Assembly: GCF_024227715.1 (NCBI RefSeq)
Contig: NZ_CP100448.1
Coordinates: 2,439,655 to 2,503,654 of the forward strand
Length of the DNA stretch: 64,000 bases
Reading direction: 5' to 3'
Source of the DNA: Halomarina litorea
GTDB taxonomy: Archaea; Halobacteriota; Halobacteria; Halobacteriales; Haloarculaceae
Each line of letters opens with the position of its first letter. Within the stretch, counting starts at the first letter, position 1. A program made the translations under genes and the position numbers. The notes beneath the pieces were generated by a model. The model ran no database searches, had not been told where the DNA came from, and saw only the letters and a list, made by a program, of their open reading frames with translations. Below, piece after piece: positions 1 through 64,000 of this stretch.

Positions 1-326
1 AGAAGAAGCGCACGCCCGAGTCGTGGCGTCGCCCCCGTGGGCAGCTCTCGAAGCAGCGCCGTGGCATCAAGGGCAAGGGCCCGAAGGTGCAGGCCGGCTA
101 CCGGACGCCCGAAGCGGTTCGGGGACTCCACCCGAGCGGCTTCGAGGAGGTCCGCGTCCACAACCTGGACGACCTGGAGGGCGTCGACGGCGACCGGCAG
201 GCGGTGCGCATCGCCTCGACGGTCGGCGGGCGCAAGCGCGAGGCCATCGAGGAGGAAGCCGAGGACGCCGGGATTCGCGTCCTCAACCCCACCTACGTGG
301 AAGTCGAGGTGACCGACAGTGAGTGA
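1..326 (+). CDS. rpl32e: Ribosomal protein eL32, C-terminal part (5' end outside window)
   Basis: The frame is open from base 3 to the TGA at 324-326, giving about the last 107 residues of large-subunit protein eL32. Near the left edge sits the basic stretch [20 protein letters not shown], typical of the family, followed by an acidic haloarchaeal tail ending TDSE. Its last 8 bases overlap the GTG start of the eL19 gene. Gene order eL32-eL19-uL18-uS5-uL30-uL15-SecY is the archaeal spc operon, which supports the call. Confidence 0.95.
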
Positions 327-762
327 CCTGAAAGCACAGAAGCGACTGGCCGCGGACGTGCTGGACGTGGGCAAGAACCGCGTCTGGTTCGACCCGGAGG
401 CGCAGAGCGAAATCGCGGACGCCATCACGCGCGAGGACATCCGTGGACTCGTCGACGACGGCGTCATCGACGTCAAGTCCGAGAAGCGCGGCAACTCGCG
501 TGGACGGGCCCGCGAGCGCAACGAGAAGCGCGCCTACGGCCACCGGAAGGGCCCCGGTTCCCGCAAGGGGAAGAAGGGCGCCCGGGAAGCATCGAAGAAG
601 AAGTGGCAGAGTCGGATTCGCGCACAGCGCGAACGACTGCGCGAACTCCGCGACGAGGGTGACCTCGACCGCTCGGACTACCGTGACCTCTACGGCAAGG
701 CCAGCGGTGGCGAGTTCGACAGTGTCGCCGACCTGCAGCGGTACATCGACAACAACTACTGA
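319..762 (+). CDS. rpl19e: Ribosomal protein eL19
   Basis: 147 residues, the usual size of archaeal eL19, a large-subunit protein. The start is GTG at 319, giving [20 protein letters not shown], the conserved eL19 N-terminus (QKRLAA..L..G...VW). A very basic middle ([28 protein letters not shown]) is the RNA-contacting part. It overlaps eL32 by 8 bases and ends 2 bases before the uL18 gene, so translation is probably coupled. Confidence 0.96.
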
Positions 763-764
763 TA

Positions 765-1319
765 ATGGCATCCGGACCACGATACAAAGTGCCGATGCGG
801 CGTCGCCGCGAGGCACGTACGGACTACCATCAGCGGTTGCGCCTGCTGAAATCCGGCAAGCCACGCCTGGTTGCTCGGACGAGCAACAAACACGTCAGGG
901 CGCAGCTGGTGACTATGGGCGAACAGGGCGACCAGACGCTGGCGAGCGCGCACTCCAGTGACCTGCGCGAGTTCGGCTGGGAGGCACCGACGGGCAACCT
1001 GCCCGCGGCGTACCTCACCGGCTTCCTCGCGGGGAAGCGCGCCATCGAGGCGGGCCTCGAAGAGGCCGTCCTCGACATCGGTCTGAACACGGCGACGCCG
1101 GGCAGCAAGGTGTTCGCCGTCCAGGAGGGCGCTATCGACGCGGGCCTCGACGTCCCGCACAACGAGAGCGTGTTCGCCGACTGGGAGCGCACCCGCGGTG
1201 GCGACATCGCCGAGTACGCCGAACAGCGCGACGAACCGCTGTACAGCGGCGACTTCGACGCGACGACGCTCCCCGAGCACTTCGACGACGTACGACAGCG
1301 ACTGGAGGACGAACTATGA
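765..1319 (+). CDS. rpl18: Ribosomal protein uL18
   Basis: 184 residues. The 5S-rRNA-binding large-subunit protein: N-terminal basic segment ([21 protein letters not shown]), then [18 protein letters not shown], the uL18 core, and an acidic C-terminal extension usual in archaea. The start is ATG at 765, two bases after the eL19 stop. The stop overlaps the ATG of rps5 (ATGA type, 1316-1319). Confidence 0.96.
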
Positions 1320-1951
1320 GTAACAACGGCTGGGAGCCGAAGACACGGCTCGGACGACAGGTCCTCGAAGGAGAGATCACGACGATGCGCGAGGCCCTCG
1401 ACTCGGGTCTCCCGCTGAAGGAGGAGGAGGTCGTCGACCGCCTCATCCCGGACCTCGAGGACAACGTACTGGACATCAACATGGTCCAGCGGATGACCGA
1501 CTCCGGGCGACGGGTGAAGTTCCGTTGCTCGGTCGTCGTCGGCAACCGCGACGGCTTCGTCGGCTACGCCGAGGGGCGTGACGACCAGGTCGGCGGTGCC
1601 ATCCAGAAGGCCATCGGTGTCGCGAAGCAGAACATCATCGACGTCTCGCGTGGCTGTGGCTCGTGGGAGTGTGGCTGTGGGCGACCCCACACCGTCGCGC
1701 TCCGCACCACGGGCAAGGCCGGCAGCGTCGAGGTCGAACTCCGCCCGGCCCCGCGTGGGCTGGGTCTCGCCGCCGGTGAGACCGTGCGCTCGGTGCTCGA
1801 ACTCGCCGGTATCGAGGACATCTGGACGCGCTCCAGCGGGAACACGCGCACCACCGTCAACTTCGCGAAGGCGACGTTCAACGCGCTTCGCAACACGGCG
1901 GAGGCACGGGTGCCCGAGCGCGCCGCCGAACAGCGAGAGGTGATCGAGTGA
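1316..1951 (+). CDS. rps5: Ribosomal protein uS5
   Basis: 211 residues, full length for archaeal uS5, a small-subunit protein lining the mRNA entry region and acting in decoding fidelity. The S5 double-stranded-RNA-binding-like domain is seen as [20 protein letters not shown], and the C-terminal domain contains [22 protein letters not shown] and a [18 protein letters not shown] segment. [10 protein letters not shown] cysteine cluster typical of archaeal uS5 is kept. It overlaps neighbours by four bases on each side. Confidence 0.96.
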
Positions 1952-2415
1952 TGCAGGCGCTCGTTCAGCTTCGCGGCGAGGTGGACATGAGCTACGAGGT
2001 GCAAGACACCATTGACATGCTCAACCTCGGACGGGTGAACCACTGCGTGTTCGTCCCCGAGACCGACACCTACCGCGGCATGATCACGAAAGTCAACGAC
2101 TGGGTCGCCCACGGCGAGCCCAGCGAGGACGTCGTGGCCAAACTCCTGCGGACCCGCGGCGAGGCTGCCGAGGGTCGCGAGGACCTCACCGACGAGTGGG
2201 TCTCGGAGAACACCGACTACGACAGCATCGACGCGCTGGCTTCGGCGCTGGTGGCCGAGGAGACGACCCTGCGCGAGCAGGGGCTCTCCCCGGTCCTGCG
2301 TCTCCACCCCCCGCGTGGCGGCCACCGGGGGCTCAAGCACTCCGCGGTGGAGGGCGGCCAGCTCGGCAAGCACACGACAGAGGAGATAGACGAACTCCTC
2401 CACGATATGCGATGA
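1948..2415 (+). CDS. rpl30: Ribosomal protein uL30
   Basis: 155 residues, the long archaeal/eukaryotic L30/L7 form. It begins [20 protein letters not shown] and contains the family core [17 protein letters not shown] followed by a C-terminal HPPRGG segment. The ATG at 1948 overlaps the rps5 stop and its own TGA overlaps the rpl15 ATG, so it is translationally coupled inside the spc operon. Confidence 0.95.
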
Positions 2416-2909
2416 CGAGCAAGAAACGACGACAGCGTGGCTCTCGCACGCACGGCGGTGGAACGCACAAGAACCGTCGCGGTGCCGGTAACCGCGGTGG
2501 CCGTGGTCGCGCAGGGCGCGCGAAACACGAGTTCCACAACTACGAACCGCTCGGCAAACACGGCTTCAACCGGCCGGAGAAGGCACAGGCGACCGTCGCC
2601 ACGGTCGACCTCCAGAAGCTCGACGAGGACATCGCCGTCCTCGTCAAGGAGGGGGTCGCAGAGGAGACCGACGACGGCTACGCGGTGGACGCCCGGGACC
2701 TCGCGGAGACGACCAGCAAGGTCGACTACGTGAAGGTCCTCGGCGCGAGTCAGCTGTTCAACCAGCTGGAGATCACCGCGGACATCTTCAGCGACAGCGC
2801 TCGCGAACTCATCGAGGGCGAGGGCGGGGAGGCCGTCCTCACCGAGAAGGGCGAGGAACGACTCGCCGCGCTCGAGGAGAGCGAGGACGAAGACGAGTCG
2901 GACGAGTAG
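2412..2909 (+). CDS. rpl15: Ribosomal protein uL15
   Basis: 165 residues. Start chosen at ATG 2412 because it overlaps the uL30 stop (ATGA) and gives [20 protein letters not shown], the canonical glycine/arginine-rich archaeal uL15 N-terminus; the frame is open further upstream but that extension is antisense-like. The C-terminus is strongly acidic (EESEDEDESDE), a halophile adaptation. It is the last ribosomal gene before secY. Confidence 0.96.
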   Translation: MTSKKRRQRGSRTHGGGTHKNRRGAGNRGGRGRAGRAKHEFHNYEPLGKHGFNRPEKAQATVATVDLQKLDEDIAVLVKEGVAEETDDGYAVDARDLAETTSKVDYVKVLGASQLFNQLEITADIFSDSARELIEGEGGEAVLTEKGEERLAALEESEDEDESDE

Positions 2910-3079
2910 TCGAGCGCACCCTCTTCACCCGCGGTTTAGCGGCCGATTAGCGACCGATCAGTGAACCTTTTCCCCGGGAGCGACGGCCGCGCCGTCGGGC
3001 GATGTGATGCGTTCACGCGCCGCCGGGCTAACATGCGAGTCGAAGGAACTACCTTCCCCCGAAGGTAAGCCGAATCAGA

Positions 3080-4564
3080 ATGAGTTGGAAGGAGACCGCC
3101 GCACCGGTACTCACGCGGATGCCCAGCGTCACCCGGCCGGAGGGCCACGTGCCCTTCCGCCGGAAACTGGCGTGGACGGGTGGCGTCCTCGTGCTGTACT
3201 TCTTCCTGACGAACGTACTGCTGTACGGCGTCGGGACGGGGGGCGGAGACATCTACGGGCAGTTCCGGTCCATCCTCGCGGGTGGTCAGGGGAGCATCCT
3301 CCAGTTAGGTATCGGTCCCATCGTCACGGCGAGCATCGTCCTGCAGTTGCTCGGCGGGGCGGACCTGCTGGGACTCGACACGAACGACCCCCGCGACCAG
3401 GTGCTCTATCAGGGCCTCCAGAAGCTGCTGGTGGTCGTGATGATCTTCCTGACCGGCCTGCCGATGGTGTTCCTCGGGAACTTCCTCCCGACGGACCCGC
3501 AGGTCGCCCAGCAGCTGGGCATCCCCACGTGGGGCCTCTCGTGGATCATCTTCGGGCAGATAGCGGTCGGCGCCATTCTCGTCCTGTTCATGGACGAGGT
3601 CATCTCGAAGTGGGGTGTCGGGAGCGGTATCGGGCTGTTCATCGTCGCCGGCGTGAGCCAGCGGCTCATCGGCGGGTTCTTCTCTTGGAGCGGTCTCTCG
3701 GAGGGGGCGACAGACGGCTTCTTCGTGACCTGGTTCGGTATCATCACGGGCTCGGTTCCCATCGGGTCGCCGCTGACGCTGACCGGCCTCCAGGACCTCC
3801 TGCTCGGGGCCGGGGCCATCATCCCGCTCATCACGACGCTGCTCATCTTCTTCATCGTCGTCTACGCGGAGTCCGTCCGCGTCGAGATTCCCCTCAGCCA
3901 CTCGCGGGTGAAGGGTGCACGCGGGCGCTTCCCCGTGAAGCTCATCTACGCGAGCGTTCTGCCGATGATCCTCGTCCGCGCCCTGCAGGCGAACCTGCAG
4001 TTCCTCGGGCGCATCCTGCACTCCCAGCTCGGTGACGGGATGCCCGGGTGGCTCGGCGAGTACGTCGTCCAGCAGGGGGTCGCCCAGCCGGTGGGCGGGC
4101 TGTTCTACTACCTCGCGCCCATCTACTCGCCGCAGGACTGGCTCGGTGCGCTCGGCACGCGCCCGCTCGACATCCTCCTGCGCATCGGCGTCGACCTGAC
4201 GTTCATGGTTGCCGGCGGGGCCATCTTCGCCATCTTCTGGGTGGAGACGACGGGGATGGGTCCCGACGCCACCGCGAAGCAGATTCAGAACTCCGGGATG
4301 CAGATTCCGGGCTTCCGGAAGTCGCCGGGGGTCATCGAGAAGGTGCTCGAACGCTACATCCCGCAGGTGACGGTCATCGGCGGCGCGCTCGTCGGCCTGC
4401 TGGCCGTCGCGGCGAACATGCTCGGTACCATCGGCACCGTCTCCGGGACGGGCCTGCTGCTGACGGTGTCCATCACCTACAAGCTCTACGAGGAGATCGC
4501 CGAAGAGCAGTTGATGGAGATGCACCCGATGATGCGCCAGATGTTTGGCCAGTCGAGCGACTGA
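3080..4564 (+). CDS. secY: Protein translocase subunit SecY
   Basis: 494 residues, ten predicted membrane helices. This is the pore of the SecYE translocon for post- and co-translational export. Visible family marks include the first helix after KLAWTGGVLVLYFFLTNVLL, the plug-region glycine-rich segment, QLLGGADLLGLD, DEVISKWGVGSGIGLFI and the cytosolic loop SHSRVKGARGRFPVKLIY. It lies 170 bp after rpl15, a gap with no gene and with AT-richer segments around 2936-2960 and 3029-3079 that probably hold its own promoter. In many archaea adk follows secY; here adk is about 30 kb away at 34.3 kb. Confidence 0.97.
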   Translation: MSWKETAAPVLTRMPSVTRPEGHVPFRRKLAWTGGVLVLYFFLTNVLLYGVGTGGGDIYGQFRSILAGGQGSILQLGIGPIVTASIVLQLLGGADLLGLDTNDPRDQVLYQGLQKLLVVVMIFLTGLPMVFLGNFLPTDPQVAQQLGIPTWGLSWIIFGQIAVGAILVLFMDEVISKWGVGSGIGLFIVAGVSQRLIGGFFSWSGLSEGATDGFFVTWFGIITGSVPIGSPLTLTGLQDLLLGAGAIIPLITTLLIFFIVVYAESVRVEIPLSHSRVKGARGRFPVKLIYASVLPMILVRALQANLQFLGRILHSQLGDGMPGWLGEYVVQQGVAQPVGGLFYYLAPIYSPQDWLGALGTRPLDILLRIGVDLTFMVAGGAIFAIFWVETTGMGPDATAKQIQNSGMQIPGFRKSPGVIEKVLERYIPQVTVIGGALVGLLAVAANMLGTIGTVSGTGLLLTVSITYKLYEEIAEEQLMEMHPMMRQMFGQSSD

Positions 4565-4693
4565 CCGGTCGCCCCGCGTTTTCCCGGAGCCACCGACGAT
4601 CCCGAGCGTTCGCGCTCGACCGACTCTGAGAGACTCCGGCGAGCGAAACGGACGGTTAGGACGACGGATTCCCGACGATGTCGAGCGGCGGCC

Positions 4694-5590
4694 CTACCCG
4701 CGAACGGAACGCATCCGGGTGACCACCTTCTTTCGGTTGGACGAGAGTGTCGCTACTCCAAAATGGGCGGCGACGAGCAGTACGACGCCCCACGTGAGAA
4801 CTTGGGTCATCGCGGGGAACGCTTCCTCGGAACCGAGGGCGAGTTCGGTGACTGCGATCGAAGCGTGAAAGACCGGCGCTAACAGGAGGCTGCCTCGCGT
4901 ACTATTGAACAGCCACGTGAGCAGCACCGAATCGGCGACGATTCCGAACAGCAACACGCCAGCGGACACCTCGGAGATGGGGTTTCCGGGGACGAGATAC
5001 AGGGGTAGATGCCACAGTCCCCAGATGACTCCGACGACCAGACTGGCTCGGAACGCCGAGTGCGTCGACTGGAGGCGGGGGAGTGCGAACCCACGCCAGC
5101 CGAGTTCCTCGGCCAACGGTGACCCGACGAGGAGCGCCTGGACGAATACGATCGCAATGGCGACCGGAAGCCCGGCGGCAGGTACGTCCTCCGGAAGCGG
5201 GTACAGAGTCAGCAGGGGTGGTGGCGAGAAATTGGGCAGGGGAGACCCCAGCAGAACCGAAATCGCTGTGGCGAGGAGCGCGATACCCCGGGGGAAGAGC
5301 GCGAACACGTACCATCGAAGCGGGACGCTCCACCGAGGCACCCTGCCTCCGAGTGTTCGAAGCCCGCCACGACCGCGCAGTACCGCTGTGAGGAGCACTG
5401 CTGCGAGAGTCGGCCCAGAACGCCCCGAAGAGTCGTGTGAGGGCCGGTGGTGCGGGATTCGAGACGAACCCCCACGATTCGAACACCTCGATCGACTACA
5501 CACCCCACGATAGCACGAAGGTGACGAGGAAGAAGAGCGGTAGTTCGTCCCGCGAGACGAACTGTCGAGAAGGCCATGCCCGATCATGGA
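4694..5590 (-). pseudogene. CPBP-family intramembrane protease (CAAX-type), disrupted
   Basis: The C-terminal two thirds read as a membrane CPBP metalloprotease: EELGWRGFALPRLQ (catalytic Glu-Glu and Arg), WGLWHLPLYL (His) and VFHASIAV (third His region) lie in hydrophobic helices. The gene is broken twice. The upstream coding frame reads LPLFFLVTFVLSWGV, then meets TAG at 5496-5498, resumes SIEVFESWGFVSN up to RLFGAF, and must shift frame by one base near 5417 to continue GPTLAAVLLTAVL. No convincing start codon is seen at the 5' end. Base use is also less GC-biased than in neighbours. Probably decayed; two sequencing errors are the alternative. Confidence 0.75.
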
Positions 5591-5620
5591 CACAATCGGC
5601 CGTGCGAGAGATATACACAT

Positions 5621-5952
5621 CGGCGGACCGACGCGGTCCGCGTTCCCCCGGACAGACGACCCCGGACTCTCACGCTATGATGACTTTTTCAGGGGTCGTG
5701 TGGCTCTCCTTAACCGGACCTATCGGAAGTAAGCAGTCCGTTCTGTGAACCGTTCGGATGGCGCAATTCACACGCGAAGCGGACTCTCAGGACGTGTCAG
5801 ACCGTTCGGCTCTCCCTATCGACGGTCGTCGCTGGATTCCAGGACGGACGGGCTGTGAGTCCGGCAAAACGGTGATTGTTGCGTACTGTTCCATCCACAA
5901 TTCAACACATAACAAACATCGCACAGTCCATCAGTGAGCGTAGCCAACGGCC
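5621..5952. other. Intergenic, no gene seen
   Basis: No coding frame with haloarchaeal codon bias. Base composition is AT-richer than average, with T-rich GATGACTTTTTCAGG near 5679 and CACAATTCAACACATAAC near 5897-5915, about 40 bp before the PadR gene, where its promoter probably lies. Confidence 0.4.
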
Positions 5953-6291
5953 ATGAGTTCGAAATCCACAACAGAGGGAGAAGCCGGCGAGTCCGAAGGC
6001 GTGCACAGAGACATCCACCAGTTGACCGGGTTCCAGCGCGACCTCCTGTACGTCATCACGGGACTGGAGCGCCCGTCGGGACAGGACATCAAAGAGCGTC
6101 TGGAGAAGCGGACCGGACGCGACATCACGCACGGGCGACTCTACCCGAACCTCGACGTCCTCGTGACCAACGAGTTCGTCGAGAAGGGCGAAATCGACCG
6201 TCGAACCAACTACTACGCCGCGACCGACCACGGCGTCGACGCACTCCACCGGTACCACCAGTGGGGCAGCGACCAACTGCCGAGCCAGTAA
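5953..6291 (+). CDS. PadR-family transcriptional regulator
   Basis: 112 residues, a typical one-domain haloarchaeal PadR winged-helix protein. After an acidic disordered start it reads LTGFQRDLLYVITGLERPSGQDIKERLE (first helices), then HGRLYPNLDVLVTNEFVEKG (recognition helix) and RRTNYYAATDHGVDAL (wing). Such proteins are dimeric DNA-binding repressors; the target is unknown. It stands alone, transcribed away from the broken protease gene and towards the SHOCT protein. Confidence 0.88.
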   Translation: MSSKSTTEGEAGESEGVHRDIHQLTGFQRDLLYVITGLERPSGQDIKERLEKRTGRDITHGRLYPNLDVLVTNEFVEKGEIDRRTNYYAATDHGVDALHRYHQWGSDQLPSQ

Positions 6292-6419
6292 CCGCCCGTT
6301 CGTCGACCCGGACAGTTCGGTGGGGGCGAGTCGCGGGCCCGACCCGGTAGCGACCGCGACAGTACCCCGTTCCGCGTCCCAGCGGAGGATATACCAGTCC
6401 CATCCGCCTACGGGTGGGT

Positions 6420-6923
6420 ATGCTCTGGGCACTGGTCGTCGGAGTGGTCCTCGTGACCTGCCTGCTGGTCGCCGTCGTGGGAATCGGCGCGTGGACCGCG
6501 CTGCTCTCCATCGGGGCACCGTTCCAGGAGTTCCTCGTGAACGTCCTCCCGTGGGCCGTCGGCGCTGCGGTTCTCGGCGTCGTCGAGTTCGCCCTGTTGG
6601 CGGGCGTCGCCTACCTCCTCGTCAAGCGGGCGGACCTGAGCGTGCGCGGACGCGGCGGCCGACTGCATCTGCTCGCAGAGCAGGTGGAGAAACACAACAC
6701 GCTGGCCCGGTCGCTGGGGCTCTCCTCGGCGCTCGAACCCTCGGCAGAGCGCAAGCGCGAGGACGCACTCGACACCCTGAAACGACGCTACGCGGATGGC
6801 GAGGTGAGCGACGAGGAGTTCGAGCGACGCCTCGGCAGGTTGCTGGAAACCGACGACGTGAGCGAGGCCCGCGCCCAGCGCGAGCGTGACCGGGTCCGGG
6901 GCCGGACCCGCGAGTACGAGTAG
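6420..6923 (+). CDS. Two-helix membrane protein with C-terminal SHOCT domain
   Basis: About 167 residues; ATG 6420 is chosen, with GTG 6414 as an in-frame alternative. Two hydrophobic helices (LWALVVGVVLVTCLLVAVVG and an alanine/leucine-rich one near residues 40-65) precede a basic linker. The C-terminal half holds a SHOCT motif, DALDTLKRRYADGEVSDEEFERRL, a short helical module common at the end of prokaryotic membrane proteins and of unknown function, probably oligomerisation. The stop abuts the end of fdhA, which runs in the opposite direction. Confidence 0.7.
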   Translation: MLWALVVGVVLVTCLLVAVVGIGAWTALLSIGAPFQEFLVNVLPWAVGAAVLGVVEFALLAGVAYLLVKRADLSVRGRGGRLHLLAEQVEKHNTLARSLGLSSALEPSAERKREDALDTLKRRYADGEVSDEEFERRLGRLLETDDVSEARAQRERDRVRGRTREYE

Positions 6924-9900
6924 TCAGTCGTCCGCGAACGCGTCGTCGGGCACGTCGTGGTCGGGCGTTTCGTCGCCCAGCGTCTCCGTCTCGGGGTCTG
7001 GCCCGACCGGTTCGATGCGGACGCTCGACAGTTTGTACTCGGGGATGCGACTCGTCGGGTCCAGTTCCTCCTGCGTGAGTTCGTTGACCGCGCCCTCGGC
7101 GAAGTGCATCGGGATGAACACGGTGCCGGGGGCGACGCGGTCGGTGACTTGCGCCTTGACGACGATGTCGCCGCGCCGGGACTCGACGCGGACGTACTCG
7201 CCGTCCGTCACGTCGAGTTTCGCGGCCGTCTCGGGGTGGATCTCGACGAAGCTCTCGCCGACGTGGTGCATCGACGCCTGCACGCGGCGGGTCATCGACC
7301 CCGTGTGCCAGTGGTAGAGCACCCGTCCGGTCGTGAGACCGAGCGGGTACTCCTCGTCGGGCATCTCCGGCGGGTCACCGTAGTCCGCCGGGACGAGGCG
7401 CGCGAGGCCGTCGTCGAAGTTGAACGCCTCCTCGTAGAGGAACGGCGTGCCGGGGTCGTCGGTGTCCTCGACGGGCCACTGCAGGCCGTCGCCTTTCGCG
7501 TGAAGTCGGTCGTGGGTGACACCGGCGTAGATGGGCACCAGTTCGTTTATCTCGTCCATCACCTCGGCGGGCGAGTCGTACTCCCACTCGACGCCGAAGC
7601 GACCGGCGAGGTCCGTGAGGATGTCCATGTCCGTGCGGGCCTTCCCCGGCGGGTCGACGACCGGCTTCACCAGTTGGATGCGCCGTTCGGTGTTGGTGAA
7701 CGTCCCGTACGTCTCGGGGGCGGCCGCGGCGGGCAGGACCACGTCTGCGTACTCCGCCGTCTCGGTGACGAAGAGGTCCTGCACGACGAGGAACTCCAGG
7801 TCCTCGATGTGCTTCTCGACGTTCCTGGCGTCGGGTTCGGAGATGACAGGGTTTTCCCCGACGACGTACATCCCGTGGAGGTTCTCGCCGATCTCACCGA
7901 ACATCTCGGTAATGTAGAGGCCGATCTCCCCCGGCGGGCGGGTGCCCCAGATGTCCTCGAACTTGTCGAGGACGGCGTCGTCCTCGGGGTCCTGATAGCC
8001 CGGCAGGTTGTGCGGGGCGGGGCCCATGTCCCCGCCACCGCCCTGCACGTTGTTCTGGCCTCGGAGGGGGGAGAGGCCGGCGTTGGGCTTGCCGAGGTTG
8101 CCCGTGATGAGCGCGAGGTCCGCCATCGCGGTTATCATCTGCGTGCCGTGGGCGTGCTGTGAGAGGCCCATCGCCCACCCGAAGATGCAGGTGTCGGCGG
8201 TGGCGACCGACTCGGCGGCCCGCTTCAGTTCCTCGGGCGGGACACCCGCCACCTCCTCGACGCGCTCGGGCGTGAACGACTGTACCTTCTCTTTCAGTTC
8301 GTCGAAGCCCTTCGTGCGTTCCTCGATGAACTCCCGGTCGTGGAGGTCCTCCTCGATGATGTGGCGCATCATCCCGTTGATCCACATCACGTCGCTGGAG
8401 ACGTCGGTGCGGACGTACTGGTCGGCGTGTTCGGCGATTTCGACCTTCCGGGGGTCGAAGACGATGAGTTCCGCTCCGTCACGCACGTTCTGGACCAGTT
8501 GTGTGGCCAGAACGGGGTGGCTCTCGGTGGTGTTCGACCCCGACACGAGGATGCAGTCGGCGTTGGCGATGTCCTCGATGCGGTTGGTCATCGCGCCGTA
8601 GCCGACGGTCTGTTTGAGCGCCGCGACCGTCGAGGAGTGACAGAGGCGCGCGCAGTTGTCGATGTGCGGCGTCCCCAGCACCTGCCGGGCGAACTTCTGG
8701 GTGAGGAACACCTCCTCGTTCGTGCACTTCGAGGAGGCGGTCATGGCCACCGAGTGCTCGCCGTGTTCGGCCTGGATGCGCGAGAGTTCGTCGTGGACGC
8801 GCGTGAGCGCCTCGTCCCACGTCGCCTCGCGGAACTCGCCGTCCTCCTTGATGAGTGGCGTCTCCAGACGGTCCTCCGCCGTGAGGTAGTCGTAGGCGAA
8901 CTTCCCCTTCACGCACGTCGAGAAGTCGTTGGCGGGGGCCTTCGCGGGGTCGGTGGCGCGCGCCCCGAGCACCTCGCCGTCCTTCCCGTAGAGGTCGAAC
9001 CGGCAGCCGACGGCGCAGTACCCGCAGGTGGTGTCCTCGACTTCCACCTGCGCGAGGCGGACGTCCGCGAGCGTCGTCGCGATGTCGAAGAGGTGGCCGA
9101 TGGAGAACGTCTCGCTCGCCACCTTCTCGGCCGCGTGCTCGACGGGTTTGAGCGCGTCGCTGGTGAACTGCCTCCCCGCGCCGGTCGCTCGCCGCTTGGC
9201 CCGCGCCATGAATCCCGCGACGCCCGATGGTTCCTCGTCGTCCACGTCGCGGTTCGGCTTCGCCGCCACGTCCGCCGTCTCGGCGGGTTCGTACTCGATG
9301 ACCGTCCCGATGGAGTTCTTCTGGTTGAACCCGGGGACCGGGATGGTGGTGCTGTCGGTGAGGCCCTTCTCGACGAGACTGCCCGTCGGACAGACCGTCG
9401 CGCAGTGACCACACGAGATACACGTCGAGTCGGCCATCGTCTCCGCGCCGTTCTGGAAGCCGATGTGGGTGTCCTCGCCCTGACCCTTCATCCGGAGGAC
9501 GCCCGCAACCTGCACGTCGTTGCAGGCCTCCACGCAGCGGTTACAGAGGATGCACTTGTTGCGGTCGATCTGGATGACCGAGGAGGTGTCGTCGAGGGGG
9601 GCGTACTCGCTTCGCTCCTCGAAGACGCCGTAGCGTGGCTCCTCGACGTCGTTCTCGATGGAGGTGTCCTGCAGTTCACAGCGGCCGTTCTTCCCGCAGG
9701 TGGTACAGCGCAGGTTGTGATTCGAGAGGATCAGGTCGAGGTTGACGTCGCGGGCCTCCGTCGCCTCGGGGTCGTCCGTCCGCACCGAGAGGCCGTCCTC
9801 CGCCGGGAAGCTACAGGATGGGACGAGGCCGTGGTCGTCCGTCTCGACCATGCACGTCCGGCACATCGACCGCGGGCCGACGAGGTCGCCCGTCTCCGTC

Positions 9901-10154
9901 TCCCGGTCGTAACTACAGAGCGCGGGGACGTTCCCCGCCGTCTCCACGTCCTCCAGTGCGTCGAGGAGCGTCGACCCCGGCGGGACGGTGACGGGTTCGC
10001 CGTCGACGGTCACCGTCGCCTCGGCCGTACTGCCGGCGGGCGGGTCGTTCGCCGTGCCGGGTTCGAAGTCCTCGGTCAGCGGCGTCTCGTGTTGCGGGTC
10101 CGTCAGGTCGGGGACGCGGGGGAGCGGGTTCGGCGGGTCCGAGTGGGAACTCAC
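6924..10154 (-). CDS. fdhA: Molybdopterin formate dehydrogenase-like catalytic subunit (NuoG-type N-terminus)
   Basis: 1076 residues, starting GTG at 10154. Domains in order: a [2Fe-2S] ferredoxin (residues about 45-120, SMCRTCMVE), a NuoG-type Fe-S segment (LRCTTCGKNGRCELQD), two [4Fe-4S] clusters (CILCNRCVEAC, CISCGHCATVCP), a fifth cluster in the molybdenum domain (CGYCAVGC), then the bis-MGD oxidoreductase and the C-terminal dinucleotide-binding domain. The metal ligand is Cys505 in NCARLCHSST, so it is a Cys-type, not selenocysteine, enzyme. It should oxidise formate to CO2, passing electrons through its Fe-S chain; the start overlaps the stop of the NuoF-like partner by four bases. Substrate is inferred from the family. 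Confidence 0.88.
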   Translation of the reverse strand: MSSHSDPPNPLPRVPDLTDPQHETPLTEDFEPGTANDPPAGSTAEATVTVDGEPVTVPPGSTLLDALEDVETAGNVPALCSYDRETETGDLVGPRSMCRTCMVETDDHGLVPSCSFPAEDGLSVRTDDPEATEARDVNLDLILSNHNLRCTTCGKNGRCELQDTSIENDVEEPRYGVFEERSEYAPLDDTSSVIQIDRNKCILCNRCVEACNDVQVAGVLRMKGQGEDTHIGFQNGAETMADSTCISCGHCATVCPTGSLVEKGLTDSTTIPVPGFNQKNSIGTVIEYEPAETADVAAKPNRDVDDEEPSGVAGFMARAKRRATGAGRQFTSDALKPVEHAAEKVASETFSIGHLFDIATTLADVRLAQVEVEDTTCGYCAVGCRFDLYGKDGEVLGARATDPAKAPANDFSTCVKGKFAYDYLTAEDRLETPLIKEDGEFREATWDEALTRVHDELSRIQAEHGEHSVAMTASSKCTNEEVFLTQKFARQVLGTPHIDNCARLCHSSTVAALKQTVGYGAMTNRIEDIANADCILVSGSNTTESHPVLATQLVQNVRDGAELIVFDPRKVEIAEHADQYVRTDVSSDVMWINGMMRHIIEEDLHDREFIEERTKGFDELKEKVQSFTPERVEEVAGVPPEELKRAAESVATADTCIFGWAMGLSQHAHGTQMITAMADLALITGNLGKPNAGLSPLRGQNNVQGGGGDMGPAPHNLPGYQDPEDDAVLDKFEDIWGTRPPGEIGLYITEMFGEIGENLHGMYVVGENPVISEPDARNVEKHIEDLEFLVVQDLFVTETAEYADVVLPAAAAPETYGTFTNTERRIQLVKPVVDPPGKARTDMDILTDLAGRFGVEWEYDSPAEVMDEINELVPIYAGVTHDRLHAKGDGLQWPVEDTDDPGTPFLYEEAFNFDDGLARLVPADYGDPPEMPDEEYPLGLTTGRVLYHWHTGSMTRRVQASMHHVGESFVEIHPETAAKLDVTDGEYVRVESRRGDIVVKAQVTDRVAPGTVFIPMHFAEGAVNELTQEELDPTSRIPEYKLSSVRIEPVGPDPETETLGDETPDHDVPDDAFADD

Positions 10155-11701
10155 GCCTCCTCACCCCGGCGGATGGTCGCCTCGCGGTCGTGATTGGCCC
10201 CGGACCCGCAGGCACCGCTGGGACAGCGCCCCTCGGCGTGGGCGCGGAACTCGCCGTCGAACTCGTCCATCCCGGTCGTCACCGGTCGGGACGCGTCGCG
10301 CCCGAAGCCACAGAGGCTGGTCCGGCGCATCACGCGTGTCAGTTCTCGTAACATGTCGGTCTGGTAGTCGCCGTCGTACACGTCCCGGAGGAGTTCGGTC
10401 AGCTGTTTCGACCCCTCGCGGCAGGGACCGCAGCGCCCGCAGTTCGTCTCCTGTGCGAACCGGGAGCGCCGGCCCGCGAACGCCACCACGCACCGCGTGT
10501 CGTCGAGCAGTTCCACGACGCCGTTCGTCCCGAAGCGCGCACCCGCCAGCGCGGGGGCCGAGGGGAGCACGTCCAGCGAGCGGGTGAGGCCGCCGAACCG
10601 GCCGCCGACGCAGTAGGCTCTCGGCCGGCCGGTCGGGTCAACGGCGTCGAGTGCGGTGTCGAGCGACCCGCTCGTCGGGAGTTCGACCGTCGCGGGGGCG
10701 GCAACGTCGCCCGCCACCGTCACGAGGCGCGTGCCGGGGTCGGCGTCGTCCGCGTCGAACGACTCGGGGCGCAGGAGGGCCTCGCGCACCTGCGCGAGCG
10801 TCCGGGGCGTGTGGACCACGGTGGGCTGCCCGTGGAGGCCGTACGTGGCAGGGCCGGGCGGGGAGCGACGCGCCTCGATGCGGTCTGCCCCCTCCAGCGA
10901 CTCGAGGGTCATCGTCGGTTCGCCGACCGTGTACTCGTCGGGCGTGGAGACGACCTGCACCCGACCGTCGACGTCGAGTGCGGCGACGGCGTCCTCGACG
11001 CGGCGAGTTGCCGTCTCGTGGGCCTCGTTGACCGCGACGACGCACTCCTCGGCACCGACCGCGCCCGCGACGGCGAGCGCACCGTCGAGCACCTCGCCGG
11101 GGACGCCCGCGAGGAGCGTCCGGTCGGCGTCGGCGTGCGGGTCGGCCTCGGCGGCGTTGACGACGACGACGCTCTCACCGTCCGTCTCGTGGGCGGTCTC
11201 CCAGTCGGTCGCGACGGGGCGGTCCGTGCTGGCGTCGCCGCGTCCCCGTCCGAGGAGGCCGAGGTCGCTCGCCCGCGCGAGCGTCTCGTCGGGGTCGGCA
11301 TCGGCGCTCGCCTCGGTCGTCGGGGCGGTCGGGTCGGTCCAGCCACAGCGCGCGAGGACGCGCCGCCGTCCGACCGAGAGCGGTCCCTCGTCGGGGGCCG
11401 GGAGTACGGTCGGCGGGTCCTCGTGCGGGACGACGGCATGGGCGTCGGCCGGCCGGTCGCCCGATTCGAGGGAAGCGACGGCGTCTGCCGTCGCCTCCGG
11501 CGTCGGGTCGGCGAGGTAGGCCGTCCACGCCTCGTCCGTCAGCGCGACCAGCGGCGTGAGCGCCGCGAGGCCCGTTGGGCCGGTCGACAGGACCGTCGCG
11601 TCGGTGGCCGCCTCCCGCGCCGCGCTCAGGACCGCCCGCGTCCGCGCCGTCTCGCCGCCCGAGACGCGGACCGTCGGTGGGGTCGGAGGATCGTGTGTCA
11701 T
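10151..11701 (-). CDS. NuoF-like Fe-S subunit of the formate dehydrogenase, with degenerate cofactor sites
   Basis: 516 residues; ATG 11701 is chosen over upstream codons because it gives a plausible start, MTHDPPTPPTVRVSGGE. The C-terminus keeps the NuoF [4Fe-4S] ligands (NCGRCGPCREGSKQL and SLCGF). The N-terminus still looks like the thioredoxin-type [2Fe-2S] domain (TGPTGLAALTPLVAL...YLADPTPEATADAVASL), but the cysteines of the usual TGC.G.C.. pattern are absent. The FMN/NADH loop, normally GRGGAGFPTG, is replaced by GRGRGDASTDRPVATDW. It is therefore uncertain that it uses NAD. It is coupled to fdhA by overlap. Confidence 0.8.
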   Translation of the reverse strand: MTHDPPTPPTVRVSGGETARTRAVLSAAREAATDATVLSTGPTGLAALTPLVALTDEAWTAYLADPTPEATADAVASLESGDRPADAHAVVPHEDPPTVLPAPDEGPLSVGRRRVLARCGWTDPTAPTTEASADADPDETLARASDLGLLGRGRGDASTDRPVATDWETAHETDGESVVVVNAAEADPHADADRTLLAGVPGEVLDGALAVAGAVGAEECVVAVNEAHETATRRVEDAVAALDVDGRVQVVSTPDEYTVGEPTMTLESLEGADRIEARRSPPGPATYGLHGQPTVVHTPRTLAQVREALLRPESFDADDADPGTRLVTVAGDVAAPATVELPTSGSLDTALDAVDPTGRPRAYCVGGRFGGLTRSLDVLPSAPALAGARFGTNGVVELLDDTRCVVAFAGRRSRFAQETNCGRCGPCREGSKQLTELLRDVYDGDYQTDMLRELTRVMRRTSLCGFGRDASRPVTTGMDEFDGEFRAHAEGRCPSGACGSGANHDREATIRRGEEA

Positions 11702-11814
11702 GGTATGTGATGGAGTACCCTGACCAACAGGGCCGACGGGTAAAAACACTCACCCGGAGGTCGAACGCGCCGGGAGTCCACCCCGGTAGCTCGGGGACGC
11801 CTCCCGGTCGCCGC

Positions 11815-12420
11815 TCACTCGAGGAGCTGTGTCGTCACGAGTGCGTCCTCGAACTCGACGACGCCCCGCAGGAGGTGTGCGACGCCCCGGTAGAGCGTCG
11901 AGTCGGCCGCCTCCGCGAGGTCGCGGGCGAACGGGTCGACCCACCGCGAGAGGTGTTCGTCGACGAACGCCCGTTCCTGTTCGAGGGCGGCCGCGTGGCC
12001 CGCCCGCTGGCGGGCGACGAGGTGGCGCAGGAAGGCGAGTTCCGTCCCGAGAGCGTCCCGGTGGCCGTCGGGGGCCGACCAGTCGGCAGCGGCGTAGGCC
12101 GCCGCGAGTTCGCGGTCGGCATCGGCGTCGGGCTCCCGGTAGGCGGACTCGCGCGTCGACACCGCCCCCGACTCGAACAGGCTGGCGTACTCCGCGCCGA
12201 CGCGCTCCGCGACGGCGCTCGGGTCGGAACCCGCCTCGTCGTCGTGGAACGTCGCCAGCAGGTCGAACCCCCGGTCGAGCGACTCGTTGACGCTCGGCGC
12301 GGGACCGGCGACCTCCCCCGCGAACAGCCCCTGGACGAACCGTTCGTCGGGCGGGCCGTCGAGCAGGGCGGAGAGGAACTCGAGCAGGTCGATGCGGCCG
12401 GCGTACACCTGGTCGTCCAT
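11815..12420 (-). CDS. TorD/DmsD-family molybdoenzyme maturation chaperone
   Basis: 201 residues, all-helical. It aligns by pattern with TorD-like chaperones: LLEFLSALLDGPPDERFV near the start, EYASLFESG around residue 78 (family consensus Y..LF), REPDADADRELAAAY and GTELAFLRHLVARQ with a late helix F.R.LAEAADSTLYRGVAHLL. Such proteins bind apo molybdoenzymes and help cofactor insertion. It lies 113 bp upstream of the NuoF-like gene on the same strand and most likely serves FdhA. Confidence 0.82.
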   Translation of the reverse strand: MDDQVYAGRIDLLEFLSALLDGPPDERFVQGLFAGEVAGPAPSVNESLDRGFDLLATFHDDEAGSDPSAVAERVGAEYASLFESGAVSTRESAYREPDADADRELAAAYAAADWSAPDGHRDALGTELAFLRHLVARQRAGHAAALEQERAFVDEHLSRWVDPFARDLAEAADSTLYRGVAHLLRGVVEFEDALVTTQLLE

Positions 12421-12466
12421 GGGGAGGGACGACCCGCGGGGCGGGGAAAGCGCTTGCGCCCGACCG

Positions 12467-12787
12467 TCAGTCGGTCGCCCCCTCGTCCGCCGTGCGGTCG
12501 CCGAGCGCCGCCCGCCGCCGCTGGTAGGCGTACCAGAAGGTGAGCGACGCGAGGACGTAGACGGCGGCGGCCGCGGCCACCAGTCCCGCCAGCCCGACCG
12601 TCGACGCGACGACGTCGGGGAGGAACACCTGCACGAGCCCCGCCGACCCGAAGACGAGGACGGGGAGCGACGCGGTGATGTAACTGACCGCCGTCCCCCG
12701 CGTGAGCTGGCGCTGCCCGCAGTACGGGCAGTTCGACACGTCGGGACCGATGGGTTCGTCGCACGCGACGCAGGGGAGCCGCGACAT
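12467..12787 (-). CDS. Zinc-ribbon protein with two membrane helices
   Basis: 106 residues. ATG 12787 is chosen since it gives MSRLPCVACDEPIGPDVSNC; the frame continues upstream but into promoter-like sequence. The N-terminal CVAC...CPYCG is a zinc ribbon, followed by two hydrophobic helices (VLVFGSAGLVQVFLPDVVAS, AGLVAAAAAVYVLASLTFW) and a basic-acidic tail. Function unknown. It sits 46 bp upstream of the TorD gene on the same strand and could belong to that operon. Confidence 0.7.
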   Translation of the reverse strand: MSRLPCVACDEPIGPDVSNCPYCGQRQLTRGTAVSYITASLPVLVFGSAGLVQVFLPDVVASTVGLAGLVAAAAAVYVLASLTFWYAYQRRRAALGDRTADEGATD

Positions 12788-12859
12788 GAGTGTCAGACAC
12801 ACGCCCGACGTATTGAATGTTCGGGAAATTTGTATTTCTTCGGATCGGACAGCCACCGG
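12788..12859 (-). promoter_or_regulatory. AT-rich promoter region upstream of the zinc-ribbon gene
   Basis: On the minus strand this gap reads AAGAAATACAAATTTCCCGAACATTCAATACG; the AATACAAATTT segment (about 12822-12838) is much AT-richer than its surroundings and is a plausible TATA/BRE area, though its distance to the start (about 40 bp) implies a short leader. Confidence 0.4.
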
Positions 12860-13276
12860 TCAGGGGACGCGCGTCCCCGAGACGCGGACCGTGACCGCCT
12901 CGACGAACTTCCCGTTGTTGTCGGCCGCGGCGAGCGTCGCGGTGCCCCGCTGGGGGAAGAGGACGCCCGAGACGGTCGTCTGGGTCGGGTCCACCCTCCC
13001 CGCCCAGACGCCGCTCCCGCTCTGGGAGGTGACGACGAGTTCGCGGATGGCCCCCTGTCGGGTCGACTCCCGGGTCAGCGAGACGCTCGCCTCGACGAGT
13101 CCGTTGACCCACGGTTCGCTGACCGAGACGTCCGTGAACACGTTCGACCCCGAGAGGTCGGCCTCGACGCGCGGGTTCACCGTGATACACCCGCCGAGGC
13201 CGGCGCTCGCCGCGGCCACGCCCGCGAGGACTGCGCGACGGGACAACCGCCTGTCGGCGCTTTCGGTCTCTCGCAT
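12860..13276 (-). CDS. Tat-exported lipoprotein, unknown function
   Basis: 138 residues from ATG 13276. The N-terminus MRETESADRRLSRRAVLAGV carries twin arginines, followed by a short hydrophobic stretch and the lipobox LGGC, so it should be exported folded by the Tat system and anchored by a lipid on the cysteine, the usual haloarchaeal route. The mature part is a beta-rich domain of the kind seen in many haloarchaeal surface proteins (VSEPWVNGLVEASVSLTR, TVRVSGTRVP). Binding partner unknown. Confidence 0.75.
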   Translation of the reverse strand: MRETESADRRLSRRAVLAGVAAASAGLGGCITVNPRVEADLSGSNVFTDVSVSEPWVNGLVEASVSLTRESTRQGAIRELVVTSQSGSGVWAGRVDPTQTTVSGVLFPQRGTATLAAADNNGKFVEAVTVRVSGTRVP

Positions 13277-13463
13277 GCACAGGGGGACTCGCGGCGGCGC
13301 GATAACCCTTGGCTTCGTCCCCCGGAACCGACCCCTCCACGACCGGTGCGAAACCGGCGCCAAACGATTCGTTAAGCCACCCGCTGACCGGTCGCAGTCG
13401 GCGGGACGTGTCACGCCCAATTCTAGGACAATCTCTAATCTACTTCAGTCATGTTTCACAGCC

Positions 13464-13814
13464 AATAAGGACATCTGCGAGTGCGTCTGGGAGAAGACGC
13501 CCCGGAAGAAGCCCACCTTCGAGTTCAAGCGGGACAAGAACCGGGCGAAGGTGCGCAACCTGAAGCAGAGCCACGCCGAGACGGTGTGGGGCTTCTACGT
13601 CGACTGCGACGGCAACCAGCACAAGTACGTCGACGAGCAGAACAAGGGGAGCTACCCGCTCTACGCGAAGCGAAACGGGAAGCACTACGTCCTCCGGCGG
13701 ATGGTCGTCCTCTCCTCGTCGCCCGGCAACGGCTACTGCCGGACCTACGAGACCAACCCGTACTACGACGGCATCCGCGGGAAGTACTGCGAGGGGAACG
13801 ACATCTCCCGGTAA
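13464..13814 (+). pseudogene. Cys-containing basic protein fragment without a start codon
   Basis: The frame ending at TAA 13812-13814 encodes about 115 residues with clear protein character (KDICECVWEKTPRKKPTFEF ... TYETNPYYDGIRGKYCEGND), low in the Arg/Pro/Ala bias of antisense frames and with six cysteines. No ATG, GTG or TTG lies between the preceding AT-rich non-coding stretch and the first conserved-looking residues; the only nearby ATG (13451) is in another frame and stops after five codons. I do not recognise the family. It looks like a 5'-truncated or frameshifted gene at the border of the glycan island. Confidence 0.45.
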
Positions 13815-13859
13815 CCGGACACTTGGCGACCGGCCACGAGTGAATCGTCGTCGACCGCC

Positions 13860-14603
13860 TCAGTAGTTGCGGAACTGGAACAACCGACGACGCAGACCGT
13901 CGTACCGGCCTTCGGCGATTGACTCGTAGACGAGGGCGCTCGCTCCGAAGAACGTGTCCGTGAGCAGGTCTCGCAACGCCGCATCGGCCTCGGGATCCGC
14001 CGATACCACCTCGAAGAGGTCGTTACAGCGGTCGACGTAGTACGTGGAGAATGTCCCACTCTTGTCGAACACGCAGTGTGCGACGACGTGGACGAGTTCG
14101 TCGGGACGAGCCGGGACCCAGAAGCCGTCGTTCCCGTAGCGCCGGCGGCGGTCGAAGAACTGTGCCTCGACGTCGGGGTGGGCGCGAACGCGTTCGCCGC
14201 TGGACGGCGAGACGTACGCGAGGTGGTTCCGCAGGTCGAGCATCAGGTCGCCGCGGTACCGTTTGACGTTCCGATACCCGTGTTTGTAGGCCGGTTCCCC
14301 CTTCCCCCGACGGACGACCAGCTCCGGGTTGGCGATGGCGATGGCAGCCGCCTCACGCGGGTGGCGGGCCGCGCGCACGGCCATCTGTGCGACGTTGTGG
14401 ACGGTCGAGCCGTTCCCGTCGTCGAACCCGAGGGAGGAACACACGTCGAGCATCGTCGCGAAATCACCGGGTGGCGCGTAGATGTCGACGTCTCCTCTGA
14501 CGGTGTCCGGGAGGTCCTCGAATTTCCGCCCGACGACGTACTCGACGTCGGCCGCCTCCAACGCCCGGAACAGTCGCCGAAGTGTCCGAGACTCGTCACC
14601 CAT
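13860..14603 (-). CDS. Nucleotidyltransferase-fold protein of a glycan-type cluster
   Basis: 247 residues from ATG 14603, which overlaps the stop of the upstream small gene (TGATG). The N-terminus has a helix LRRLFRALEAADVEYVVGR, then GDVDIYAPPGDFATML, whose Asp-x-Asp on a strand after a glycine-containing turn matches the catalytic pattern of the MNT-type nucleotidyltransferase fold. The rest is helical with DLRNHLAYVSPS and RPDELVHVVAHCVFDKSGTFS. Exact substrate unknown; related proteins are often annotated next to polysaccharide genes. Last gene of a coupled three-gene set on this strand. Confidence 0.55.
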   Translation of the reverse strand: MGDESRTLRRLFRALEAADVEYVVGRKFEDLPDTVRGDVDIYAPPGDFATMLDVCSSLGFDDGNGSTVHNVAQMAVRAARHPREAAAIAIANPELVVRRGKGEPAYKHGYRNVKRYRGDLMLDLRNHLAYVSPSSGERVRAHPDVEAQFFDRRRRYGNDGFWVPARPDELVHVVAHCVFDKSGTFSTYYVDRCNDLFEVVSADPEADAALRDLLTDTFFGASALVYESIAEGRYDGLRRRLFQFRNY

Positions 14604-14845
14604 CACCACACCTCTGTCGGGATGTCGTCGGGGTCCGTGATGCTGCCGTCGGGGTCTTTCACCTCCCGAAGTCGGTCGCGGGCGGCCAGCAGGACGGTAA
14701 CGAAGTGCCGGAACTCCTCTTCGGACATGTCCATGCGGACGTCGCCAAGGTGCCAGTGGATGGTGCCGCCGGCGTTGTACTCGACGCGATGGGCGGTCCC
14801 GGTCGAGAACTCGAAGGCCGCCAGTTCCTCCTCAACGATTCCCAT
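14603..14845 (-). CDS. Small protein, sister of the next upstream small protein
   Basis: 80 residues, unknown family. Core GGTIHWHLGDVRMDMSEEEFRHFVTVLLAARDRL: a strand with alternating His, a second strand, then an amphipathic helix. The same pattern (AVHLHLRNFRLEMRVEDFET) occurs in the gene immediately upstream, so the two are paralogues. The stop overlaps the nucleotidyltransferase start by one base and the start overlaps the upstream gene by 14 bases. Confidence 0.65.
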   Translation of the reverse strand: MGIVEEELAAFEFSTGTAHRVEYNAGGTIHWHLGDVRMDMSEEEFRHFVTVLLAARDRLREVKDPDGSITDPDDIPTEVW

Positions 14846-15053
14846 CGAGCGCCTCCAGTGCGTCGGCCATGTTCTCGGTCAGTGTCTCGAAGTCTTCGAC
14901 GCGCATCTCCAGGCGGAAGTTCCTGAGATGGAGGTGGACGGCCTCGCCGATGTTGTCGTCGACGACGAACTTTGTCGGCGTCTTGTCCGGTGCGGGGTCA
15001 ACCTCGTCCCGAACGAGGGGGTAGGCGAATACGTTCACGAACACCGACACCAC
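14832..15053 (-). CDS. Small protein, first of the coupled trio
   Basis: About 73 residues if the GTG at 15053 is used (GTG 15050 is equally possible; the frame remains open to 15170 but the extra part reads like AT-rich leader sequence). Core NIGEAVHLHLRNFRLEMRVEDFETLTENMADAL resembles the 80-residue neighbour. Family not recognised. It begins the three-gene set whose members overlap by 14 and 1 bases. An AT-rich promoter-like segment precedes it. Confidence 0.55.
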   Translation of the reverse strand: MVSVFVNVFAYPLVRDEVDPAPDKTPTKFVVDDNIGEAVHLHLRNFRLEMRVEDFETLTENMADALEALDGNR

Positions 15054-15289
15054 TTTCGAACGAATAGTAATTCTGCCCGTTACGGGACCAGCAACGGCGA
15101 CCACGTGATAGTGATACTTCGACCTCTCATGATCAGCCAGATAACATATAATTAGAGGAGAATTTCCCAACTCGTTGAATTATATAACAGTCCTTTGAGG
15201 TTTTCAATCCTCCTTTGCTCGTGACCATCATAATATCAATGATTTTACATTTGGTCACTAACTATGGTAAGATGTTTCTACCGAGAGAC
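15054..15289. promoter_or_regulatory. AT-rich divergent promoter region
   Basis: About 236 bp far poorer in GC than the rest of the window. On the minus strand TTATATGTTATC (around 15140-15152) can serve the small-protein trio. GAATTATATAACAG (about 15177-15190) contains a palindromic TATATA core usable in either direction, and GATTTTACATTTGG (about 15240-15253) lies 37-50 bp before the asparagine-synthase-like ATG. No gene is seen. Confidence 0.5.
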
Positions 15290-17170
15290 ATGGTCGGCCT
15301 CTGTGGTACTATCGGACGGACCGAATCGAATGCCCTCCTGAGCGCCCAATCAATCGCCTACCGAGGTGACGAACTCATCACGGGGCTGCACCGGCAGCAT
15401 GTGGACGCCTACAGCGTTGAACACCAGACGCGGCCGGGGACCAGCGACCGACCCGGCGCCGCTGGTGATGTCGAGGTGTTGGTCTGGGGTGACCTATACG
15501 GCCACGAACGCGACGGGCGGTACGTCCCCCGTCGTGAGAGCCACCCGACAGCGACGACCGCCGAGTATCTCGCCTCGCTGTACACACGCTACGGGTTCGG
15601 CTGTCTCGCCGGGTTGAACGGCGAGTTCGCCGCTGCCGTCTACGACGCCGGAACCGTCTCACTGGTCACCGATCGCCTCGGGTCTCGGGCCGTCTTCTAC
15701 GCGACGGCCGACGACGGTTCGACGGTGTTCTCGACCGCGATCCAGTCGCTCGCGCTTGACGAGCGCCTCGACCTCGAGTTCGAGACGGACTATCTCGTGG
15801 AGTACCTCACGTACGAACGCGCGTTCGGGACGAAGACACCACTGGCCGGCGTCGAGAAGGTACCGCCCGGGTCGGTCCTCACCATCCACACGGCGACCGG
15901 GGCGACCGAGACCGAGCGGTACTGGTATCCGGAGTACGCCCCCAAGAACGTCCCGCGGGAGTACTTCGTGCGGGAACTCGCACGACGCTTCCGGGCCGCG
16001 ATGGCGGACCGAATGGCCGATCGTGTGGACTACGGCGTCATGTTGAGCGGCGGAGTCGACTCGCGACTGCTCGTCGGTGTCGGGTCGCCGGGCGTCGCCT
16101 ACCACCTCACGGGGTGGGAGAGCGAGGAGACGAGGACCGCTCGCGAGGTGGCGCGCTTGGCCGGGTGGCCGTTCCGACCACTGTGGCGCGACCGGGACTA
16201 CCAGGCACGTGCGCTCGAACGGACGCCGTTCGTCTCGAACTACATCGGTGGGTTCGACGAGGGACACGCGACCGGGTTCCTCGAACAGGTCAGACAGGAG
16301 GTCGACGTGATGCTCTCCGGACACCTCTCGGACACGCTGTTCGCGGCGAACTACCTCCCCCGCAAGTCCCAGTCGGTTCCGCTCCCGGGCTTCGGCTCGT
16401 TCGACCTCCCGATTCCCGCCGACGTCGAGACTATCGAGGAGTTCATCGACCAGCGGGAACTGCCCGCTCCCCCGTACCTCAGCGAGGACGTCCCCATCCC
16501 GCGAGAGGTACTCGAACGAAACGTCGTCGACACCGACGACGGCATCGACCACCACGGCGTCCACTATCGGTCGGTCGCCGACGCCGTCCTCTGTGATCAG
16601 TACTACCCACGCTCGAACGCGAAACCGTTCTTCGAGTACACGACCGAACAGTACCTTCCTCTCCGAAAGCCGTTCATGGACAACCGGCTCGTCGACCTCC
16701 ACCTGCAGATTCCCCGCCGGTACCTCGTCTCGGGGAACCTCATCGGGGGCGCGATGCGCCTACTAGCGCCCGAACTCGGCCACGTGCCCGACAACAACAC
16801 GGGGGTCGATCCGCGTCATCCCTTCCTGCTCCACTACGTGGGGAAGCTGTGGACACACGTCCGGCGGACGTACCTCCCGACCGACACACCGCCGGAGCCA
16901 CACCTCTCGAACGGGCCGTGGCCCGACAACGCGGCCCTCATCCGGACGCACAGTTTCGTCGAGGACGCGCTGTCGTCCCACGAGGCGATCGCCGAGCAGA
17001 TGGCCGAACTCGACGTCGACGGCATCTACCGAACGTACCGGGAACACCTCGATGGAGCGGACCGCACACAGCACCTCTACTCCCTCCTGACGTTCCTCGC
17101 CATGCCCCTGACCGACCACCTCGTCAGCGCCAGCACCGTCGTCGAAGAGGAGCTGACCAGCAGACCGTGA
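15290..17170 (+). CDS. Asparagine-synthase-like protein with atypical N-terminus
   Basis: 626 residues. ATG 15290 is chosen because it gives MVGLCGTIGR, the class-II glutamine amidotransferase start; sequence further upstream is AT-rich and promoter-like. The N-terminal domain (to about 200) includes NGEFAAAVYD and DRLGSRAVFY; the synthase domain has the ATP pyrophosphatase loop SGGVDS at residues 253-258 and RKPFMDNRLVDLHLQIP. In true enzymes Cys2 is the nucleophile; here the only candidate is Cys5, so glutamine-dependent activity is doubtful. Such proteins in surface-polysaccharide clusters are thought to amidate sugars or peptides. The flippase GTG overlaps its stop. Confidence 0.8.
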   Translation: MVGLCGTIGRTESNALLSAQSIAYRGDELITGLHRQHVDAYSVEHQTRPGTSDRPGAAGDVEVLVWGDLYGHERDGRYVPRRESHPTATTAEYLASLYTRYGFGCLAGLNGEFAAAVYDAGTVSLVTDRLGSRAVFYATADDGSTVFSTAIQSLALDERLDLEFETDYLVEYLTYERAFGTKTPLAGVEKVPPGSVLTIHTATGATETERYWYPEYAPKNVPREYFVRELARRFRAAMADRMADRVDYGVMLSGGVDSRLLVGVGSPGVAYHLTGWESEETRTAREVARLAGWPFRPLWRDRDYQARALERTPFVSNYIGGFDEGHATGFLEQVRQEVDVMLSGHLSDTLFAANYLPRKSQSVPLPGFGSFDLPIPADVETIEEFIDQRELPAPPYLSEDVPIPREVLERNVVDTDDGIDHHGVHYRSVADAVLCDQYYPRSNAKPFFEYTTEQYLPLRKPFMDNRLVDLHLQIPRRYLVSGNLIGGAMRLLAPELGHVPDNNTGVDPRHPFLLHYVGKLWTHVRRTYLPTDTPPEPHLSNGPWPDNAALIRTHSFVEDALSSHEAIAEQMAELDVDGIYRTYREHLDGADRTQHLYSLLTFLAMPLTDHLVSASTVVEEELTSRP

Positions 17171-18660
17171 TTGGGGTCGTCAGGCGGTTGCTCGCCCGAC
17201 TCACCCCCGATGGTGACGTTGGCGAACGGACCGTCAAGAGCGGCATCTGGGTCGGCGCGATCAACGTCTCCGACCGTGTGCTCCAGTTGCTGATGGTTAT
17301 CGTACTGGCGCGACTGCTCGGGCCCGCCGCCTTCGGGCTGATGGGCGTCGCCCTGCTCGCGCTCTCGGCGCTCCAGCGGTTCTCCCAGATCGGCTTCGAG
17401 GATGCCCTCGTCCAGCGAATCGAAGACGACGTCGACCACATGCTCGACACGGCGTGGACGATACAGGTTGTCCGGGGACTGGCTATCGCGGCCGTCGCCA
17501 TCCTCGCCGCGCCTCTCCTCGGCACCCTCTTCGACGAGCCGGCGGCGGTCGACCTCGTCCGCGTCGTCGCGCTCGCACCCGCTATCCTCGCGTTCCGGAA
17601 CCCCGGAATGGTGTACCTGCGGAAGGACCTCGCCTTCCACCGCCAGTTCGTCTACACTGCCTCGGGGACGCTCACGCGTGTCACCGTCTCCATCGGGTGG
17701 GCGCTCGTCTCGCCGACGGTGTGGGCGCTCGTCGCGGGGTTCATCGCTTCGAACGCCGTCATGCTGGTCGTCTCCTACGTCATCCACGACTACCGACCCC
17801 GACCGGGATTCGACCGCGGCCACGCCAGCGACCTGTTCGGCTACGGGAAGTGGATACTCGGCTCGGGCGTCGTCAACTTCCTCTACAGCGAGGGTGACGA
17901 CGCCTTCGTCGGTGTGTTCCTCGGCGTCGCGTCGCTCGGCCTCTACCAGGTCGCGTATCGCGTCTCGAACGCCCCCGCGACCGAGGTGGCACAGCTCGTC
18001 TCCCGGGTGATGTTCCCCGCCTACTCGAAGGTACAGGACGACATCGAGCGACTTCGACGGGGGTTCCTCACGACGGTCCAGCTGACGACGTTCGTCTCCA
18101 TTCCGTTCGGGGTCGGTCTCATCGCGGTCACCCCACAGTTCGTCGCCGTCTTCGGCGAACAGTGGGAGCCGATGGTCCGTCCGCTGCAGGTGCTGACGCT
18201 CTACGGGATTCTCCGGTCGTGTCGTTCTCCGACCACGCCTCTGTTCAAGTCCGTGGGGCGGCCGGACCTGCTCGCGAAGCTCCAGACCGGCAAGCTCCTC
18301 CTACTCGCCGCGTGTATCTACCCCGCGGCCGACCAGGCGGGGCTGACCGGTGTCGCGCTCGTCGTCGTCGGTACGGAGGTGCTCGCGCTTCCCGCCGCCC
18401 ACGTCCTCGCCCTTCGGCTCACGGGTGCGCGTGCGCGCAGCATCATCAGCCTGCTGGGCTTCCCAGTTCTCGGGAGCGCGATGATGGGAGCGACGGTTGT
18501 CTCGCTCGCGTCCGCGCTCCCGACGACGAACCCCCTGGTGGAACTCGCCGTGTTGGTCCCGACGGGAGTCGTCGTCTACGTCGCCGCGATGCTGCTCGTC
18601 GACAGGGGCTCGGGGTACGGTGTCGGGGGACTCCTGCGGCGGGTCGTCGCCTCGATGTGA
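17167..18660 (+). CDS. Lipid-linked oligosaccharide flippase (Wzx/MOP type)
   Basis: 497 residues starting GTG 17167, four-base overlap with the preceding stop. A hydrophobic protein with about 12-14 membrane helices; the start VKSGIWVGAINVSDRVLQLL followed by ARLLGPAAFGLMGVA and the mid-protein YSEGDDAFVGVFLGVASLGLYQVAYR segment are typical of RfbX/WzxC-like polysaccharide exporters. It should move a lipid-linked glycan across the membrane. Operon with the asparagine-synthase-like gene. Confidence 0.88.
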   Translation: MIGVVRRLLARLTPDGDVGERTVKSGIWVGAINVSDRVLQLLMVIVLARLLGPAAFGLMGVALLALSALQRFSQIGFEDALVQRIEDDVDHMLDTAWTIQVVRGLAIAAVAILAAPLLGTLFDEPAAVDLVRVVALAPAILAFRNPGMVYLRKDLAFHRQFVYTASGTLTRVTVSIGWALVSPTVWALVAGFIASNAVMLVVSYVIHDYRPRPGFDRGHASDLFGYGKWILGSGVVNFLYSEGDDAFVGVFLGVASLGLYQVAYRVSNAPATEVAQLVSRVMFPAYSKVQDDIERLRRGFLTTVQLTTFVSIPFGVGLIAVTPQFVAVFGEQWEPMVRPLQVLTLYGILRSCRSPTTPLFKSVGRPDLLAKLQTGKLLLLAACIYPAADQAGLTGVALVVVGTEVLALPAAHVLALRLTGARARSIISLLGFPVLGSAMMGATVVSLASALPTTNPLVELAVLVPTGVVVYVAAMLLVDRGSGYGVGGLLRRVVASM

Positions 18661-18678
18661 GCGGAGGCGACTGACCCG

Positions 18679-19695
18679 CTACTTCCGCGCGATGAGTTCG
18701 ACGGCGTGGCCCGCCCGGAGGAGGTACGCCTCGACGGCATCCATGTCGGGAAGGTTGAGGCGGTGGCCGTGCCAGCTCTTCCAGTCGTTGAGCCCCGCGG
18801 CCGTCTCGTGGACGACCGTCGACGCGGGCTCGAAGCCGTTGTCGCGGAACAGGGAGACGACGGCACGCAGTTCCTCGTCGCTGAGGTTCAGGGGGTGGAG
18901 CTCGACGTACACCACGGTCGGACCGGCCGATTCGAGCACCGGGCGAAGCTGGTCGAGGACGACGGTTTCGTATCCCTCCAGGTCCATGCGGACGACGTTC
19001 ACCTCCTCGGGTGCGAGGCCGAAGCGGCCGAGGAGATCGGCGGCGCTCAGCATCTCGACCGACACCGACCCCCCTTCGTGAGCGCGACCGTCGCCCCCTT
19101 CCGGTCGGACCGAGTGTTGGTTCGAGAGGTCGCTGAGGTAGAGCGTCGCCGGACCGGTGACGTCGCCGACGGCACAGCGGGCAACCGTCGTCCGGTCCTC
19201 GAAGCCGTTCAGCCGGAGGTTCCGTTCGAGGAGGTCCGCGTTCTCGGGGGTCGGCTCGACGGCGTAGACGTGGGCCGACGGACCGAGCGCCGCCGCCTCC
19301 AGAAGGCTGAAGTAGCCGATGTTCGCACCGATCTCGAGGGCGACAGGCCGGTCGGTCTCCCCCGCCAGCCGTTCGAGTTCGCGGCGGAACGCCCGCGAGG
19401 AGGCGTACTCGTGGATCCCGAACGCGAGTAGCGTCCGCGAGATGCCGGGGTCGGCGGTGTCGAGCCACATCCGGTAGTCGTGAACGGGGGCGACGACGTA
19501 TCGCCCGTCGGTCCGGTCGGCGTACCGCCGCCAGTAGCGGTTCTCGCCGCCGACGAACTCGCTCGCGTATCCGGCGGCCTGAGCGAAGCGGCCGGCCGAG
19601 AGGAGCCGATAGAACTTGCGCGCAACCAGTCCGACAGCAGTGGGAACCCGAGCGGGTGCCCTCGTGACCGACCGGAATCGCCTGGTGAGAGTCAT
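18679..19695 (-). CDS. FkbM-family SAM-dependent methyltransferase
   Basis: 338 residues. The Rossmann SAM motif VALEIGANIGYFSLLEAAAL and the adjacent VYAVEPTPENADLLERNLRL are diagnostic of the FkbM family, as is MDLEGYETVVLDQLRPVL followed by VYVELHPLNLS. Members methylate sugar or other hydroxyl groups, often on surface glycans, which fits the neighbouring flippase, although it is transcribed convergently to it. The palindromic TATA-like ACTATAGT at 19735-19742 lies about 40 bp upstream. Confidence 0.88.
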   Translation of the reverse strand: MTLTRRFRSVTRAPARVPTAVGLVARKFYRLLSAGRFAQAAGYASEFVGGENRYWRRYADRTDGRYVVAPVHDYRMWLDTADPGISRTLLAFGIHEYASSRAFRRELERLAGETDRPVALEIGANIGYFSLLEAAALGPSAHVYAVEPTPENADLLERNLRLNGFEDRTTVARCAVGDVTGPATLYLSDLSNQHSVRPEGGDGRAHEGGSVSVEMLSAADLLGRFGLAPEEVNVVRMDLEGYETVVLDQLRPVLESAGPTVVYVELHPLNLSDEELRAVVSLFRDNGFEPASTVVHETAAGLNDWKSWHGHRLNLPDMDAVEAYLLRAGHAVELIARK

Positions 19696-19734
19696 GAGGT
19701 GCGTCGATAGGGGCGTTGGGGAGCGGTCCCTTTG

Positions 19735-19742
19735 ACTATAGT
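19735..19742 (-). promoter_or_regulatory. TATA-like element before the FkbM gene
   Basis: ACTATAGT, an AT-rich palindrome in GC-rich surroundings, 40 bp upstream of the FkbM methyltransferase start. The distance implies a leader of roughly 10-15 nt. Confidence 0.4.
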
Positions 19743-19895
19743 GTGGATACGGACCGAAGTGGCGGGCGGACGCTGGTTAAGGGGGCCGATACGGGCTACG
19801 TACGGGTGGCGCGTGGCCCCTCCCGAGGGGCTCTCCCCGGTGTCAAGACGTATACATGTGATTAACAAAGTGTTGGTGGGTGTAGGTTTCCCGCA

Positions 19896-21194
19896 ATGCC
19901 CCCCCTCCGTCGCGGCGTCCCCGTCGTCCTCGTCGCACTCATCTTGCTCGCGGGTATCGCCGTCGGGTCGGGCGGTGCGCCGGTAGGCTCCGGTGACCCG
20001 GGAACGGTCGCCGTCCACTTCATCCACACCGGCGCCGGTACCTCGGTGCTCGTCGTCGGGCCGACCGGCGAGACGCTCCTCTACGACACCGCAGCCCACG
20101 GCGGGGAGGACCAGGTGCTCGCGTACCTGCGGGAACACGACGTCGGGACGGTCGACCACCTAGTCGCCAGCCACGCCCACGGCGACCACATCGCGGGCCA
20201 CCCACGGGTCATCGAGGGTGGGGTCGGGACGGCCTACGATTCGGGCATCGACCGCGGGACGCCCGCCTACAGGGCGTATCTCGACGCGCTGTCGGCTCAC
20301 GACGTCCCTCGCGAGCAGCTCCGAGCGGGCGATTCCATCCCGCTCGACGGCGTCGAGGTAACGGTACTCTCGCCACCGGACCGGGCCCTCGACCCAGAGA
20401 GCACCAACGTATACAACGAGAACAGCCTCGTCCTCCGGATCGAGTTCGGCGAGACGAGCGTCCTGTTGACGGGTGATGCGGGCGAGGCCGCCGAACGGTA
20501 CCTCGTCAAGAAGCACGCGGACGCCGTCGACGCCACCGTCCTGCAGGTCAGCAAGGAGGGGAGCCGCGACGGGACGACAGGGGCATTCCTCGACGTCGTC
20601 GACCCGGCGGCGGTCGTCGTCGGCGGCACCCAGGGCGATCCGGACCGGCCGCACGAGTCCGTACTCGACCGATTCGACGAGCGTGACGTCCCGACATACT
20701 GGAATGCGGTCCATGGGGACACGGTCGTCCGCACCGACGGCGAGCAGGTGACAGTGGCGACACAGACGGATGCGCCGACCGACCCCGGCGACCTCCGGGC
20801 GGCCGCACCGATATCACCCGACGTCGACCGCGACCCGGCGATCACCAGCACCGTCTTAGACGGCGACGGACAGGGTGACGCTCCGATCGAAACCGCCGTA
20901 GAGACTCCGCCGCCGACGCAGACACCGACCCAGACGACGACTCCGATGCCTACCGAGGCGCCGACACCCACTGAAACGGTGGTTCCAACCGGGACGGCGA
21001 TTCCCACCGAAACGGCAACACCCACCGAGACGGCGACGGAACCCTCGCCGGAGGGGTCGAGGTCGACCGTGACAGTGTCGGCAGGCTCGCCAAGCCCGCC
21101 GACGGGGCCGCGGTTTGGCGTGCCGGCCAACGTGCCCCTGGTGGGCGTCGTTGTCGTCGGGTTGGTCGCGGTCTTGTTCGCCGCCCGACGATGA
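19896..21194 (+). CDS. Secreted, membrane-anchored metallo-beta-lactamase-fold hydrolase (ComEC-like)
   Basis: 432 residues. N-terminal signal/anchor helix VPVVLVALILLAGIAVGS, then a hydrolase domain with FIHTGAGTSVLVVGP, the metal motif SHAHGDHIAGH and LTGDAG, close in pattern to the detached hydrolase domain of ComEC. From about residue 335 a Thr/Pro-rich stalk built of PTETAT-like repeats leads to RFGVPANVPLVGVVVVGLVA and a final ARR, a C-terminal anchor resembling a PGF-CTERM sorting signal though the PGF itself is altered. It probably acts outside the cell on a phosphoester such as nucleic acid; the substrate is inference. Confidence 0.82.
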   Translation: MPPLRRGVPVVLVALILLAGIAVGSGGAPVGSGDPGTVAVHFIHTGAGTSVLVVGPTGETLLYDTAAHGGEDQVLAYLREHDVGTVDHLVASHAHGDHIAGHPRVIEGGVGTAYDSGIDRGTPAYRAYLDALSAHDVPREQLRAGDSIPLDGVEVTVLSPPDRALDPESTNVYNENSLVLRIEFGETSVLLTGDAGEAAERYLVKKHADAVDATVLQVSKEGSRDGTTGAFLDVVDPAAVVVGGTQGDPDRPHESVLDRFDERDVPTYWNAVHGDTVVRTDGEQVTVATQTDAPTDPGDLRAAAPISPDVDRDPAITSTVLDGDGQGDAPIETAVETPPPTQTPTQTTTPMPTEAPTPTETVVPTGTAIPTETATPTETATEPSPEGSRSTVTVSAGSPSPPTGPRFGVPANVPLVGVVVVGLVAVLFAARR

Positions 21195-21201
21195 TTCCGC
21201 C

Positions 21202-23418
21202 TCAGACCAGCAGTTCGACCGGGTGGCGGACCGGTCGGGTCAGCAGGTCCGCTAGCTGGTCACAGCAGGAGGTACCGCTGGCAACGACGGCCCGGTCGCG
21301 GGTGTCGGGCGTGGTGAACTGTCCGCGCAGGCGTTCGCCCACGTCGACGCTGAGTTCGTAGTACTCCTCCTTGTAGCCGAAGCTCCCGGCCATCCCGCAG
21401 CACTCCGTCTCGGAGGTGACCACGTCGTACCCCAGTCCCTCGAGGACGGCGACGGTGTACGGTTCGAGGCCGAGTGTGCGCTGCTGGCAGTGGCTGTGGT
21501 ACGCGAGTTCCTCGCCGCGAGCGTCGCGCAGTCGCGACCCGTCGGCCCCGTTGTCGAGGAGGCCGTAGACGTACTCCAGCACCTCGTAGCTGTTGTCGGC
21601 CAGCGCCTCGAACTCGTCGTCCGGCAGGAGCTTCTCGTACTCGCCGCGGAACATCGCGAGGTCGCTCGGTTCGACGACCACCACGTCCCGGCCCGCCTCG
21701 ACGTGCGGTCCGAGCGTCTCCGTCACGCGCTCTGCGCTCCGCTTCGCGGTGGCGATCATCCCCTGCGAGAGCGGCGGGCGGCCGCTGTCGGGCACCTCGG
21801 GGACGACCACGTCGACGCCGAGGGCTTCGAGGGCGCGCACGGCCGCCTTCCCGCGTTCGACGTGGACGTGGTTGGTGTAGGTGTCGGCGTACACTACTGC
21901 CTCGCGCCGGGAGTCGTCCGCGTCGTCCCGACTCGGGGCGGGCGGTTCCTCGCGGGCGGCGAACCAGTCGACGAGCGTCTCGCGCTGGAACTCGGGGAGG
22001 TCCCGGCGGCGGTCCACGCCGAGGGTCCGCTCCATGAGCCAGCGCGCCGGGCGGGCGTCCGCGAGCAGGTTCGAGATGGGGGCCGTCGCGCTCCCGACCT
22101 TCGCTATCGTGTCGAAGTTGCCGAAGAAGCGCTTCTGGAGGCTCATCCCGCCGGGTTCCTCGTCGGGGGTCAATCCCTCGACCAGCCAGTCGAACTCCGC
22201 GTCCTCGCCGCGGTTGACCCGGTCGCGGACGACCGTGTTTATCCACGGGATGTCGATGCCGACCGGACAGGCTTCGGTGCAGCGCGAACAGCCGGTACAG
22301 AGGTCGTTGAACTCGGCGGCGGTGTCGAGACCCTCGATGCCGGCCTCCCACCCGGTGGCGATGCCCCCCGAGTACGTCTCGCCGCCGAAGGCGTGGCCGC
22401 CGACGCTCTGGAAGTTGGCACAGACGTTCGAACACGCGCCACACCGGATGCAGTACAGCGTCTCTTTCAACTGCTCGTCCTCGCGCATCGCCATCCGCCC
22501 GTTGTCGATGAGCACGAGGTGGAACTCCCGGTCCTCGGCGCTCTCGGGGTCGAGCGGGGAGTCGGGGTCGTCGAACGCCACGACGGGCGAGGGCGTCGGC
22601 GGCGTGAACAGCGAGACGTAGGAGGTGATGTCCTGTCCCGTCCCCGAGCGCCCGATGAGTTCGACGAACGGCTGGAGGTCCTCGACGGCCGGAATCACCT
22701 TCTCGACGCCCGCGACGGCGACGTGCGTGTCGGGGACGAGCGCGCTCTTCCGGGCGTTGCCCTCGCTCGTCACCAGCGCGATGGACCCCGAGTCGGCGGT
22801 GACGAAATTCGCGCCCGTCATCCCCACGTCCGCGTCGGTGATGAGGTCGCCCAGTCGCTCGCGGGCGAACATCGTCAGTTCCTCGGCCGTCTCCAGCGGT
22901 TCCTCGGGGTCGAACTGGTGGTTGAACAGGTCGGCGATGCCCTCGCGGGACTTGTGGATGGCGGGCGCGACGATGTGGGAGGGAGCCTCGTCGGCCACCT
23001 GCAGGACCCACTCCCCGAGGTCGGTTTCGACGACGTCCACGCCGCGTTCCTGCAGGTAGTCGTTGACCTCGATCTCCTCGCTGGTCATCGACTTGGACTT
23101 CACGAGGCGGTCGGCGGACTTCGACTCGCAGACCTCCGCGACGTACTCGTTTGCGTCCGCGGCGTCGTCGGCGATGTAGAGGTGCCCCCCGCGCGATTCG
23201 ACGGCCTCGCGCAGTTCCTCGATGAGGTCCGGCAGGCGGTCGATGGCGTCCTCCTTGATGCCGCGGGCCTCCTCCTTCAGCGCCTCGTAGTCCTCCAGTT
23301 TCGCGACGGACTCGTAGCGCCCCTCGTTGAACCCCCGCGTCCCGCGGGAGACGGCCGGCCCCTCCGTCGCCAGCAGGTGGCGGATGTGGGCCGCCTTCGT
23401 GTCGCGGTCGGCGCTCAT
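21202..23418 (-). CDS. LutB-LutA type fused iron-sulfur LUD protein
   Basis: 738 residues. Residues about 60-300 form a LUD domain (GMTGANFVTADSGSIALVTS). Two [4Fe-4S] motifs follow (CIRCGACSNVC near 325, CTGCSRCTEACPVGIDIP near 373), as in LutB. The C-terminal third resembles LutA/GlcF: HSHCQQRTLGLEPYTVAVL then ETECCGMAGSFGYK. The first CCG motif of LutA is degenerate (PDSGRPPLSQG). The family acts in oxidation of lactate or similar hydroxyacids with electrons passed to a membrane acceptor. The ATG overlaps the stop of the LutC-like gene (ATGA). Confidence 0.87.
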   Translation of the reverse strand: MSADRDTKAAHIRHLLATEGPAVSRGTRGFNEGRYESVAKLEDYEALKEEARGIKEDAIDRLPDLIEELREAVESRGGHLYIADDAADANEYVAEVCESKSADRLVKSKSMTSEEIEVNDYLQERGVDVVETDLGEWVLQVADEAPSHIVAPAIHKSREGIADLFNHQFDPEEPLETAEELTMFARERLGDLITDADVGMTGANFVTADSGSIALVTSEGNARKSALVPDTHVAVAGVEKVIPAVEDLQPFVELIGRSGTGQDITSYVSLFTPPTPSPVVAFDDPDSPLDPESAEDREFHLVLIDNGRMAMREDEQLKETLYCIRCGACSNVCANFQSVGGHAFGGETYSGGIATGWEAGIEGLDTAAEFNDLCTGCSRCTEACPVGIDIPWINTVVRDRVNRGEDAEFDWLVEGLTPDEEPGGMSLQKRFFGNFDTIAKVGSATAPISNLLADARPARWLMERTLGVDRRRDLPEFQRETLVDWFAAREEPPAPSRDDADDSRREAVVYADTYTNHVHVERGKAAVRALEALGVDVVVPEVPDSGRPPLSQGMIATAKRSAERVTETLGPHVEAGRDVVVVEPSDLAMFRGEYEKLLPDDEFEALADNSYEVLEYVYGLLDNGADGSRLRDARGEELAYHSHCQQRTLGLEPYTVAVLEGLGYDVVTSETECCGMAGSFGYKEEYYELSVDVGERLRGQFTTPDTRDRAVVASGTSCCDQLADLLTRPVRHPVELLV

Positions 23419-23957
23419 CGGTCCGCACCTCCCTCGTCCCCGTCCGTCCCCGCCTCGTCACCGCTCGTGAGGACGACGACGTGGACGTCCTTCGGGCCGT
23501 GCGCGCCGCGGACGAGGTCGCCCATGTCGGCGGTGGCGCTCGGTCCCGTCGCGACGATGGCGCTCTCGCCGTCCCGGAGGAGCGGCCCGAACCGCTCGAA
23601 GGCGGCGGGCATGTCGGGGAGGACGTCGCGTTCGTCGAGGACCGCGACGTGCGTGTCGGCGTAGAGGCTCACGGGTTCGACGTTCCCCTCGGCCCGGATG
23701 ACGACGCTCCCGTAGTCGGCGATGGCGAACTCGACCGGCGTGACGCCGGTGGCCGCCTCGCGCAGGGCGGCGGGCGTCGGGTCGGTGTCCACCGAGTCGG
23801 GCAGTTCGACCCCCTCGAACGGCAGGGGGGCGCCGACGGCCGGCGAGTCGAGAACCGCGTCCAGCGCCGCGGGGAACCCCGCGGCGTCCGTCTCCGTCCA
23901 CCCCACGTCCAGTCCGTCCAGCGAGGACTGGAACGCGGAGACCGGGCTGCTTGACAT
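23415..23957 (-). CDS. LutC-like LUD-domain protein
   Basis: 180 residues; the LUD fold is seen in GVTPVEFAIADYGSVVIRAEG and TDTHVAVL...LPDMPAAFERFGPLL, with IVATGPSATADMGDLVRGAHGPKDVHVVVL at the end, the typical LutC C-terminus. First gene of a two-gene operon with the LutB/LutA fusion. Together they would cover LutA, B and C. A possible leader with a strong TATA box and hairpin lies upstream. Confidence 0.88.
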   Translation of the reverse strand: MSSSPVSAFQSSLDGLDVGWTETDAAGFPAALDAVLDSPAVGAPLPFEGVELPDSVDTDPTPAALREAATGVTPVEFAIADYGSVVIRAEGNVEPVSLYADTHVAVLDERDVLPDMPAAFERFGPLLRDGESAIVATGPSATADMGDLVRGAHGPKDVHVVVLTSGDEAGTDGDEGGADR

Positions 23958-24058
23958 GAGATGGCATCCTCACCGGCGGGACAAGAGGGTTGCGAGTCCC
24001 GCAATCGAGACACGACGCGGGGACCGGATGGGCAAGCGGAACCCCGGGGCCGGGACGA

Positions 24059-24099
24059 CCCGTTCGCCGAACCCTCCGACGTTCGGGGCGGCGAACGGG
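24059..24099 (-). other. Perfect inverted repeat between leader ORF and lut-like operon
   Basis: CCCGTTCGCCG at 24059-24069 and its exact complement CGGCGAACGGG at 24089-24099 form an 11-bp stem with a 19-nt spacer that itself contains a CCGAAC/GTTCGG pair (24067-24072, 24081-24086). It lies 12 nt after a possible small ORF and 102 nt before the LutC-like start. Terminator, attenuator or protein site are all possible. Confidence 0.5.
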
Positions 24100-24110
24100 A
24101 TGGAGCGCCG

Positions 24111-24251
24111 TCACCGTTCGGTTCGGAGAGACGGCTCTAAGAGAGAACCCGACTGTTCGAGGAGGAGAACGGTCACGACGCGGGGCGAGGACCGGACGAC
24201 ACGTAATGTGCCTCTGACAGACAGCGTTCGCGTGTCTCCACACCGACACAT
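24111..24251 (-). CDS. Possible leaderless small ORF, 46 residues
   Basis: ATG at 24251 lies exactly where a leaderless transcript from the TATA box at 24276-24284 should begin. It encodes MCRCGDTRTLSVRGTLRVV... ending LRTER. Codon use (AGA, TTA, several T-ending codons) is unlike real genes here, so it may be chance; the sequence belongs to no family I know. If translated, it could be a leader peptide ahead of the inverted repeat and the LUD operon. Confidence 0.25.
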   Translation of the reverse strand: MCRCGDTRTLSVRGTLRVVRSSPRVVTVLLLEQSGSLLEPSLRTER

Positions 24252-24275
24252 GAATATCACGCCAACGATAGTTGG

Positions 24276-24284
24276 CCTTTTATA
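24276..24284 (-). promoter_or_regulatory. Strong TATA box on the minus strand
   Basis: Minus-strand CGCATATAAAAGGCC contains TATAAAAG, the best archaeal TATA match in this part of the window. It sits 25-33 bp before ATG 24251 and about 320 bp before the LutC-like gene, so either a leaderless small transcript or a long 5' leader starts here. Confidence 0.6.
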
Positions 24285-24338
24285 TGCGTTCCCGTGGGGG
24301 TCGGCTTGCCAACTCTGCTGGGCGCCCGGCGGGGCCGG

Positions 24339-26606
24339 TCACCCGAACAGTCGTTCGCGGAGGGTCCGGGTCCGCCGTTTCTCCGCCAGCAGCATCGAGC
24401 AGTCCACGTCGTCGACCACGTCCATGACGAGGGAACTGGAGACGAGGCGCTTGAGCAGGCCGCGTTCCGTCGCGCCGATGATGACCATGGTGGCGTCGCG
24501 CGAGGCCCGTTCGATTGCGGTCTCGACCTCCCCCGACTCGACGCGGAGTTCCACGTCCGTGAGGTCCTGGTCCTCGGCCCAGTCGGCGAGGAAGGCCCGC
24601 CCCGCCTCCTCGTCGTCGTCGACGTTGAGCAGGGTGACCTCGCTGCCGTACTCCTGCTGGAGGAGTTTGGCGACGGCGGCGCTGAGTTCGGAGTCCGGGC
24701 CGCCCGCCGTGGGCACGAGGATGCGTTCGGGGTCGAACCCGCGGTCCTTGAGCACGAGGAAGTCACACGGCGGGTCGCTGGTCACGTCGTCCATCGCGCT
24801 CTCGACGCGCCCCGGCGAGCCGTGGGTGTCCTCGCCCCAGCCCATCACGACGAGGTCGGCCTTGTGGTTCTTCGCCGTCTCGAACACCTCGTCGAAGCTC
24901 CGGTGGGAGATGATGGTGTGCGTCTCGACGGGGACGCCGAACGTCTCGGCGTCCTTCCGGGCGGATTCGAGCAGGTGTTCGGACTCCGCATCGAGTTTGT
25001 CCACGTGGTCCGCTCCGTACTGGAGCGCCGTCTGGTCGGGGACGGTGACGATGTGGACCGCCTCGACGGTCCCGCCGCGCTGTTTGGCGATGGCGCTCGC
25101 CAGCGTGATGAGGTCCGTCTCGTTGGCCGGATTCGCGAGGGGGACCATCACGCGGTACTCCCCGCCGTCCGGCTGGACGGTGGCGGCCGCCGACACCGCA
25201 CGGTCGGGCATCTCGTCGGCCCGCGAGAGGATGTAGTCGCCCAGCACGCCGCCCTCGCTGGTCCGCGAGCGGGCGTACGCGAAGAACCAGACGACTCCGA
25301 AGGCAACGAACCCAACCGCGAGGGCGATTTCGATGGGGTTCATGAACGCGATGAGCCCGAACGACGTGAGCGCGCCGAGGACGGGAACGACCGGGTACAG
25401 CGGGACCCGGTACGCTGGCTGGTACTCGGGAGTATCCGCCTGACGCATGACGATGAGCGCGACGTTCAGCAGTCCGTAGACGATGAGGTGGAGGACGCTT
25501 CCCGCCTTCGCCAGGGTCTTCACGTCACCGAGAACGATGAACGCGACGATGATGACGCCCGTCACTGCGATAGATCGATAGGGGGTCGCGAACCGCGGGT
25601 GAACGTCGTTGAGTGCTGCACTGACTAACTTGTCCCGGCCCATCGCGAAGTTGATGCGCGAGGACGCGAGGATGGAGGCGTTCGCACTGGAGGCCGTCGC
25701 GAGCAGTCCGGCGAACGTCAACAGTCCGACACCGACGGCCGCGAGACCGAACGCACCGAAGGCGACTTCCGCGACGTCGAGTACTGGCGTCGTCGTGAAT
25801 TCCGGTGCCAGTTGTTTCCAGTTGATGACGCCCATCAGGACGACCATGATGATCGCGTACATCGTCGTCACGATGACGACACTCCCGATGACTGCTAACG
25901 GGAGGTTCCGCCCAGGGTTTTTGAGTTCCTCGGCGACCGTCGTGATCTTCGCGAAGCCGAGGAACGAGACGAACACCAGCGCGGTCCCTGGAAGGATGGC
26001 GCTCGCACCTCCGGTCTCCGGCGGAAAGAACGGTCGAAGGGTCGAGAAGTTCGCCTGTAGGAGCCCGAGAATCGAGAATACTGAGAGGATCGCCACGAGG
26101 AGGACGACGATGATGGTCTGGAGACGGCCGGTCTCTTTGGCCCCGACGTAGTTGACACCGATGAACACGAGTCCGGCGACGAGGGCCCCGACCTGGAACG
26201 AGGAGAGACCAACGGTTCCTACCGAACCTAGCGAGAAGGTGAGGTCGGGAATCGGGAGGAAGGTGGCGAGGTACTCCCCGAAACCGAGCGTGTAGAAGGC
26301 GCTGGCGAACGCCAGCCCCATCCAGTTGCCCCACCCGGCGATGGAACCGAACAGCGGACCGAGCGCGTGGTTGACGTAGTAGTAGCTGCCGCCAGCTTTC
26401 GGCATCGCGGTACCGAGTTCGCTCGCCGACATCGCGGTGAACAGTGAGATGACTCCGCCAGCGACGAACGAAAGTGCGACGGCGGGTCCCGCGGCGGCGG
26501 CGGCTTGTCCCGGCAGGACGAAGATACCCGCACCGATCATCGTGCCGATGCCGATGGTCAGCGCCGCGAGGGGGCCGAGGTCCTTCGCGAGTTCCTGGTC
26601 GCTCAT
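24339..26606 (-). CDS. APC-family amino-acid transporter fused to two universal-stress domains
   Basis: 755 residues. Residues 1 to about 430 form an APC permease of 12 helices beginning GPLAALTIGIGTMIGAGIFV, the substrate-binding first helix with unwound GTMIGAGIF, and KAGGSYYYVNHALGPLFG. Two tandem UspA domains follow, roughly 460-595 (YRVMVPLANPANETDLITLA, MGWGEDTHGSP) and 600-750 (RILVPTAGGPDSELSAAVAK, IIGATERGLLKRLVSSS); the second has a G.x..G-like nucleotide loop. The domains probably sense nucleotide or stress state and gate amino-acid uptake. A free UspA protein is encoded just upstream. Confidence 0.9.
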   Translation of the reverse strand: MSDQELAKDLGPLAALTIGIGTMIGAGIFVLPGQAAAAAGPAVALSFVAGGVISLFTAMSASELGTAMPKAGGSYYYVNHALGPLFGSIAGWGNWMGLAFASAFYTLGFGEYLATFLPIPDLTFSLGSVGTVGLSSFQVGALVAGLVFIGVNYVGAKETGRLQTIIVVLLVAILSVFSILGLLQANFSTLRPFFPPETGGASAILPGTALVFVSFLGFAKITTVAEELKNPGRNLPLAVIGSVVIVTTMYAIIMVVLMGVINWKQLAPEFTTTPVLDVAEVAFGAFGLAAVGVGLLTFAGLLATASSANASILASSRINFAMGRDKLVSAALNDVHPRFATPYRSIAVTGVIIVAFIVLGDVKTLAKAGSVLHLIVYGLLNVALIVMRQADTPEYQPAYRVPLYPVVPVLGALTSFGLIAFMNPIEIALAVGFVAFGVVWFFAYARSRTSEGGVLGDYILSRADEMPDRAVSAAATVQPDGGEYRVMVPLANPANETDLITLASAIAKQRGGTVEAVHIVTVPDQTALQYGADHVDKLDAESEHLLESARKDAETFGVPVETHTIISHRSFDEVFETAKNHKADLVVMGWGEDTHGSPGRVESAMDDVTSDPPCDFLVLKDRGFDPERILVPTAGGPDSELSAAVAKLLQQEYGSEVTLLNVDDDEEAGRAFLADWAEDQDLTDVELRVESGEVETAIERASRDATMVIIGATERGLLKRLVSSSLVMDVVDDVDCSMLLAEKRRTRTLRERLFG

Positions 26607-26663
26607 CGTCGTGACTCGAACCGAGTGGCTGCTACGGGACGACCGGACCGGGTGCGTCGTGGC

Positions 26664-27077
26664 TTACGCATCCGCACCTCCGGGCAGGGCTACGACCGGG
26701 CGGTCCGTCTCGGTGACCAGCGCGAGCGTCCGGTCGCCCGAGAGCAACTGGACCCACCGGCTCCCCCCGCGTGGGAGGAAGACCACGGCGCTGGCGTCCA
26801 TCTCGCGGGCCGCGTCGAAGACGGCGCCGACGATGTCGTCGTCGTAGCGCATCTCGGTCGCCGCGTCCGGAAACGTCTCGCGGAAGGCATCGAACGACTC
26901 CGCGGCGATGCCCTCGCTCTGCTCGACGGGCGTCTTGTCCGGCGCGCCGCCCCCCTTCTCGACGACGTGGATGACGGTGACGCGGTCGGGGTCGTAGCGG
27001 GCGAGTGCCGCGGCCGTCGACCGCGCGTCCTCGACGTTCGCGACCGGAACGAGGACGTTCGCGAGCAGGCCGCTCAT
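26664..27077 (-). CDS. Universal stress protein (UspA fold)
   Basis: 137 residues from ATG 27077; upstream in-frame sequence is promoter DNA. Begins MSGLLANVLVPVANVEDARS, a UspA strand-helix, and ends with FLPRGGSRWVQLLSGDRTLA and a VVALPGG strand; the ATP loop G-2x-G-9x-G(S/T) is not complete, so ATP binding is doubtful. It lies 57 bp upstream of the APC-Usp fusion on the same strand, probably one operon and one regulatory unit. Confidence 0.82.
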   Translation of the reverse strand: MSGLLANVLVPVANVEDARSTAAALARYDPDRVTVIHVVEKGGGAPDKTPVEQSEGIAAESFDAFRETFPDAATEMRYDDDIVGAVFDAAREMDASAVVFLPRGGSRWVQLLSGDRTLALVTETDRPVVALPGGADA

Positions 27078-27080
27078 CGT

Positions 27081-27140
27081 AGCGGTACCCCTCCAGTGGC
27101 GTCGCTCGAGTGCATATGCACCGACCGATGAGCGGTACCC
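27081..27140. promoter_or_regulatory. Direct repeats and palindrome in the usp/trkA divergent region
   Basis: The 10-mer AGCGGTACCC occurs at 27081-27090 and again at 27131-27140, exactly 50 bp apart, with the perfect palindrome TGCATATGCA at 27111-27120 between. This gap carries the promoters of the usp gene (minus) and trkA (plus; GATTTAGC near 27178). Possible operator sites; no protein is known. Confidence 0.4.
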
Positions 27141-27225
27141 GCATAACGCTTCGTTCTCGGAACCGGATGATGAAAACGGATTTAGCCCCGTCGGTCCACC
27201 TGCGTGGTATGACGCGAGGGTCGCC

Positions 27226-28557
27226 GTGCGCGTAATCGTCGTCGGTGCTGGCGAGGTCGGGTCGAGCATCGCCGCCTCGCTGTGTCAGAGCCACGAGGTG
27301 GTGGTCGTCGACATCGACTCCGAACGGGTGGGGTCGCTCACGTACGACATCGACGTCCTCGCGGTGCAGGGCGACGGCGGCAACCTCGAGACGCTCCGCG
27401 AGGCGGGCATCGAGGAGGCCGACCTGCTCATCGCGAGTACGGACGACGACGAGACGAACATCGTCACCTGCGGGACGGCCAAAACCGTCAGCGACGCGTT
27501 CACCATCGCCCGCGTGAAGGACAAGCAGTACCTCGACACGTGGCGGGGCACCGAGGGGGCCTTGGGCATCGACTTCATGGTCTGTACGGTCCTGCTCGCC
27601 GCCCAGACCATCGTCCGCCTCATCGGCCTGCCCGCCGCACAGGACGTCGACGCCTTCGCCAACGGCGCGGTCAGGATGGCCCAGTTCGAGGTTCCCGCGG
27701 ACAGCCCCGTCGCCAACCAGACCGTCGCCCAGGCCGACCGGTTCCCGTCGCTGACGTTCGCCGCCATCATCCGGAACGGCGAGATAATCATCCCGTCAGG
27801 TGACACCGTCATCAACTCGGGGGACGAACTCGTCGTCATCGGCAGTCCCGAGAGCGTCCGGGAGTTCGGCGCGGACATCTCGCCCGACGACGCCGGCCCG
27901 CGCGACATCGTCATCGTCGGCGGGAGCGAGGTGGGCTATCAGGTCGCCCGCCTGCTGGAGGCGAGGGACTTCCGCCCGCGACTCATCGAGCGCGACCCCG
28001 AGCGGGCGCGCGAACTCGCCGAAGCATTGCCGAAGACGACGGTGATGGAGTCCGACGCGACCGACCGGGCGTTCCTCGAACGCGAGAACGTTGGCGAGGC
28101 CGACACCGTGGTCGCCACGCTGGAGAGCGACGAGAAGAACCTGCTCGCCGGCCTGCTCACGAAACGGCTCGGCGCGGGGCGTGCCGTCGCGCTCACCGAG
28201 ACGGGCGAATACGTCGAACTGTTCGAGGCGGTCGGACTGGACGTGGCCGTCAACCCCCGCGAGGTGGCCGCAGAGGAGATAACGCGATTCACCCGGGAAC
28301 AGCGCGCCGAGAACGTCGCCATCATCGAGGGCGACCAGGCGGAGGTGCTCGAACTCACCGTCGACGCCGACAGCGCGCTCACGGGGCGGCCCATCCAGGA
28401 GACGGTGGCGGACCTCCCGGAGGGGACGGTCATCGGGGCCATCACCCGGGACGGCGAACTCATCACCCCGCGCGGGGAGACGGTCATCGAGGCCGGCGAC
28501 CACGTCGTCCTGTTCGCCCGGACGGAGGACATCGACGACATCGCGGCGCGGGTGTAA
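27226..28557 (+). CDS. trkA: Trk potassium-uptake regulator TrkA, two RCK repeats
   Basis: 443 residues from GTG 27226 (MRVIVVGAGEVGSSIAASL). Two NAD-binding Rossmann domains (the second starts RDIVIVGGSEVGYQVARLL at about 226), each followed by a TrkA-C domain (PSGDTVINSGDELVVIG; PRGETVIEAGDHVVLFA). It is the cytosolic gating ring that binds nucleotides and controls the TrkH channel encoded next. Seven bases separate its stop from the trkH relic. Confidence 0.93.
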   Translation: MRVIVVGAGEVGSSIAASLCQSHEVVVVDIDSERVGSLTYDIDVLAVQGDGGNLETLREAGIEEADLLIASTDDDETNIVTCGTAKTVSDAFTIARVKDKQYLDTWRGTEGALGIDFMVCTVLLAAQTIVRLIGLPAAQDVDAFANGAVRMAQFEVPADSPVANQTVAQADRFPSLTFAAIIRNGEIIIPSGDTVINSGDELVVIGSPESVREFGADISPDDAGPRDIVIVGGSEVGYQVARLLEARDFRPRLIERDPERARELAEALPKTTVMESDATDRAFLERENVGEADTVVATLESDEKNLLAGLLTKRLGAGRAVALTETGEYVELFEAVGLDVAVNPREVAAEEITRFTREQRAENVAIIEGDQAEVLELTVDADSALTGRPIQETVADLPEGTVIGAITRDGELITPRGETVIEAGDHVVLFARTEDIDDIAARV

Positions 28558-28563
28558 GCGGCG

Positions 28564-28903
28564 ATGCGGCTTCGAGTCGACTGGCGGACCAGCGCGAGCA
28601 TCCTCGGGACCATCCTCCAGATTCTGGCACTCCCGCTTGCTCGGCGCGATGGGTGCGGCCGCCTCCACCTTCTTCAACATCGGCCCGGCCTTCGACTTCG
28701 CGGGCCCCTACGGGAGCTACGAGCCGTTTCCCGACTCGACGAAACTCGTGATGGTCGTGATGATGTGGATCGGGCGTATCGAGATATTCCCCGTCCTGAA
28801 CCTCCTCACGGTGGCGTTCTGGCGCTCCTGCCCCGACCGCGAGACGGAGGATTCATGTCGTCGCCGTGGGTGCATCCGATGTGATTTCGAGGGACATCGA
28901 TGA
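28564..28903 (+). pseudogene. trkH: trkH deletion relic (N- and C-termini only)
   Basis: Bases 28564 to about 28635 encode MRLRVDWRTSASILGTILQI, matching the start of the intact TrkH that follows (MSRVRVDWRASLSLVGTVLR). From about 28637, in another frame, the sequence reads ASTFFNIGPAFDFAGPYGSY and MWIGRIEIFPVLNLLTVAFW, matching the last 65 residues of TrkH (ASTLGNVGPGFGSLGPFGSY, MWVGRLEIFPVLVLLTGAYW). Some 410 central residues are missing. The relic's final frame still ends in TGA overlapping the ATG of trkH at 28900, as if it had once been coupled to it. Confidence 0.85.
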
Positions 28904-30438
28904 GTAGGGTCCGCGTCGACTGGCGGGCCAGCCTCAGTCTCGTCGGAACCGTCCTGCGCTACCTCTCGGTGGCGCTCGCCTTCCCGCTCGCCGTCGCGGT
29001 CTACTACGGCGACGACATCGAGGTGTTCGTCGCGACCATCGCACTCACCGTCGTCGTCGGTCTCGCCCTCGAATCGCTCGACGAGGACCCGGACCTCGGC
29101 CCCCGCGAGGGGTTTCTGATGGTCGCGCTGACGTGGTTGCTCGTCGCCGTCGTCGGCACCGTCCCCTACCTGCTGGCGGGGATCGGGAGCGAGTCGACGC
29201 TCGCCGACCCGATCTACGCGCTGTTCGAGTCGATGAGCGGCTTCACCACCACCGGCGCGACGGTGATGGGCGACATCTCGTTCGACACCCACTCGCGCGC
29301 GCTCCTGATGTGGCGACAGCTGACGCAGTGGCTCGGCGGCATGGGTATCGTCGTCCTCGCCGTCGCCATCCTCCCCGAACTCTCCGTGGGCGGTGCGCAA
29401 CTGATGGACGCGGAGGCGCCCGGCCCCGGCATCGAGAAACTCACGCCGCGCATCGCGGAGACGGCCCGCGTCCTCTGGCTGGTGTATCTGGGCTTCACCG
29501 TCCTCCAGGTCCTCCTCCTCTACGGGCTCCACCTCGTCGGGATGGCCCCGAACATGACGTTCTACAACGCCGTCGCCCACGCCCTGACGACGATGCCCAC
29601 CGGTGGGTTCTCCCCGGAGGCCGACAGCATCGCGGCGTTCTCGGCGGCCGTTCAGTGGGTCGTCATCCCGTTCATGGTCGTCGCTGGGACCAACTTCGCG
29701 CTGTTCTGGCAACTCGTCGACCGCAACCCGCGGCGACTCGTTCGAGACACGGAGTTCCGGGCGTACCTCGGCGTCATGGCCGTCATCACCGCCGTGTTGA
29801 CCGGTCTGCTGTTCACCGGGAGCGCACCCGTCCTCGACCTCGGGGGGGCCACGCAGGGCGTCGCGGAGAACTCGCTGCGACAGGCGACCTTCCAGGTCGT
29901 CTCGGTGGTGACGACGACGGGGTACGCCACCAGCGACTTCGCCCAGTGGGGCGAGGGCGCGAAGTACCTCCTCCTGTTCGCCATGTTCATCGGCGGGTCC
30001 GGCGGGTCCACCGGTGGCGCGATCAAGATCATCCGCTGGGTGGTCATCGTGAAGGCCCTCCGCCGGGAACTGTTCACCACCGTCCACCCCGAGGCCGTCC
30101 GCCCGGTCCGCATCGCGGGCACCGTCATCGACGAACGGGCCATCCGAGGGATATACGCCTTCACGCTCCTCTACTTCGTCCTCTTCTTCGTCGGGACGAT
30201 CATCGTCATCGTGGACGCGGGACGGGTGGGCTACCCCATCGACGTCCTCGAAGCGATGAGCGCCACCGCCTCGACGCTCGGCAACGTCGGGCCGGGGTTC
30301 GGGTCGCTCGGCCCGTTCGGGAGCTACCAAGGGTTCCCGGCCACCTCGAAGCTCCTGATGGTTTTTTTCATGTGGGTCGGTCGGCTGGAGATATTCCCTG
30401 TCCTCGTCCTGTTGACGGGCGCATACTGGCGGTCCTGA
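28900..30438 (+). CDS. trkH: Trk potassium channel/transporter TrkH
   Basis: 512 residues, four pore repeats of the TrkH/KtrB fold. Selectivity-type segments include SGFTTTGATVM, TTMPTGGFSPEA, TTTGYATSDFAQW and ASTLGNVGPGFGS. It imports K+ under TrkA control, essential for osmotic balance in a salt-in halophile. ATG 28900 overlaps the relic's stop. Codon region 30362-30368 is a run of seven T, rare for this genome. Operon: trkA, relic, trkH. Confidence 0.94.
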   Translation: MSRVRVDWRASLSLVGTVLRYLSVALAFPLAVAVYYGDDIEVFVATIALTVVVGLALESLDEDPDLGPREGFLMVALTWLLVAVVGTVPYLLAGIGSESTLADPIYALFESMSGFTTTGATVMGDISFDTHSRALLMWRQLTQWLGGMGIVVLAVAILPELSVGGAQLMDAEAPGPGIEKLTPRIAETARVLWLVYLGFTVLQVLLLYGLHLVGMAPNMTFYNAVAHALTTMPTGGFSPEADSIAAFSAAVQWVVIPFMVVAGTNFALFWQLVDRNPRRLVRDTEFRAYLGVMAVITAVLTGLLFTGSAPVLDLGGATQGVAENSLRQATFQVVSVVTTTGYATSDFAQWGEGAKYLLLFAMFIGGSGGSTGGAIKIIRWVVIVKALRRELFTTVHPEAVRPVRIAGTVIDERAIRGIYAFTLLYFVLFFVGTIIVIVDAGRVGYPIDVLEAMSATASTLGNVGPGFGSLGPFGSYQGFPATSKLLMVFFMWVGRLEIFPVLVLLTGAYWRS

Positions 30439-30631
30439 GACGGTCGGGACGCTCGAGCGTCGCCGGTTCGAACAGGGCGCCGAAGCGGTCACATCGACGG
30501 AGACACCGCGGACCTGCGAGTGTACGTCCTCGGGTCTAGACGGGTCCTTCTTCGTGAGTTCGTCCCCGACCGGACCCTTGGACGACCGAGACAAGCACCA
30601 GTCCTATCTGGTGTCCGGGAGCAGAGAGCGC

Positions 30632-30766
30632 ATGGTTCGAAAGTCGACGTTCGTGATACTCGCCGGAGTCGTGTTCCTGTTCATCCCCATCCCGCCTGTG
30701 GCGACCATCATCGGTCTCGTCCTGTTGGCCCTCGGACTGGGCCTGCGGTTCTTTACGAGTAGCTGA
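30632..30766 (+). CDS. Small one- or two-helix membrane protein
   Basis: 44 residues starting ATG 30632: MVRKSTFVILAGVVFLFIPI followed by PVATIIGLVLLALGLGLRFF. Two short hydrophobic stretches around an IPIPP turn, positively charged N-terminus. Similar short hairpin proteins are frequent in haloarchaea with no known role. It lies 193 bp after trkH; that gap shows no gene. Confidence 0.6.
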   Translation: MVRKSTFVILAGVVFLFIPIPPVATIIGLVLLALGLGLRFFTSS

Positions 30767-30786
30767 CGACCTAGCGTCCCACCCTC

Positions 30787-32469
30787 TCAGGGGTCGAACC
30801 CGTAGAGGACCGACCGGGCGAACACGAGGATGGGGATGATCTCGAGGCGGCCGACCCACATGTTCAGGACGAACATTCCCTCGGCGACGGGGTGCATCGT
30901 CGGACCGGTGATACCCGTCGAGAGGCCGACGTTCCCCTGTGCGCTCGCCACCTCGAACAGCGCGTCGGCGTAGCCGAACTCCGCGGGCACGACGTTCACG
31001 AGGAGGAGACTGGAGGCGACGAGCAAGAGCACCCACAGCAGGCTGACGATGGCCGCCTCGGAGAACTCCCGTTCCATCTCCTCGCGTCTGAGTGTCCGGT
31101 CGCCGATACGGGTGGTGACGATGGCGCTGGCCGGAAGGAACACGCGTGAGAACTGCCATCCGATACCGCGGGCGACGGTGTAGCCCCGGATGATCTTGAT
31201 GCCGCCCACGGTGGACCCGGCGGCCCCGCCGAGTACCATCGCGCCCGAGAGCAGGAGCTTCCCGCCGTCGGCCCACTCGCCGATGGGTGAGGACTGGAAC
31301 CCGGTACACGAGAGGGCGCTGACGAACTGGAAGACGGCGTCGCGCACGGCGTCGACCTGCCCGGTCGAGAGGCCGAGACTAGAGACTGCGACCACCTCGC
31401 CGAAGCCCGCCGGACCGACCGTGAAGCCGAGTTGAAGCGCCAGCAGCGTCGAGCCGACGGCAAACAGCACGAACAGCCAGCGCGTCTGGAGGTCGCTCAC
31501 GAGCACACCGAAGTCGCGGTTCCGCAGGACGCCGTAGTGAATCGGGAAGGCGATGGCCCCGAGGGTCATGATGGGCAGGAGGAGCGTCTCGACGAGCGGT
31601 GAGTTGTACGTCCCGATGGACCCGTCGGTGACGGAGAATCCGCCCGTCGAGAGGGCAGTCATGGCGTGGTTGAGCGCCTGCCAGAACGCCTCCCCCGGCG
31701 CGAGCGACCCCGCGTATGCGCTCGGGCTGAACAGGAGCGCGAGGAAGAGGACGAAGACCGAGAGGACCGTGTACAGCAGGAATATCTTCCAGACGGTCCG
31801 TACCGTCGAGACGACGCTCGGGTGTATCTTCTCCTCTCTCGTCTCGCTGCGGTAGAGGGCGTAACTCCCCGACCCCGGACGGGCGAGGATGGAGACGGTC
31901 AGGACGATGACGCCGACGCCCCCGACCCACTGCATGAGCGAGCGCCACCACTGGACGGTCCGGGGAAGCGAGGGTTCGTGGACGGCCATCGTCAGGCCCG
32001 ACCCGGTCCACCCGCTCATCGACTCGAAGAGGGCGTGCAGGGGCGACCGGAAGTACGCAAGGCTCGACAGCGTCGTCGACGACCCGACCCGTATCGGCTC
32101 CCACCCCTCGGTTCCGGTCGCGGGAACGTACGTCGCCATCACGTCGGGAGGGACGAAGTACGCACTCAGGAGAAACGGAAGTGCCCCGAAGACGGCGACG
32201 GAGAACCACCCACCTGCCGCGATGACCATCCCGTGTTTTATCCGTGGAGCGGGGGCGGCGTCGAACCGGCGGTGTACGAACGCACCGGCGGCCGCGGTGA
32301 TTCCCCCGGCGGTGAGGAAGGCGAGGGCGACGTACCACTCGCCGAATGCGAGCGCGAGGGTCGCCGAGAGCGTTATCAGTCCCGACTCCATGAGGACGAG
32401 CGACCCGACGTCTCGGAGGACGATGGCGAGGTCGGTACGGAGACCGCCGATAGTCTGGCGCCGGGCCAT
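30787..32469 (-). CDS. trkH: Second TrkH-family potassium transporter
   Basis: 560 residues. TrkH pattern with four pore loops: SMSGWTGSGLTMAVHEP, MTALSTGGFSVTDG, SALSCTGFQSSPIGEW and ASAQGNVGLSTGITGP. It differs from the trkH at 28.9 kb both in length and in loop sequences, so it is a separate subfamily rather than a recent copy. Its start overlaps the last base of trkA (32469). Convergent to the small membrane protein gene. Confidence 0.92.
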   Translation of the reverse strand: MARRQTIGGLRTDLAIVLRDVGSLVLMESGLITLSATLALAFGEWYVALAFLTAGGITAAAGAFVHRRFDAAPAPRIKHGMVIAAGGWFSVAVFGALPFLLSAYFVPPDVMATYVPATGTEGWEPIRVGSSTTLSSLAYFRSPLHALFESMSGWTGSGLTMAVHEPSLPRTVQWWRSLMQWVGGVGVIVLTVSILARPGSGSYALYRSETREEKIHPSVVSTVRTVWKIFLLYTVLSVFVLFLALLFSPSAYAGSLAPGEAFWQALNHAMTALSTGGFSVTDGSIGTYNSPLVETLLLPIMTLGAIAFPIHYGVLRNRDFGVLVSDLQTRWLFVLFAVGSTLLALQLGFTVGPAGFGEVVAVSSLGLSTGQVDAVRDAVFQFVSALSCTGFQSSPIGEWADGGKLLLSGAMVLGGAAGSTVGGIKIIRGYTVARGIGWQFSRVFLPASAIVTTRIGDRTLRREEMEREFSEAAIVSLLWVLLLVASSLLLVNVVPAEFGYADALFEVASAQGNVGLSTGITGPTMHPVAEGMFVLNMWVGRLEIIPILVFARSVLYGFDP

Positions 32470-33173
32470 CAGCGCACGTCGGGGTGGGTCCCCTCGTGGT
32501 CCTCGAAGTGACCGAACACGTCGGTGATCTCGGGGGTCACCCCGATGGCGGAGTAGACGGTGAGGATGTCGCCCACCTCGATGGTGGTATCACCGCGGGG
32601 AGTGATGGGTTCGCCGTTCCCGTCACGTTCGATGGCGACGACCAGCATGTCGTCGGTGAATTGTCCCTCCTCGGCGGCTCCCTGGAGGGTCTTCCCGACG
32701 ACGGGGGCGTCCTCGCTGACCCGGATCTCGAACACCTCGGCCGACTCGCCGACGGGCATGTAGTCGACGATGCTCGGGCGTTTGACCGCGCGGTAGAGGT
32801 ACTCGGCGATGAGCCGTTGGGGGTTCTCGATGGTGTTGACGCCGATGCGCTCGAACAACGCCATGTGCTCGGGGTCGTGGACCACCGAGACGATGTCCGG
32901 GACCGTCAGTTCCTGTGCCAGCAGGCAGACCATGATGTTCGTGGCGTCCCGGTCCGTCGTCGAGATGAGCGCGTCTGCCCGGTCCGCGCCGGCGTCCACG
33001 AGCGTCTCCTTTACCGTCGCGTCGGCGTTGATGACGAGACAGTCGAACGCCGTGGCCGCGTCGTCGGCCCGTGCCTCGTCGCGTTCGATGATGACCACCT
33101 CGTTGCCGCCCCGCGTGGCGATCTCCGTGAGGGGTCTGCCGATATCTCCCGCCCCGACGATGACGATGTACAT
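32469..33173 (-). CDS. trkA: Second TrkA protein, single RCK unit
   Basis: 234 residues from ATG 33173 (MYIVIVGAGDIGRPLTEIAT); upstream residues in frame look non-coding. One NAD-binding domain plus one TrkA-C domain (PRGDTTIEVGDILTVYSA), half the size of the 443-residue TrkA at 27.2 kb. It forms a two-gene unit with the overlapping trkH on the minus strand. Confidence 0.92.
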   Translation of the reverse strand: MYIVIVGAGDIGRPLTEIATRGGNEVVIIERDEARADDAATAFDCLVINADATVKETLVDAGADRADALISTTDRDATNIMVCLLAQELTVPDIVSVVHDPEHMALFERIGVNTIENPQRLIAEYLYRAVKRPSIVDYMPVGESAEVFEIRVSEDAPVVGKTLQGAAEEGQFTDDMLVVAIERDGNGEPITPRGDTTIEVGDILTVYSAIGVTPEITDVFGHFEDHEGTHPDVR

Positions 33174-33210
33174 CTGCGTCCGGCTACCCCTGGCACCGTT
33201 GAAAATGTAC

Positions 33211-33573
33211 CTATACCCGGACGACGCGTAACTGGTAGCCCTCGTCCGCACCGAACACCTGCCGAAAGCACGCCTCGACGAAGTCGGCGGCGTGTTTGGG
33301 GTCAGCGATGGCCGCGACGTGGACCACTCCCTCGGGGGCCTTCCGCGTCGCCGGTTGTTCGACTTTGAACACCGGGAACTCGGAGAGCAGGTCGTCGAGA
33401 CGCCCTCGCTGGTCGTCGGTGAGCGTCAGCGTCAGCGTCCGGTCGGCGTACTCGACGCGCCCCCCGTCGGATTCGAGGACGACGCCCTCGCTGTCGCGTT
33501 TGCGGTGGGCCGTGATGGCGTCGACGACGAGTCCGAGTCGCTCGCGGGGGTCGCTGGCCTCGAAGCGGGTCAT
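33211..33573 (-). CDS. Conserved haloarchaeal protein, unknown function
   Basis: 120 residues from ATG 33573 (MTRFEASDPRERLGLVVDAI). Mixed alpha/beta: a helix, a small sheet (GVVLESDGGRVEYADRTLTL), DDQRGRLDDLLSEFPVFK, then VVHVAAIADPKHAADFVEAC and a final strand. Codon use is that of a real gene. No motif suggests a function. It lies 37 bp upstream of trkA on the same strand. Confidence 0.7.
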   Translation of the reverse strand: MTRFEASDPRERLGLVVDAITAHRKRDSEGVVLESDGGRVEYADRTLTLTLTDDQRGRLDDLLSEFPVFKVEQPATRKAPEGVVHVAAIADPKHAADFVEACFRQVFGADEGYQLRVVRV

Positions 33574-33676
33574 GACGGGGACGAAGGGGCGAGGGGTAAT
33601 CAATGGGTTGCGGACGCGGGCGACGTCGGCACGGCCCCCGCCCCCGAGCGGGCGTCTCGCCGGTAGACGGGACGTC

Positions 33677-34279
33677 TCAGACCCGTGCGAGCACCTGCAA
33701 CCAGCCGTCCTCCGACTGGAGCGACGACACGTCGAACCCGGCGCGCTCTACGAGTCCCCGGAACTCCTCCGGTTCGTACAGCGTGAACCGTCGGTCGTCC
33801 CCATCGTACGCCCGTCCCAGACACTCCCCCGACCCGCGCTTGACTCCGCAGAACAGCACTCCGCCCTCGTCGAGGACGCGGGCGAACTCCCGGAGGGTGG
33901 ACGGGGCGTCCTCACGGGGGACGTGGAGGAACGAGGCGAGCGCCCAGACGCCGTCGAAACGCCCGTCCGCGACGGCGAGTTCGCGCATGTCCATCCGGGA
34001 GCGGGCCGCGTCCGGGGCCACCTCACCCGCGGCCCGGAGGAACGACGCCGATAGGTCGATGGCGGTCACGTCGTGGCCCCGTTCGAGGAGGGTGGCGGAC
34101 TCCCACCCCGGGCCACAACCGACGTCGAGGACACGGCTCCCGGGTGCGAGGGACGCGTCGAACCGGTCGACCAGGTGGGCGACGACGGAGCGGTCGGCGT
34201 GTCGGTCGCGGTACTCCTCGGCGACGGTCTCGTAGGTTGCGAGCGTCCGTTTGACGGGGTCTTCGGGCACGTCTGGCAA
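33677..34279 (-). CDS. Class I SAM-dependent methyltransferase
   Basis: 200 residues. VKRTLATYETVAEEYRDRHA at the start and the SAM motif SRVLDVGCGPGWESATLLER, then VTAIDLSASFLRAAG and ALASFLHVPREDAPSTLREF, are typical of small type-11 methyltransferases. Substrate unknown. It is divergent from adk, with 49 bp between the starts. Confidence 0.87.
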   Translation of the reverse strand: MPDVPEDPVKRTLATYETVAEEYRDRHADRSVVAHLVDRFDASLAPGSRVLDVGCGPGWESATLLERGHDVTAIDLSASFLRAAGEVAPDAARSRMDMRELAVADGRFDGVWALASFLHVPREDAPSTLREFARVLDEGGVLFCGVKRGSGECLGRAYDGDDRRFTLYEPEEFRGLVERAGFDVSSLQSEDGWLQVLARV

Positions 34280-34302
34280 GCGGGGACGCTTCCTACAAGC
34301 CT

Positions 34303-34308
34303 TTTACT
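34303..34308 (+). promoter_or_regulatory. TATA box of adk
   Basis: CCTTTTACTCC: TTTTAC ends 21 bp before the adk ATG, the spacing of a leaderless haloarchaeal promoter. The same arrangement recurs before cmk (35979). Confidence 0.6.
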
Positions 34309-34328
34309 CCGGCCCCTGTGGACCCGGT

Positions 34329-34961
34329 ATGAGCAACCCACGCATCCTGTTGCTCGGTCCGCCGGGGGCCGGCAAGGGCACGCAGAGCAAGAACATCGTC
34401 GACACCTACGGCGTCGAGCACATCACGACGGGCGACGCCCTGCGCGCGAACAAGGACATGGAGACGGAGTACGGCAAGCCCCGCGAGTTCATGGAGGCCG
34501 GCGACCTCGTCCCGGACCCCGTGGTCAACGAGATCGTGACCGCCGCACTCGCGGACGCCGACGGGTTCGTCCTCGACGGCTACCCGCGCAACATGTCGCA
34601 GGCCGAGTTCCTCGACGAGCACGCCGACCTCGACATCGTCGCGTTCCTCGACGTGGGCCGCGAGGAACTCATCAAGCGCCTCACGGGCCGGCGCGTCGAC
34701 CCCGAGACGGGCGACAACTACCACGTCGAGTACGACATGCCCGAGGACGACGCGATTGCGGACCGCCTCGTCCAGCGCGACGACGACACCGAGGAGACGG
34801 TCAGGGACCGCCTCGACGTCTACGACGAGAACACGAAGCCGCTCATCGAGTTCTACGAGGAGCGCGGCCTGCTGGAGCGAATCGAGGGGGACCAGACGCC
34901 CGACGAGGTCTGGGAGGACCTCCGTGTGGCCATCGAGGGCGCCGTCGCGGACGACGAGTAG
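34329..34961 (+). CDS. adk: Adenylate kinase
   Basis: 210 residues from ATG 34329. P-loop LLLGPPGAGKGTQSKNI, AMP-site ITTGDALR, GFVLDGYPRNMSQAEFL and the lid region RLTGRRVDPETGDNYHVEYD, ending in an acidic tail. It converts AMP + ATP to 2 ADP. The usual archaeal partner of secY, here displaced by about 30 kb. Confidence 0.96.
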   Translation: MSNPRILLLGPPGAGKGTQSKNIVDTYGVEHITTGDALRANKDMETEYGKPREFMEAGDLVPDPVVNEIVTAALADADGFVLDGYPRNMSQAEFLDEHADLDIVAFLDVGREELIKRLTGRRVDPETGDNYHVEYDMPEDDAIADRLVQRDDDTEETVRDRLDVYDENTKPLIEFYEERGLLERIEGDQTPDEVWEDLRVAIEGAVADDE

Positions 34962-35057
34962 GGCGGTCCCCCTCGACCCGCGCTCCGGCCCGTACCGCCC
35001 CTGTCGCCCGACTGCGGGTCACAGGGTTGATAACCACCCGTTTCCTACTCCGGTGCA

Positions 35058-35969
35058 ATGCCACGCACTGCTCAGAAGGTGGAGGACCTCGTCAGCGAGG
35101 ACCCCGCCATGCGAAACGCCCTCGAGGTCGTCCTCGACCGCGCCGAGGCAAACGGCGGCACGGTCGAGTGGGCGGACGTCGACGACGACCTCTCGAGCGG
35201 CCAGTGGGGCCGACTCATCGAGAAGGGCGTCCTGCGGAGCGCGAGCGGCGACGGGTTCGAGGTCCGCGACCCGGCGGCCGTCCGCGCGGCGCTCGATGGC
35301 GACACCGGGTCCGGGTCGTCGACGAGTGCGACCGGGAGTTCCGACGCGGACGACGGGGGGAAGGGCTGGTCTACCTACGACAAGATGGCCGGCCTCGGTG
35401 CCCTCGGACTCTTTCTGGGTTACTCGGTGGGGCAGGTCCGGAACGCCGTCGGGAGCGCCCTCGACGTCGTCCTCGGCCCCATCGAGGCCGCGCTGCCCTT
35501 CTACGCCGTCATCCTCGTCCTCGCGATGGTGACCGGCCTCTACTCGACGCTCCTGCAGGCGAACCTGATGGACACCGAGAAGATGGGCGAGTATCAGGAG
35601 CGCATGAAGGACATCCAGGACCGCTACAAGGCGGCCAAGGAGTCCGGCGACGAGAGCGAGGTCGAACGCATCAACGAGGAGCGCATGGACGCCATGGGCG
35701 ACCAGATGGGCATGATGAAAGAGCAGTTCCGCCCGATGGTGTGGATCATGCTCCTGACCATCCCCGTGTTCCTCTGGCTCTACTGGATGATCCTCGAGAA
35801 CCCGGGCGACCTGGGGACGGTCACGATGCCGCTCATCGGGCAGGTCGACTGGACGGCGTCCACGTTCGTCTTCCCGGCGTGGATCCTCTGGTACTTCGTC
35901 TGCTCGATGGGGTTCACCCAGATCATCCGCAAGGCGCTGAACATCTCGACGTCGCCGACGACGTCGTAA
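35058..35969 (+). CDS. EMC3/YidC-like membrane insertase (DUF106)
   Basis: 303 residues. An acidic N-terminal helical domain (to about 105) is followed by a membrane part with three helices: AALPFYAVILVLAMVTGLYS, VWIMLLTIPVFLWLYWMIL and STFVFPAWILWYFVCSMGF. Between the first two lies a charged coiled segment with many Met and Lys (MKDIQDRYKAAKESGDESEV), the feature of archaeal Ylp1/DUF106 proteins related to YidC, Oxa1 and EMC3. It probably inserts membrane proteins with or beside the Sec machinery. A TATA-like TTGATAACC lies about 30 bp upstream. Confidence 0.88.
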   Translation: MPRTAQKVEDLVSEDPAMRNALEVVLDRAEANGGTVEWADVDDDLSSGQWGRLIEKGVLRSASGDGFEVRDPAAVRAALDGDTGSGSSTSATGSSDADDGGKGWSTYDKMAGLGALGLFLGYSVGQVRNAVGSALDVVLGPIEAALPFYAVILVLAMVTGLYSTLLQANLMDTEKMGEYQERMKDIQDRYKAAKESGDESEVERINEERMDAMGDQMGMMKEQFRPMVWIMLLTIPVFLWLYWMILENPGDLGTVTMPLIGQVDWTASTFVFPAWILWYFVCSMGFTQIIRKALNISTSPTTS

Positions 35970-35978
35970 GACAACCTC

Positions 35979-35984
35979 TTTTAC
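35979..35984 (+). promoter_or_regulatory. TATA box of cmk
   Basis: CCTCTTTTACTCC places TTTTAC 22 bp before the cmk ATG, as in a leaderless promoter and identical in core to that of adk. Confidence 0.55.
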
Positions 35985-36005
35985 TCCCCCTCGGTGAGTG
36001 GGGAC

Positions 36006-36584
36006 ATGTTGATTACCGTCTCCGGCCCCGCCGGCAGTGGCAAGAGCACCGCTGCGGCGGCCCTCGCAGAGACGCTCGGCTACGACCACGTCAGCGGTGG
36101 TGACATCTTCCGCTCGCTGGCCGACGAACGCGGCGTCTCGCTCGTCGAGTTCAACCAGTTGGCGGAGGACGACGACCAGATCGACCGCGACCTGGACCGC
36201 CGACTCAGGGACATCGCCCGCGACCGCGACGACGTGGTCCTCGAATCGCGGCTGGCGGGGTGGATGGCCGGCGAGTACGCCGACGTGCGTATCTGGCTCG
36301 ACGCCCCCCTCGACGTCCGCGCGGCCCGCATCGCCGACCGCGAGGAGAAACCCGCCGAGGCGGCCCGCGAGGAGACCGAGGCGCGCGCCACCAGCGAGGC
36401 CGGTCGGTACCACGAGTACTACAACATCGACATCGACGACCGCACCATCTACGATCTCGCGCTCAACACCGCCCGCCTCGGTCCGGAGGGCGTCGTCGAG
36501 ACCCTGCTGGCGTTCGTCGAGGCGTACGACCCGGCGCTCGACGAGGGGAAGGCACCCGTCGAACACGTGCGCTACGAGTTCTGA
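36006..36584 (+). CDS. cmk: Cytidylate kinase, archaeal type
   Basis: 192 residues from ATG 36006 ([20 protein letters not shown]): P-loop, [16 protein letters not shown] nucleotide site, [20 protein letters not shown] and a lid segment rich in Arg/Glu. It phosphorylates (d)CMP. An upstream GTG in frame is ignored because the TATA box is placed for ATG 36006. Its TGA overlaps the truB ATG. Confidence 0.94.
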
Positions 36585-37501
36585 TGGCGCTCCGTGGCCC
36601 GCCGACCGACCGCACGCTCTCCGACCTCCGCGAGTTCGGCGTCGTCAACCTCGACAAGCCGCCCGGCCCGTCCTCCCACCAGGTGGCAGCGTGGCTCCGC
36701 GACCTCGCCGGCGTCGATCGGGCGGCCCACGCCGGCACCCTCGACCCGAAGGTGACGGGCTGTCTCCCCGTCTTGCTCGGGGACGCCACCCGCGCCGCGC
36801 AGGTGTTCGACGACAGCGTCAAGGGGTACGTCGCGGTGCTGGAACTCCACCGCCCCGCACCCGCCGACTTCGAGGCCGTCGTCGCGGAGTTCGAGGGGCC
36901 GCTCCTCCAGAAACCACCCCGCAAGAGCGCCGTCAGCCGGCGCCTCCGGACGCGGACGGTTCACGAACTGGAGGTCCTCGAACGCGAGGACCGTCGGGCG
37001 CTCCTGCGCATCCGCTGTGAGAGCGGAACGTACGTCCGGAAGCTCTGTCACGACCTCGGACTCGCACTCGGGACGGGCGCGAACATGGGTGCGCTCCGGC
37101 GCGTGGAGACGTACCCCTTCGACGACCGGTCGCTGGTGACGATGCACGACGTGACCGACGCCCTCGCGGAGGCCGAGTCGGGCGACGAGTCGCTCCTCCG
37201 CGAGTGTATCGCGCCCGCCGAACGCGCACTGGTTCACCTGCCCGGCCTGACCGTGGCGCCGAGCGCCGCCGAACAGGTCGCGGAGGGCGCCCCCGTGTAC
37301 GCGCCGGGCGTCATCGACGGTACGGCCCCGGAGTCGGTCGATTTCGACGGCCTGCGCCCCGACCCAGCGGCGGACGCCGCACGTGGGTCGCTCGTCGTTT
37401 GCTACACGCCGAACGGGGCGGCGGTCTGTCTGGGGCACCTCGTCGGGGACGTCGACGCCGATTCGGGGACCGTCGTCGAACTCGAACGCGTCCTCGTCTG
37501 A
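36584..37501 (+). CDS. truB: tRNA/rRNA pseudouridine synthase TruB/Cbf5
   Basis: 305 residues. Catalytic motif AHAGTLDPKVTGCLPV with the essential Asp, KGYVAVLELHRPAPAD, QKPPRKSAVSRRLR and RCESGTYVRKLCHDLGLALG. A C-terminal PUA RNA-binding domain (VTIAPSAAEQ-like region to the end) is present. In archaea it acts alone on tRNA U55 and as Cbf5 in H/ACA guide RNPs. Coupled with cmk by a one-base overlap. Confidence 0.95.
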   Translation: MALRGPPTDRTLSDLREFGVVNLDKPPGPSSHQVAAWLRDLAGVDRAAHAGTLDPKVTGCLPVLLGDATRAAQVFDDSVKGYVAVLELHRPAPADFEAVVAEFEGPLLQKPPRKSAVSRRLRTRTVHELEVLEREDRRALLRIRCESGTYVRKLCHDLGLALGTGANMGALRRVETYPFDDRSLVTMHDVTDALAEAESGDESLLRECIAPAERALVHLPGLTVAPSAAEQVAEGAPVYAPGVIDGTAPESVDFDGLRPDPAADAARGSLVVCYTPNGAAVCLGHLVGDVDADSGTVVELERVLV

Positions 37502-37546
37502 CCTCCCGCCCTACGGGTTTTTGTCGGGAGGGTCCCGTCGAGAGGT

Positions 37547-38644
37547 ATGACAGTCGAGTTCGGCACCGCGAGCGCCTCCCCGGGGGAGCGTGCGCGGGGC
37601 TACTGGGACGCGACGACGCTCCCGACGGGGACCCCCGAACGGCTCCCCGTCGTCGTCGTCAACGGCAGCGAGGCGGGACCGACCGCGTGGCTCACGGCGG
37701 GCGTCCACGGGGACGAGGTGACGGGCGTGGCCGCCGCACAGGACGCCTGCGCCGCACTCGACCCCGACTCGCTCGTAGGGTGTGTCGTCTGTCTCCCCTG
37801 TGTGAACCCCGCCGGGCTTCGACAGACCGAGCGCACCTCCTACTACCACGGCGACGACCCGAACCGCCACTTCCCGGACCCGGCCAGCGACTCCTCGCGC
37901 CCGCCCCGCGTCCAGGAGCGAATCGCCTGGCGACTGTACGAGGCGTTCGTCGGGAAGGGCGAGGCCCCGCGGGCCGACCTGCTGGTCGACCTCCACACCG
38001 CGCAGGTCGGCTCGATGCCTTTCACCATCCGCGACCGCGTGCTCTACGGCTCACAGCGCGACGAGGAGGCGGCCCACGCTCTCGCGGACGACCTCGAACG
38101 GCTCGCCGACGCCATCACCCTCCCCGTCGTCACCGAGTTCGAGGCCGTCGAGTACACCGAGCGGAACCTCCAGCGCTCGCTCGCCGGGAGCGCCCTCAAC
38201 GCCGCCGGCATCCCCGCCTGCACGGTCGAGTTGGGGAGCAGGAGCGTCGTCGAGGAGGGCAACCGCGCGGCAGGTGTCGCCGGCGTCTGTCGGGCGCTCG
38301 TCGCCTTCGAGATGCTCGAATCGGTCCCCGAGAAGGTGGAAACGGCCGCCCCGGACGTCGAGGCGCCCGTCGACTACCCCGTCCGCCGGTACGTCGGGCC
38401 GCACGCCGAGACCGTCGGTATCGCCCGCCACCGCGTCGCCGCCGGGGACGTCGTGGAGTCGGGGACGGTGGTCGCGGACGTTGTCGCACCGACCGGTGAG
38501 CACCGCGCCAGCGTCACCGTCGACCGCGAGGGGTACGTCCTCGCCCGGCAGGGTGGCGTCGCGGTGTACGAGAACGACCCGCTGGCGAGCCTCGCGGTGC
38601 GCGACGAGGGCGAGTTAGTCGTCTCGCGGAGCGGGAGGGAGTAG
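37547..38644 (+). CDS. Succinylglutamate desuccinylase/aspartoacylase-family zinc hydrolase
   Basis: 365 residues. Zinc-site pattern AGVHGDEVTGVAAAQ (His and Glu ligands), PNRHFPDP, a third ligand in LVDLHTAQVG, and the catalytic Glu in ACTVELGSRSV. The last 70 residues form a small beta domain (VVESGTVVADVVAP) as in the AstE/AspA family. Archaeal members are of unknown substrate. The short T5 run at 37518-37522, 25-29 bp upstream of the ATG, could be its TATA substitute or the end of the truB transcript. Confidence 0.85.
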   Translation: MTVEFGTASASPGERARGYWDATTLPTGTPERLPVVVVNGSEAGPTAWLTAGVHGDEVTGVAAAQDACAALDPDSLVGCVVCLPCVNPAGLRQTERTSYYHGDDPNRHFPDPASDSSRPPRVQERIAWRLYEAFVGKGEAPRADLLVDLHTAQVGSMPFTIRDRVLYGSQRDEEAAHALADDLERLADAITLPVVTEFEAVEYTERNLQRSLAGSALNAAGIPACTVELGSRSVVEEGNRAAGVAGVCRALVAFEMLESVPEKVETAAPDVEAPVDYPVRRYVGPHAETVGIARHRVAAGDVVESGTVVADVVAPTGEHRASVTVDREGYVLARQGGVAVYENDPLASLAVRDEGELVVSRSGRE

Positions 38645-38681
38645 CGCGAGTCAGTGTCACGGACGCGAGAGAAGCGAAGCG

Positions 38682-38687
38682 CTTAAT
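38682..38687 (+). promoter_or_regulatory. Box A of the tRNA-Pro gene
   Basis: GCGCTTAATCC provides CTTAAT 32-37 bp before the mature tRNA 5' end, suitable for transcription starting about 5-7 bases before it. Confidence 0.5.
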
Positions 38688-38718
38688 CCGGGGACTACCC
38701 TCGGATGATACGCAGCGC

Positions 38719-38791
38719 GGGACCGTGGGGTAGCCTGGTATCCTCGGCGGATGGGGTCCGTCGGACTTGAGTTCGAATCTCAACGGTCCCA
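38719..38791 (+). tRNA. tRNA-Pro (anticodon GGG)
   Basis: Cloverleaf drawn by hand: acceptor GGGACCG/CGGTCCC, D-arm with GGTA, anticodon stem GGCGG/CCGTC with one G-T pair, loop ATGGGGT giving U33 and anticodon GGG, a 4-nt variable loop, T-arm TTGAG-TTCGAAT-CTCAA, discriminator A. CCA is not encoded and there is no intron. GGG reads CCC and CCU proline codons. Confidence 0.95.
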
Positions 38792-38801
38792 TTGATTTCT
38801 C

Positions 38802-38825
38802 GCGGCGCTCACGTTCGAGCGCCGC
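38802..38825 (+). terminator. Hairpin downstream of tRNA-Pro
   Basis: GCGGCGCTC (38802-38810) and GAGCGCCGC (38817-38825) form a perfect 9-bp stem with loop ACGTTC, 10 nt after the tRNA. There is no long T-run after it, so it may be a processing or termination aid rather than a classical terminator. Confidence 0.4.
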
Positions 38826-38868
38826 AAGTAGCGAAGACGACCGGTGAGATTCCGAACAGCGAGCGACC

Positions 38869-38890
38869 GAGTTCGACTCTCGACGGTCCA
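38869..38890 (+). repeat. Partial copy of a tRNA-Pro 3' end (possible att remnant)
   Basis: GAGTTCGACTCTCGACGGTC and the next bases CA match the last 22 bases of tRNA-Pro (38769-38790) at 19 of 22 positions, exactly 100 bp downstream. The T-stem is still paired, through a compensating change (CGAG/CTCG instead of TGAG/CTCA). No other tRNA parts are present. Confidence 0.6.
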
Positions 38891-38928
38891 ACCGCAGTCC
38901 GACTCTCGGTCCGCGCTCACCGACATGG

Positions 38929-40167
38929 CTACCAGGTCGCCGGTTCGGGTGCTCTCCACGCGAGCGCCACGCCACACGCTGCGAGGAGTCCCGCCGCGAG
39001 AAACGCCGCGTCGAACCCCGTCGCCTCCACGAGGGCCCCGCCGGCGATCGGCGCGAGGAACGCTCCGGAGAGTCCGACGCTCGTCTGGAACGCGACAGCC
39101 GTCGCCGCGACGCGCGGGTCCACCAACTCCCGGACATACGTGAACGACAGCCCGAGCGTGAGCTGGACTGCGAACCCCGCGAGGAGGAGCATCCCGACGA
39201 GCAGGGCGACCGACCGAAACCGGGGGAGGGCAGCCACTACGGGAGCCGCGACGAGGAACGACCCGAGGACGACCGGCCGCCGCCGCCCGTCGAACAGGCG
39301 GTCGGAGAGCGCTCCACTGCTGACCCGTGACAGGATTCCGACGGCGGGGAACAGCGCGACGAGTAGCCCACTGAGGCTCAGCGAGAGGCCGACCTCGTTG
39401 GTGAGGTACGCCGATCCCCAGCTGTTGACGAACAGGTACAGCGAGTACCCGAGGAAGCCCAGACCGCCGACGAGCCAGACGTCCCGGTTCCGCAGGACGT
39501 CCCCGAACTCCCCGAGCGTCGGTGCGCTGCCCTCGCTGTGTCCGAGGCCCCGACTCGTCGGCCAGAACAGGACCAGTCCGACCAGCGCGAGACCGTTGAA
39601 CGCGAGGAAGATGGCCGGCCAGCCGAACCGGGCCGTGATCAGCGGCCCGGCCCCCTGCCCGAGTGCGAACCCGATGGGTCCGCTGGCGGTGAATATCCCG
39701 ACGGCGGTCGCCCGCGTCGAAGCGTCCACGGCTCGGCTCACGATGTCGATGCCCGCGTTCCAGACGACGACGTACGCGATGCCGCCGACCGCTCGCGACG
39801 CGATGACCCCCCAGTAGTCGCCGTTCCGCCCGGCCTGCCAGCCCCAGAGGCCCGCGACGAACAGCGTGAGAACGGCGGCAGCCATCGAACCGCGCGTGCT
39901 CGCTCGGTCGAGCACCGCGCCGGCAGGGAGGCTCGTGACCACCGCGGTTCCGAACATCACGCCGACGAGGAGGCCCGCTGCAGTCGCGCTGATGCCCAGC
40001 GAGTCACTGATGACCGTCGTCACGCTCGCTGGGGCGATCTCGTAGGCGGCGAGTCCGGTCGATATCAGACTCGCCCCGACGACGAGCCCCCATCGCGCCG
40101 TCCCCCTCGATTCGCCGATGCTCGGGGACCGTCTCGGTCGGTCGTCTCCGGGTATCCGTTCAGACAT
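38929..40167 (-). CDS. Major facilitator superfamily transporter
   Basis: 412 residues, 12 predicted helices in two halves. MFS signatures: LLVGVMFGTAVVTSLPAGAVLDRASTR (loop 2-3 with D-R), MSRAVDASTR-like region and SRVSSGALSDRLFDGRRR in the second half. Substrate cannot be told from the sequence. The first 35 residues are hydrophilic. It lies 38 bp from the tRNA-end copy, in opposite orientation to the tRNA. Confidence 0.88.
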   Translation of the reverse strand: MSERIPGDDRPRRSPSIGESRGTARWGLVVGASLISTGLAAYEIAPASVTTVISDSLGISATAAGLLVGVMFGTAVVTSLPAGAVLDRASTRGSMAAAVLTLFVAGLWGWQAGRNGDYWGVIASRAVGGIAYVVVWNAGIDIVSRAVDASTRATAVGIFTASGPIGFALGQGAGPLITARFGWPAIFLAFNGLALVGLVLFWPTSRGLGHSEGSAPTLGEFGDVLRNRDVWLVGGLGFLGYSLYLFVNSWGSAYLTNEVGLSLSLSGLLVALFPAVGILSRVSSGALSDRLFDGRRRPVVLGSFLVAAPVVAALPRFRSVALLVGMLLLAGFAVQLTLGLSFTYVRELVDPRVAATAVAFQTSVGLSGAFLAPIAGGALVEATGFDAAFLAAGLLAACGVALAWRAPEPATW

Positions 40168-40424
40168 CCTTCAGTCGGTAGCGCAAACCTGACCGCGCAG
40201 TACGAAACAGTTTGCCGTGTCCATCGACTCCCGGTTCGGAACCCGACGGGATACGCCGACAGGTTCGGCGATGGACACGCCGTCGGGGATTCGACCCCGA
40301 ATCTGTGTCCCGACTGTGGTGACCACATGCGCACTCGGAGAGTTCCGTTCGAGTCACGGCGGCGCGAGCACCGCCCTGTCCCGCGTAACGAAGCGGTCAT
40401 ACCGATGGCGTCCCTAGCCAGTCC

Positions 40425-40694
40425 ATGGTGAGCCGACCGAACGAACGGCGCTCCGGGCGAAAGATACTGCTCGTCATCGCCGTCGTCGCCGTCGTCATCG
40501 GTGCCGTGTTCGGGTACGTCATCGGCCTCGTCGCGCCGGGCGTGTTCGGCCAGATCGAACTCGCCGGGACCACGCTGTTCAGTCCGACCCCGAGCGGGTT
40601 CGCGACCTACGGCGCGCTCGCGACGGCGGCCGCACTGGGCGTGCTCTTCGCGCTCGTCCACGTCGTCTCCCGGTTCGACACCGACGCCCGCTGA
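40425..40694 (+). CDS. Two-helix membrane protein, unknown function
   Basis: 89 residues from ATG 40425. Basic N-terminus (VSRPNERRSGRK), helix ILLVIAVVAVVIGAVFGYVI, an exposed segment, and helix YGALATAAALGVLFALVHVV with a short tail. No recognised domain. It is preceded by 257 bp without a convincing gene. Confidence 0.65.
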   Translation: MVSRPNERRSGRKILLVIAVVAVVIGAVFGYVIGLVAPGVFGQIELAGTTLFSPTPSGFATYGALATAAALGVLFALVHVVSRFDTDAR

Positions 40695-41495
40695 CGGCAC
40701 TCCACTCCCGGAGGCGAGGGGTGCAGTCGCTCGCGGCGTGTGGACTGAGACACGGGCCGGGGAGGGGGAGTGGCCCGCGCCACGGACCGTCGAGAACCTG
40801 CGAATCGACGGTCGAATCCGGTGTAGGGCGCGGCCGGCGAGAGGGGGAAGACCGGCCGCGCGACCGGATTCGGCCGAGTCGAAGCGCCCGACAGGTATAG
40901 TTCACCCCATGGGTGCAACACCGATGGTACCTATCCGGGTCGCGGCGCGCCCCCGGTCCCCGGCCGGTTTCGTCCGCGGGACGGCGTCCGCGGACGCCCG
41001 CCGGCCGAACCTCACGGTCGACACCCGGCAGACGCCGGGGACGCGGCGGGCTAAGGAGGGCCTTACAGCGTCCGGCGACCCATCACGAGGAGATTTCGCG
41101 TCACATCGCCGCTTCGGGGCGTTTCGGACACCGCGAGCAACTGTTTCGTGCGAGCGACCCGAGCGTGCAAACGTCACCCATACGTGAAATTCTCGCTGTA
41201 ACCCGTCACGAACTAACATACAGAGAGTGCTCTGTACAGGTGGCTGCCTCTCAGTACGCGAGCGAGGGGGCACGCCCCCGACGAAGTCGGGAACTACCAC
41301 CTGTGGCGGACGGCGGTGGGGCCCACCACCCCACGTCGCCTGCATCCGAGTCGACACCTCCGAAGCGACTGCCACGTCTCGACCCGCGAGGGAGAGGCCC
41401 CGGACTGAAGTACGGTGGGCGAGTCGCCCCTGTATGGACCACCAACGAGTACCCACTCGACCGTCGACACCCTCGGCCCGGGCGGACGGGGGTCG
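40695..41495. other. 800-bp region without a gene
   Basis: No frame has the codon bias of a haloarchaeal gene; all open frames are Arg/Pro/Ser-rich. It contains the palindrome CACCCCATGGGTG near 40903-40915, stems around 41321 (GGTGGGGCCCACC) and, at 41183-41304, a nest of hairpins listed separately. Confidence 0.6.
41183..41304. other. Dense hairpin cluster, candidate structured RNA or mobile-element end
   Basis: In order: CGTGA/TCACG (41183-41187, 41206-41210); TACAGAG-AGTG-CTCTGTA, a perfect 7-bp hairpin (41219-41236); ACAGGTGG (41236-41243) paired with CCACCTGT (41297-41304), 8 bp enclosing the rest; GGGGG-CACG-CCCCC (41266-41279); and CCCGAC-GAA-GTCGGG (41277-41291), which shares bases with the previous hairpin. 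This density is not matched elsewhere in the window. Strand unknown. Confidence 0.5.
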
Positions 41496-42605
41496 ATGAT
41501 GTCGCCACTCCTCCCGAGCGACCGGCGGCGACGGGCGTGGTGGGCGGCCGTCGTCGCGTTCGTCTTCCTCCTCCTCTTCGTCGGCTACGTCTTCGTCGGC
41601 ACGCTCGCCACCGGTCTCTTCCTCTACTACGCGGTGCGCCCGGTCAACCGGCGACTCGAGGGGTACGTCTCGTCGTCGGGGCGCGCGGCGGCGCTGACGA
41701 TGGTGGTGGTCGTCCTCCCGTTGCTCGCGCTCGTCGGGTACGTCCTCGCCGTCGGCATCCAGCAGGTCAGCACCCTCGACCCGACCGTCCTCCAGCCCTA
41801 CGTGAACCCCGAACGGCTCTCGGACCTCTCGGAACTCCTCCAGAGCCCCCGCCAGATACTCCAGCGACTCCGGGAGGGGGGCGTCCCGAGCGTCGTCTCG
41901 CAGGCGCTCGGCGTCCTCGGGTCCATCGGGACCGCCCTCATCCACTTCTTCCTGATGGTGACGCTGGTCTACTACCTGCTGCGCGACGACGAGCGAATCG
42001 CGAACTGGTTCCGCGAGTCGGTCGGCGGGGAGAGCACGGCCCACGCCTACGTGGCGGCCGTCGACGAGGACCTCAGCTCCGTCTACTTCAGCAACATCCT
42101 CCTGATGACGGTGGTCGCCGTCCTCTCCGTCGTCGGCTACACGCTCTACAACGCCCTCGCGCCGAGCACCGTCGGCATCCCGCTTCCCATCGTCCTCGGC
42201 GTGCTGACGGGCGTCGCCAGCATCGTCCCCATCGTCGTCGGGAAGATCGTCTACGTCCCCATCGCGGTGTTCCTGTTCGCCAACGCGCTCCGCGCGCCCG
42301 AGAGCCTCCTCGTCTACCCCGTCGCGTTCACCGTCGGCGCGTTCCTCCTCCTCGACCTCATCCCGCTCACGTTCGTCCTGCCGTACATCGCCGGGCGGAC
42401 CCTCCACCGGGGGCTGATGCTGTTCGCGTACATCGGCGGCCCGCTCCTGTTCGGCTGGTACGGCATCTTCCTCGGGCCGCTGCTGGTCGTGGCCGCGTTC
42501 CACTTCGCCCGGTACGTCGTCTCCGACCTCCTGCGCGGCGAGGACGTCCACGCGCGACCCACCGCGGCGCGGGACGCCGGGTCCGACCCCGTCCCCGACG
42601 AGTGA
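41496..42605 (+). CDS. AI-2E-family (PF01594-type) membrane permease
   Basis: 369 residues from ATG 41496 (ATG 41499 is an alternative). About eight helices: an N-terminal pair with FLYYAVRPVNRRLEGYV between, a long extracellular segment (VSTLDPTVLQPYVNPERLSD), then FFLMVTLVYYLLRDDERI and the C-terminal bundle with LGVLTGVASIVPIVVGKIVYVP and GPLLFGWYGIFLGPLLVV. Family members export small molecules or act as Na+/H+ antiporters; the substrate here is unknown. The acidic Pro-rich tail is hydrophilic. Confidence 0.88.
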   Translation: MMSPLLPSDRRRRAWWAAVVAFVFLLLFVGYVFVGTLATGLFLYYAVRPVNRRLEGYVSSSGRAAALTMVVVVLPLLALVGYVLAVGIQQVSTLDPTVLQPYVNPERLSDLSELLQSPRQILQRLREGGVPSVVSQALGVLGSIGTALIHFFLMVTLVYYLLRDDERIANWFRESVGGESTAHAYVAAVDEDLSSVYFSNILLMTVVAVLSVVGYTLYNALAPSTVGIPLPIVLGVLTGVASIVPIVVGKIVYVPIAVFLFANALRAPESLLVYPVAFTVGAFLLLDLIPLTFVLPYIAGRTLHRGLMLFAYIGGPLLFGWYGIFLGPLLVVAAFHFARYVVSDLLRGEDVHARPTAARDAGSDPVPDE

Positions 42606-42672
42606 GTCCTTCGGGCCCGCGACTCGCTCGCGAATCACCAGCGTTTTGCCCCCGCTCCGGGTGCGCTCGGAC

Positions 42673-43368
42673 ATGGATGCGGCCGTCGTCGTCCCGGCGT
42701 ACAACGAGCGCGAGGGCATCGAGCGCGCGCTCTCCGCCCTCGCCGGGCAGGACGCCGAGGTGGTCGTCGTCGTCGGGGGCGACGACGGGACCGAGGACGT
42801 CGCCCGCGCGCACTCCGCCGCTGACCGCGTCCTGCGCGACGACCGCGAGGACGGCCCCGCCGCCGCCCGCAACCGGGGCGCACGCGCGACGGAGTGCGAG
42901 GTGGTCTGTTTCACCGACGCCGACACCGTCGTCGGCCCGGGGTGGGTCGCCCGCCACCGCGCGCACTACCACGACCGGGGCGTGGTCGGCGTCGGCGGCC
43001 CGCTCCGCGCCCTCGACGGCGACTGGACCGACGAGGTGCTGTTCCGGGTGCTCTCGGACTGGTGGTACCGCGTCTCGTGGCCTGCGGGCTTCGTCCAGGC
43101 CAGCGGGAACAACTGCTCGTACCGCCGGGAGGCGTTCCTCGACGCGGGCGGGTTCGACGAGGACCTGCCGTTCATGGAGGACACCGACTGCTCGCTGCGG
43201 ATGCGCGCGTACGGCGACGTGGTGTACGACCGCCACGCGTGGGTCGAGACGTCCGTCCGCCGCCAGCGGGAGGAGGGCTACCTCGGTCTCTTTCTCACCT
43301 ACGCGCTCGGCTACGCCCGCTACGCCCGCGGGAAGGACCCCGGCGAGGGCTACTTCCGCGACTGGTAA
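42673..43368 (+). CDS. Family 2 glycosyltransferase
   Basis: 231 residues from ATG 42673. GT-A fold: VVVPAYNEREGIERALSALA, GGDDGTEDVA, the metal-binding CFTDADTVVGPGW, then GGFDEDLPFMEDTDCSLRMR with the catalytic ED. No membrane segment. It should transfer a sugar from a nucleotide or dolichol-phosphate donor; acceptor unknown. It lies 67 bp before the RFAP-synthase-like gene. Confidence 0.9.
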   Translation: MDAAVVVPAYNEREGIERALSALAGQDAEVVVVVGGDDGTEDVARAHSAADRVLRDDREDGPAAARNRGARATECEVVCFTDADTVVGPGWVARHRAHYHDRGVVGVGGPLRALDGDWTDEVLFRVLSDWWYRVSWPAGFVQASGNNCSYRREAFLDAGGFDEDLPFMEDTDCSLRMRAYGDVVYDRHAWVETSVRRQREEGYLGLFLTYALGYARYARGKDPGEGYFRDW

Positions 43369-43434
43369 CCCCACACAGGCACGTCTCTCCGGTGGCGAAA
43401 CCCGCTTGTACGGCCCCGCTGAACCCTCTCGTAG

Positions 43435-44394
43435 ATGGTCCGCGTCGAGACGGGTGCCCGCGTGCACTTCGGCTTCCAGAACCTCTCGCTGGCCCACGAA
43501 CGCCTCTACGGGGGCGTCGGGGTCACGCTCGCCGAGCCGCGGGTGGTCGTGGAGGCGACCCCCTCGGACGAACTCGACGCCGACCCGGAACTGCGCGAGA
43601 CCGCGGCGCGCGCCGTGGACCTCCTCGACCTGCCGGGCGTCCGCGTCCGCCTCGTCGCGGGCCTCCCCCGGCACGTCGGCCTCGGGAGCGGCACCCAGCA
43701 CGCGCTGACGACGCTCGCCGCCGTCGCTCGCGCCTACGACTATGACCCGTGCGTCCGCGAGCGCGCACCCGCACTCGGACGGGGTGGACGGAGCGGCGTC
43801 GGCGTCGCGGGCTTCGAGTCGGGAGGGTTCGTCGTCGACGCAGGCCACCCCACCGAGCGGTTCACCACGGCACCGCCCCCGAAAGGCGAGTGGACGGTTC
43901 CGCCCGTCCTCGCACGTCACGACGTGCCCGCCGACTGGCGGTTCCTCCTCGTCGTCCCGGAGGGAACGGGGAAACACGGGGACGACGAGGACGAGAGCAT
44001 GCGGGCGGTGGTCGAACGCGCGGACCCCGCCATCGCCGACGAGGCGGCGGCGCTCCTCCTGCGCGGGGTGCTCCCCGCCGTCGCGACGGGCGACCGGGAG
44101 CGCTTCGGGGCCGCGGTCGGCGAGTTCGGCCGCCTCAACGGAGCGTGGTACGCCGACGAACAGGGCGGCGTCTACCGCCCCCCGGCGGGCGAACTCATCG
44201 AGACGCTCCGGGGCGCGCGCGTCGTCTCGGGCGTCGGGCAGTCCTCGTGGGGGCCGACGGTGTACGGCGTCACCGACGAACGGGACGCCGCGGCGGCGCG
44301 CGAGGCGGCCGAGGACGCCCTCGACACCGTCGGCGTCGCCGGCGAGGTCAGCGTCGTCGCACCCCGGAACGCCGGGGCGCGCGTCGTGGAGTGA
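43435..44394 (+). CDS. GHMP-fold protein, beta-ribofuranosylaminobenzene 5'-phosphate synthase-like
   Basis: 319 residues. VETGARVHFGFQNLSLAHER at the start and the PRHVGLGSGTQHALTTLAAV loop correspond to RFAP synthase, the GHMP-fold enzyme that begins tetrahydromethanopterin synthesis by joining 4-hydroxybenzoate or 4-aminobenzoate with PRPP. SGVGQSSWGPTVYG near the C-terminus is also conserved in that family. Haloarchaea mostly use folates, so the product in this organism is uncertain. Confidence 0.78.
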   Translation: MVRVETGARVHFGFQNLSLAHERLYGGVGVTLAEPRVVVEATPSDELDADPELRETAARAVDLLDLPGVRVRLVAGLPRHVGLGSGTQHALTTLAAVARAYDYDPCVRERAPALGRGGRSGVGVAGFESGGFVVDAGHPTERFTTAPPPKGEWTVPPVLARHDVPADWRFLLVVPEGTGKHGDDEDESMRAVVERADPAIADEAAALLLRGVLPAVATGDRERFGAAVGEFGRLNGAWYADEQGGVYRPPAGELIETLRGARVVSGVGQSSWGPTVYGVTDERDAAAAREAAEDALDTVGVAGEVSVVAPRNAGARVVE

Positions 44395-44430
44395 GCGAAC
44401 GGTTTTCCGGTCGGAGGCCACCGAAGGAGC

Positions 44431-44703
44431 ATGCGAACCGACCGGCCACTCGTACGCGGCCACATCGCGGACGTGTTCGCCCGGACGAGCCTCCTGCTCC
44501 GGGTCGGGGGCGACCCGAGTGTCGCGGCGGCGGCCCTCCGGCGAGCGTTCCGCCGGTGGTATCTCTCCGAGTACTGTCGCCTGACGGTGGTGACGACGAG
44601 ACAGGTACGCGCGTGGGAACTCCCGGTCGCCGCGGCACGGCTAACCGAGGGAGGCCCCGAGTCCGACCGCCTGCGGGCGTTCGTGGCCGAGCGACTGGGG
44701 TAG
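44431..44703 (+). CDS. Small helical protein, unknown function
   Basis: 90 residues from ATG 44431, all-helical by pattern: PLVRGHIADVFARTSLLLRV, AAALRRAFRRWYLSEYCRL, RQVRAWELPVAAARLTEG. The WELPVAAARLTEG segment resembles the C-terminal end of some sugar or aminoglycoside kinase-like proteins (low confidence), which would make this a detached end. It follows the RFAP-like gene by 36 bp and ends next to the RNase H-like stop. Confidence 0.6.
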   Translation: MRTDRPLVRGHIADVFARTSLLLRVGGDPSVAAAALRRAFRRWYLSEYCRLTVVTTRQVRAWELPVAAARLTEGGPESDRLRAFVAERLG

Positions 44704-45345
44704 TCAGTCGCTCGCGTTGCCCGCGCTGTGGCGGTTCGCCCGCGACGGCGGCGGGTACTGGGGGTTGCGCTCCTCGACGCCGAGCGGCGGGAGCACGCAG
44801 CGGTCCGGTTCGCGGTTGACGAACGAGTACTGGTCGGGAGCGTTGGCGAGACAGTGCGCCGGGTTCTCGGCGCTGTCGATGCGCGCCGCCCTGAGTTCGT
44901 TGAACCCGGAGATGCGGGCGCGGATCCCCCGCCAGTGGTTCCGGGAGGTGTGTGGAACGCGATAGGGGTGGGGCGGGCCGAGGGCGGGTTGGCGCGCGGC
45001 GATGGCGGCGCGGTTGACGTTCGCCGCCAGGTCGTCGTGATCGATGAGGACGCCGACGCGGGCGGTCGGCGGCGCGCGCGCGGCGAGGAGGTCGAGTCCG
45101 AGGTGGAGTGCCCGGTACTCCGCGACGTTGTTGTCCGGGACGCTGTCGGGGAGTGAGCGCCGCGCGACGGTCTCACCGTCGCGCGTCTCGATGACGACGC
45201 CGAGGCCACCGGTGCCGGACTCGCGGAACGAGCCGTCGCTCGCGATGTAGTAGTCTCGGTGGTGGGTGCGCGGCGGGTGCGCGATGTGCGGCGTCGGGGA
45301 CTCGTCGAACAGGTCTCGCAGGGTCGGCCGGCCGTATGCGGCCAT
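44704..45345 (-). CDS. RNase HI-like protein with altered C-terminal active-site residue
   Basis: 213 residues. RNase H fold: YYIASDGSFRESGTGGLGVV (first Asp), DNNVAEYRALHLGLDLLAAR (Glu) and VGVLIDHDDLAANVN (third acidic residue). The fourth position, normally N..AD.LA, reads NPAHCLANA, so Asp is replaced by His. A Pro-rich C-terminal tail of about 45 residues follows. It may remove RNA from RNA-DNA hybrids or may be a binding variant. A TATA box ACTTAAAT lies 23-30 bp upstream. Confidence 0.78.
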   Translation of the reverse strand: MAAYGRPTLRDLFDESPTPHIAHPPRTHHRDYYIASDGSFRESGTGGLGVVIETRDGETVARRSLPDSVPDNNVAEYRALHLGLDLLAARAPPTARVGVLIDHDDLAANVNRAAIAARQPALGPPHPYRVPHTSRNHWRGIRARISGFNELRAARIDSAENPAHCLANAPDQYSFVNREPDRCVLPPLGVEERNPQYPPPSRANRHSAGNASD

Positions 45346-45367
45346 ATCGATATCTTCCCCCCATCGG

Positions 45368-45375
45368 ACTTAAAT
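45368..45375 (-). promoter_or_regulatory. TATA box of the RNase H-like gene
   Basis: Minus-strand ATTTAAGT, 23-30 bp before ATG 45345, the spacing of a leaderless transcript. Confidence 0.55.
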
Positions 45376-45519
45376 CTGCGGGCGGAGTGTGCGTTCCACG
45401 CCGAAATTTCCCTGGGAGTGCTCGATAGGCCACAATCGCGGCCCGCAGCGGTCCACTCGGTACCGAGCCACACACGACGACACCGCAACCTTGAGGCGCG
45501 GCGCGACACCACCCCCACC

Positions 45520-46452
45520 GTGTCACGCCACCGGAACCTGCTGTTGTTTCTCGCGCTCGCGGTCATGTGGGGATCCGCGTTCGTCGCAATCAAGGCCGGT
45601 CTCGACTACGGGTTCCCGCCGGTGCTGTTCGCCGCCGTCAGGTACGACGTCGCGGGCCTCCTGATGCTCGCCTACGCGTTCTCCGTCCTCGACGACCCGT
45701 TCCCCCGTACCCGACGAGAACTCGCGGATGTCGCGGTGAGCGCGGTGTTCATCATCGCGGGCTACCACGCCCTCCTCTTCGTCGGCGAGGGGAACACGAC
45801 GAGTGCCGCCGCCGCCGTCATCGTCTCGCTGTCGCCCGTCCTGACGACGGCCATCGCGCGGGCGGTCCTGCCCCGCGAGCGGTTGAGCGTGCTGGGCGTT
45901 CTCGGCCTCCTCCTCGGTCTCGTCGGCGTCGGCCTCCTCGTCAGGCCGGACCCGAACGACCTGCTGACGGCCGACGTGGTGGCGAAGGGTCTCGTCTTCG
46001 GGGCGGCGCTCTCGTTCGCCCTCGGGAGCGTCCTCAACCGCCGCATCGACTCGGGCATCGCCATCGAGTCGCTGGAAGCGTGGTCGATGCTCGCCGGTGC
46101 GCTCCTGATGCACGGCCTCAGTCTCGGCCTCGGGGAGTCGGCGGCGGGTCTCGACCTCACCCCCGGGCTGCTGGCGTCGGTCGCCTACCTCTCGCTGGTG
46201 GCGAGTGCCCTCGGCTTCCTCGTCTACTTCCGCCTGCTGGACCGCCTCGGCCCCATCGAGATCAACCTCGTCTCGTACGTCGCGCCAATCGTCGCCGCCG
46301 TCGTCGGGTTCGCCCTGCTGGGCGAGGTCATCGACGCGGCCACTGCGGGGGGGTTCCTCGTCATTGTCGCGGGGTTCGTCCTCATCAAGTGGGAGGCCAT
46401 CAGGACGGAGGTGCGGTCGTTGCGGACGCGAGGGGTGCCCGGCGACGACTAG
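45520..46452 (+). CDS. EamA/DMT-family transporter
   Basis: 310 residues from GTG 45520 (VSRHRNLLLFLALAVMWGSA). Ten helices in two EamA repeats; the first has WGSAFVAIKAGLDYGFPPVL, the second LVFGAALSFALGSVLNRRI and ALGFLVYFRLLDRLGPIEI. Such proteins export amino acids or other metabolites; substrate unknown. An upstream in-frame region to 45259 lacks coding bias and overlaps the RNase H promoter, hence the start choice. Confidence 0.85.
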   Translation: MSRHRNLLLFLALAVMWGSAFVAIKAGLDYGFPPVLFAAVRYDVAGLLMLAYAFSVLDDPFPRTRRELADVAVSAVFIIAGYHALLFVGEGNTTSAAAAVIVSLSPVLTTAIARAVLPRERLSVLGVLGLLLGLVGVGLLVRPDPNDLLTADVVAKGLVFGAALSFALGSVLNRRIDSGIAIESLEAWSMLAGALLMHGLSLGLGESAAGLDLTPGLLASVAYLSLVASALGFLVYFRLLDRLGPIEINLVSYVAPIVAAVVGFALLGEVIDAATAGGFLVIVAGFVLIKWEAIRTEVRSLRTRGVPGDD

Positions 46453-46462
46453 CCGGGGCTGC

Positions 46463-47137
46463 TTACTGCTCGAAGCCGCCGAAGTGGGTTATCTCGTCGA
46501 CCGAGCGGCGGAACTTCCGCTCGTTCTCCCGGTCGTTGGCGTCCTCGGCGGCGTAGCCCATCGTCACCAGCATGACGGGTTCGAACTGCTCGGGGACGTC
46601 GAACGTGTCGCGGACAGCGCCGTCGTCGAATCCCTCCATCGGGCACGTCGAGAGGCCCTTGCTCCGGGCGGCGTGCATGAGCGTCATCGCGGCTAGTGAG
46701 GTCGAGCGCGTCGTCCAGAGCGTGTTCTGTTCCTCCGAGCGGTCGCGCCAGCCCTCGATGGTGTCGACGAGGCCGTCACGGGTCTCCTCGTCGGGGAGGT
46801 AGCCCTTGTCCAGCCAGTCGTCGAAGACGCGGTCGGCGTGCGCCGCCGGGTCCTTGTTGCCGAGGACGACGACGGCGACGGGCGCGTCGGTGACGTGTTC
46901 CTGTCCGCCGGCGCACTCCTGGAGGGCCGCCCGGTCGTCCTCGTCGGTCAGGACGACGAACTCCCACGGCTGGAGGTTGTACCCCGAAGGGGTGTACCGG
47001 ACGAGGTCGAACACCTCGCGCAGGGTCTCCTCGCTCACGTCCTCGTCGCTGTAGTCGTGGACCGACCGTCGGTCGCGGACGACCGTCTCGAACTCGTCGG
47101 GGCGCGTCTCGTCCATCTCCGACTGTGACGTTGCCAT
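46463..47137 (-). CDS. Nitroreductase-family flavoprotein
   Basis: 224 residues. FMN-binding pattern RDRRSVHDYSDEDVSEETLR, TPSGYNLQPWEFVVLTDEDD, and the later CPMEGFDDGAVRDTFDVPEQ with MLVTMGYAAED. The family comprises NAD(P)H-dependent FMN reductases of nitro compounds, quinones or enoates. Convergent with the EamA gene. Confidence 0.9.
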   Translation of the reverse strand: MATSQSEMDETRPDEFETVVRDRRSVHDYSDEDVSEETLREVFDLVRYTPSGYNLQPWEFVVLTDEDDRAALQECAGGQEHVTDAPVAVVVLGNKDPAAHADRVFDDWLDKGYLPDEETRDGLVDTIEGWRDRSEEQNTLWTTRSTSLAAMTLMHAARSKGLSTCPMEGFDDGAVRDTFDVPEQFEPVMLVTMGYAAEDANDRENERKFRRSVDEITHFGGFEQ

Positions 47138-47211
47138 ACCCGGGAGGAGGGCCGCGAGACGGATGAACCCGGGACCACCGGCGAACGCTTCCGAGAGGGG
47201 TGTGCTACCGC

Positions 47212-47835
47212 CTACCTGACGTCGAGGTGCCGGCGGACGAGGGTGCTCTCGGCGCGGTGGAGCGTCTCGCTGAGCGTGGACTTGGCGACGCCGAGGTCGG
47301 CAGCGAGGTCCGAGAGCGTCACGCGACGGGGGGTCTCGTAGTAGCCCAGTTCGACGGCCCGTTCGAGAATCTCCCGCTGGCGGTCGGTCAGGACCGACCC
47401 GTCCGGCGTCGACGGCGAGACGGCCTCGACCCGCGGCGCGAGTCCGTCCCGTTCGAACTGGTCGCGGAGGGCGCGCAGTCGTTCGCGCGGGGCGGTCACT
47501 CGGAGCGTCGCCGTCCCGTCACGGACCGTCACCGGGAGTTCGAGGGGGACGCCCGAGGCGTGAGCGGACTGGAGGAGGAGCGGTTGGGACGTCTCGAACC
47601 GCAGGAGTGCGCGCTCGTCGTCGCGAGCGAGGACGTCGAGTGCGGTCACCCCCCGCTGGTCGCGCATCGCGTCGAGGAGGGCGTCCGTGACGCCGAGAAC
47701 GTCGAGCAACCCGACGCCCGTCCGCCCCTCGGAGAGGGCCGCGAGGACACGGAGCGTCGCCTCGGGGTGGGCCGTCGAGACGGCGTGGACCCACGTATCG
47801 GGTGAGAGGTCGACACGGAGCCGGGCCCGTGGCAT
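47212..47835 (-). CDS. HTH_10 (bacterio-opsin-activator-type) regulator
   Basis: 207 residues from ATG 47835. An N-terminal sensor-like alpha/beta part (residues 1-145) precedes LTDRQREILERAVELGYYET and RVTLSDLAADLGVAKSTLSE, the haloarchaeal HTH_10 DNA-binding domain, ending TLHRAESTLVRRHLDV. It lacks the PAS/GAF parts of full-length Bat. Targets unknown; it lies next to the MoaD-like gene (61 bp away, same strand). Confidence 0.88.
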   Translation of the reverse strand: MPRARLRVDLSPDTWVHAVSTAHPEATLRVLAALSEGRTGVGLLDVLGVTDALLDAMRDQRGVTALDVLARDDERALLRFETSQPLLLQSAHASGVPLELPVTVRDGTATLRVTAPRERLRALRDQFERDGLAPRVEAVSPSTPDGSVLTDRQREILERAVELGYYETPRRVTLSDLAADLGVAKSTLSETLHRAESTLVRRHLDVR

Positions 47836-47895
47836 ACCTCCTCCGTCGGGAGGTAGCGACTTAGTTCCCGGCGCGCGCTCGCTCGACACGCCCGG

Positions 47896-48312
47896 TCAGC
47901 AACAGAACATGAACGGGTAGACCAGCGCGACTCGGTCGCCGTCGGTCAGTTCGGCGTCGAACCCGCCGAGATGCTCGTTGAACCGCCCGTTTATCATGAT
48001 ACGGGCGTAGGCTCGCGTCTGTTCGCCTTCAGGGTTCTTGCGCCACACACCCGGAGGGTCGGCGACGCGCGCCCACCCGTGGGCGGTCGCCTCCGCCTCC
48101 GTCTCGGCGATGAGGAGGTCCTCCAGTCCCTCGTGGTCGTCGAAGAAGGCCGCGAGGAACTCTCGGAGCGTCGTCCCCTCGAACGTGTACGTCGACCGTC
48201 CGGTCCCCAGTTCCCTGCGGACGTGTCCCGTCGCCCGCACCTCGACGGTCGTCTGCTGTTCGGACTCCTCCTCGTCTGCCGCCGTCGGCGGGGCCGGGGT
48301 GTCGGTACGCAT
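47896..48312 (-). CDS. MoaD/ThiS-fold ubiquitin-like protein ending in Cys-Cys
   Basis: 138 residues. A beta-grasp core: TTVEVRATGHVRRELGTGRS, YTFEGTTLREFLAAFFDDHE, IMINGRFNEHLGGFDAELTD, GDRVALVYPFMFCC. In MoaD, ThiS and haloarchaeal SAMPs the chain ends in Gly-Gly, which is activated by an E1 enzyme; here the last residues are Phe-Met-Phe-Cys-Cys. An extra loop of about 35 residues (residues 70-105) is inserted. A role in sulfur or tungsten/molybdenum cofactor chemistry is possible but unproved. Confidence 0.75.
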   Translation of the reverse strand: MRTDTPAPPTAADEEESEQQTTVEVRATGHVRRELGTGRSTYTFEGTTLREFLAAFFDDHEGLEDLLIAETEAEATAHGWARVADPPGVWRKNPEGEQTRAYARIMINGRFNEHLGGFDAELTDGDRVALVYPFMFCC

Positions 48313-48383
48313 AGCTCACCCTCCGCGCTCTACGGGAGTGAACGATACCCCGAACAGGTTCGGGACGGGGCGGGGCCCCCTCC

Positions 48384-48863
48384 TCACTGCTTCGCGGGCG
48401 AGGGGTCGGTCTCGCCGACCCGCCGTTCGTCCACCGGCATCGTACACCGCACGACGGTGACGGGAACGGGCGAGCGCCGGACCACCGTCTCCGCGACGCT
48501 CCCGAGCAGGAGCCGCGAGACGCCCTCGCGCCCCTGACTCCCCATCACGACGTGGTCGACGGGGTGGGTCTCGGCGTACTCGATGATGACGCGGGCGGGG
48601 CGGCCCGTCTCGACGACCGTCTCGACGTTCATCCCGTCGGCCTCGGCGGTCTCGCGGGCGGCTTCGAGCCACTCGGCCGCCCGCTTCTGGGCGGACTCGT
48701 ACCACACCTCCGCCGTCCCCGGCGCGTTCGGGCCCGTAAAGCCCATCGCCGGGTCGATGACAGTCAGGAGCGTCAGGCGGGCGTGGGGAAACACCTCCAT
48801 GGCGTGCGAGAGCGCCCGGTCGGCCTGCTCGGACCCGTCGTGCGGGACGAGGACGTTCGTCAT
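48384..48863 (-). CDS. Universal stress protein with ATP-binding loop
   Basis: 159 residues. VLVPHDGSEQADRALSHAME at the start, then VVMGSQGREGVSRLLLGSVA, which fits the G-2x-G-9x-G-S/T ATP loop of ATP-binding UspA proteins, and VVRRSPVPVTVVR. The third Usp-type protein in the window, unlinked to the others. Confidence 0.92.
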   Translation of the reverse strand: MTNVLVPHDGSEQADRALSHAMEVFPHARLTLLTVIDPAMGFTGPNAPGTAEVWYESAQKRAAEWLEAARETAEADGMNVETVVETGRPARVIIEYAETHPVDHVVMGSQGREGVSRLLLGSVAETVVRRSPVPVTVVRCTMPVDERRVGETDPSPAKQ

Positions 48864-48935
48864 GTGTCACAGTATGTCACGACGAGGCAAAACGGTTCGG
48901 GCGGGGGCGAGGGAGCGGTGGTGTCGGGGAGCGGG

Positions 48936-50834
48936 TCAGTCCCGTCCGTGGCGGGTCAGGCAGTTCGAGAGGCCGATGATCTCGACGGGTTCAGAGTTGT
49001 CCGGCGAGTAGACGACCATCTGGCCCTTCTCCATGTAGGGCACCTTCGACTCCAGCGTCGCGGGGATGTTCACCGACCGGATGGCGTCCTCGTCGCCGAG
49101 GTTGAGGACGACGGTGGTGTTCACCTGCTTGAAGACGGGGTCCGCGATGTCCTGTGGGTCCTGCGTGATGAGGAAGAGACCGAGACGCTCCTTGCGGCCC
49201 TGTTTGGCCGCCTCGGTGAACTTCGAGATGACCTTGCGGGCCTGCACGCTCTCGGCGTCCGTGAGGAAGTTGTGCGCCTCGTCCATCCCGACGACGAGTG
49301 GCGTGTCCTTGATGCGGTCGTAGCGCGGGTCGTTCGACAGTTTCTGGTCGATGAGGAGGCTGGAGGCGGCGAGGACGACGGCCTCCTTCGCTCGCGCACT
49401 GCTGATGTGGTACGTCGGGACCACCGTGAGGCCGCCCGGCCGGACGAACTCGTGTATCTGGTCGGTGAGGGCGGGTGCGTCCTGGTCGAACACGTCGTTG
49501 AACCCGAAGACGCGGCGCTTGACGGCGTCGTAGGTGGCCTCGTGGACCCGCCCGGACTCGTCGAGTTCCTCCTTCAGGCCCGGGTCGTCGAGGAACGACG
49601 TGAACTCCCGGTAGGTGCCCGAATCCCCGTGCTGGCGGAAGAACCGGTTGAGCAGTTCCATCAGCGCGCCGTACTGGTTGTCGTTGAGACTCGACCCCGC
49701 GACCAGCCACGGGTTGTCCCGGACCATCGAGAACGGGACGGTGAACTCCACCTGTCGGGCGCGGTGGTGGCTGGCGGCGTACGTCGCGTCCCCCACCTTC
49801 GGGACGAACGCGACGGTGTCGTCGTACCCGCCGTGTCTGATGCCCTCTCGCTCGTAGCGAGTCTCGTCCTCCGCGGTGACGTCCGGGTTGTCGTCGTGCA
49901 TCTGGGCGTACTCGTCCTGCGGGTCGAACTGCACGACGGCAGTGGCGGGAGAGCGCCCGTCGCTCATCTCGTAGGTCCGCCCGAGGTACTGCCGGAGGAC
50001 GTTCTTCGCGGCGTGGGTCTTCCCCGACCCGGTGCCCCCCGCGACGAGGGTGTGGCGGAACACGAGGGGGTCGCCCGAGTCGTAGTCGTCCTTCAGGCGG
50101 TAGTCGATGGTCGGCGGTTCGGCCGCCGTCCGTACTTTCTGGCCTCCGACGGCGAGGTGCCCGAGGAAGACGCCCTCCTCGGGCATCTTCAGGCCCGTCT
50201 TTATCTCCGTGGCGTCGGTGGCCTGCCTGACGACCGTCTCGGGTTTCGGGACGCGGTCGGTCATCCGCCGTCGCAGTTCGCCGTCCTGTTCGTACAGCAC
50301 CGCGACGGGGTCGAGCGTCGCCATGAACTTGTAGTCCTGTTCGTCGATGCCCCGCGAGCGCATGGCCCGCCGGGCGTGAATCTCGGTGGCGTCGTCGGAC
50401 TGGAACTCCTGGGCGTACTCCAGCGCCGTGATGCGACAGAACAGACGCTCCCCGTCCGCGTGCCCGCTGGTACGCTCCTGATTGGCGGCTCCCGCCGCCC
50501 CGTCGGGATACTGCGCGACGAGGTAGGACCCGATGCGCACGTCCGTCCGGTTGGAGACGGTGACGTACGCCTTCAGGCAGGTGTCGCGTTCGTCCTCGCT
50601 GACCATCAGGCCCGCCGATGCGGAGAGCGTCCCGATGCCCCGGTCGCGGCCCACGTCGTCCACGGAGACGCGTTCGAAGTCGTCGGTCGACCCCGTGCCG
50701 TTGTTCGTGGTCGAGTCGGCGGCGGCGTCGGTCCCGGCGTCCGCGCCCGTCTCGGCGACGGTGTCGGCGTCGGCCCCCTCGTCCGCGTCCGCCTGCTCCC
50801 GCGAGAAGTTCGAGAAGTCCCCGAGGTCGGTCAT
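48936..50834 (-). CDS. herA: HerA-type hexameric DNA translocase
   Basis: 632 residues from ATG 50834. A disordered acidic N-terminus (EGADADTVAETGADAGTDAA) leads to the HAS-barrel-like domain, Walker A VAGGTGSGKTHAAKNV, Walker B TPLVVGMDEAHNFL, a sensor region and RLGLFLITQDPQDIADPVFK. HerA pumps DNA and works with NurA nuclease in resection of double-strand breaks. The open frame continues further upstream, but that part overlaps the phosphatase gene on the other strand. Confidence 0.88.
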   Translation of the reverse strand: MTDLGDFSNFSREQADADEGADADTVAETGADAGTDAAADSTTNNGTGSTDDFERVSVDDVGRDRGIGTLSASAGLMVSEDERDTCLKAYVTVSNRTDVRIGSYLVAQYPDGAAGAANQERTSGHADGERLFCRITALEYAQEFQSDDATEIHARRAMRSRGIDEQDYKFMATLDPVAVLYEQDGELRRRMTDRVPKPETVVRQATDATEIKTGLKMPEEGVFLGHLAVGGQKVRTAAEPPTIDYRLKDDYDSGDPLVFRHTLVAGGTGSGKTHAAKNVLRQYLGRTYEMSDGRSPATAVVQFDPQDEYAQMHDDNPDVTAEDETRYEREGIRHGGYDDTVAFVPKVGDATYAASHHRARQVEFTVPFSMVRDNPWLVAGSSLNDNQYGALMELLNRFFRQHGDSGTYREFTSFLDDPGLKEELDESGRVHEATYDAVKRRVFGFNDVFDQDAPALTDQIHEFVRPGGLTVVPTYHISSARAKEAVVLAASSLLIDQKLSNDPRYDRIKDTPLVVGMDEAHNFLTDAESVQARKVISKFTEAAKQGRKERLGLFLITQDPQDIADPVFKQVNTTVVLNLGDEDAIRSVNIPATLESKVPYMEKGQMVVYSPDNSEPVEIIGLSNCLTRHGRD

Positions 50835-50927
50835 GGACGGTCCTCGGACCGGAGGGGCAAACCCGTTTCCCTCGGGCGCTCTCCGTCGAAGGGAAATCGA
50901 CTTGTCGGTCGAGGGGGAGTTCGGGTC

Positions 50928-51701
50928 GTGCTCCCCACCATCGAACACACGGCCGTCAGAGCGACCCTCGCCGGCGGCCGCCACCTCGGCGAACGGTTCC
51001 GCGCGAACGACGCCGACGGCGAGTTCTCCGCCCACGACGTGAAAGCCGCCGCCGACCGCGCCAGCGAGGAGCGGATGCTGGGCGTCGTCGAGGAGGCGTT
51101 CCCCGACCACGCCGTCTACAGCGAGGAACGCGGCGAAGGCGGTGGCGAGGGCGACTACCGGTGGATCGTCGACCCACTCGACGGGACGAACAACTTCGTC
51201 GCCGGGATGCCCTCGTTCGCCTCGGCCGCCACGGTGCTCGATTCGGGCGACCCAGTCGTCGCCAGCGTCTACGCGCCCGTCGCGGACGACCTGTACGTCG
51301 CCCGGTGGGGTGGAGGGGTCGAGTACGACGGCGAGACGGTCGAGACGGGAAGCGACCGCGCCCCGAGCGAGGCCACCGTCGGGTTCGTCGTCGGCCACGG
51401 GGTGAAACTGGACCCGGACCGCGCCGAACGGGCGCACGCGGTACGGACGGCCCTCGAAGACCGGTGCAAGCGGGTCGTCGAGTCCTGGTCGCCGACGGTC
51501 CACTGGGGGTTGCTCGCCCGCGGGCGCATCGACGCGATGGTCTCCCTCTCCCCCGACCGGGAGGAGCAGTACGCGGGGGAACTGCTGGCGCGCGAGGCGG
51601 GCGCGGTGGCCCGCGAGGACGGCCCGCTGGGGGTGTTCGCCGCGAACGAGTCGCTGTGTGATTCGTGTTGGCAAGCGGCAGACAGTGGCGAGGACCAGTA
51701 G
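50928..51701 (+). CDS. Inositol monophosphatase-family phosphatase
   Basis: 257 residues from GTG 50928 (start choice: first GTG giving the compact protein LPTIEHTAVRATLAGGRHLG). Metal-binding VYSEERGEG and IVDPLDGTNNFVAGMPSFAS motifs of the FIG/IMP superfamily. It should remove phosphate from inositol, fructose-bisphosphate or a nucleotide such as PAP; the sequence does not decide. Divergent from herA by 93 bp. Confidence 0.88.
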   Translation: MLPTIEHTAVRATLAGGRHLGERFRANDADGEFSAHDVKAAADRASEERMLGVVEEAFPDHAVYSEERGEGGGEGDYRWIVDPLDGTNNFVAGMPSFASAATVLDSGDPVVASVYAPVADDLYVARWGGGVEYDGETVETGSDRAPSEATVGFVVGHGVKLDPDRAERAHAVRTALEDRCKRVVESWSPTVHWGLLARGRIDAMVSLSPDREEQYAGELLAREAGAVAREDGPLGVFAANESLCDSCWQAADSGEDQ

Positions 51702-51746
51702 TTCCCGTTTGCGCACCCTTTTACGGCTTCCTGCCGTAGTTCCCCT

Positions 51747-52088
51747 ATGCTACTCATCCGCGGACACGGCGGGGGGACCGCGCTCACGGGGACACTCTAC
51801 GAGCGTGGCGAACGCGCCCCCGAGTTCAAGGGTGCGCCCGACGAGGACGCCCCCTACGTCTGGGTCTGCGACGAGTTCTACGAGGTGGACAGCGGCGGTC
51901 AGGTCCAGCGAATCGACGGGAAGGACGTGAACATCGCGTTCGACACCCCGATGCCCCGCGGCTTCGAGACCCGAGAGCAGGCCGTCGAGGCGGCGAAAGA
52001 GCACATCCGCACGCAGTTCGCTCGCGTCGGCGTCCGCGAGGCCGACGTGGAGATCGAGGTCATCAAGACCGAACCGGGCACGCAGTAG
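51747..52088 (+). CDS. Conserved haloarchaeal protein, unknown function
   Basis: 113 residues. Mostly beta with a C-terminal helix and strand: LLIRGHGGGTALTGTLYERG, YVWVCDEFYEVDSGGQVQRI, then REQAVEAAKEHIRTQFARVG and VEIEVIKTEP. The even coding bias and length suggest a real and conserved gene. It lies 45 bp after the phosphatase and may be co-transcribed. Confidence 0.78.
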   Translation: MLLIRGHGGGTALTGTLYERGERAPEFKGAPDEDAPYVWVCDEFYEVDSGGQVQRIDGKDVNIAFDTPMPRGFETREQAVEAAKEHIRTQFARVGVREADVEIEVIKTEPGTQ

Positions 52089-52107
52089 TCGAGCGACGGG
52101 ACCACTC

Positions 52108-53361
52108 TCAGTCCATCACGCCCCAGCGCTCGTCGTTGTAGTCCGTGTCGCGCTCCGTGTCGAAGGTCCGTTCGAGCGCCGTCTGGAGGGCGCTGGTCTC
52201 CGCCCGGCCGATTCGGGCGAGGTCGTCGGCCTTCTGGACGGCGGGCGGCGGCCCGCGCTGGACGGCGACGCCCTGCAGGAGTTGCATCAGGAGGCGTTCG
52301 CGCAGGTCCTCGTCGCGGGTGAAGACGGCGGGGGCCTCGACGCGGTAGACGAGGTCAGTCCGGGGGTCGTAGATGGCCGCGAACGTGACCTCGTAGGCCT
52401 CGGGGTCGAGGCGACGGTCGATGCCGAAGGCGTCACCCAGCGTCGAGAGCGCACGGTCCGCGCCGCCGCGCGAGACGAACCAGTTCGTGAACGTCAACTC
52501 GTTCGTGAGGCGCTCGAAGCCCTCCTCGCGCTCCTCGCGGCGTTCGAGCACCTGCGAGAAGAACGAGGCGTCGTTGACCCACGGCGCGTTCCCGCGTTCG
52601 TTGCGCACCGTCCGGGTGATGGCGCGCGTGATGGGCGACTTCACGAAGCCCACGAGGGGCACCTCCCGCGAGACGAACGACTCCACGAGGCGGACGTAGT
52701 TCTCGATGACGTCGCGCGGGCGTTCGTCCTCCGCCAGCAGGTCCGCGAGTTCCGGTTCCCGGTTCGCCCAGTTGAGCAACCCCTTCGGGTAGATGGGGCC
52801 GTCCATCACCAGCAGGTCCTCCACCACCTCGGCCTGCGTGCGGGCGTGTTCGCTCTCGGCGAGGTAGAGGGCGAGTTCGTGGACCACGGCCGTCTCGTAT
52901 CGCGACACCCGGGGAGCGTGGAGGATGCGCCCGCGGGTGTACCCCTCGTCGAACATCGTCCAGTCCTCGTTGAGGGTGACGGCGGCGTCGTTGGTGTGGA
53001 CGGTGGCGACGACGGTGCGCGCCCGGTGGAGGTCGAGGTCGGAGGGGACGGCGCTCATCGCGGCCTGCGCCACGTCGAGGACGACGCCGTTCTTGAACGT
53101 CGTCGGGTTGACCGTCCCCGAGTCCAGCCCGTGCTGGGTCTCGAAGGGCGACTCCATCAGGGCGGCGCCCTCGATGTCGATACGCCGGCGGCGCCGTTCG
53201 CCGAGGGGTTCGACGATGACGTCGTCCCCGTCGCGCAGTGGGGAGAGCCACCCCTCCCAGACTGTCTCCGCGAACGCCCGGTGGTCGCTCGCGTCCACGT
53301 CCTGCTGAATCCGCCCGGCGAGGCGCGTGATGCCGTCGAAGTGCACCGGGTCGAGGGTCAT
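52108..53361 (-). CDS. nurA: NurA-family 5'-3' nuclease
   Basis: 417 residues, the size of haloarchaeal NurA. NurA-domain pattern with the metal-site strand GVVLDVAQAAMSAVPSDLDL, ARTVVATVHTNDAAVTLNED and later RDVIENYVRLVESFVSREVP, LVGFVKSPITRAITRTVRNE. HerA and NurA form a complex that resects DNA ends. Here the two genes are on the same strand but 1.3 kb apart, with two plus-strand genes between. Confidence 0.85.
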   Translation of the reverse strand: MTLDPVHFDGITRLAGRIQQDVDASDHRAFAETVWEGWLSPLRDGDDVIVEPLGERRRRRIDIEGAALMESPFETQHGLDSGTVNPTTFKNGVVLDVAQAAMSAVPSDLDLHRARTVVATVHTNDAAVTLNEDWTMFDEGYTRGRILHAPRVSRYETAVVHELALYLAESEHARTQAEVVEDLLVMDGPIYPKGLLNWANREPELADLLAEDERPRDVIENYVRLVESFVSREVPLVGFVKSPITRAITRTVRNERGNAPWVNDASFFSQVLERREEREEGFERLTNELTFTNWFVSRGGADRALSTLGDAFGIDRRLDPEAYEVTFAAIYDPRTDLVYRVEAPAVFTRDEDLRERLLMQLLQGVAVQRGPPPAVQKADDLARIGRAETSALQTALERTFDTERDTDYNDERWGVMD

Positions 53362-53430
53362 GGTACGACTCGGCGCGCCGCGAGAGAAAAAGCCGTCGGG
53401 GTGCCCGCGTGCGACGGCAGACGGGTCCCC

Positions 53431-54492
53431 TCACCCAGCGTGGGGAACCCGCTCCGCGAGGACGATGCTCGTCCCCGGCCCGACCGTCTCTCGGCGGACG
53501 TTCGCGAACCCCGCCTCGGAGAGCCACTCGGCGAGGTCCGCGTACTCGTGAATCGACGCGCCGATGGTCGCGAGGTAGTTGAGCGAGACGAACTGGAGCG
53601 CCGCGTGCCACGCCGGGGTGCGCGCCGACCCCTCGAACTGGTCGATGACGGCGACGAGGCCGCCCATCCGGAGCGACCCCGCCACGCGGTCGAGAAGCGC
53701 GCGCACCTCCTCGGGGGTGTGCGCGTGGACGACGTTGAACAGGAGGGCGGCGTCGTAGCCCGTCCCGAGGTCGTCGACGAGGTAGTCGCCGCCGACGAAC
53801 GAGACGCGGTGGGCCATCCCCTCCTCGGCCAGTACCTCCGCCGTGACGGGTTCCACGTCGGGCCGGTCGAACACCGTTGCCTCCAGTCCGGGATGGGCGC
53901 GACAGAGCGCCGCGCTGTAGAGGCCGTGGCCGCCGCCCACGTCGAGAATACGCGTCGCACCGTCCGGCAACTCGACAGCCTCGACTACGTCCTCGACGAC
54001 CAGTCGACCCACCGCGAGGAAGCCGCGCTGGACGACGCGGGCCAGTTCTGGGTCGTCGTCCAGCCACTCGTAGATGGTCCGGAGGGGCCGCCCCTCGCGG
54101 ACCGCCGTCTCGATGTTGGCCGCCCAGAACGGGAAGACCGCGCGCTCCCACGCGAGGAGGTAGTCGCCGATGTCCGTCCCGTTCGGGTCGCGGTCCGTGA
54201 GCCATCGGGTCGTCATGTCGGTGTTCCGGTAGCGCCCGTCGTGGTCCGCGACGTACCCGGCCGCGTCGAGGAACGCGAGCAGGCGGTCCAGGCCGGCCTC
54301 GTCGGCCCCGAGGTCGCGGGCCAGTGCGCTCGCCGACCGGGGGCCGTCCGCGAGTGCGTCGAACAGGCCGATGTCCACCGCGAGGGCGGCCGCGTGGAAG
54401 GCGCCGGCGCTCACCAGGTCGAGGACGGGACCCGGCCCGCGGTTCAGGCGCAGCATCGCGAGGCGCTCTACCGTGTTCGGGACGACCGGCAT
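53431..54492 (-). CDS. O-methyltransferase (SAM-dependent, winged-helix N-terminus)
   Basis: 353 residues from ATG 54492. N-terminal dimerisation/winged-helix part (LVSAGAFHAAALAVDIGLFD, ALARDLGADEAGLDRLLAFL) followed by a SAM fold TRILDVGGGHGLYSAALCRA and GYDAALLFNVVHAHTPEEVR. The architecture equals plant/actinobacterial type-2 O-methyltransferases acting on small aromatic or polyketide-like hydroxyls. Substrate unknown. Confidence 0.88.
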   Translation of the reverse strand: MPVVPNTVERLAMLRLNRGPGPVLDLVSAGAFHAAALAVDIGLFDALADGPRSASALARDLGADEAGLDRLLAFLDAAGYVADHDGRYRNTDMTTRWLTDRDPNGTDIGDYLLAWERAVFPFWAANIETAVREGRPLRTIYEWLDDDPELARVVQRGFLAVGRLVVEDVVEAVELPDGATRILDVGGGHGLYSAALCRAHPGLEATVFDRPDVEPVTAEVLAEEGMAHRVSFVGGDYLVDDLGTGYDAALLFNVVHAHTPEEVRALLDRVAGSLRMGGLVAVIDQFEGSARTPAWHAALQFVSLNYLATIGASIHEYADLAEWLSEAGFANVRRETVGPGTSIVLAERVPHAG

Positions 54493-54688
54493 CAGCACTC
54501 ACCCGCCCGCGTCAAGGCGGTTCGGAAGGGGAACATCATGGTCTTCGATTCTGTCGAATCGCCGTCTAGACGACGGCTCAGCGTTTGAGCGTTGTGCTGG
54601 CCGGAGAGACAGTGCCGGAGAGGGCGCGGAAAGTGGACGGCGCGGAAAGCGGAGGGCGCGGAGTGAGGTGACGGACTCGGGCGAGCGC

Positions 54689-56038
54689 TCAGTCGTCTAG
54701 CTGTTCGAGGACGGCCTGTGGCATCCTCTCGCGCGCGTCGGGGATGTCCTCGGGGGAGACGCCGGTGGCCATCAGCGGGCCGGTGCCGTTCGAGTTGGGG
54801 TCGAACAGGCGGATGGCCGTCTGGATGGTCGACCAGTCGTCACGCTCGGCGGCGTCCCGGAGGCTCTTCGTGGGAGCGGCGAGCAACTGCCCGACCAGCG
54901 AGTCCGCGAGCGACTCGACGACCTCTCGCTGTTCGTCGGTCAGGTCGCCGGCGGCCTCCAGTTGCGAGACGGCGCGGGCCACCTCGCGGCGCTTGACGCC
55001 CTCCGCGCCCTCGTACATCGCGCCGATGACCTCGTCGGCGCGCTTTCGCTTGTACTGCGAGAGGAGGTGCTCGAACTCGGCGTCGACGATGTCCTCCACC
55101 TCGCGGGCGGCCGCGGCCCGGCGTTCGGCCGTCTCGTCGGTGACCGACTGGAGCGCGTCCAGATCGCGGACGGTGACGCCCGCCATGTCCTCCGTCCCCG
55201 GGGCCACGTCGCGTGGCTGGGCGAGGTCGATGAGGAGCGTCTCGCCGGCAGTGGCGACGGTGTCGGCGTCGATGACGGCGCCGTCGGCACCGGTCGCCGT
55301 GACGACGAGGTCCGCCGTCTCCAGTGCCGTCGGGAGGGCGGCGAGGCCGACGGCGGTGGTCTCCGCCTCCGCCTCACAGACGAGCGTGTCCGCGACGTGT
55401 TCGGCGCGGGCGAGCGTTCGGTTGGCGACGACGAGCGAGTCCACCTCCTCGGCGAGGGCGCGGGCGGCGAGCGTTCCCATCTCGCCCGTTCCGACGACGA
55501 GCGCCGTCGCGTCCGCGAGGTCGAGTCGGCGGGCGGCGAGCCTGACGGCGGCGCTCCCGAGCGAGACGGCCCCCTCGTTGATGGCCGTCTCGGTGCGGGC
55601 GCGCTCGCCGACGTGGAGCGCCTTCGTGAGCGCGTCGTCGAGGATGGGCCCGACGCCTCCGTTCTCGCGGGCGGTGGCGTAGGCGTCGCGGAGCTGGCCG
55701 AGGATCTGGTCCTCGCCGACGACGAGCGACTCCAGCCCGCAGGCGACGCGCATGAGGTGTCTGAGCGAGGCCTCGTGGTCGAACCACTCGACTGCGTCGT
55801 CGTCGACGGCCGCGACGAGGGGGTCGAGCGCCGCCCGACCTGTCTCCTCGGTGTCGGTGACGACGTACGCCTCCGCGCGGTTACACGTCTGGAGGGCGAA
55901 CGCTTCCGTGACGTCCGTCCGCCTGAGGAGGGACTGGACAGTCTCGGTCTGCCCCTCGCCGCAGGCCGCCTCGATGGCGTCGAGGTCCGCGTGCTCGTGT
56001 GCGACGCTGACCCCGCCGATGACGCTGGTGCCTACCAT
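54689..56038 (-). CDS. hemA: Glutamyl-tRNA reductase
   Basis: 449 residues. Catalytic Cys in ALQTCNRAEAYVVTD, glutamate site GLESLVVGEDQILGQLRDAY, NADPH domain DATALVVGTGEMGTLAARAL and a C-terminal dimerisation helix region with VARAVSQLEAAGDLTDEQRE. It makes glutamate-1-semialdehyde, the start of tetrapyrrole synthesis. Its first 7 bases overlap the dehydrogenase gene upstream. Confidence 0.95.
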   Translation of the reverse strand: MVGTSVIGGVSVAHEHADLDAIEAACGEGQTETVQSLLRRTDVTEAFALQTCNRAEAYVVTDTEETGRAALDPLVAAVDDDAVEWFDHEASLRHLMRVACGLESLVVGEDQILGQLRDAYATARENGGVGPILDDALTKALHVGERARTETAINEGAVSLGSAAVRLAARRLDLADATALVVGTGEMGTLAARALAEEVDSLVVANRTLARAEHVADTLVCEAEAETTAVGLAALPTALETADLVVTATGADGAVIDADTVATAGETLLIDLAQPRDVAPGTEDMAGVTVRDLDALQSVTDETAERRAAAAREVEDIVDAEFEHLLSQYKRKRADEVIGAMYEGAEGVKRREVARAVSQLEAAGDLTDEQREVVESLADSLVGQLLAAPTKSLRDAAERDDWSTIQTAIRLFDPNSNGTGPLMATGVSPEDIPDARERMPQAVLEQLDD

Positions 56039-56673
56039 GGAGAGTCCCCGAGCTGTGCTGAGACGATTTCGACCACTATCTGCTTCGCCTTAGCGTCTCC
56101 GGAACCTAAAGCCTTCCAAACACGCTCGGAGGAGACGACCGCCCTAAGCGCTTCTCGCCGCTCCTCGGGGCCGTACTCCTCCCGCAAATCCTCGCGGAGC
56201 CGAGCCGTGAGCGACGCCAACTCGCCGGCCCCCTCCACCTCGCCTTCGACGCGCTTCCTGAGTTCCCTCGTGAGGGCGGGCGACCCCGTCGAGAGGCCGA
56301 CCACGACGTCGCCGTCCCGGACGATGGAGGGGACCGCGACGTTCCGGTGGTCGCGCCCGCCCGAGCGGTCCGCCCGGTTGTACGGCAGACCGCGTTCGCG
56401 GGCGGCGCTCGCCGCGGCGTCGTTGACCGCCTCGTCGTCCGTCGCGGCGACGACCAGCGCCGGGGCGACCCGGCCGACCCACCCCGCGACGTCCTCGGGG
56501 GCGGGGCGGGCACGGACGAGCGAAGCGTCCCCGAACGACCGGTCGGCGAACGCGGGGCTGACGACGACGACGGCCGCCTCCTCGGCGAACGTCCGCGCCC
56601 GCCGCGCGCCGACGGGCCCGCCGCCGAAGACGAGGACGCGTTCGCCCCGGAGGTCGTGGAGGAGCGGAATCAC
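56032..56673 (-). CDS. Precorrin-2 dehydrogenase (Met8/CysG-N type)
   Basis: 213 residues. The Rossmann start PLLHDLRGERVLVFGGGPVG, ARRARTFAEEAAVVVVSPAF, ALVVAATDDEAVNDAAASAA and VRDGDVVVGLSTGSPALTRE match CysG-N/Met8 enzymes that oxidise precorrin-2 to sirohydrochlorin, some also inserting iron. Middle gene of the tetrapyrrole operon. Confidence 0.92.
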   Translation of the reverse strand: MIPLLHDLRGERVLVFGGGPVGARRARTFAEEAAVVVVSPAFADRSFGDASLVRARPAPEDVAGWVGRVAPALVVAATDDEAVNDAAASAARERGLPYNRADRSGGRDHRNVAVPSIVRDGDVVVGLSTGSPALTRELRKRVEGEVEGAGELASLTARLREDLREEYGPEERREALRAVVSSERVWKALGSGDAKAKQIVVEIVSAQLGDSPW

Positions 56674-56685
56674 GCGCTCACGCCC

Positions 56686-57744
56686 TCACCGGGTGTTCGC
56701 GCTCGCGCGCTCGTCCAGTCGGATGCCCGTCTTCTTCAGGATGCGCGTCGAGAACAGCGTGTCCCAGTCCTCGTCACCCACGTCCCAGAACTCGCTCATG
56801 CGCTCGCGGACCTGCTCGACGCGTTCGCGGGACTCGGCCTCGGTGCGCCCGTGGGTCATCGCGAAGAAGTTGTACGGCCACACCCCCTCGTGGCGCGGGC
56901 GCTGGTAGCAGTGGGTGACGAAGTCGAGCGAGGCTATCGCGGGGCCGACCTCCTCGACGAGTTCGTCGGGGACGTTCCAGACCGTCATCCCGTTCTCCGT
57001 GTACCCGAGCGCGTAGTGGTTCGGGATGACGCCCACCCGGCGTATCTTCCCCTCGCGGTCGAAGCGCTTGAGCGTGCGGACGACCCACTCGACGTCCTGC
57101 CCGATTGCGGCCGCCACGTCCGCGTAGGGCGTCGCCGTCACCGGGAGGCCGCCTTGAATCTCCAGAACCAGGTCGCGTTCGGCGGGCGTGAGGGCCGTCT
57201 CGTCGGTGGGTTCGACGTCCGGCCCATGGTCCGAGAGGTCCACGTCCCCCTCCGGGACGGGGCCGTCGAGGAGGAACTTCGCCTCCACGCGGAACTCCCG
57301 GACCTTCGGGAGGTTGTACGTCGGCTGGCCCGTCTCCGCCTCGATGTCCGCGAGGACGCGTTCGACCTCCGATTCGTCGGCCACCGAGACGACGAACCAC
57401 ATGTTCAGGTGCGGGTGTTCGCGCTCGTAGTTGTGGGCCACCTCGCGGTGGGCGTTGACCTGCTCTGCGACCTCGTCGAACCGCTCCTCGGGGGCGTGCA
57501 TGGCGACGAGCGTCGCGGTCCCGCCGATCTCCTGTGCGTTGACGAGTGCGCCGAACCGCGAGAGGACGCCCTCCTCGTCCATCCTCCTGACCCGGTCGAG
57601 GAGTTCCTCACTCGTGACGTCCACCCCGCGTTCGCGCAGGGCCGCCGCCGCGGGCTCGAAGGGCCGCTCGACGACCGGGAACCCGCCCTGGAAGGCGTTG
57701 AGAATCGCCCGGTCGATGCGGTCCAGCCCCTCGGTCGTGTTCAT
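56686..57744 (-). CDS. Fused AhbA/AhbB-type sirohaem decarboxylase
   Basis: 352 residues from ATG 57744. Two tandem Lrp/AsnC-like units: residues 5 to about 165 (LDRIDRAILNAFQGGFPVVE, VLSRFGALVNAQEIGGTATL, HEHPHLNMWFVVSVADESEV-like region) and about 185-350 (TPAERDLVLEIQGGLPVTAT, IRRVGVIPNHYALGYTENGM, MTVWNVPDELVEEVGPAIAS). NHYALGY and PYNFFAMTHGR are typical of AhbA/B and NirD/G/L/H, which decarboxylate sirohaem in the alternative haem pathway. The usual heterodimer is encoded here as one chain. Confidence 0.87.
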   Translation of the reverse strand: MNTTEGLDRIDRAILNAFQGGFPVVERPFEPAAAALRERGVDVTSEELLDRVRRMDEEGVLSRFGALVNAQEIGGTATLVAMHAPEERFDEVAEQVNAHREVAHNYEREHPHLNMWFVVSVADESEVERVLADIEAETGQPTYNLPKVREFRVEAKFLLDGPVPEGDVDLSDHGPDVEPTDETALTPAERDLVLEIQGGLPVTATPYADVAAAIGQDVEWVVRTLKRFDREGKIRRVGVIPNHYALGYTENGMTVWNVPDELVEEVGPAIASLDFVTHCYQRPRHEGVWPYNFFAMTHGRTEAESRERVEQVRERMSEFWDVGDEDWDTLFSTRILKKTGIRLDERASANTR

Positions 57745-57813
57745 GGCGAGGGATCGGGGCCACCGGGGCATAAGGGCCGCGTTCGCTCGGTCGCACCCCC
57801 GCGAGGCGGTGGG

Positions 57814-58173
57814 CTACTCGAGCGCCCCGAGCGCCGCCTCGACGAGTTCGGAGAGGTCGCCGAGACGCTCGCCCGCGTGGACGGTTCCGGCCTCGCGGTC
57901 GTACTCGACGACGAGCGCCTCGTCGAGTTTCGGCAGGTGGTGCTGGTCGAGTTCCAGCCTGACTCGGGTGGTGTCGCCGCCGTGCTGGGTGACACCCCTC
58001 GCGAGTTCGGCGACGGCCACCGGCCGCTCCGCCTCCTGAAGCCACGTGACAACCTGCCGACGCCGGTAGTCGCCGAGCAGTTCGAACGCCTCGTCGGTGG
58101 TCGTCGGATCGGTCGGCCGACGCTGGTCTGTAAACGATACACGCCCGTCGTCTGATTCCCGCGTTTCACTCAC
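57814..58173 (-). CDS. Winged-helix domain protein (haloarchaeal DUF7344 type)
   Basis: 119 residues. TTTDEAFELLGDYRRRQVVT and DTTRVRLELDQHHLPKLDEA with a final YDREAGTVHAG strand form a short winged helix seen in many haloarchaeal one-domain regulators. Likely a DNA-binding regulator of unknown target. It lies 70 bp upstream of the decarboxylase on the same strand. Confidence 0.78.
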   Translation of the reverse strand: MSETRESDDGRVSFTDQRRPTDPTTTDEAFELLGDYRRRQVVTWLQEAERPVAVAELARGVTQHGGDTTRVRLELDQHHLPKLDEALVVEYDREAGTVHAGERLGDLSELVEAALGALE

Positions 58174-58303
58174 GTCACGTCACCGTCCGCTGTCGTTCCG
58201 TTGCAGGGGGGTGGACAATAATACTTACCATCATGTTCGGGCGCGGGCGACCCGAGTTGGGCGACGAGTGCCGCGGACCGCGCCGGTTTCGCCGGTGGCC
58301 CCG

Positions 58304-58747
58304 TCAGTCGTCGCGGTCGTCGGGACCTTCGGTGCCGTCACGGTCGTGATCGCCGAGGACGCTCGTCACGCGCAGTGGGGCGTCGAGGGCCTCCACGTCC
58401 GCGACGATGGCGTCCTGGTCGGCGTCCGCCTCGTAGTAGAACACCACGTCGAACGTCCCGTCGCGGACGAGTTGCTGGCACTCCCAGACGAACTCGTCCC
58501 CTTTCAGGGTCAGGCCCTGATGCTGGTTCAGGCCGAACCGGGAGTCGTCGTTGCCCGAGTAGACGTACGTCTCGCCCTTCCCGGCGTGGTCGGCGATGAC
58601 GTCGCCCACGTCGAGGGTCGTCTGGTGGAGGCGCGCCTCGTCGTCGCCCCCGAACTCGGTGTGGACGATGAGGCCGTTCAGTTCGATGTCACCGGGTTCG
58701 AGGAGCGCTCTGGTCCGTTCGTAGAGGTCGCTGTCGACCGTGTCCAT
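58304..58747 (-). CDS. Conserved haloarchaeal protein (DUF5778-like)
   Basis: 147 residues from ATG 58747. Contains SDLYERTRALLEPGDIELNG, LIVHTEFGGDDEARLHQTTL and KGETYVYSGNDDSRFGLNQH, an alpha/beta domain found singly in haloarchaea, with an Asp/Arg-rich tail. No catalytic motif is evident. Placed alone between a winged-helix gene and the cold-shock pair. Confidence 0.72.
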   Translation of the reverse strand: MDTVDSDLYERTRALLEPGDIELNGLIVHTEFGGDDEARLHQTTLDVGDVIADHAGKGETYVYSGNDDSRFGLNQHQGLTLKGDEFVWECQQLVRDGTFDVVFYYEADADQDAIVADVEALDAPLRVTSVLGDHDRDGTEGPDDRDD

Positions 58748-58804
58748 GTAGGTGCCTCTCCACGAGCGGACATACACCTCACGGTCTCCGTGGACGGGTG
58801 CCTG

Positions 58805-58810
58805 AAAAAA
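58805..58810 (-). terminator. T6 tract after the cold-shock operon
   Basis: On the minus strand TTTTTT preceded by GTTCGAG, 22-27 bp past the stop of the second cold-shock gene. Archaeal intrinsic termination depends on such T-runs. Confidence 0.5.
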
Positions 58811-58831
58811 CTCGAACCGTCAGGTGCCGTG

Positions 58832-59026
58832 TTACAGGCGCTGGAGGTTCTTGGCGCGAGGGCCCTTGTCGGCCTGTTCGATGTCGAACTCGACCTCCTG
58901 CCCCTCTTCGAGGTCCGGACCGCCGACGTCTTCCATGTGGAAGAACACGTCGTCGTCGGCCTCGTCGGTCTCGATGAATCCGTAACCGCCAGTGTCGTTG
59001 AAGAACGCCACTTTTCCTTTCGCCAT
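58832..59026 (-). CDS. cspA: Cold-shock domain protein, second copy
   Basis: 64 residues, full-length single-OB-fold cold-shock protein: GGYGFIETDEADDDVFFHME carries the RNP1 and RNP2 nucleic-acid-binding motifs. It differs from the preceding gene at six of 64 positions and follows it by two bases, without room for a promoter. Likely RNA chaperone. Confidence 0.95.
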   Translation of the reverse strand: MAKGKVAFFNDTGGYGFIETDEADDDVFFHMEDVGGPDLEEGQEVEFDIEQADKGPRAKNLQRL

Positions 59027-59028
59027 CG

Positions 59029-59223
59029 TCAGAGCCTCTTCAGGTTCTTCGCACGCGGGCCCTTGTCGGCCTGCTCGATGTCGAACTCCACTTCCTGGCC
59101 CTCCTCGAGGTCGGGGCCACCGACGTCCTCCATGTGGAAGAACACGTCGTCGTCGGACTCATCGGTCTTGATGAACCCGTAACCGCCTGTGTCGTTGAAG
59201 AAATCAACCGTACCGGTCGCCAT
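59029..59223 (-). CDS. cspA: Cold-shock domain protein, first copy
   Basis: 64 residues; GGYGFIKTDESDDDVFFHME holds RNP1 and RNP2. Differences from its tandem partner are Thr3/Lys, Thr5/Lys, Asp7/Ala, Lys19/Glu, Ser23/Ala and Lys62/Gln, so the first strand and RNP1 flank carry opposite charge. Promoter TATA at 59248-59256. Confidence 0.95.
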   Translation of the reverse strand: MATGTVDFFNDTGGYGFIKTDESDDDVFFHMEDVGGPDLEEGQEVEFDIEQADKGPRAKNLKRL

Positions 59224-59247
59224 TGCAATCCTCTCTTCGTCGCGACC

Positions 59248-59256
59248 GTATTAAAA
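59248..59256 (-). promoter_or_regulatory. TATA box of the tandem cold-shock operon
   Basis: Minus-strand TTTTAATAC lies 25-33 bp before ATG 59223; transcription should start almost at the ATG (leaderless or nearly so). Confidence 0.65.
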
Positions 59257-59330
59257 CCCTCCGGGCGTCTCGGGGAGAGACTATCAGCGATGACGCAAGA
59301 CCTATGACTTCGGACTGATTCCCCCCGGGC

Positions 59331-60254
59331 ATGGTACGGCGGGTCCGTCGACTGGCACGTCGGCTCTACGAGCGGGTACTCGAACGGGAACTCGGTGGCG
59401 TCCCCGCCCACGTCGCGGTCATCCAGGACGGCAACCGGCGCTACGCGGACCGAAAGGGCGCGGGAACGGCGGTCGGCCACCGCGCGGGCGCGGAGACGAC
59501 GGAGGCGATGCTCGACTGGTGTGCGGAACTCGGCATCGAGGAACTGACGCTGTACGCCTTCTCGACGGAGAACTTCGAGCGCCCCCCCGAGGAGCGCGAG
59601 GAACTGTTCGACCTCATCGAGGACAAACTCTACCAGTTCGCCGACGACGAGAAGGTCCACGAGGACGAGGTGCGCATCCGCGCCATCGGCCAACTGGACC
59701 TGCTCCCCGCCCGGGTCCGCGAGGCCATCGAGTACGCCGAGACCCGGACCGCCGACTACGACAGCCAGTACCTGAACGTCGCGCTGGCCTACGGCGGCCG
59801 CGCGCAACTGCTCGGGGCGGCCCGCGACCTCGCGGGGGCCATCGAGGACGGCCGCCTCGCCAGCGACGACATCGACGTGGCCGCCGTCGAGGCCCGCCTC
59901 GCCGAACGACCCGCCCGCGCCGTCGACCTCATCATCCGCACCGGGGGCGACGAGCGCACCTCGAACTTCCTCCCGTGGCACGCCAACGGCAACGAGGCCG
60001 CCGTCTTCTTCTGTGCCCCCTACTGGCCAGAGTTCTCGCGCGTGGACTTCCTGCGGGCCATCCGCACCTACCAGTCCAGACAGGAGTCCTGGCGGCGCAC
60101 CCGGAGCGAACGCGCACTCGCACTCGCCAGCGCCGTCGGCGCGGACCGACCGCTCGTCCGCAGACTCACCGAGAAGGTCGGCGACCTGCCGGAACTGGAA
60201 GTCGACGTGGAGGCGGAGGGCGAGGAGGCGGAGTCGGAACTGCTGGCCGACTGA
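59331..60254 (+). CDS. uppS: cis-Prenyltransferase (polyprenyl diphosphate synthase)
   Basis: 307 residues. All five family regions are seen: VPAHVAVIQDGNRRYADRKG with the catalytic Asp, GHRAGAETTEAMLDWCAELG, LTLYAFSTENFERPPEEREE, LNVALAYGGRAQLLGAARDL and LIIRTGGDERTSNFLPWHAN. It extends farnesyl or geranylgeranyl diphosphate to the C55-60 polyprenol that carries glycans in haloarchaeal N-glycosylation. The tail is strongly acidic. Convergent with a divergent sister gene. Confidence 0.94.
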   Translation: MVRRVRRLARRLYERVLERELGGVPAHVAVIQDGNRRYADRKGAGTAVGHRAGAETTEAMLDWCAELGIEELTLYAFSTENFERPPEEREELFDLIEDKLYQFADDEKVHEDEVRIRAIGQLDLLPARVREAIEYAETRTADYDSQYLNVALAYGGRAQLLGAARDLAGAIEDGRLASDDIDVAAVEARLAERPARAVDLIIRTGGDERTSNFLPWHANGNEAAVFFCAPYWPEFSRVDFLRAIRTYQSRQESWRRTRSERALALASAVGADRPLVRRLTEKVGDLPELEVDVEAEGEEAESELLAD

Positions 60255-60327
60255 CCGCTCTCGACCGGACTTCTGTGAGGCGAGCATCTGCGAGCACCAC
60301 ACCGTTCCGTTCGACCGTCCCTTCGAC

Positions 60328-60936
60328 CTACCGCCCGAATCTGCGCTGTCGGTCCTGATAGTCCCGCACCGCCCGGAGGTAGTCCCGTTTCCTGAAGTCC
60401 CGCCAGTTCACGTCGGTGAAGTACAGTTCCGAGTAGACCGACTGCCAGATCATGAAATCGGAGAGGCGTTCGGCCCCCGTCTTGATGACGAGGTCGGGGG
60501 CCGTCGGGAAGACGAGCGCCGACTCGATGTGGCTCTCGTCGATGTCCTCGCTCCGTAACTCCCCGGACTCGACGGCCTCGGTGACCGAGCGGACCGCGTT
60601 GGCGAACTCCGCCTTCCCGCCGAGGCCGATGCTGACCTGCACGGGCGCGTCGGCGCGTTCCTCGTCGTCCGGACCGCGGACCGCCAACGGGCGGGGCGCG
60701 TCGAGGTCGGCGAGGGTCCGCCGGAGCGTCGGGACGGCCGCCTCGTCGAGCACCGAGACGTACACCATCACGCGCTCGGCGCCGCCGTCGAACGCCCACC
60801 CGAGGAACGACTCCAGTCGCCGATAGGCGTCGTGTTCGAGCAGGTCGCGTTCGGTGATGACCAGCGCGATGGTCCGCGGCGCGGCCGCCGAACTCCGCCG
60901 GATGCGCGCCGCGAGGTATCGGTCGTACAGTCCCAC
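60328..60936 (-). CDS. Divergent cis-prenyltransferase-like protein lacking the catalytic Asp
   Basis: 202 residues from GTG 60936 (VGLYDRYLAARIRRSSAAAP), chosen because it aligns with the N-terminus of the UppS next door. Region V survives in changed form (PDLVIKTGAERLSDFMIWQS, then KRDYLRAVRDYQDRQRR), but the first region, DGNRRYADRKG in UppS, reads VITERDLLEHDAYRRLESF, so the catalytic Asp and phosphate loop are missing. This is the pattern of NgBR/Nus1-type regulatory partners of cis-prenyltransferases. Confidence 0.8.
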   Translation of the reverse strand: MGLYDRYLAARIRRSSAAAPRTIALVITERDLLEHDAYRRLESFLGWAFDGGAERVMVYVSVLDEAAVPTLRRTLADLDAPRPLAVRGPDDEERADAPVQVSIGLGGKAEFANAVRSVTEAVESGELRSEDIDESHIESALVFPTAPDLVIKTGAERLSDFMIWQSVYSELYFTDVNWRDFRKRDYLRAVRDYQDRQRRFGR

Positions 60937-61033
60937 GGGCCACTCTCCTCGGCGGGGGAACGTAAGGTTCACGGGAGGGTCCCCCGAACGCGGCGAGTAC
61001 GCTGCCGAACCGGCCGTAGACGCGTCCCGAGGG

Positions 61034-61039
61034 GATTAA
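61034..61039 (+). promoter_or_regulatory. TATA-like element before the DUF92 gene
   Basis: ATTAAG in GGGGATTAAGTGG, 26-31 bp before GTG 61065. Confidence 0.4.
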
Positions 61040-61064
61040 GTGGTCATCGAAGGTATCGGGGCAC

Positions 61065-62405
61065 GTGTCTATCACGGTCCGACGCGCGGGCGCGTTCGGC
61101 GTCGTCGCCCTCCTCGCGCTGGTCGCCCCCCCGCTCGAGGGCCGCTTCGAGCCGCGAGTCGAGGCCGCACTCGCCGCCGTCCCCTTCGCGCTGGTCGCCC
61201 TCTACGCCCTCCTCGCCGACGACGAGGGCTACCTCTTCGACGTGTTCGCCCGGCCCGGCGACTTCGAGGAGGGCCGCCTCTACGGGCTGGCGGGCTTCTC
61301 GCTCGCCGCCGCGGGCCTCGCCATCGTGGCCCTCCGGTTCGGGATGCCGGTCGCGGTGTTCGTCACCAGCGTGTTCGTCCTCGCGTACGGCGACCTCGCC
61401 CAGAAGGGGACGCTGGACGTGGTCGGCGACCGCTTTCTCGCCATCTCGGCGTTCGCCGCCGCCGGCTTCGGTGCGGGCGTCCTCGCCCAGTTCGCGAGCG
61501 CCTTGCTCTCGGGCGGCGCGTTCGACCCCCCGCAGGCGGTCTTCCTCGCCGCCAGCGGCGCGTTGCTGGCCGCGCTGTTGCGCTCGATGCTGTTCGAGCG
61601 CGACGACCCGCTGGTGATGGCCTCCGTGGCGCTCGTCCTCTGGCTGTTCACCACCCTCCCGCTGGAGCTGACGGCGACGGGGGTGCTCGCGGGCGTGGGG
61701 GTGAGCGTCGCCCTCGGCTACGTCTCCTACGCGCTGGAGACGGCGTCGGTGACGGGGATGCTCGCGGGCGTGTTGCTCGCCCTCCTCAGCGTCGTGCTCG
61801 GCGACTTCGGCTGGTTCGCCGTCCTCATTTCCTTCTTCGCGGTGGGCGGCCTCTCCACGAAGTTCCGCTACGAGGAGAAACGCGAGCGCGGCATCGCCGA
61901 GGACAACGAGGGCGCGCGCGGCAGCGGAAACGTCCTCGCCAACAGCGCGGCGGCGCTGGTCGCCCTCGTCGCCGCCGCCGCCAGCCCCATGCTCGGTCTC
62001 CCCTCGCGGCTGTTCCTCTTCGCGTTCGTCGGGAGCGTCGCCGCCGCGATGAGCGACACCCTCTCCAGCGAAATCGGCGGCCTCTACGACGACCCGCGCC
62101 TCATCACAACCCTCCAGCGGGTGCCCCCCGGAACCGACGGCGGGGTCACGTGGCAGGGGGAACTCGCCGGCATCGCGGGGGCGGCCGTCGTCGCCGTCAT
62201 CGCCGTCGTCGCCTTCTCGCTCTCGCCGCTGGGCGTCGTGGTCGTCGTCGCCGCCGGCGTCGCCGGGATGACCGTCGACAGCCTCCTCGGTGCGACCGTC
62301 GAGGGCGTCTACGTCGACAACAAGGGGGTCAACTTCGCCGCGACGACGGCCGCCGCGTTCGTCGGGGGCGCACTCGCCGTCGCGACGGGACTGGTCGTGG
62401 TCTGA
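61065..62405 (+). CDS. DUF92-family membrane protein (VTE6/polyprenol-phosphate-kinase-like)
   Basis: 446 residues from GTG 61065, 10-12 helices. The C-terminal half is DUF92: FFAVGGLSTKFRYEEKRERG, IAEDNEGARGSGNVLANSAA, SVAAAMSDTLSSEIGGLYDD and AGMTVDSLLGATVEGVYVDN, as in plant VTE6, which phosphorylates phytyl phosphate. The N-terminal half contains a DAL..TLDVVGDRFLA segment that looks like a dolichol-kinase/cytidylyltransferase relative. Position beside UppS suggests polyprenol phosphate recycling. Confidence 0.8.
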   Translation: MSITVRRAGAFGVVALLALVAPPLEGRFEPRVEAALAAVPFALVALYALLADDEGYLFDVFARPGDFEEGRLYGLAGFSLAAAGLAIVALRFGMPVAVFVTSVFVLAYGDLAQKGTLDVVGDRFLAISAFAAAGFGAGVLAQFASALLSGGAFDPPQAVFLAASGALLAALLRSMLFERDDPLVMASVALVLWLFTTLPLELTATGVLAGVGVSVALGYVSYALETASVTGMLAGVLLALLSVVLGDFGWFAVLISFFAVGGLSTKFRYEEKRERGIAEDNEGARGSGNVLANSAAALVALVAAAASPMLGLPSRLFLFAFVGSVAAAMSDTLSSEIGGLYDDPRLITTLQRVPPGTDGGVTWQGELAGIAGAAVVAVIAVVAFSLSPLGVVVVVAAGVAGMTVDSLLGATVEGVYVDNKGVNFAATTAAAFVGGALAVATGLVVV

Positions 62406-62469
62406 GTCGGGGACGGTCCGAAGCGAAACGGGGCTAGTCCTCATGTGGGAGGCACGCGCGTCTCCGGGC

Positions 62470-63516
62470 ATGGAGGGCATCGAGGTCAAGCCGCACAACC
62501 AACAGGAGGCCGCCGAGTCGCTCCCGCTCATCTCCGAGACGGCACGGGTGACGAGCGTCGAACCGATGGACCGCCGTCGCCACGCCGACGTGGCGGACGC
62601 CGTCGCGACGCTCCTCGACGCTCACGACGAGGACCACCTGCTCGAATCGGGGGAGTGGGGCCCGGACCCCATCGACTGGCCACAGGTTGAGGCGGCGCTC
62701 GACCCGGCGTCCGGCAGCACGCTCGAGCGGAAGGTCGAGAGCCTCCGTGACCGCGACGAACGGCCCTATCCCATGCTGGTCGACCTCCGCTTCGAGACCG
62801 AGGGGGGCTTCGAGTTCCAGCCCGGCCAGTACGTCACCGTTCGCTACGAGGACGTCTCACGGCCCTACTCCATCGCCAGTTCGCCCACCGCCGAGGACAC
62901 CGCCCTCGCCATCCGGCACGTCCCCGACGGGACGCTGACCCCGATGCTCGTGGACGCCGACCCCGGCCACGAACTGGAGATTCGCGGCCCGAACGGGGAG
63001 TTCCTCCTCGAATCGCCCTCCTCGCGCGATATCGTCTTCCTCGCGACGGGGACGGGCGTCGCGCCGTTCAAGTCGATGATCGACTACACCTTCGAGGAGG
63101 GCCGCGACGTCTTCGAGGACGAGGAACGCGACGTGTGGCTCTTCCTCGGGTGTGCGTGGGAGGACGACCTGCCCTACCGCGAGGCCTTCCGCGAGTACGA
63201 CGCCGAGCGCGAGAACTTCCACTTCGTGCCCACGCTCAGCCGCGAGGAGTACCTCTCGAAGTGGGACGGGGAGACGGACTACGTCCAGCACACGCTGATG
63301 AAGTACGTCGACGAGAGCGAACTCGCCGACGACGCCCCCGTGGAACTGCGGGAGTTCGCGGCGATGGACCCCGTCGCCGACCGGGACCGCCGCCTCGACC
63401 CGTCGACGATGGAGGTGTACGCCTGCGGCCTCAGCGCGATGGCCTACGGCCTCGTTGACGTCGCCGAGAGCATCGGCGTCTCGGGGCGCCACGTCCACGT
63501 GGAAGGGTACGGGTGA
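62470..63516 (+). CDS. FAD/NAD(P)-binding oxidoreductase (ferredoxin-reductase type)
   Basis: 348 residues from ATG 62470 (ATG 62443 is an alternative). After an unusual N-terminal region of about 90 residues (DVADAVATLLDAHDEDHLLE) the FNR fold begins: FEFQPGQYVTVRYEDVSRPY, SIASSPTAEDTALAIRHVPD, then the nucleotide site DIVFLATGTGVAPFKSMIDY and a C-terminal VYACGLSAMAYGLVDVAESI. It transfers electrons between NAD(P)H and an unknown protein partner. Confidence 0.87.
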   Translation: MEGIEVKPHNQQEAAESLPLISETARVTSVEPMDRRRHADVADAVATLLDAHDEDHLLESGEWGPDPIDWPQVEAALDPASGSTLERKVESLRDRDERPYPMLVDLRFETEGGFEFQPGQYVTVRYEDVSRPYSIASSPTAEDTALAIRHVPDGTLTPMLVDADPGHELEIRGPNGEFLLESPSSRDIVFLATGTGVAPFKSMIDYTFEEGRDVFEDEERDVWLFLGCAWEDDLPYREAFREYDAERENFHFVPTLSREEYLSKWDGETDYVQHTLMKYVDESELADDAPVELREFAAMDPVADRDRRLDPSTMEVYACGLSAMAYGLVDVAESIGVSGRHVHVEGYG

Positions 63517-63660
63517 CGGAACCGGACGCGGAGCCGTCCACGGTGTCTCGAACGACCGACCCGAGTTCAGTCCGTCGGCGGGCCGCTCATCGAGCGGTCT
63601 CGACTCCGTCCGGTCGTGCCGTGCCGGTTCGGCCCGGTTGAGGGCCGTGCGCCGCCACCC

Positions 63661-63668
63661 TTAGATAG
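63661..63668 (+). promoter_or_regulatory. TATA-like element before the last gene
   Basis: TTAGATAG in CCCTTAGATAGCTACC, 31-38 bp upstream of ATG 63699. Confidence 0.4.
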
Positions 63669-63698
63669 CTACCGAACCAATGGGTATGGCTGATACCA

Positions 63699-64000
63699 AT
63701 GAGCACCAACAGCGTCCGGAAACTGATCTCCCGGACCATCGACGGGGTCGAAGCACTCGTCAACACCGAATCGGGGGAGATATTCATCGACGTACCCGCC
63801 GAGACCCCGCAGTACATCCGCGTCGGAGAGGGCGACGTCATCCGGGAAGGAGACGTCCGCTCGCGAGCGGAGAAGGAGCTCGACTCCTCGACCCTCAAGA
63901 GGTGGACGGTAGAACGAATCGGGCGGAAGACGGTCGTCGGGACGGACGAGGAGACGGGTGAGCGACGCGAGTGGGAGCGCGACTCGCTCGAACGGCAACT
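63699..64000 (+). CDS. Unknown haloarchaeal protein, 3' end outside window
   Basis: The frame from ATG 63699 stays open to the window edge (about 100 residues): MSTNSVRKLISRTIDGVEAL, VNTESGEIFIDVPAETPQYI, RVGEGDVIREGDVRSRAEKE, then TVERIGRKTVVGTDEETGER. Codon use is that of a real gene. The two short ATG-started frames of the opposite strand and other frame here have antisense character. Two small beta hairpins and a helix; family not recognised. Confidence 0.7.
   Translation, partial: MSTNSVRKLISRTIDGVEALVNTESGEIFIDVPAETPQYIRVGEGDVIREGDVRSRAEKELDSSTLKRWTVERIGRKTVVGTDEETGERREWERDSLERQ

Follow-up and report, generated by a model that had tools for sequence, protein, structure and literature searches.

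One of the questions that this locus raises is what two small proteins, which no family model recognizes, are doing in genes that overlap each other and the gene of a predicted nucleotidyltransferase-fold protein. The three genes, called here A, B and C, lie in a 64,000-nucleotide stretch of Halomarina litorea DNA, which is called the window. The answer that we favor, with a probability of roughly 0.45, is that the three proteins belong together as subunits of a single unit for glycan tailoring, with A and B as an adaptor on which the tail of C docks. The trio would then be a component of glycan biology that goes under the label 'hypothetical protein' in annotation.

Organization of the Locus

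All three ORFs lie on the minus strand and are transcribed in the order A, B, C (Table 1). Overlaps of 14 and 1 bases had been described for them, and both were found with all ORFs present: the last base of A is 14832 and the first of B is 14845, while the end of B and the ATG of C both fall on 14603. The longest ORF of C opens with a GTG at 14609. The overlap between A and B is exactly 14 bases in 10 of the 12 haloarchaeal loci tested, the window not being counted. The initial annotation had also drawn a fixed stoichiometry from the overlaps, which does not follow, as gene overlap is no proof of stoichiometry. The start that it gave to A (GTG 15053, 73 aa) is likely too early, because in the relatives the first residue lines up with the GTG at 15038; judged by this alignment, A probably starts there and is five codons shorter. 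The window is haloarchaeal, the closest relatives found being Halobacteria. The GC content is 0.58–0.60 between positions 14500 and 16000, against 0.65–0.76 on both flanks, as in an acquired island.

Table 1. Positions of the trio, its details and its neighbors in the window.
Feature	Position	Strand	Remark
ORF convergent with C	12702..13814	+	no Pfam match
Gene C	13860..14603	-	247 aa; predicted nucleotidyltransferase fold, GDVD motif (D38, D40), model pLDDT 91.5
Codons of the last four residues of C, F-R-N-Y	13863..13874	-	terminal Tyr in 51/52 distinct C proteins
Small gene B	14603..14845	-	80 aa; sister of A by profile
A/B overlap, 14 bases	14832..14845	-	position conserved
Small gene A	14832..15038	-	68 aa; profile homologous to that of B
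Asparagine-synthase-like protein	15215..17170	+	PF00733, PF13537; divergent neighbor; true start may be inside
Polysaccharide flippase, Wzx type	16849..18660	+	PF13440 E 6e-78; true start later than the listed ORF
FkbM-type methyltransferase	18679..19695	-	PF05050 E 1e-16

Fold and Catalytic Motif of C

When the window trio was compared with Pfam and NCBIfam, C alone gave a match worth following, and a weak one: it reaches PF14907 (NTP_transf_5) with 23.2 bits (E 6e-5), below the gathering score of 31.2 bits. The bacterial C of L042 is above this cut-off with 31.8 bits and that of L065 below it with 20.8 bits. These scores point to C as a distant relative of NTP_transf_5, an uncharacterized family with no named function and no tie to A, B or a terminal tyrosine. 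The PDB held no relative of the window C by sequence.

The structural model of C was built from 36 sequences (pTM 0.84). Foldseek placed nucleotidyltransferases on top, none below E 0.003, and VIA-align gave MenT1 (Z 14.1 over 171 residues, 3.6 Å), ANT(2'')-Ia (Z 12.0) and FKRP (Z 6.7); 25 of 1000 chains reached Z >= 8, and the matches listed are nucleotidyltransferases or are so described. Model, Foldseek and VIA-align agree with the nucleotidyltransferase fold that had been claimed for C, and it is shown at the level of the predicted structure that this fold is of the polymerase-beta type, as in the MenT, ANT and MNT enzymes. MenT1 and ANT(2'')-Ia share the fold with C at about 10% identity and work with other partners in other contexts. 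With MenT1 as the best structural neighbor and with overlapping genes, C could be a MenT/AbiEii-like nucleotidyltransferase toxin and A and B its small antitoxins. In the excerpt of a Tn7 cargo table that we cite, Pfam14907 stands in the toxin–antitoxin section, under RelA-SpoT, with several nucleotidyltransferase models (PMC8649781). Yet the aminoglycoside enzyme ANT(2'')-Ia comes close to MenT1 in score, none of six proteins matched the PADLOC models of anti-phage defence, A is fused to enzymes and the context is one of glycans, so that we regard a toxin–antitoxin system as very improbable.

The DxD motif of C consists of D38 and D40 in the window. In classic nucleotidyltransferases a G[GS] motif precedes DxD; position 26 of C is R or K in 35 of 36 proteins and position 27 is N, G, K or R, and the classic G[GS] is not seen in this register. 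In the C of L044, N and G replace both aspartates and the tail is kept, which is what one would expect if C were a catalytically dispensable scaffold, a pseudo-enzyme within the same complex. As each aspartate is kept in 35 of the 36 aligned C proteins, this option is quite improbable.

The C-Terminal Tail of C

The tail of C is the strongest signal in the system and had been overlooked in the initial annotation. Of 52 distinct C proteins, 51 have a tyrosine directly before the stop codon, and [FYH]xxY fits 50 of the 52; the third residue before the end is F or Y, once H and once W. Among the 36 aligned C proteins this tyrosine is the sole invariant column, ahead of even the aspartate pair. 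The exception is the C of L077, in whose genome (G073) no A is detectable and no B was found at the search threshold; the loss of the tyrosine alongside the missing A is suggestive, as one event and not as proof. This orphan C (L077:1402-2259) lies near an ORF that looks like a transposase by eye. In the model of C the pLDDT falls to about 70 in the tail from 96 in the adjacent residues, which makes it the least certain part of a well-predicted C-terminal region, as expected for a segment that would bind elsewhere.

The invariance of the terminal tyrosine, beyond that of the catalytic pair, could also mean that C is a carrier, whose tyrosine is covalently nucleotidylated, phosphorylated or glycosylated by an A-borne enzyme and which acts as a primer or shuttle for a glycan part, presumably in a manner loosely like glycogenin. 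The tail, flexible in the model, and the fusion of A to a ParB/SerK-fold part and to glycosyltransferase-like parts (see below) are consistent with such a role. However, a docking motif explains the same conservation, and the F or Y at the third position from the end is also kept, as in docking motifs; we therefore consider a carrier unlikely. Its wider consequence, a Tyr-tethered carrier or primer for glycan parts that is common to archaea, bacteria and their viruses and is modified by an enzyme delivered by A–B, is doubtful in our opinion. The almost invariant tyrosine offers a simple and decisive handle on whether the tail docks or is a modified carrier.

A and B as Sister Families

In our preferred reading, the tail of C would dock on a pair of A and B. 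The two small proteins had been called sisters on the strength of a common strand pattern, and the quoted motifs are exact (IHWHLGDVRMDM followed by EEF, and VHLHLRNFRLEM followed by EDF). The family signature of A is MNVF..., [VI][ED]DN[VI]GE..[IV]H.H....R.[ED] and that of B is MGI[VI]..., [IV]E.N...IH.H; common to both is a core of [VI]E-x-N ... [IV]H-x-[HQ] ... R, followed by a helix that starts near [ED][FY]. A search with the single sequence of B found the A of the same genome only at E 0.076. Comparison of profiles gave 97.8% (E 1.2e-12) for the haloarchaeal families, with nine rows each, and 98.4% (E 7e-15) for the wider families (37 rows of A, 40 of B), against 0.1–0.2% for three of the four control pairs and 1.0% for the fourth. 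These profile comparisons bear out the earlier claim and show A and B as homologous small proteins which, to judge by sequence, are true sister families. Neither matched any model of Pfam, NCBIfam or PADLOC, and a known, unrelated family to which they could belong was not found there. In the PDB, a sequence search with profile A6 gave unrelated ATPases and L31e (best E 0.04) and one with profile A7 gave no relative.

In the model of the A–ParB protein of L046 (pLDDT 90.2) the A domain consists of four strands and a helix. Its residues 1–63 match best with Pur-alpha 3k44 (Z 4.0, rmsd 2.0, 57 residues), a value within the noise of the tool, and 8chu follows with Z 3.9, also near the noise. PUR repeats also pair, and it may be asked whether A–B is a PUR-repeat-like pair that binds nucleic acid, so that the module would be regulatory. 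The strand–helix order of A is like that of the Pur-alpha repeats and DUF3276, but the sequences do not support a homology of A and B to PUR/DUF3276: the profiles gave 0.3% for A and 0.1% for B. Fusions to glycan enzymes do not suggest regulation either, and we hold a nucleic-acid-binding role to be rather improbable.

Fusions and the ParB-Like Part

A is a modular domain that bacteria and viruses have fused to other enzymes, which the initial annotation had missed. In most non-haloarchaeal loci A carries a ParB-like part (28 rows aligned; absent in L057 and L065), and in L035 the order is A-ParB-GT9-GT2. The viral contigs L108, L110, L113 and L115 have a glycosyltransferase-like part joined to A, which was identified by eye from a DxD-like stretch; Pfam and PDB searches gave no confirmation of this part in L108-type contigs. 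In L109 the A-fused part had been taken for a kinase, also by eye; this was dropped after Pfam and the PDB came up empty.

B and C are fused in Haladaptatus (L025, 340 aa), and A and B stand in one ORF in G197 (L078:1082-1498), the second half of which matches the B profile weakly (E 0.1). Together with the C-terminal tyrosine, these fusions lend support to the proposal that the small proteins are a heterodimer partner of the enzyme; this support is indirect, and the complex itself is what we infer from it.

When the A-fused part of the L046 model was compared with known structures by VIA-align, the best 18 rows were all ParB, sulfiredoxin, Noc, KorB, PadC or free serine kinase, with middling scores (Z 5.2–7.2) alongside which nothing else ranks. 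From this model, the bacterial A-fused part is predicted to be of the ParB/Srx/SerK fold. By reading the alignment, the motif DG.HR was seen in 23 of the 28 fused A proteins and is missing in L042, L052, L055, L062 and L066. Fold and motif are shared with ParB, sulfiredoxin and SerK and with SbnI, for which the profile match is weak (E 0.4); the ParB/SerK-fold part is joined to the A domain in bacteria, but it is not in the window trio. Of 12 haloarchaeal loci, 7 have a haloarchaeal ParB-like protein close to the triad; its nearest relative in the window genome (G000:C1:620582-621472, E 7e-11) is about 1.8 Mb off. A common family for this protein and the ParB part of bacteria was considered, but the profiles do not support it (6%).

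Distribution and Co-occurrence

Another question is whether the trio occurs as such elsewhere. We collected 42 loci (L025–L066), 41 of them from a scan with A of 84,980 species genomes and one, L025, from a plasmid. The scan reached haloarchaea, Firmicutes, Bacteroidota, Proteobacteria, Treponema, Omnitrophota, a planctomycete and a Ca. ainarchaeum. Of these loci, found through A or B, 40 hold the complete trio, and the two incomplete ones (L041 and L048) are at contig ends; the C of L063 was located between B and A by a separate search. All eight viral contigs found with A in IMG/VR (L108–L115) have B, C and A in that order. The survey of neighborhoods thus speaks against a triad that does not co-occur elsewhere: it is kept together over archaea (haloarchaea and Ca. 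ainarchaeum), several bacterial phyla and viruses, and is not restricted to haloarchaea, a point absent from the initial annotation. The gene order varies between A-B-C, B-C-A, C-B-A and B-A-C, which argues against the mere inheritance of a frozen arrangement.

Most of these loci were selected by the A search itself, and the haloarchaeal reverse test alone is free of that bias. In this profile search of 293 genomes of the order, C (E < 1e-55) was found in 10 genomes and A in 9, each of which also has C; 19 of the 29 genomes that matched C had been dropped before the count as partial matches (E 5e-9 to 7e-6). B matched 15 of the 293 genomes, of which 8 (9 copies) were real after the loci were read; the other 7, with E from 3e-4 to 0.009, lay inside other genes or in other frames. 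By profile search the trio is absent from three further genomes of the window's genus, which makes it accessory. C was present in every one of 16 genomes searched whole, at a single site each except in G302, where one broken gene gives two C fragments. Among 250 genomes from the family to which the L057 genome belongs, B was found in 1, the query genome itself. The INPHARED phage records gave no match to a viral C, and a plasmid search for A–ParB gave one partial match, to the ParB part only.

The distance matrices of A, B and C are correlated over 35 loci (r 0.67–0.71, 0 of 5000 permutations) and over the 24 non-haloarchaeal ones (r 0.58–0.66, 0 of 5000). Over the 11 haloarchaeal loci A–B (44 of 5000) and B–C (82 of 5000) correlate weakly, and A–C is not significant (r 0.21, 725 of 5000). 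Shared species history can be the source of these correlations. Some copies are broken: in L060, C is split and A has lost its stop, the A of L009 has a frame break (both are Halorussus-type genomes), and the C of L057 lies in two frames.

Glycan Surroundings

The neighbors of the trio in the window (Table 1) agree with the glycan island that had been claimed, and most of the other loci are also beside glycan enzymes. With the ATG used, the first cysteine of the asparagine-synthase-like protein (MVGLCG) does not come second in the chain, so that its glutaminase part may be inactive. Among 107 flanking genes from 30 non-haloarchaeal loci we found GT9 (5), polysaccharide synthesis or flippase (5), GDP-mannose dehydratase (4), epimerase (4), GT2 (4), GT1 (4) and others, with overlapping matches. 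The next downstream gene in ten loci is GT9 in three, GT1 in two and GT2 in one; it is unrecognized in three and has only low-significance matches in one. In the viral contigs that were read, glycosyltransferase-like genes follow the trio, as viral glycan clusters. L025 lies outside any glycan cluster. In three Selenomonadaceae loci (L036, L037, L038) the trio is placed among the flagellar genes FliO, FliM and FliN, which suggests a role in flagellin modification.

A Possible Mechanism and Its Relation to Known Systems

The recurrence of the triad, the reverse test, the fusions, the terminal tyrosine and the glycan neighbors point toward one unit made of the three proteins. Against it stand the ParB-like relative at 1.8 Mb, the loss of DG.HR in 5 of 28 proteins, the loss of the aspartates in L044, the flagellar loci, L025 and the A–C correlation. 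In one possible mechanism for such a unit, a small adaptor made of paired A and B would receive the flexible end of C, [FY]-x-x-Y-COOH, and would place C beside a second enzyme. In most bacteria the second enzyme would be the A-fused part with the ParB/sulfiredoxin fold, which free-serine kinases also have, and in some viruses the A-fused glycosyltransferase-like part; in haloarchaea it may be encoded separately. The role of C would be to pass a nucleotidyl or phospho group on to a sugar of the surface glycan or to a substituent of that sugar, the exact chemistry being a guess.

The view that no system of this make-up has been described holds for the open-access literature, in which we found no paper on the trio and no system of this composition. 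The make-up of the trio, two families that no model covers with a nucleotidyltransferase-fold protein, appears new, and its chemistry may be conventional nucleotidyl or phospho transfer. A 2025 survey of ParB folds does not mention nucleotidyltransferase, capsule or polysaccharide, and has glycosyl once, in the reference list (PMC12704722). Two described systems are comparable in part, as far as the excerpts cited go. In the pseudomycoidin cluster the nucleotidyltransferase-like PsmN is linked to the addition of a hexose to a phosphorylated C-terminal Ser (PMC9266682); this is a lasso peptide cluster, A and B are absent from the passage, and PsmN is likened to C by description only. The Type A flagellin glycan of C. 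difficile (cd0241–cd0244) carries a phospho-amino-acid substituent and is made through a nucleotide-activated intermediate, with CD0242 described as similar to CTP:phosphocholine cytidylyltransferase (PMC10714395). CD0242 is likened to C by its description only. A minor observation regards phrog_17331, a PHROGs phage family of 477 positions with no function named, which weakly matches a viral B over 65 residues (E 4e-4) and is perhaps another B fusion.

Follow-up and report, generated by a model that had tools for sequence, protein, structure and literature searches.

A convergent gene pair found across the Halobacteriota very probably encodes the two unlike subunits of a heteromeric cis-prenyltransferase

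The analyzed window, a stretch of 64,000 nucleotides from Halomarina litorea (contig NZ_CP100448.1), hosts two neighboring genes of the cis-prenyltransferase family PF01255 and, next to them, a gene for a membrane protein:

59331..60254, + strand: putative catalytic subunit, PF01255 of the UppS/DHDDS type, 307 aa, ATG start; TIGR00055 above cut-off
60328..60936, - strand: putative sister subunit, partial PF01255 (NgBR/Nus1-like role), 202 aa, GTG start
61065..62405, + strand: integral membrane protein (DUF92/TIGR00297), encoded divergently from the sister

The catalytic and the sister gene are convergent, with 73 bp separating their stop codons. A second GTG is found upstream of the sister gene at 60972, the starts of its homologues matching 60936 instead. 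In profile searches, the catalytic protein was matched to PF01255 over the full length (E 2.2e-66, 224 bits) and the sister at profile positions 115-219 only (E 6.2e-27, 95 bits), both exceeding the curated cut-off of 27 bits. A search of the whole genome revealed no PF01255 protein besides these two, and redundancy of the pair through a third, intact UppS was consequently rejected. Scanning the region between the convergent genes for sigma-70 and terminator signals, using models ill-suited to archaea, gave no match. Two further observations concern other genes of the window. An apparent AhbA-AhbB siroheme decarboxylase fusion is encoded at 56689-57771 (-) by one 361-aa ORF (NF040708 at residues 20-166, NF040707 at 201-351), and tandem, nearly identical 64-aa cold-shock (CspA-type)-like proteins, located at 58832-59026 and 59029-59223 (-) and 2 bp apart, adjoin the catalytic gene.

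An earlier note, made from the sequence alone, had described the pair as a normal UppS and a shorter sister, the latter having kept the C-terminal region and lost the catalytic DGNRR loop. The two convergent reading frames are indeed present at the positions listed above, with DGNRR in the first protein and missing from the sister, and the C-terminal peptides quoted for them were recovered. The term normal UppS, however, had to be abandoned. Although DGNRR and the other active-site residues that were checked are present in the catalytic protein, it is incomplete, carrying S-W-R where the C-terminal RxG motif is expected; it also has ~50 additional C-terminal residues. Labelling both proteins plain UppS would be misleading for each.

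The RxG motif is of particular relevance for the reading of this pair. In homodimeric cis-prenyltransferases, the C-terminal RxG contacts Mg and the acceptor substrate (PMC8131916), and in the human DHDDS/NgBR complex, the RxG tail of NgBR reaches through the dimer interface to the active site of DHDDS, where it forms the substrate sites (PMC7573591). The motif is not strictly essential in all family members, as Asn replaces its Arg in yeast Nus1 (PMC7573591) and as it is dispensable in Methanosarcina MM_0014, an active homodimer crystallised without RxG (PMC8131916).

Active-site residues were compared, using E. coli numbering, in an alignment that combined three bacterial UppS chains with 87 catalytic proteins and 88 sisters from Halobacteriota. 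Throughout the 87 catalytic proteins, D26, G27, N28, R30, S71, N74, R77, R194, R200, and S202 are invariant and position H43 is occupied by His or Tyr, while RxG at the homologous position was detected in none of them. All 88 sisters lack DGNRR, with other residues in place of the D26-R30 loop, F70, and N74; a deletion removes the H43 position in every one of them and the R77 position in 82. What the sisters retain are the equivalents of Arg200, Ser202, and Glu213 as well as RxG, spanning residues four to two as counted back from the protein end, with Arg kept in 87 of 88 (one Lys) and Gly in 88 of 88; the window sister terminates in ...RRFGR. Almost without exception, each subunit is devoid of what its partner supplies. 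The window proteins do not show the combination of a homodimeric UppS, i.e., DGNRR and a C-terminal RxG in one chain, but that of a heteromer, with a DGNRR chain without RxG and a loop-less chain with C-terminal RxG. This reciprocity is perfect in Halobacteria (64/64), where RxG is missing from all catalytic chains up to a distance of five residues from the homologous position, and less clean outside, where three catalytic chains have a displaced R-x-G (L149 and L160 by -1, L165 by +4). L149 (family f22) and L160 (f27) are both from methanogens and end in RRRSG and RIRAG, respectively, with the R-x-G one residue upstream; this may reflect chance, a remnant, or a partial regain of the motif. 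Two divergent sisters (L189 and L190, family f19) comprise only 163-167 aa, yet have a C-terminus consisting of RRFG plus one residue.

Predicted structures of both proteins match UppS/DHDDS/NgBR structures in Foldseek searches. Human DHDDS (7pax_A) ranked first for the catalytic model, and the sister model shows a cis-prenyltransferase fold with NgBR (7pb1_B) among its matches. The mean pLDDT of the AlphaFold models is 82.8 for the sister, including a low-confidence segment at 161-170, and 76 for the catalytic protein. In the latter, the final helix 237-269 is continued and a short helix 274-284 is added, both at low confidence; these predicted helices recall the C-terminal tetramerisation region of DHDDS, with no claim of a tetramer being made here. 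The C-terminal extension is absent from several methanogen orthologues.

Extension of the analysis toward genome level showed that all 145 Halobacteria genomes, which cover 59 genera, contain the sister and that 144 of them also have a full-length catalytic copy. The single exception, a 120-contig assembly (G072), contains the sister and lacks the catalytic copy, possibly due to an assembly gap. Within the whole phylum Halobacteriota, sister-profile matches were found in 195 of 197 genomes. The two remaining ones, MAGs of one genus (G151 and G159), carry neither subunit and retain DUF92, reflecting either joint loss of the pair or incomplete assembly. They also account for the only family without the pair outside Halobacteria, the other 20 of 21 sampled families having a DGNRR chain together with a truncated chain ending in RxG. 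A contig scan based on the sister alignment gave named matches confined to Halobacteriota, its pattern IWQ missing Methanosarcina (VWQ). The open frame of the sister is free of stops in all 145 Halobacteria, nearly all full-length matches being 61-77% identical to the copy in the window, and the mean tree distance of the sister within this class is lower than that of the catalytic protein (0.68 vs 0.96). Distances of the two proteins correlate with r 0.90 over 82 genomes and with r 0.78 within Halobacteria (Mantel p 0.001), a correlation which would fit joint vertical inheritance and is by itself no proof of interaction. Four genomes encode two catalytic paralogues and a single sister, the second paralogues (L131 in G068, L132 in G061, L135 in G105, and L141 in G098) being full-length with DGNRR and without RxG. 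They look as if one sister partners both, resembling yeast, in which Nus1 partners Rer2 or Srt1 (PMC7839719). As a separate observation, a 462-residue open frame in G002 (L137, 611-1999, - strand) contains a third, divergent PF01255 domain, and a simple motif search gave no DGNRR in it.

A heteromer of this kind already has a precedent in the same phylum. MM_0618 and MM_1083 of M. mazei are reported to form a heteromeric cis-prenyltransferase with C45-50 products (Emi et al. 2019, BBRC 520:291, as described in PMC8131916). We located an M. mazei genome (G310) by a 99% match to the crystal chain of MM_0014 and found exactly three PF01255 genes above cut-off, namely MM_0014, a full-length gene of the catalytic type, and a partial one covering profile positions 109-219 only. 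Because only the catalytic and the sister type remain besides MM_0014, the published heteromer must consist of these two, and by elimination the window pair is almost certainly orthologous to the CHARACTERISED complex MM_0618/MM_1083. We infer that the catalytic type corresponds to MM_0618 and the sister to MM_1083, the numbers being assigned by elimination instead of annotation and the chromosomal spacing being consistent with it. The M. mazei complex and the putative haloarchaeal one share the phylum, the full-length and truncated paralogue types, and the probable role in providing a glycosyl-carrier lipid. They differ in that the M. mazei genes are ~550 kb apart, whereas the window genes are convergent and 73 bp apart. 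The MM_0014/MA1831 type is likewise an archaeal PF01255 enzyme without RxG; in contrast to the window protein it is a homodimer with the C-terminus TLGG and only distantly similar (E 3e-14). It was observed exclusively as a third copy, namely in G145 and in part of the Methanosarcina genomes. A further heteromer was reportedly described by Sompiyachoke et al. (2022, J Biochem), namely Af1219/Af0707 of Archaeoglobus fulgidus, in which both subunits are said to be needed for activity and which likewise has two unlike subunits and shares the phylum with the window pair. One part of the earlier proposal stands, namely a division into a catalytic and a non-catalytic subunit following the logic of DHDDS/NgBR, which the reciprocal losses strongly support. 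The other part, an archaeal heteromer as a new parallel, is superseded; because the M. mazei heteromer was already known, the haloarchaeal pair represents an orthologue of a known complex.

The resemblance to the eukaryotic enzymes is one of organization. Human DHDDS/NgBR and yeast Rer2/Nus1 also combine a DGNRR subunit without RxG with a loop-less partner, NgBR ending in RxG, and they provide the carrier lipid for N-glycosylation, a role proposed alike for the archaeal pair. In contrast to NgBR and Nus1, the archaeal sister lacks a membrane anchor at its N-terminus: no hydrophobic N-terminal segment was found, the first beta strand beginning ~20 residues in. The sister is also nearer to bacterial UppS than to NUS1. 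A search with the sister profile gave E 2e-34 for bacterial UppS, 8e-24 for DHDDS, and 5e-11 for NUS1, and a specific kinship between sister and NgBR was rejected on the basis of these far lower NUS1 scores. Bacterial homodimeric UppS belongs to the same family PF01255, has the same fold, and agrees with the catalytic subunit in its active-site residues, but carries DGNRR and RxG in one chain, which the archaeal pair splits over two. A tree of the C-terminal domain placed the catalytic chains (support 0.86) apart from the sisters and bacterial UppS. The position of the bacteria beside the sisters is weakly supported (0.48) and long-branch affected, and no order of duplications was concluded from it. 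Within the comparison made, covering Halobacteriota, bacteria, and eukaryotes, the archaeal and eukaryotic heteromers are probably alike in working and separate in origin.

The gene neighborhood adds a third member to the locus. In 49 of the 59 haloarchaeal genera, the catalytic and the sister gene are convergent and at most 10 kb apart, in 34 of those at most 1 kb; in the other 10 genera they are unlinked, and the convergent layout does not constitute an operon. A divergent DUF92 gene adjoins the sister gene in 53 of 59 haloarchaeal genera, six of which have the catalytic gene elsewhere. Outside Halobacteria, all 26 genomes scored in 10 families show the sister-DUF92 arrangement, and the nine other families scored lack it; some families comprise one or two genomes. 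Six genomes (G147, G155, G163, G188, G196, and G208) belong to families without this arrangement and keep the convergent catalytic-sister pair. The simplest reading would be an ancestral order of the catalytic gene converging on the sister, followed by DUF92 in the direction of the catalytic gene, with breaks at differing points. We take DUF92 to be equivalent to COG1836. The plant phytyl-phosphate kinase VTE6 was recognised through its COG1836 similarity (PMC9782597). The DUF92 protein is a relative of VTE6, probably belonging to the same isoprenoid-phosphate pathway as the pair, and a prenyl-phosphate kinase is a reasonable guess for its function.

In view of these data, the products of the two genes very probably assemble into one heteromeric cis-prenyltransferase, as its catalytic and its non-catalytic subunit. 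Three other explanations have to be weighed against this assignment. In the first, the catalytic protein would be an independent homodimer and the sister a separate regulatory or lipid-binding protein, dispensable for catalysis. The activity of MM_0014 without RxG and the 10 genera with unlinked genes speak in its favor; it is nevertheless improbable, given that all 88 sisters have preserved the fold's C-terminal half along with the RxG tail, that the sister accompanies the catalytic type in every sampled family, with or without an MM_0014-type enzyme, and that the orthologous M. mazei proteins are described as a heteromer. Still less probable is a sister acting as an enzyme in its own right, e.g., one that cooperates with the linked DUF92 protein and uses a different prenyl phosphate. 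Its gene is linked more often to DUF92 (53 of 59 genera) than to its catalytic partner (49 of 59), and it retains the three C-terminal residue equivalents named above, but these belong to the dimer-forming C-terminal half, and equivalents of Asp26, Asn28, Arg30, His43, Phe70, Asn74, and Arg77 are missing. A functionless, decaying pseudogene or remnant paralogue, as might be suspected from the absent catalytic loops and a length shorter by ~100 residues, is refuted by the conservation of the intact frame in all 145 Halobacteria, an RxG invariant there, and the low tree distance of the sister.

For the heteromeric cis-prenyltransferase, the following mechanism can be proposed. The catalytic subunit would bind an allylic primer and isopentenyl diphosphate (IPP) and elongate the chain by means of DGNRR and the His/Phe/Asn/Arg residues. 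The sister would dimerise with it via the retained C-terminal half of the fold, its R-F-G tail reaching across the interface and completing an IPP/Mg site which the catalytic subunit alone could not form. This would yield a polyprenyl diphosphate of ~C50-C60, to be converted into dolichyl phosphate, the sugar carrier for N-glycosylation; a precursor of dolichyl phosphate is the best reading for the product of the haloarchaeal pair. This mechanism is supported because the reciprocal loss and retention of motifs extends through the phylum, the co-occurrence is near-universal, the synteny is conserved, and the pair is, by elimination, orthologous to the M. mazei proteins. For Halomarina litorea itself, we infer a physical complex of the two subunits with the tail inserted into the active site, as well as the product formed and the role played in this organism's physiology. 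More tentatively, and with somewhat less than even confidence, the heteromer may be ancestral and obligate across Halobacteriota, having replaced a homodimer by complementary loss, with catalytic gene, sister, and DUF92 forming an ancient cluster in which DUF92 would act as prenyl- or polyprenyl-phosphate kinase of the carrier-lipid pathway.

Taken at the level of sequence, the mechanism is well supported, its novelty being limited by the orthologous complex known in Methanosarcina. Possibly less reported so far are the phylum-wide distribution, the conserved convergent layout, and the position of DUF92 next to the sister. These data point to a likely enzyme catalyzing the first committed step toward the haloarchaeal glycan carrier lipid, in a group including genetically tractable members. 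They also indicate that throughout an archaeal phylum, the usual condition is a split between two subunits for which the human disease genes DHDDS/NUS1 are the best-known example. The conserved DUF92 neighbor, in turn, offers a lead toward one step in the isoprenoid-phosphate metabolism of archaea. Most worth following are the linkage to DUF92 and the reciprocal loss seen throughout the phylum.
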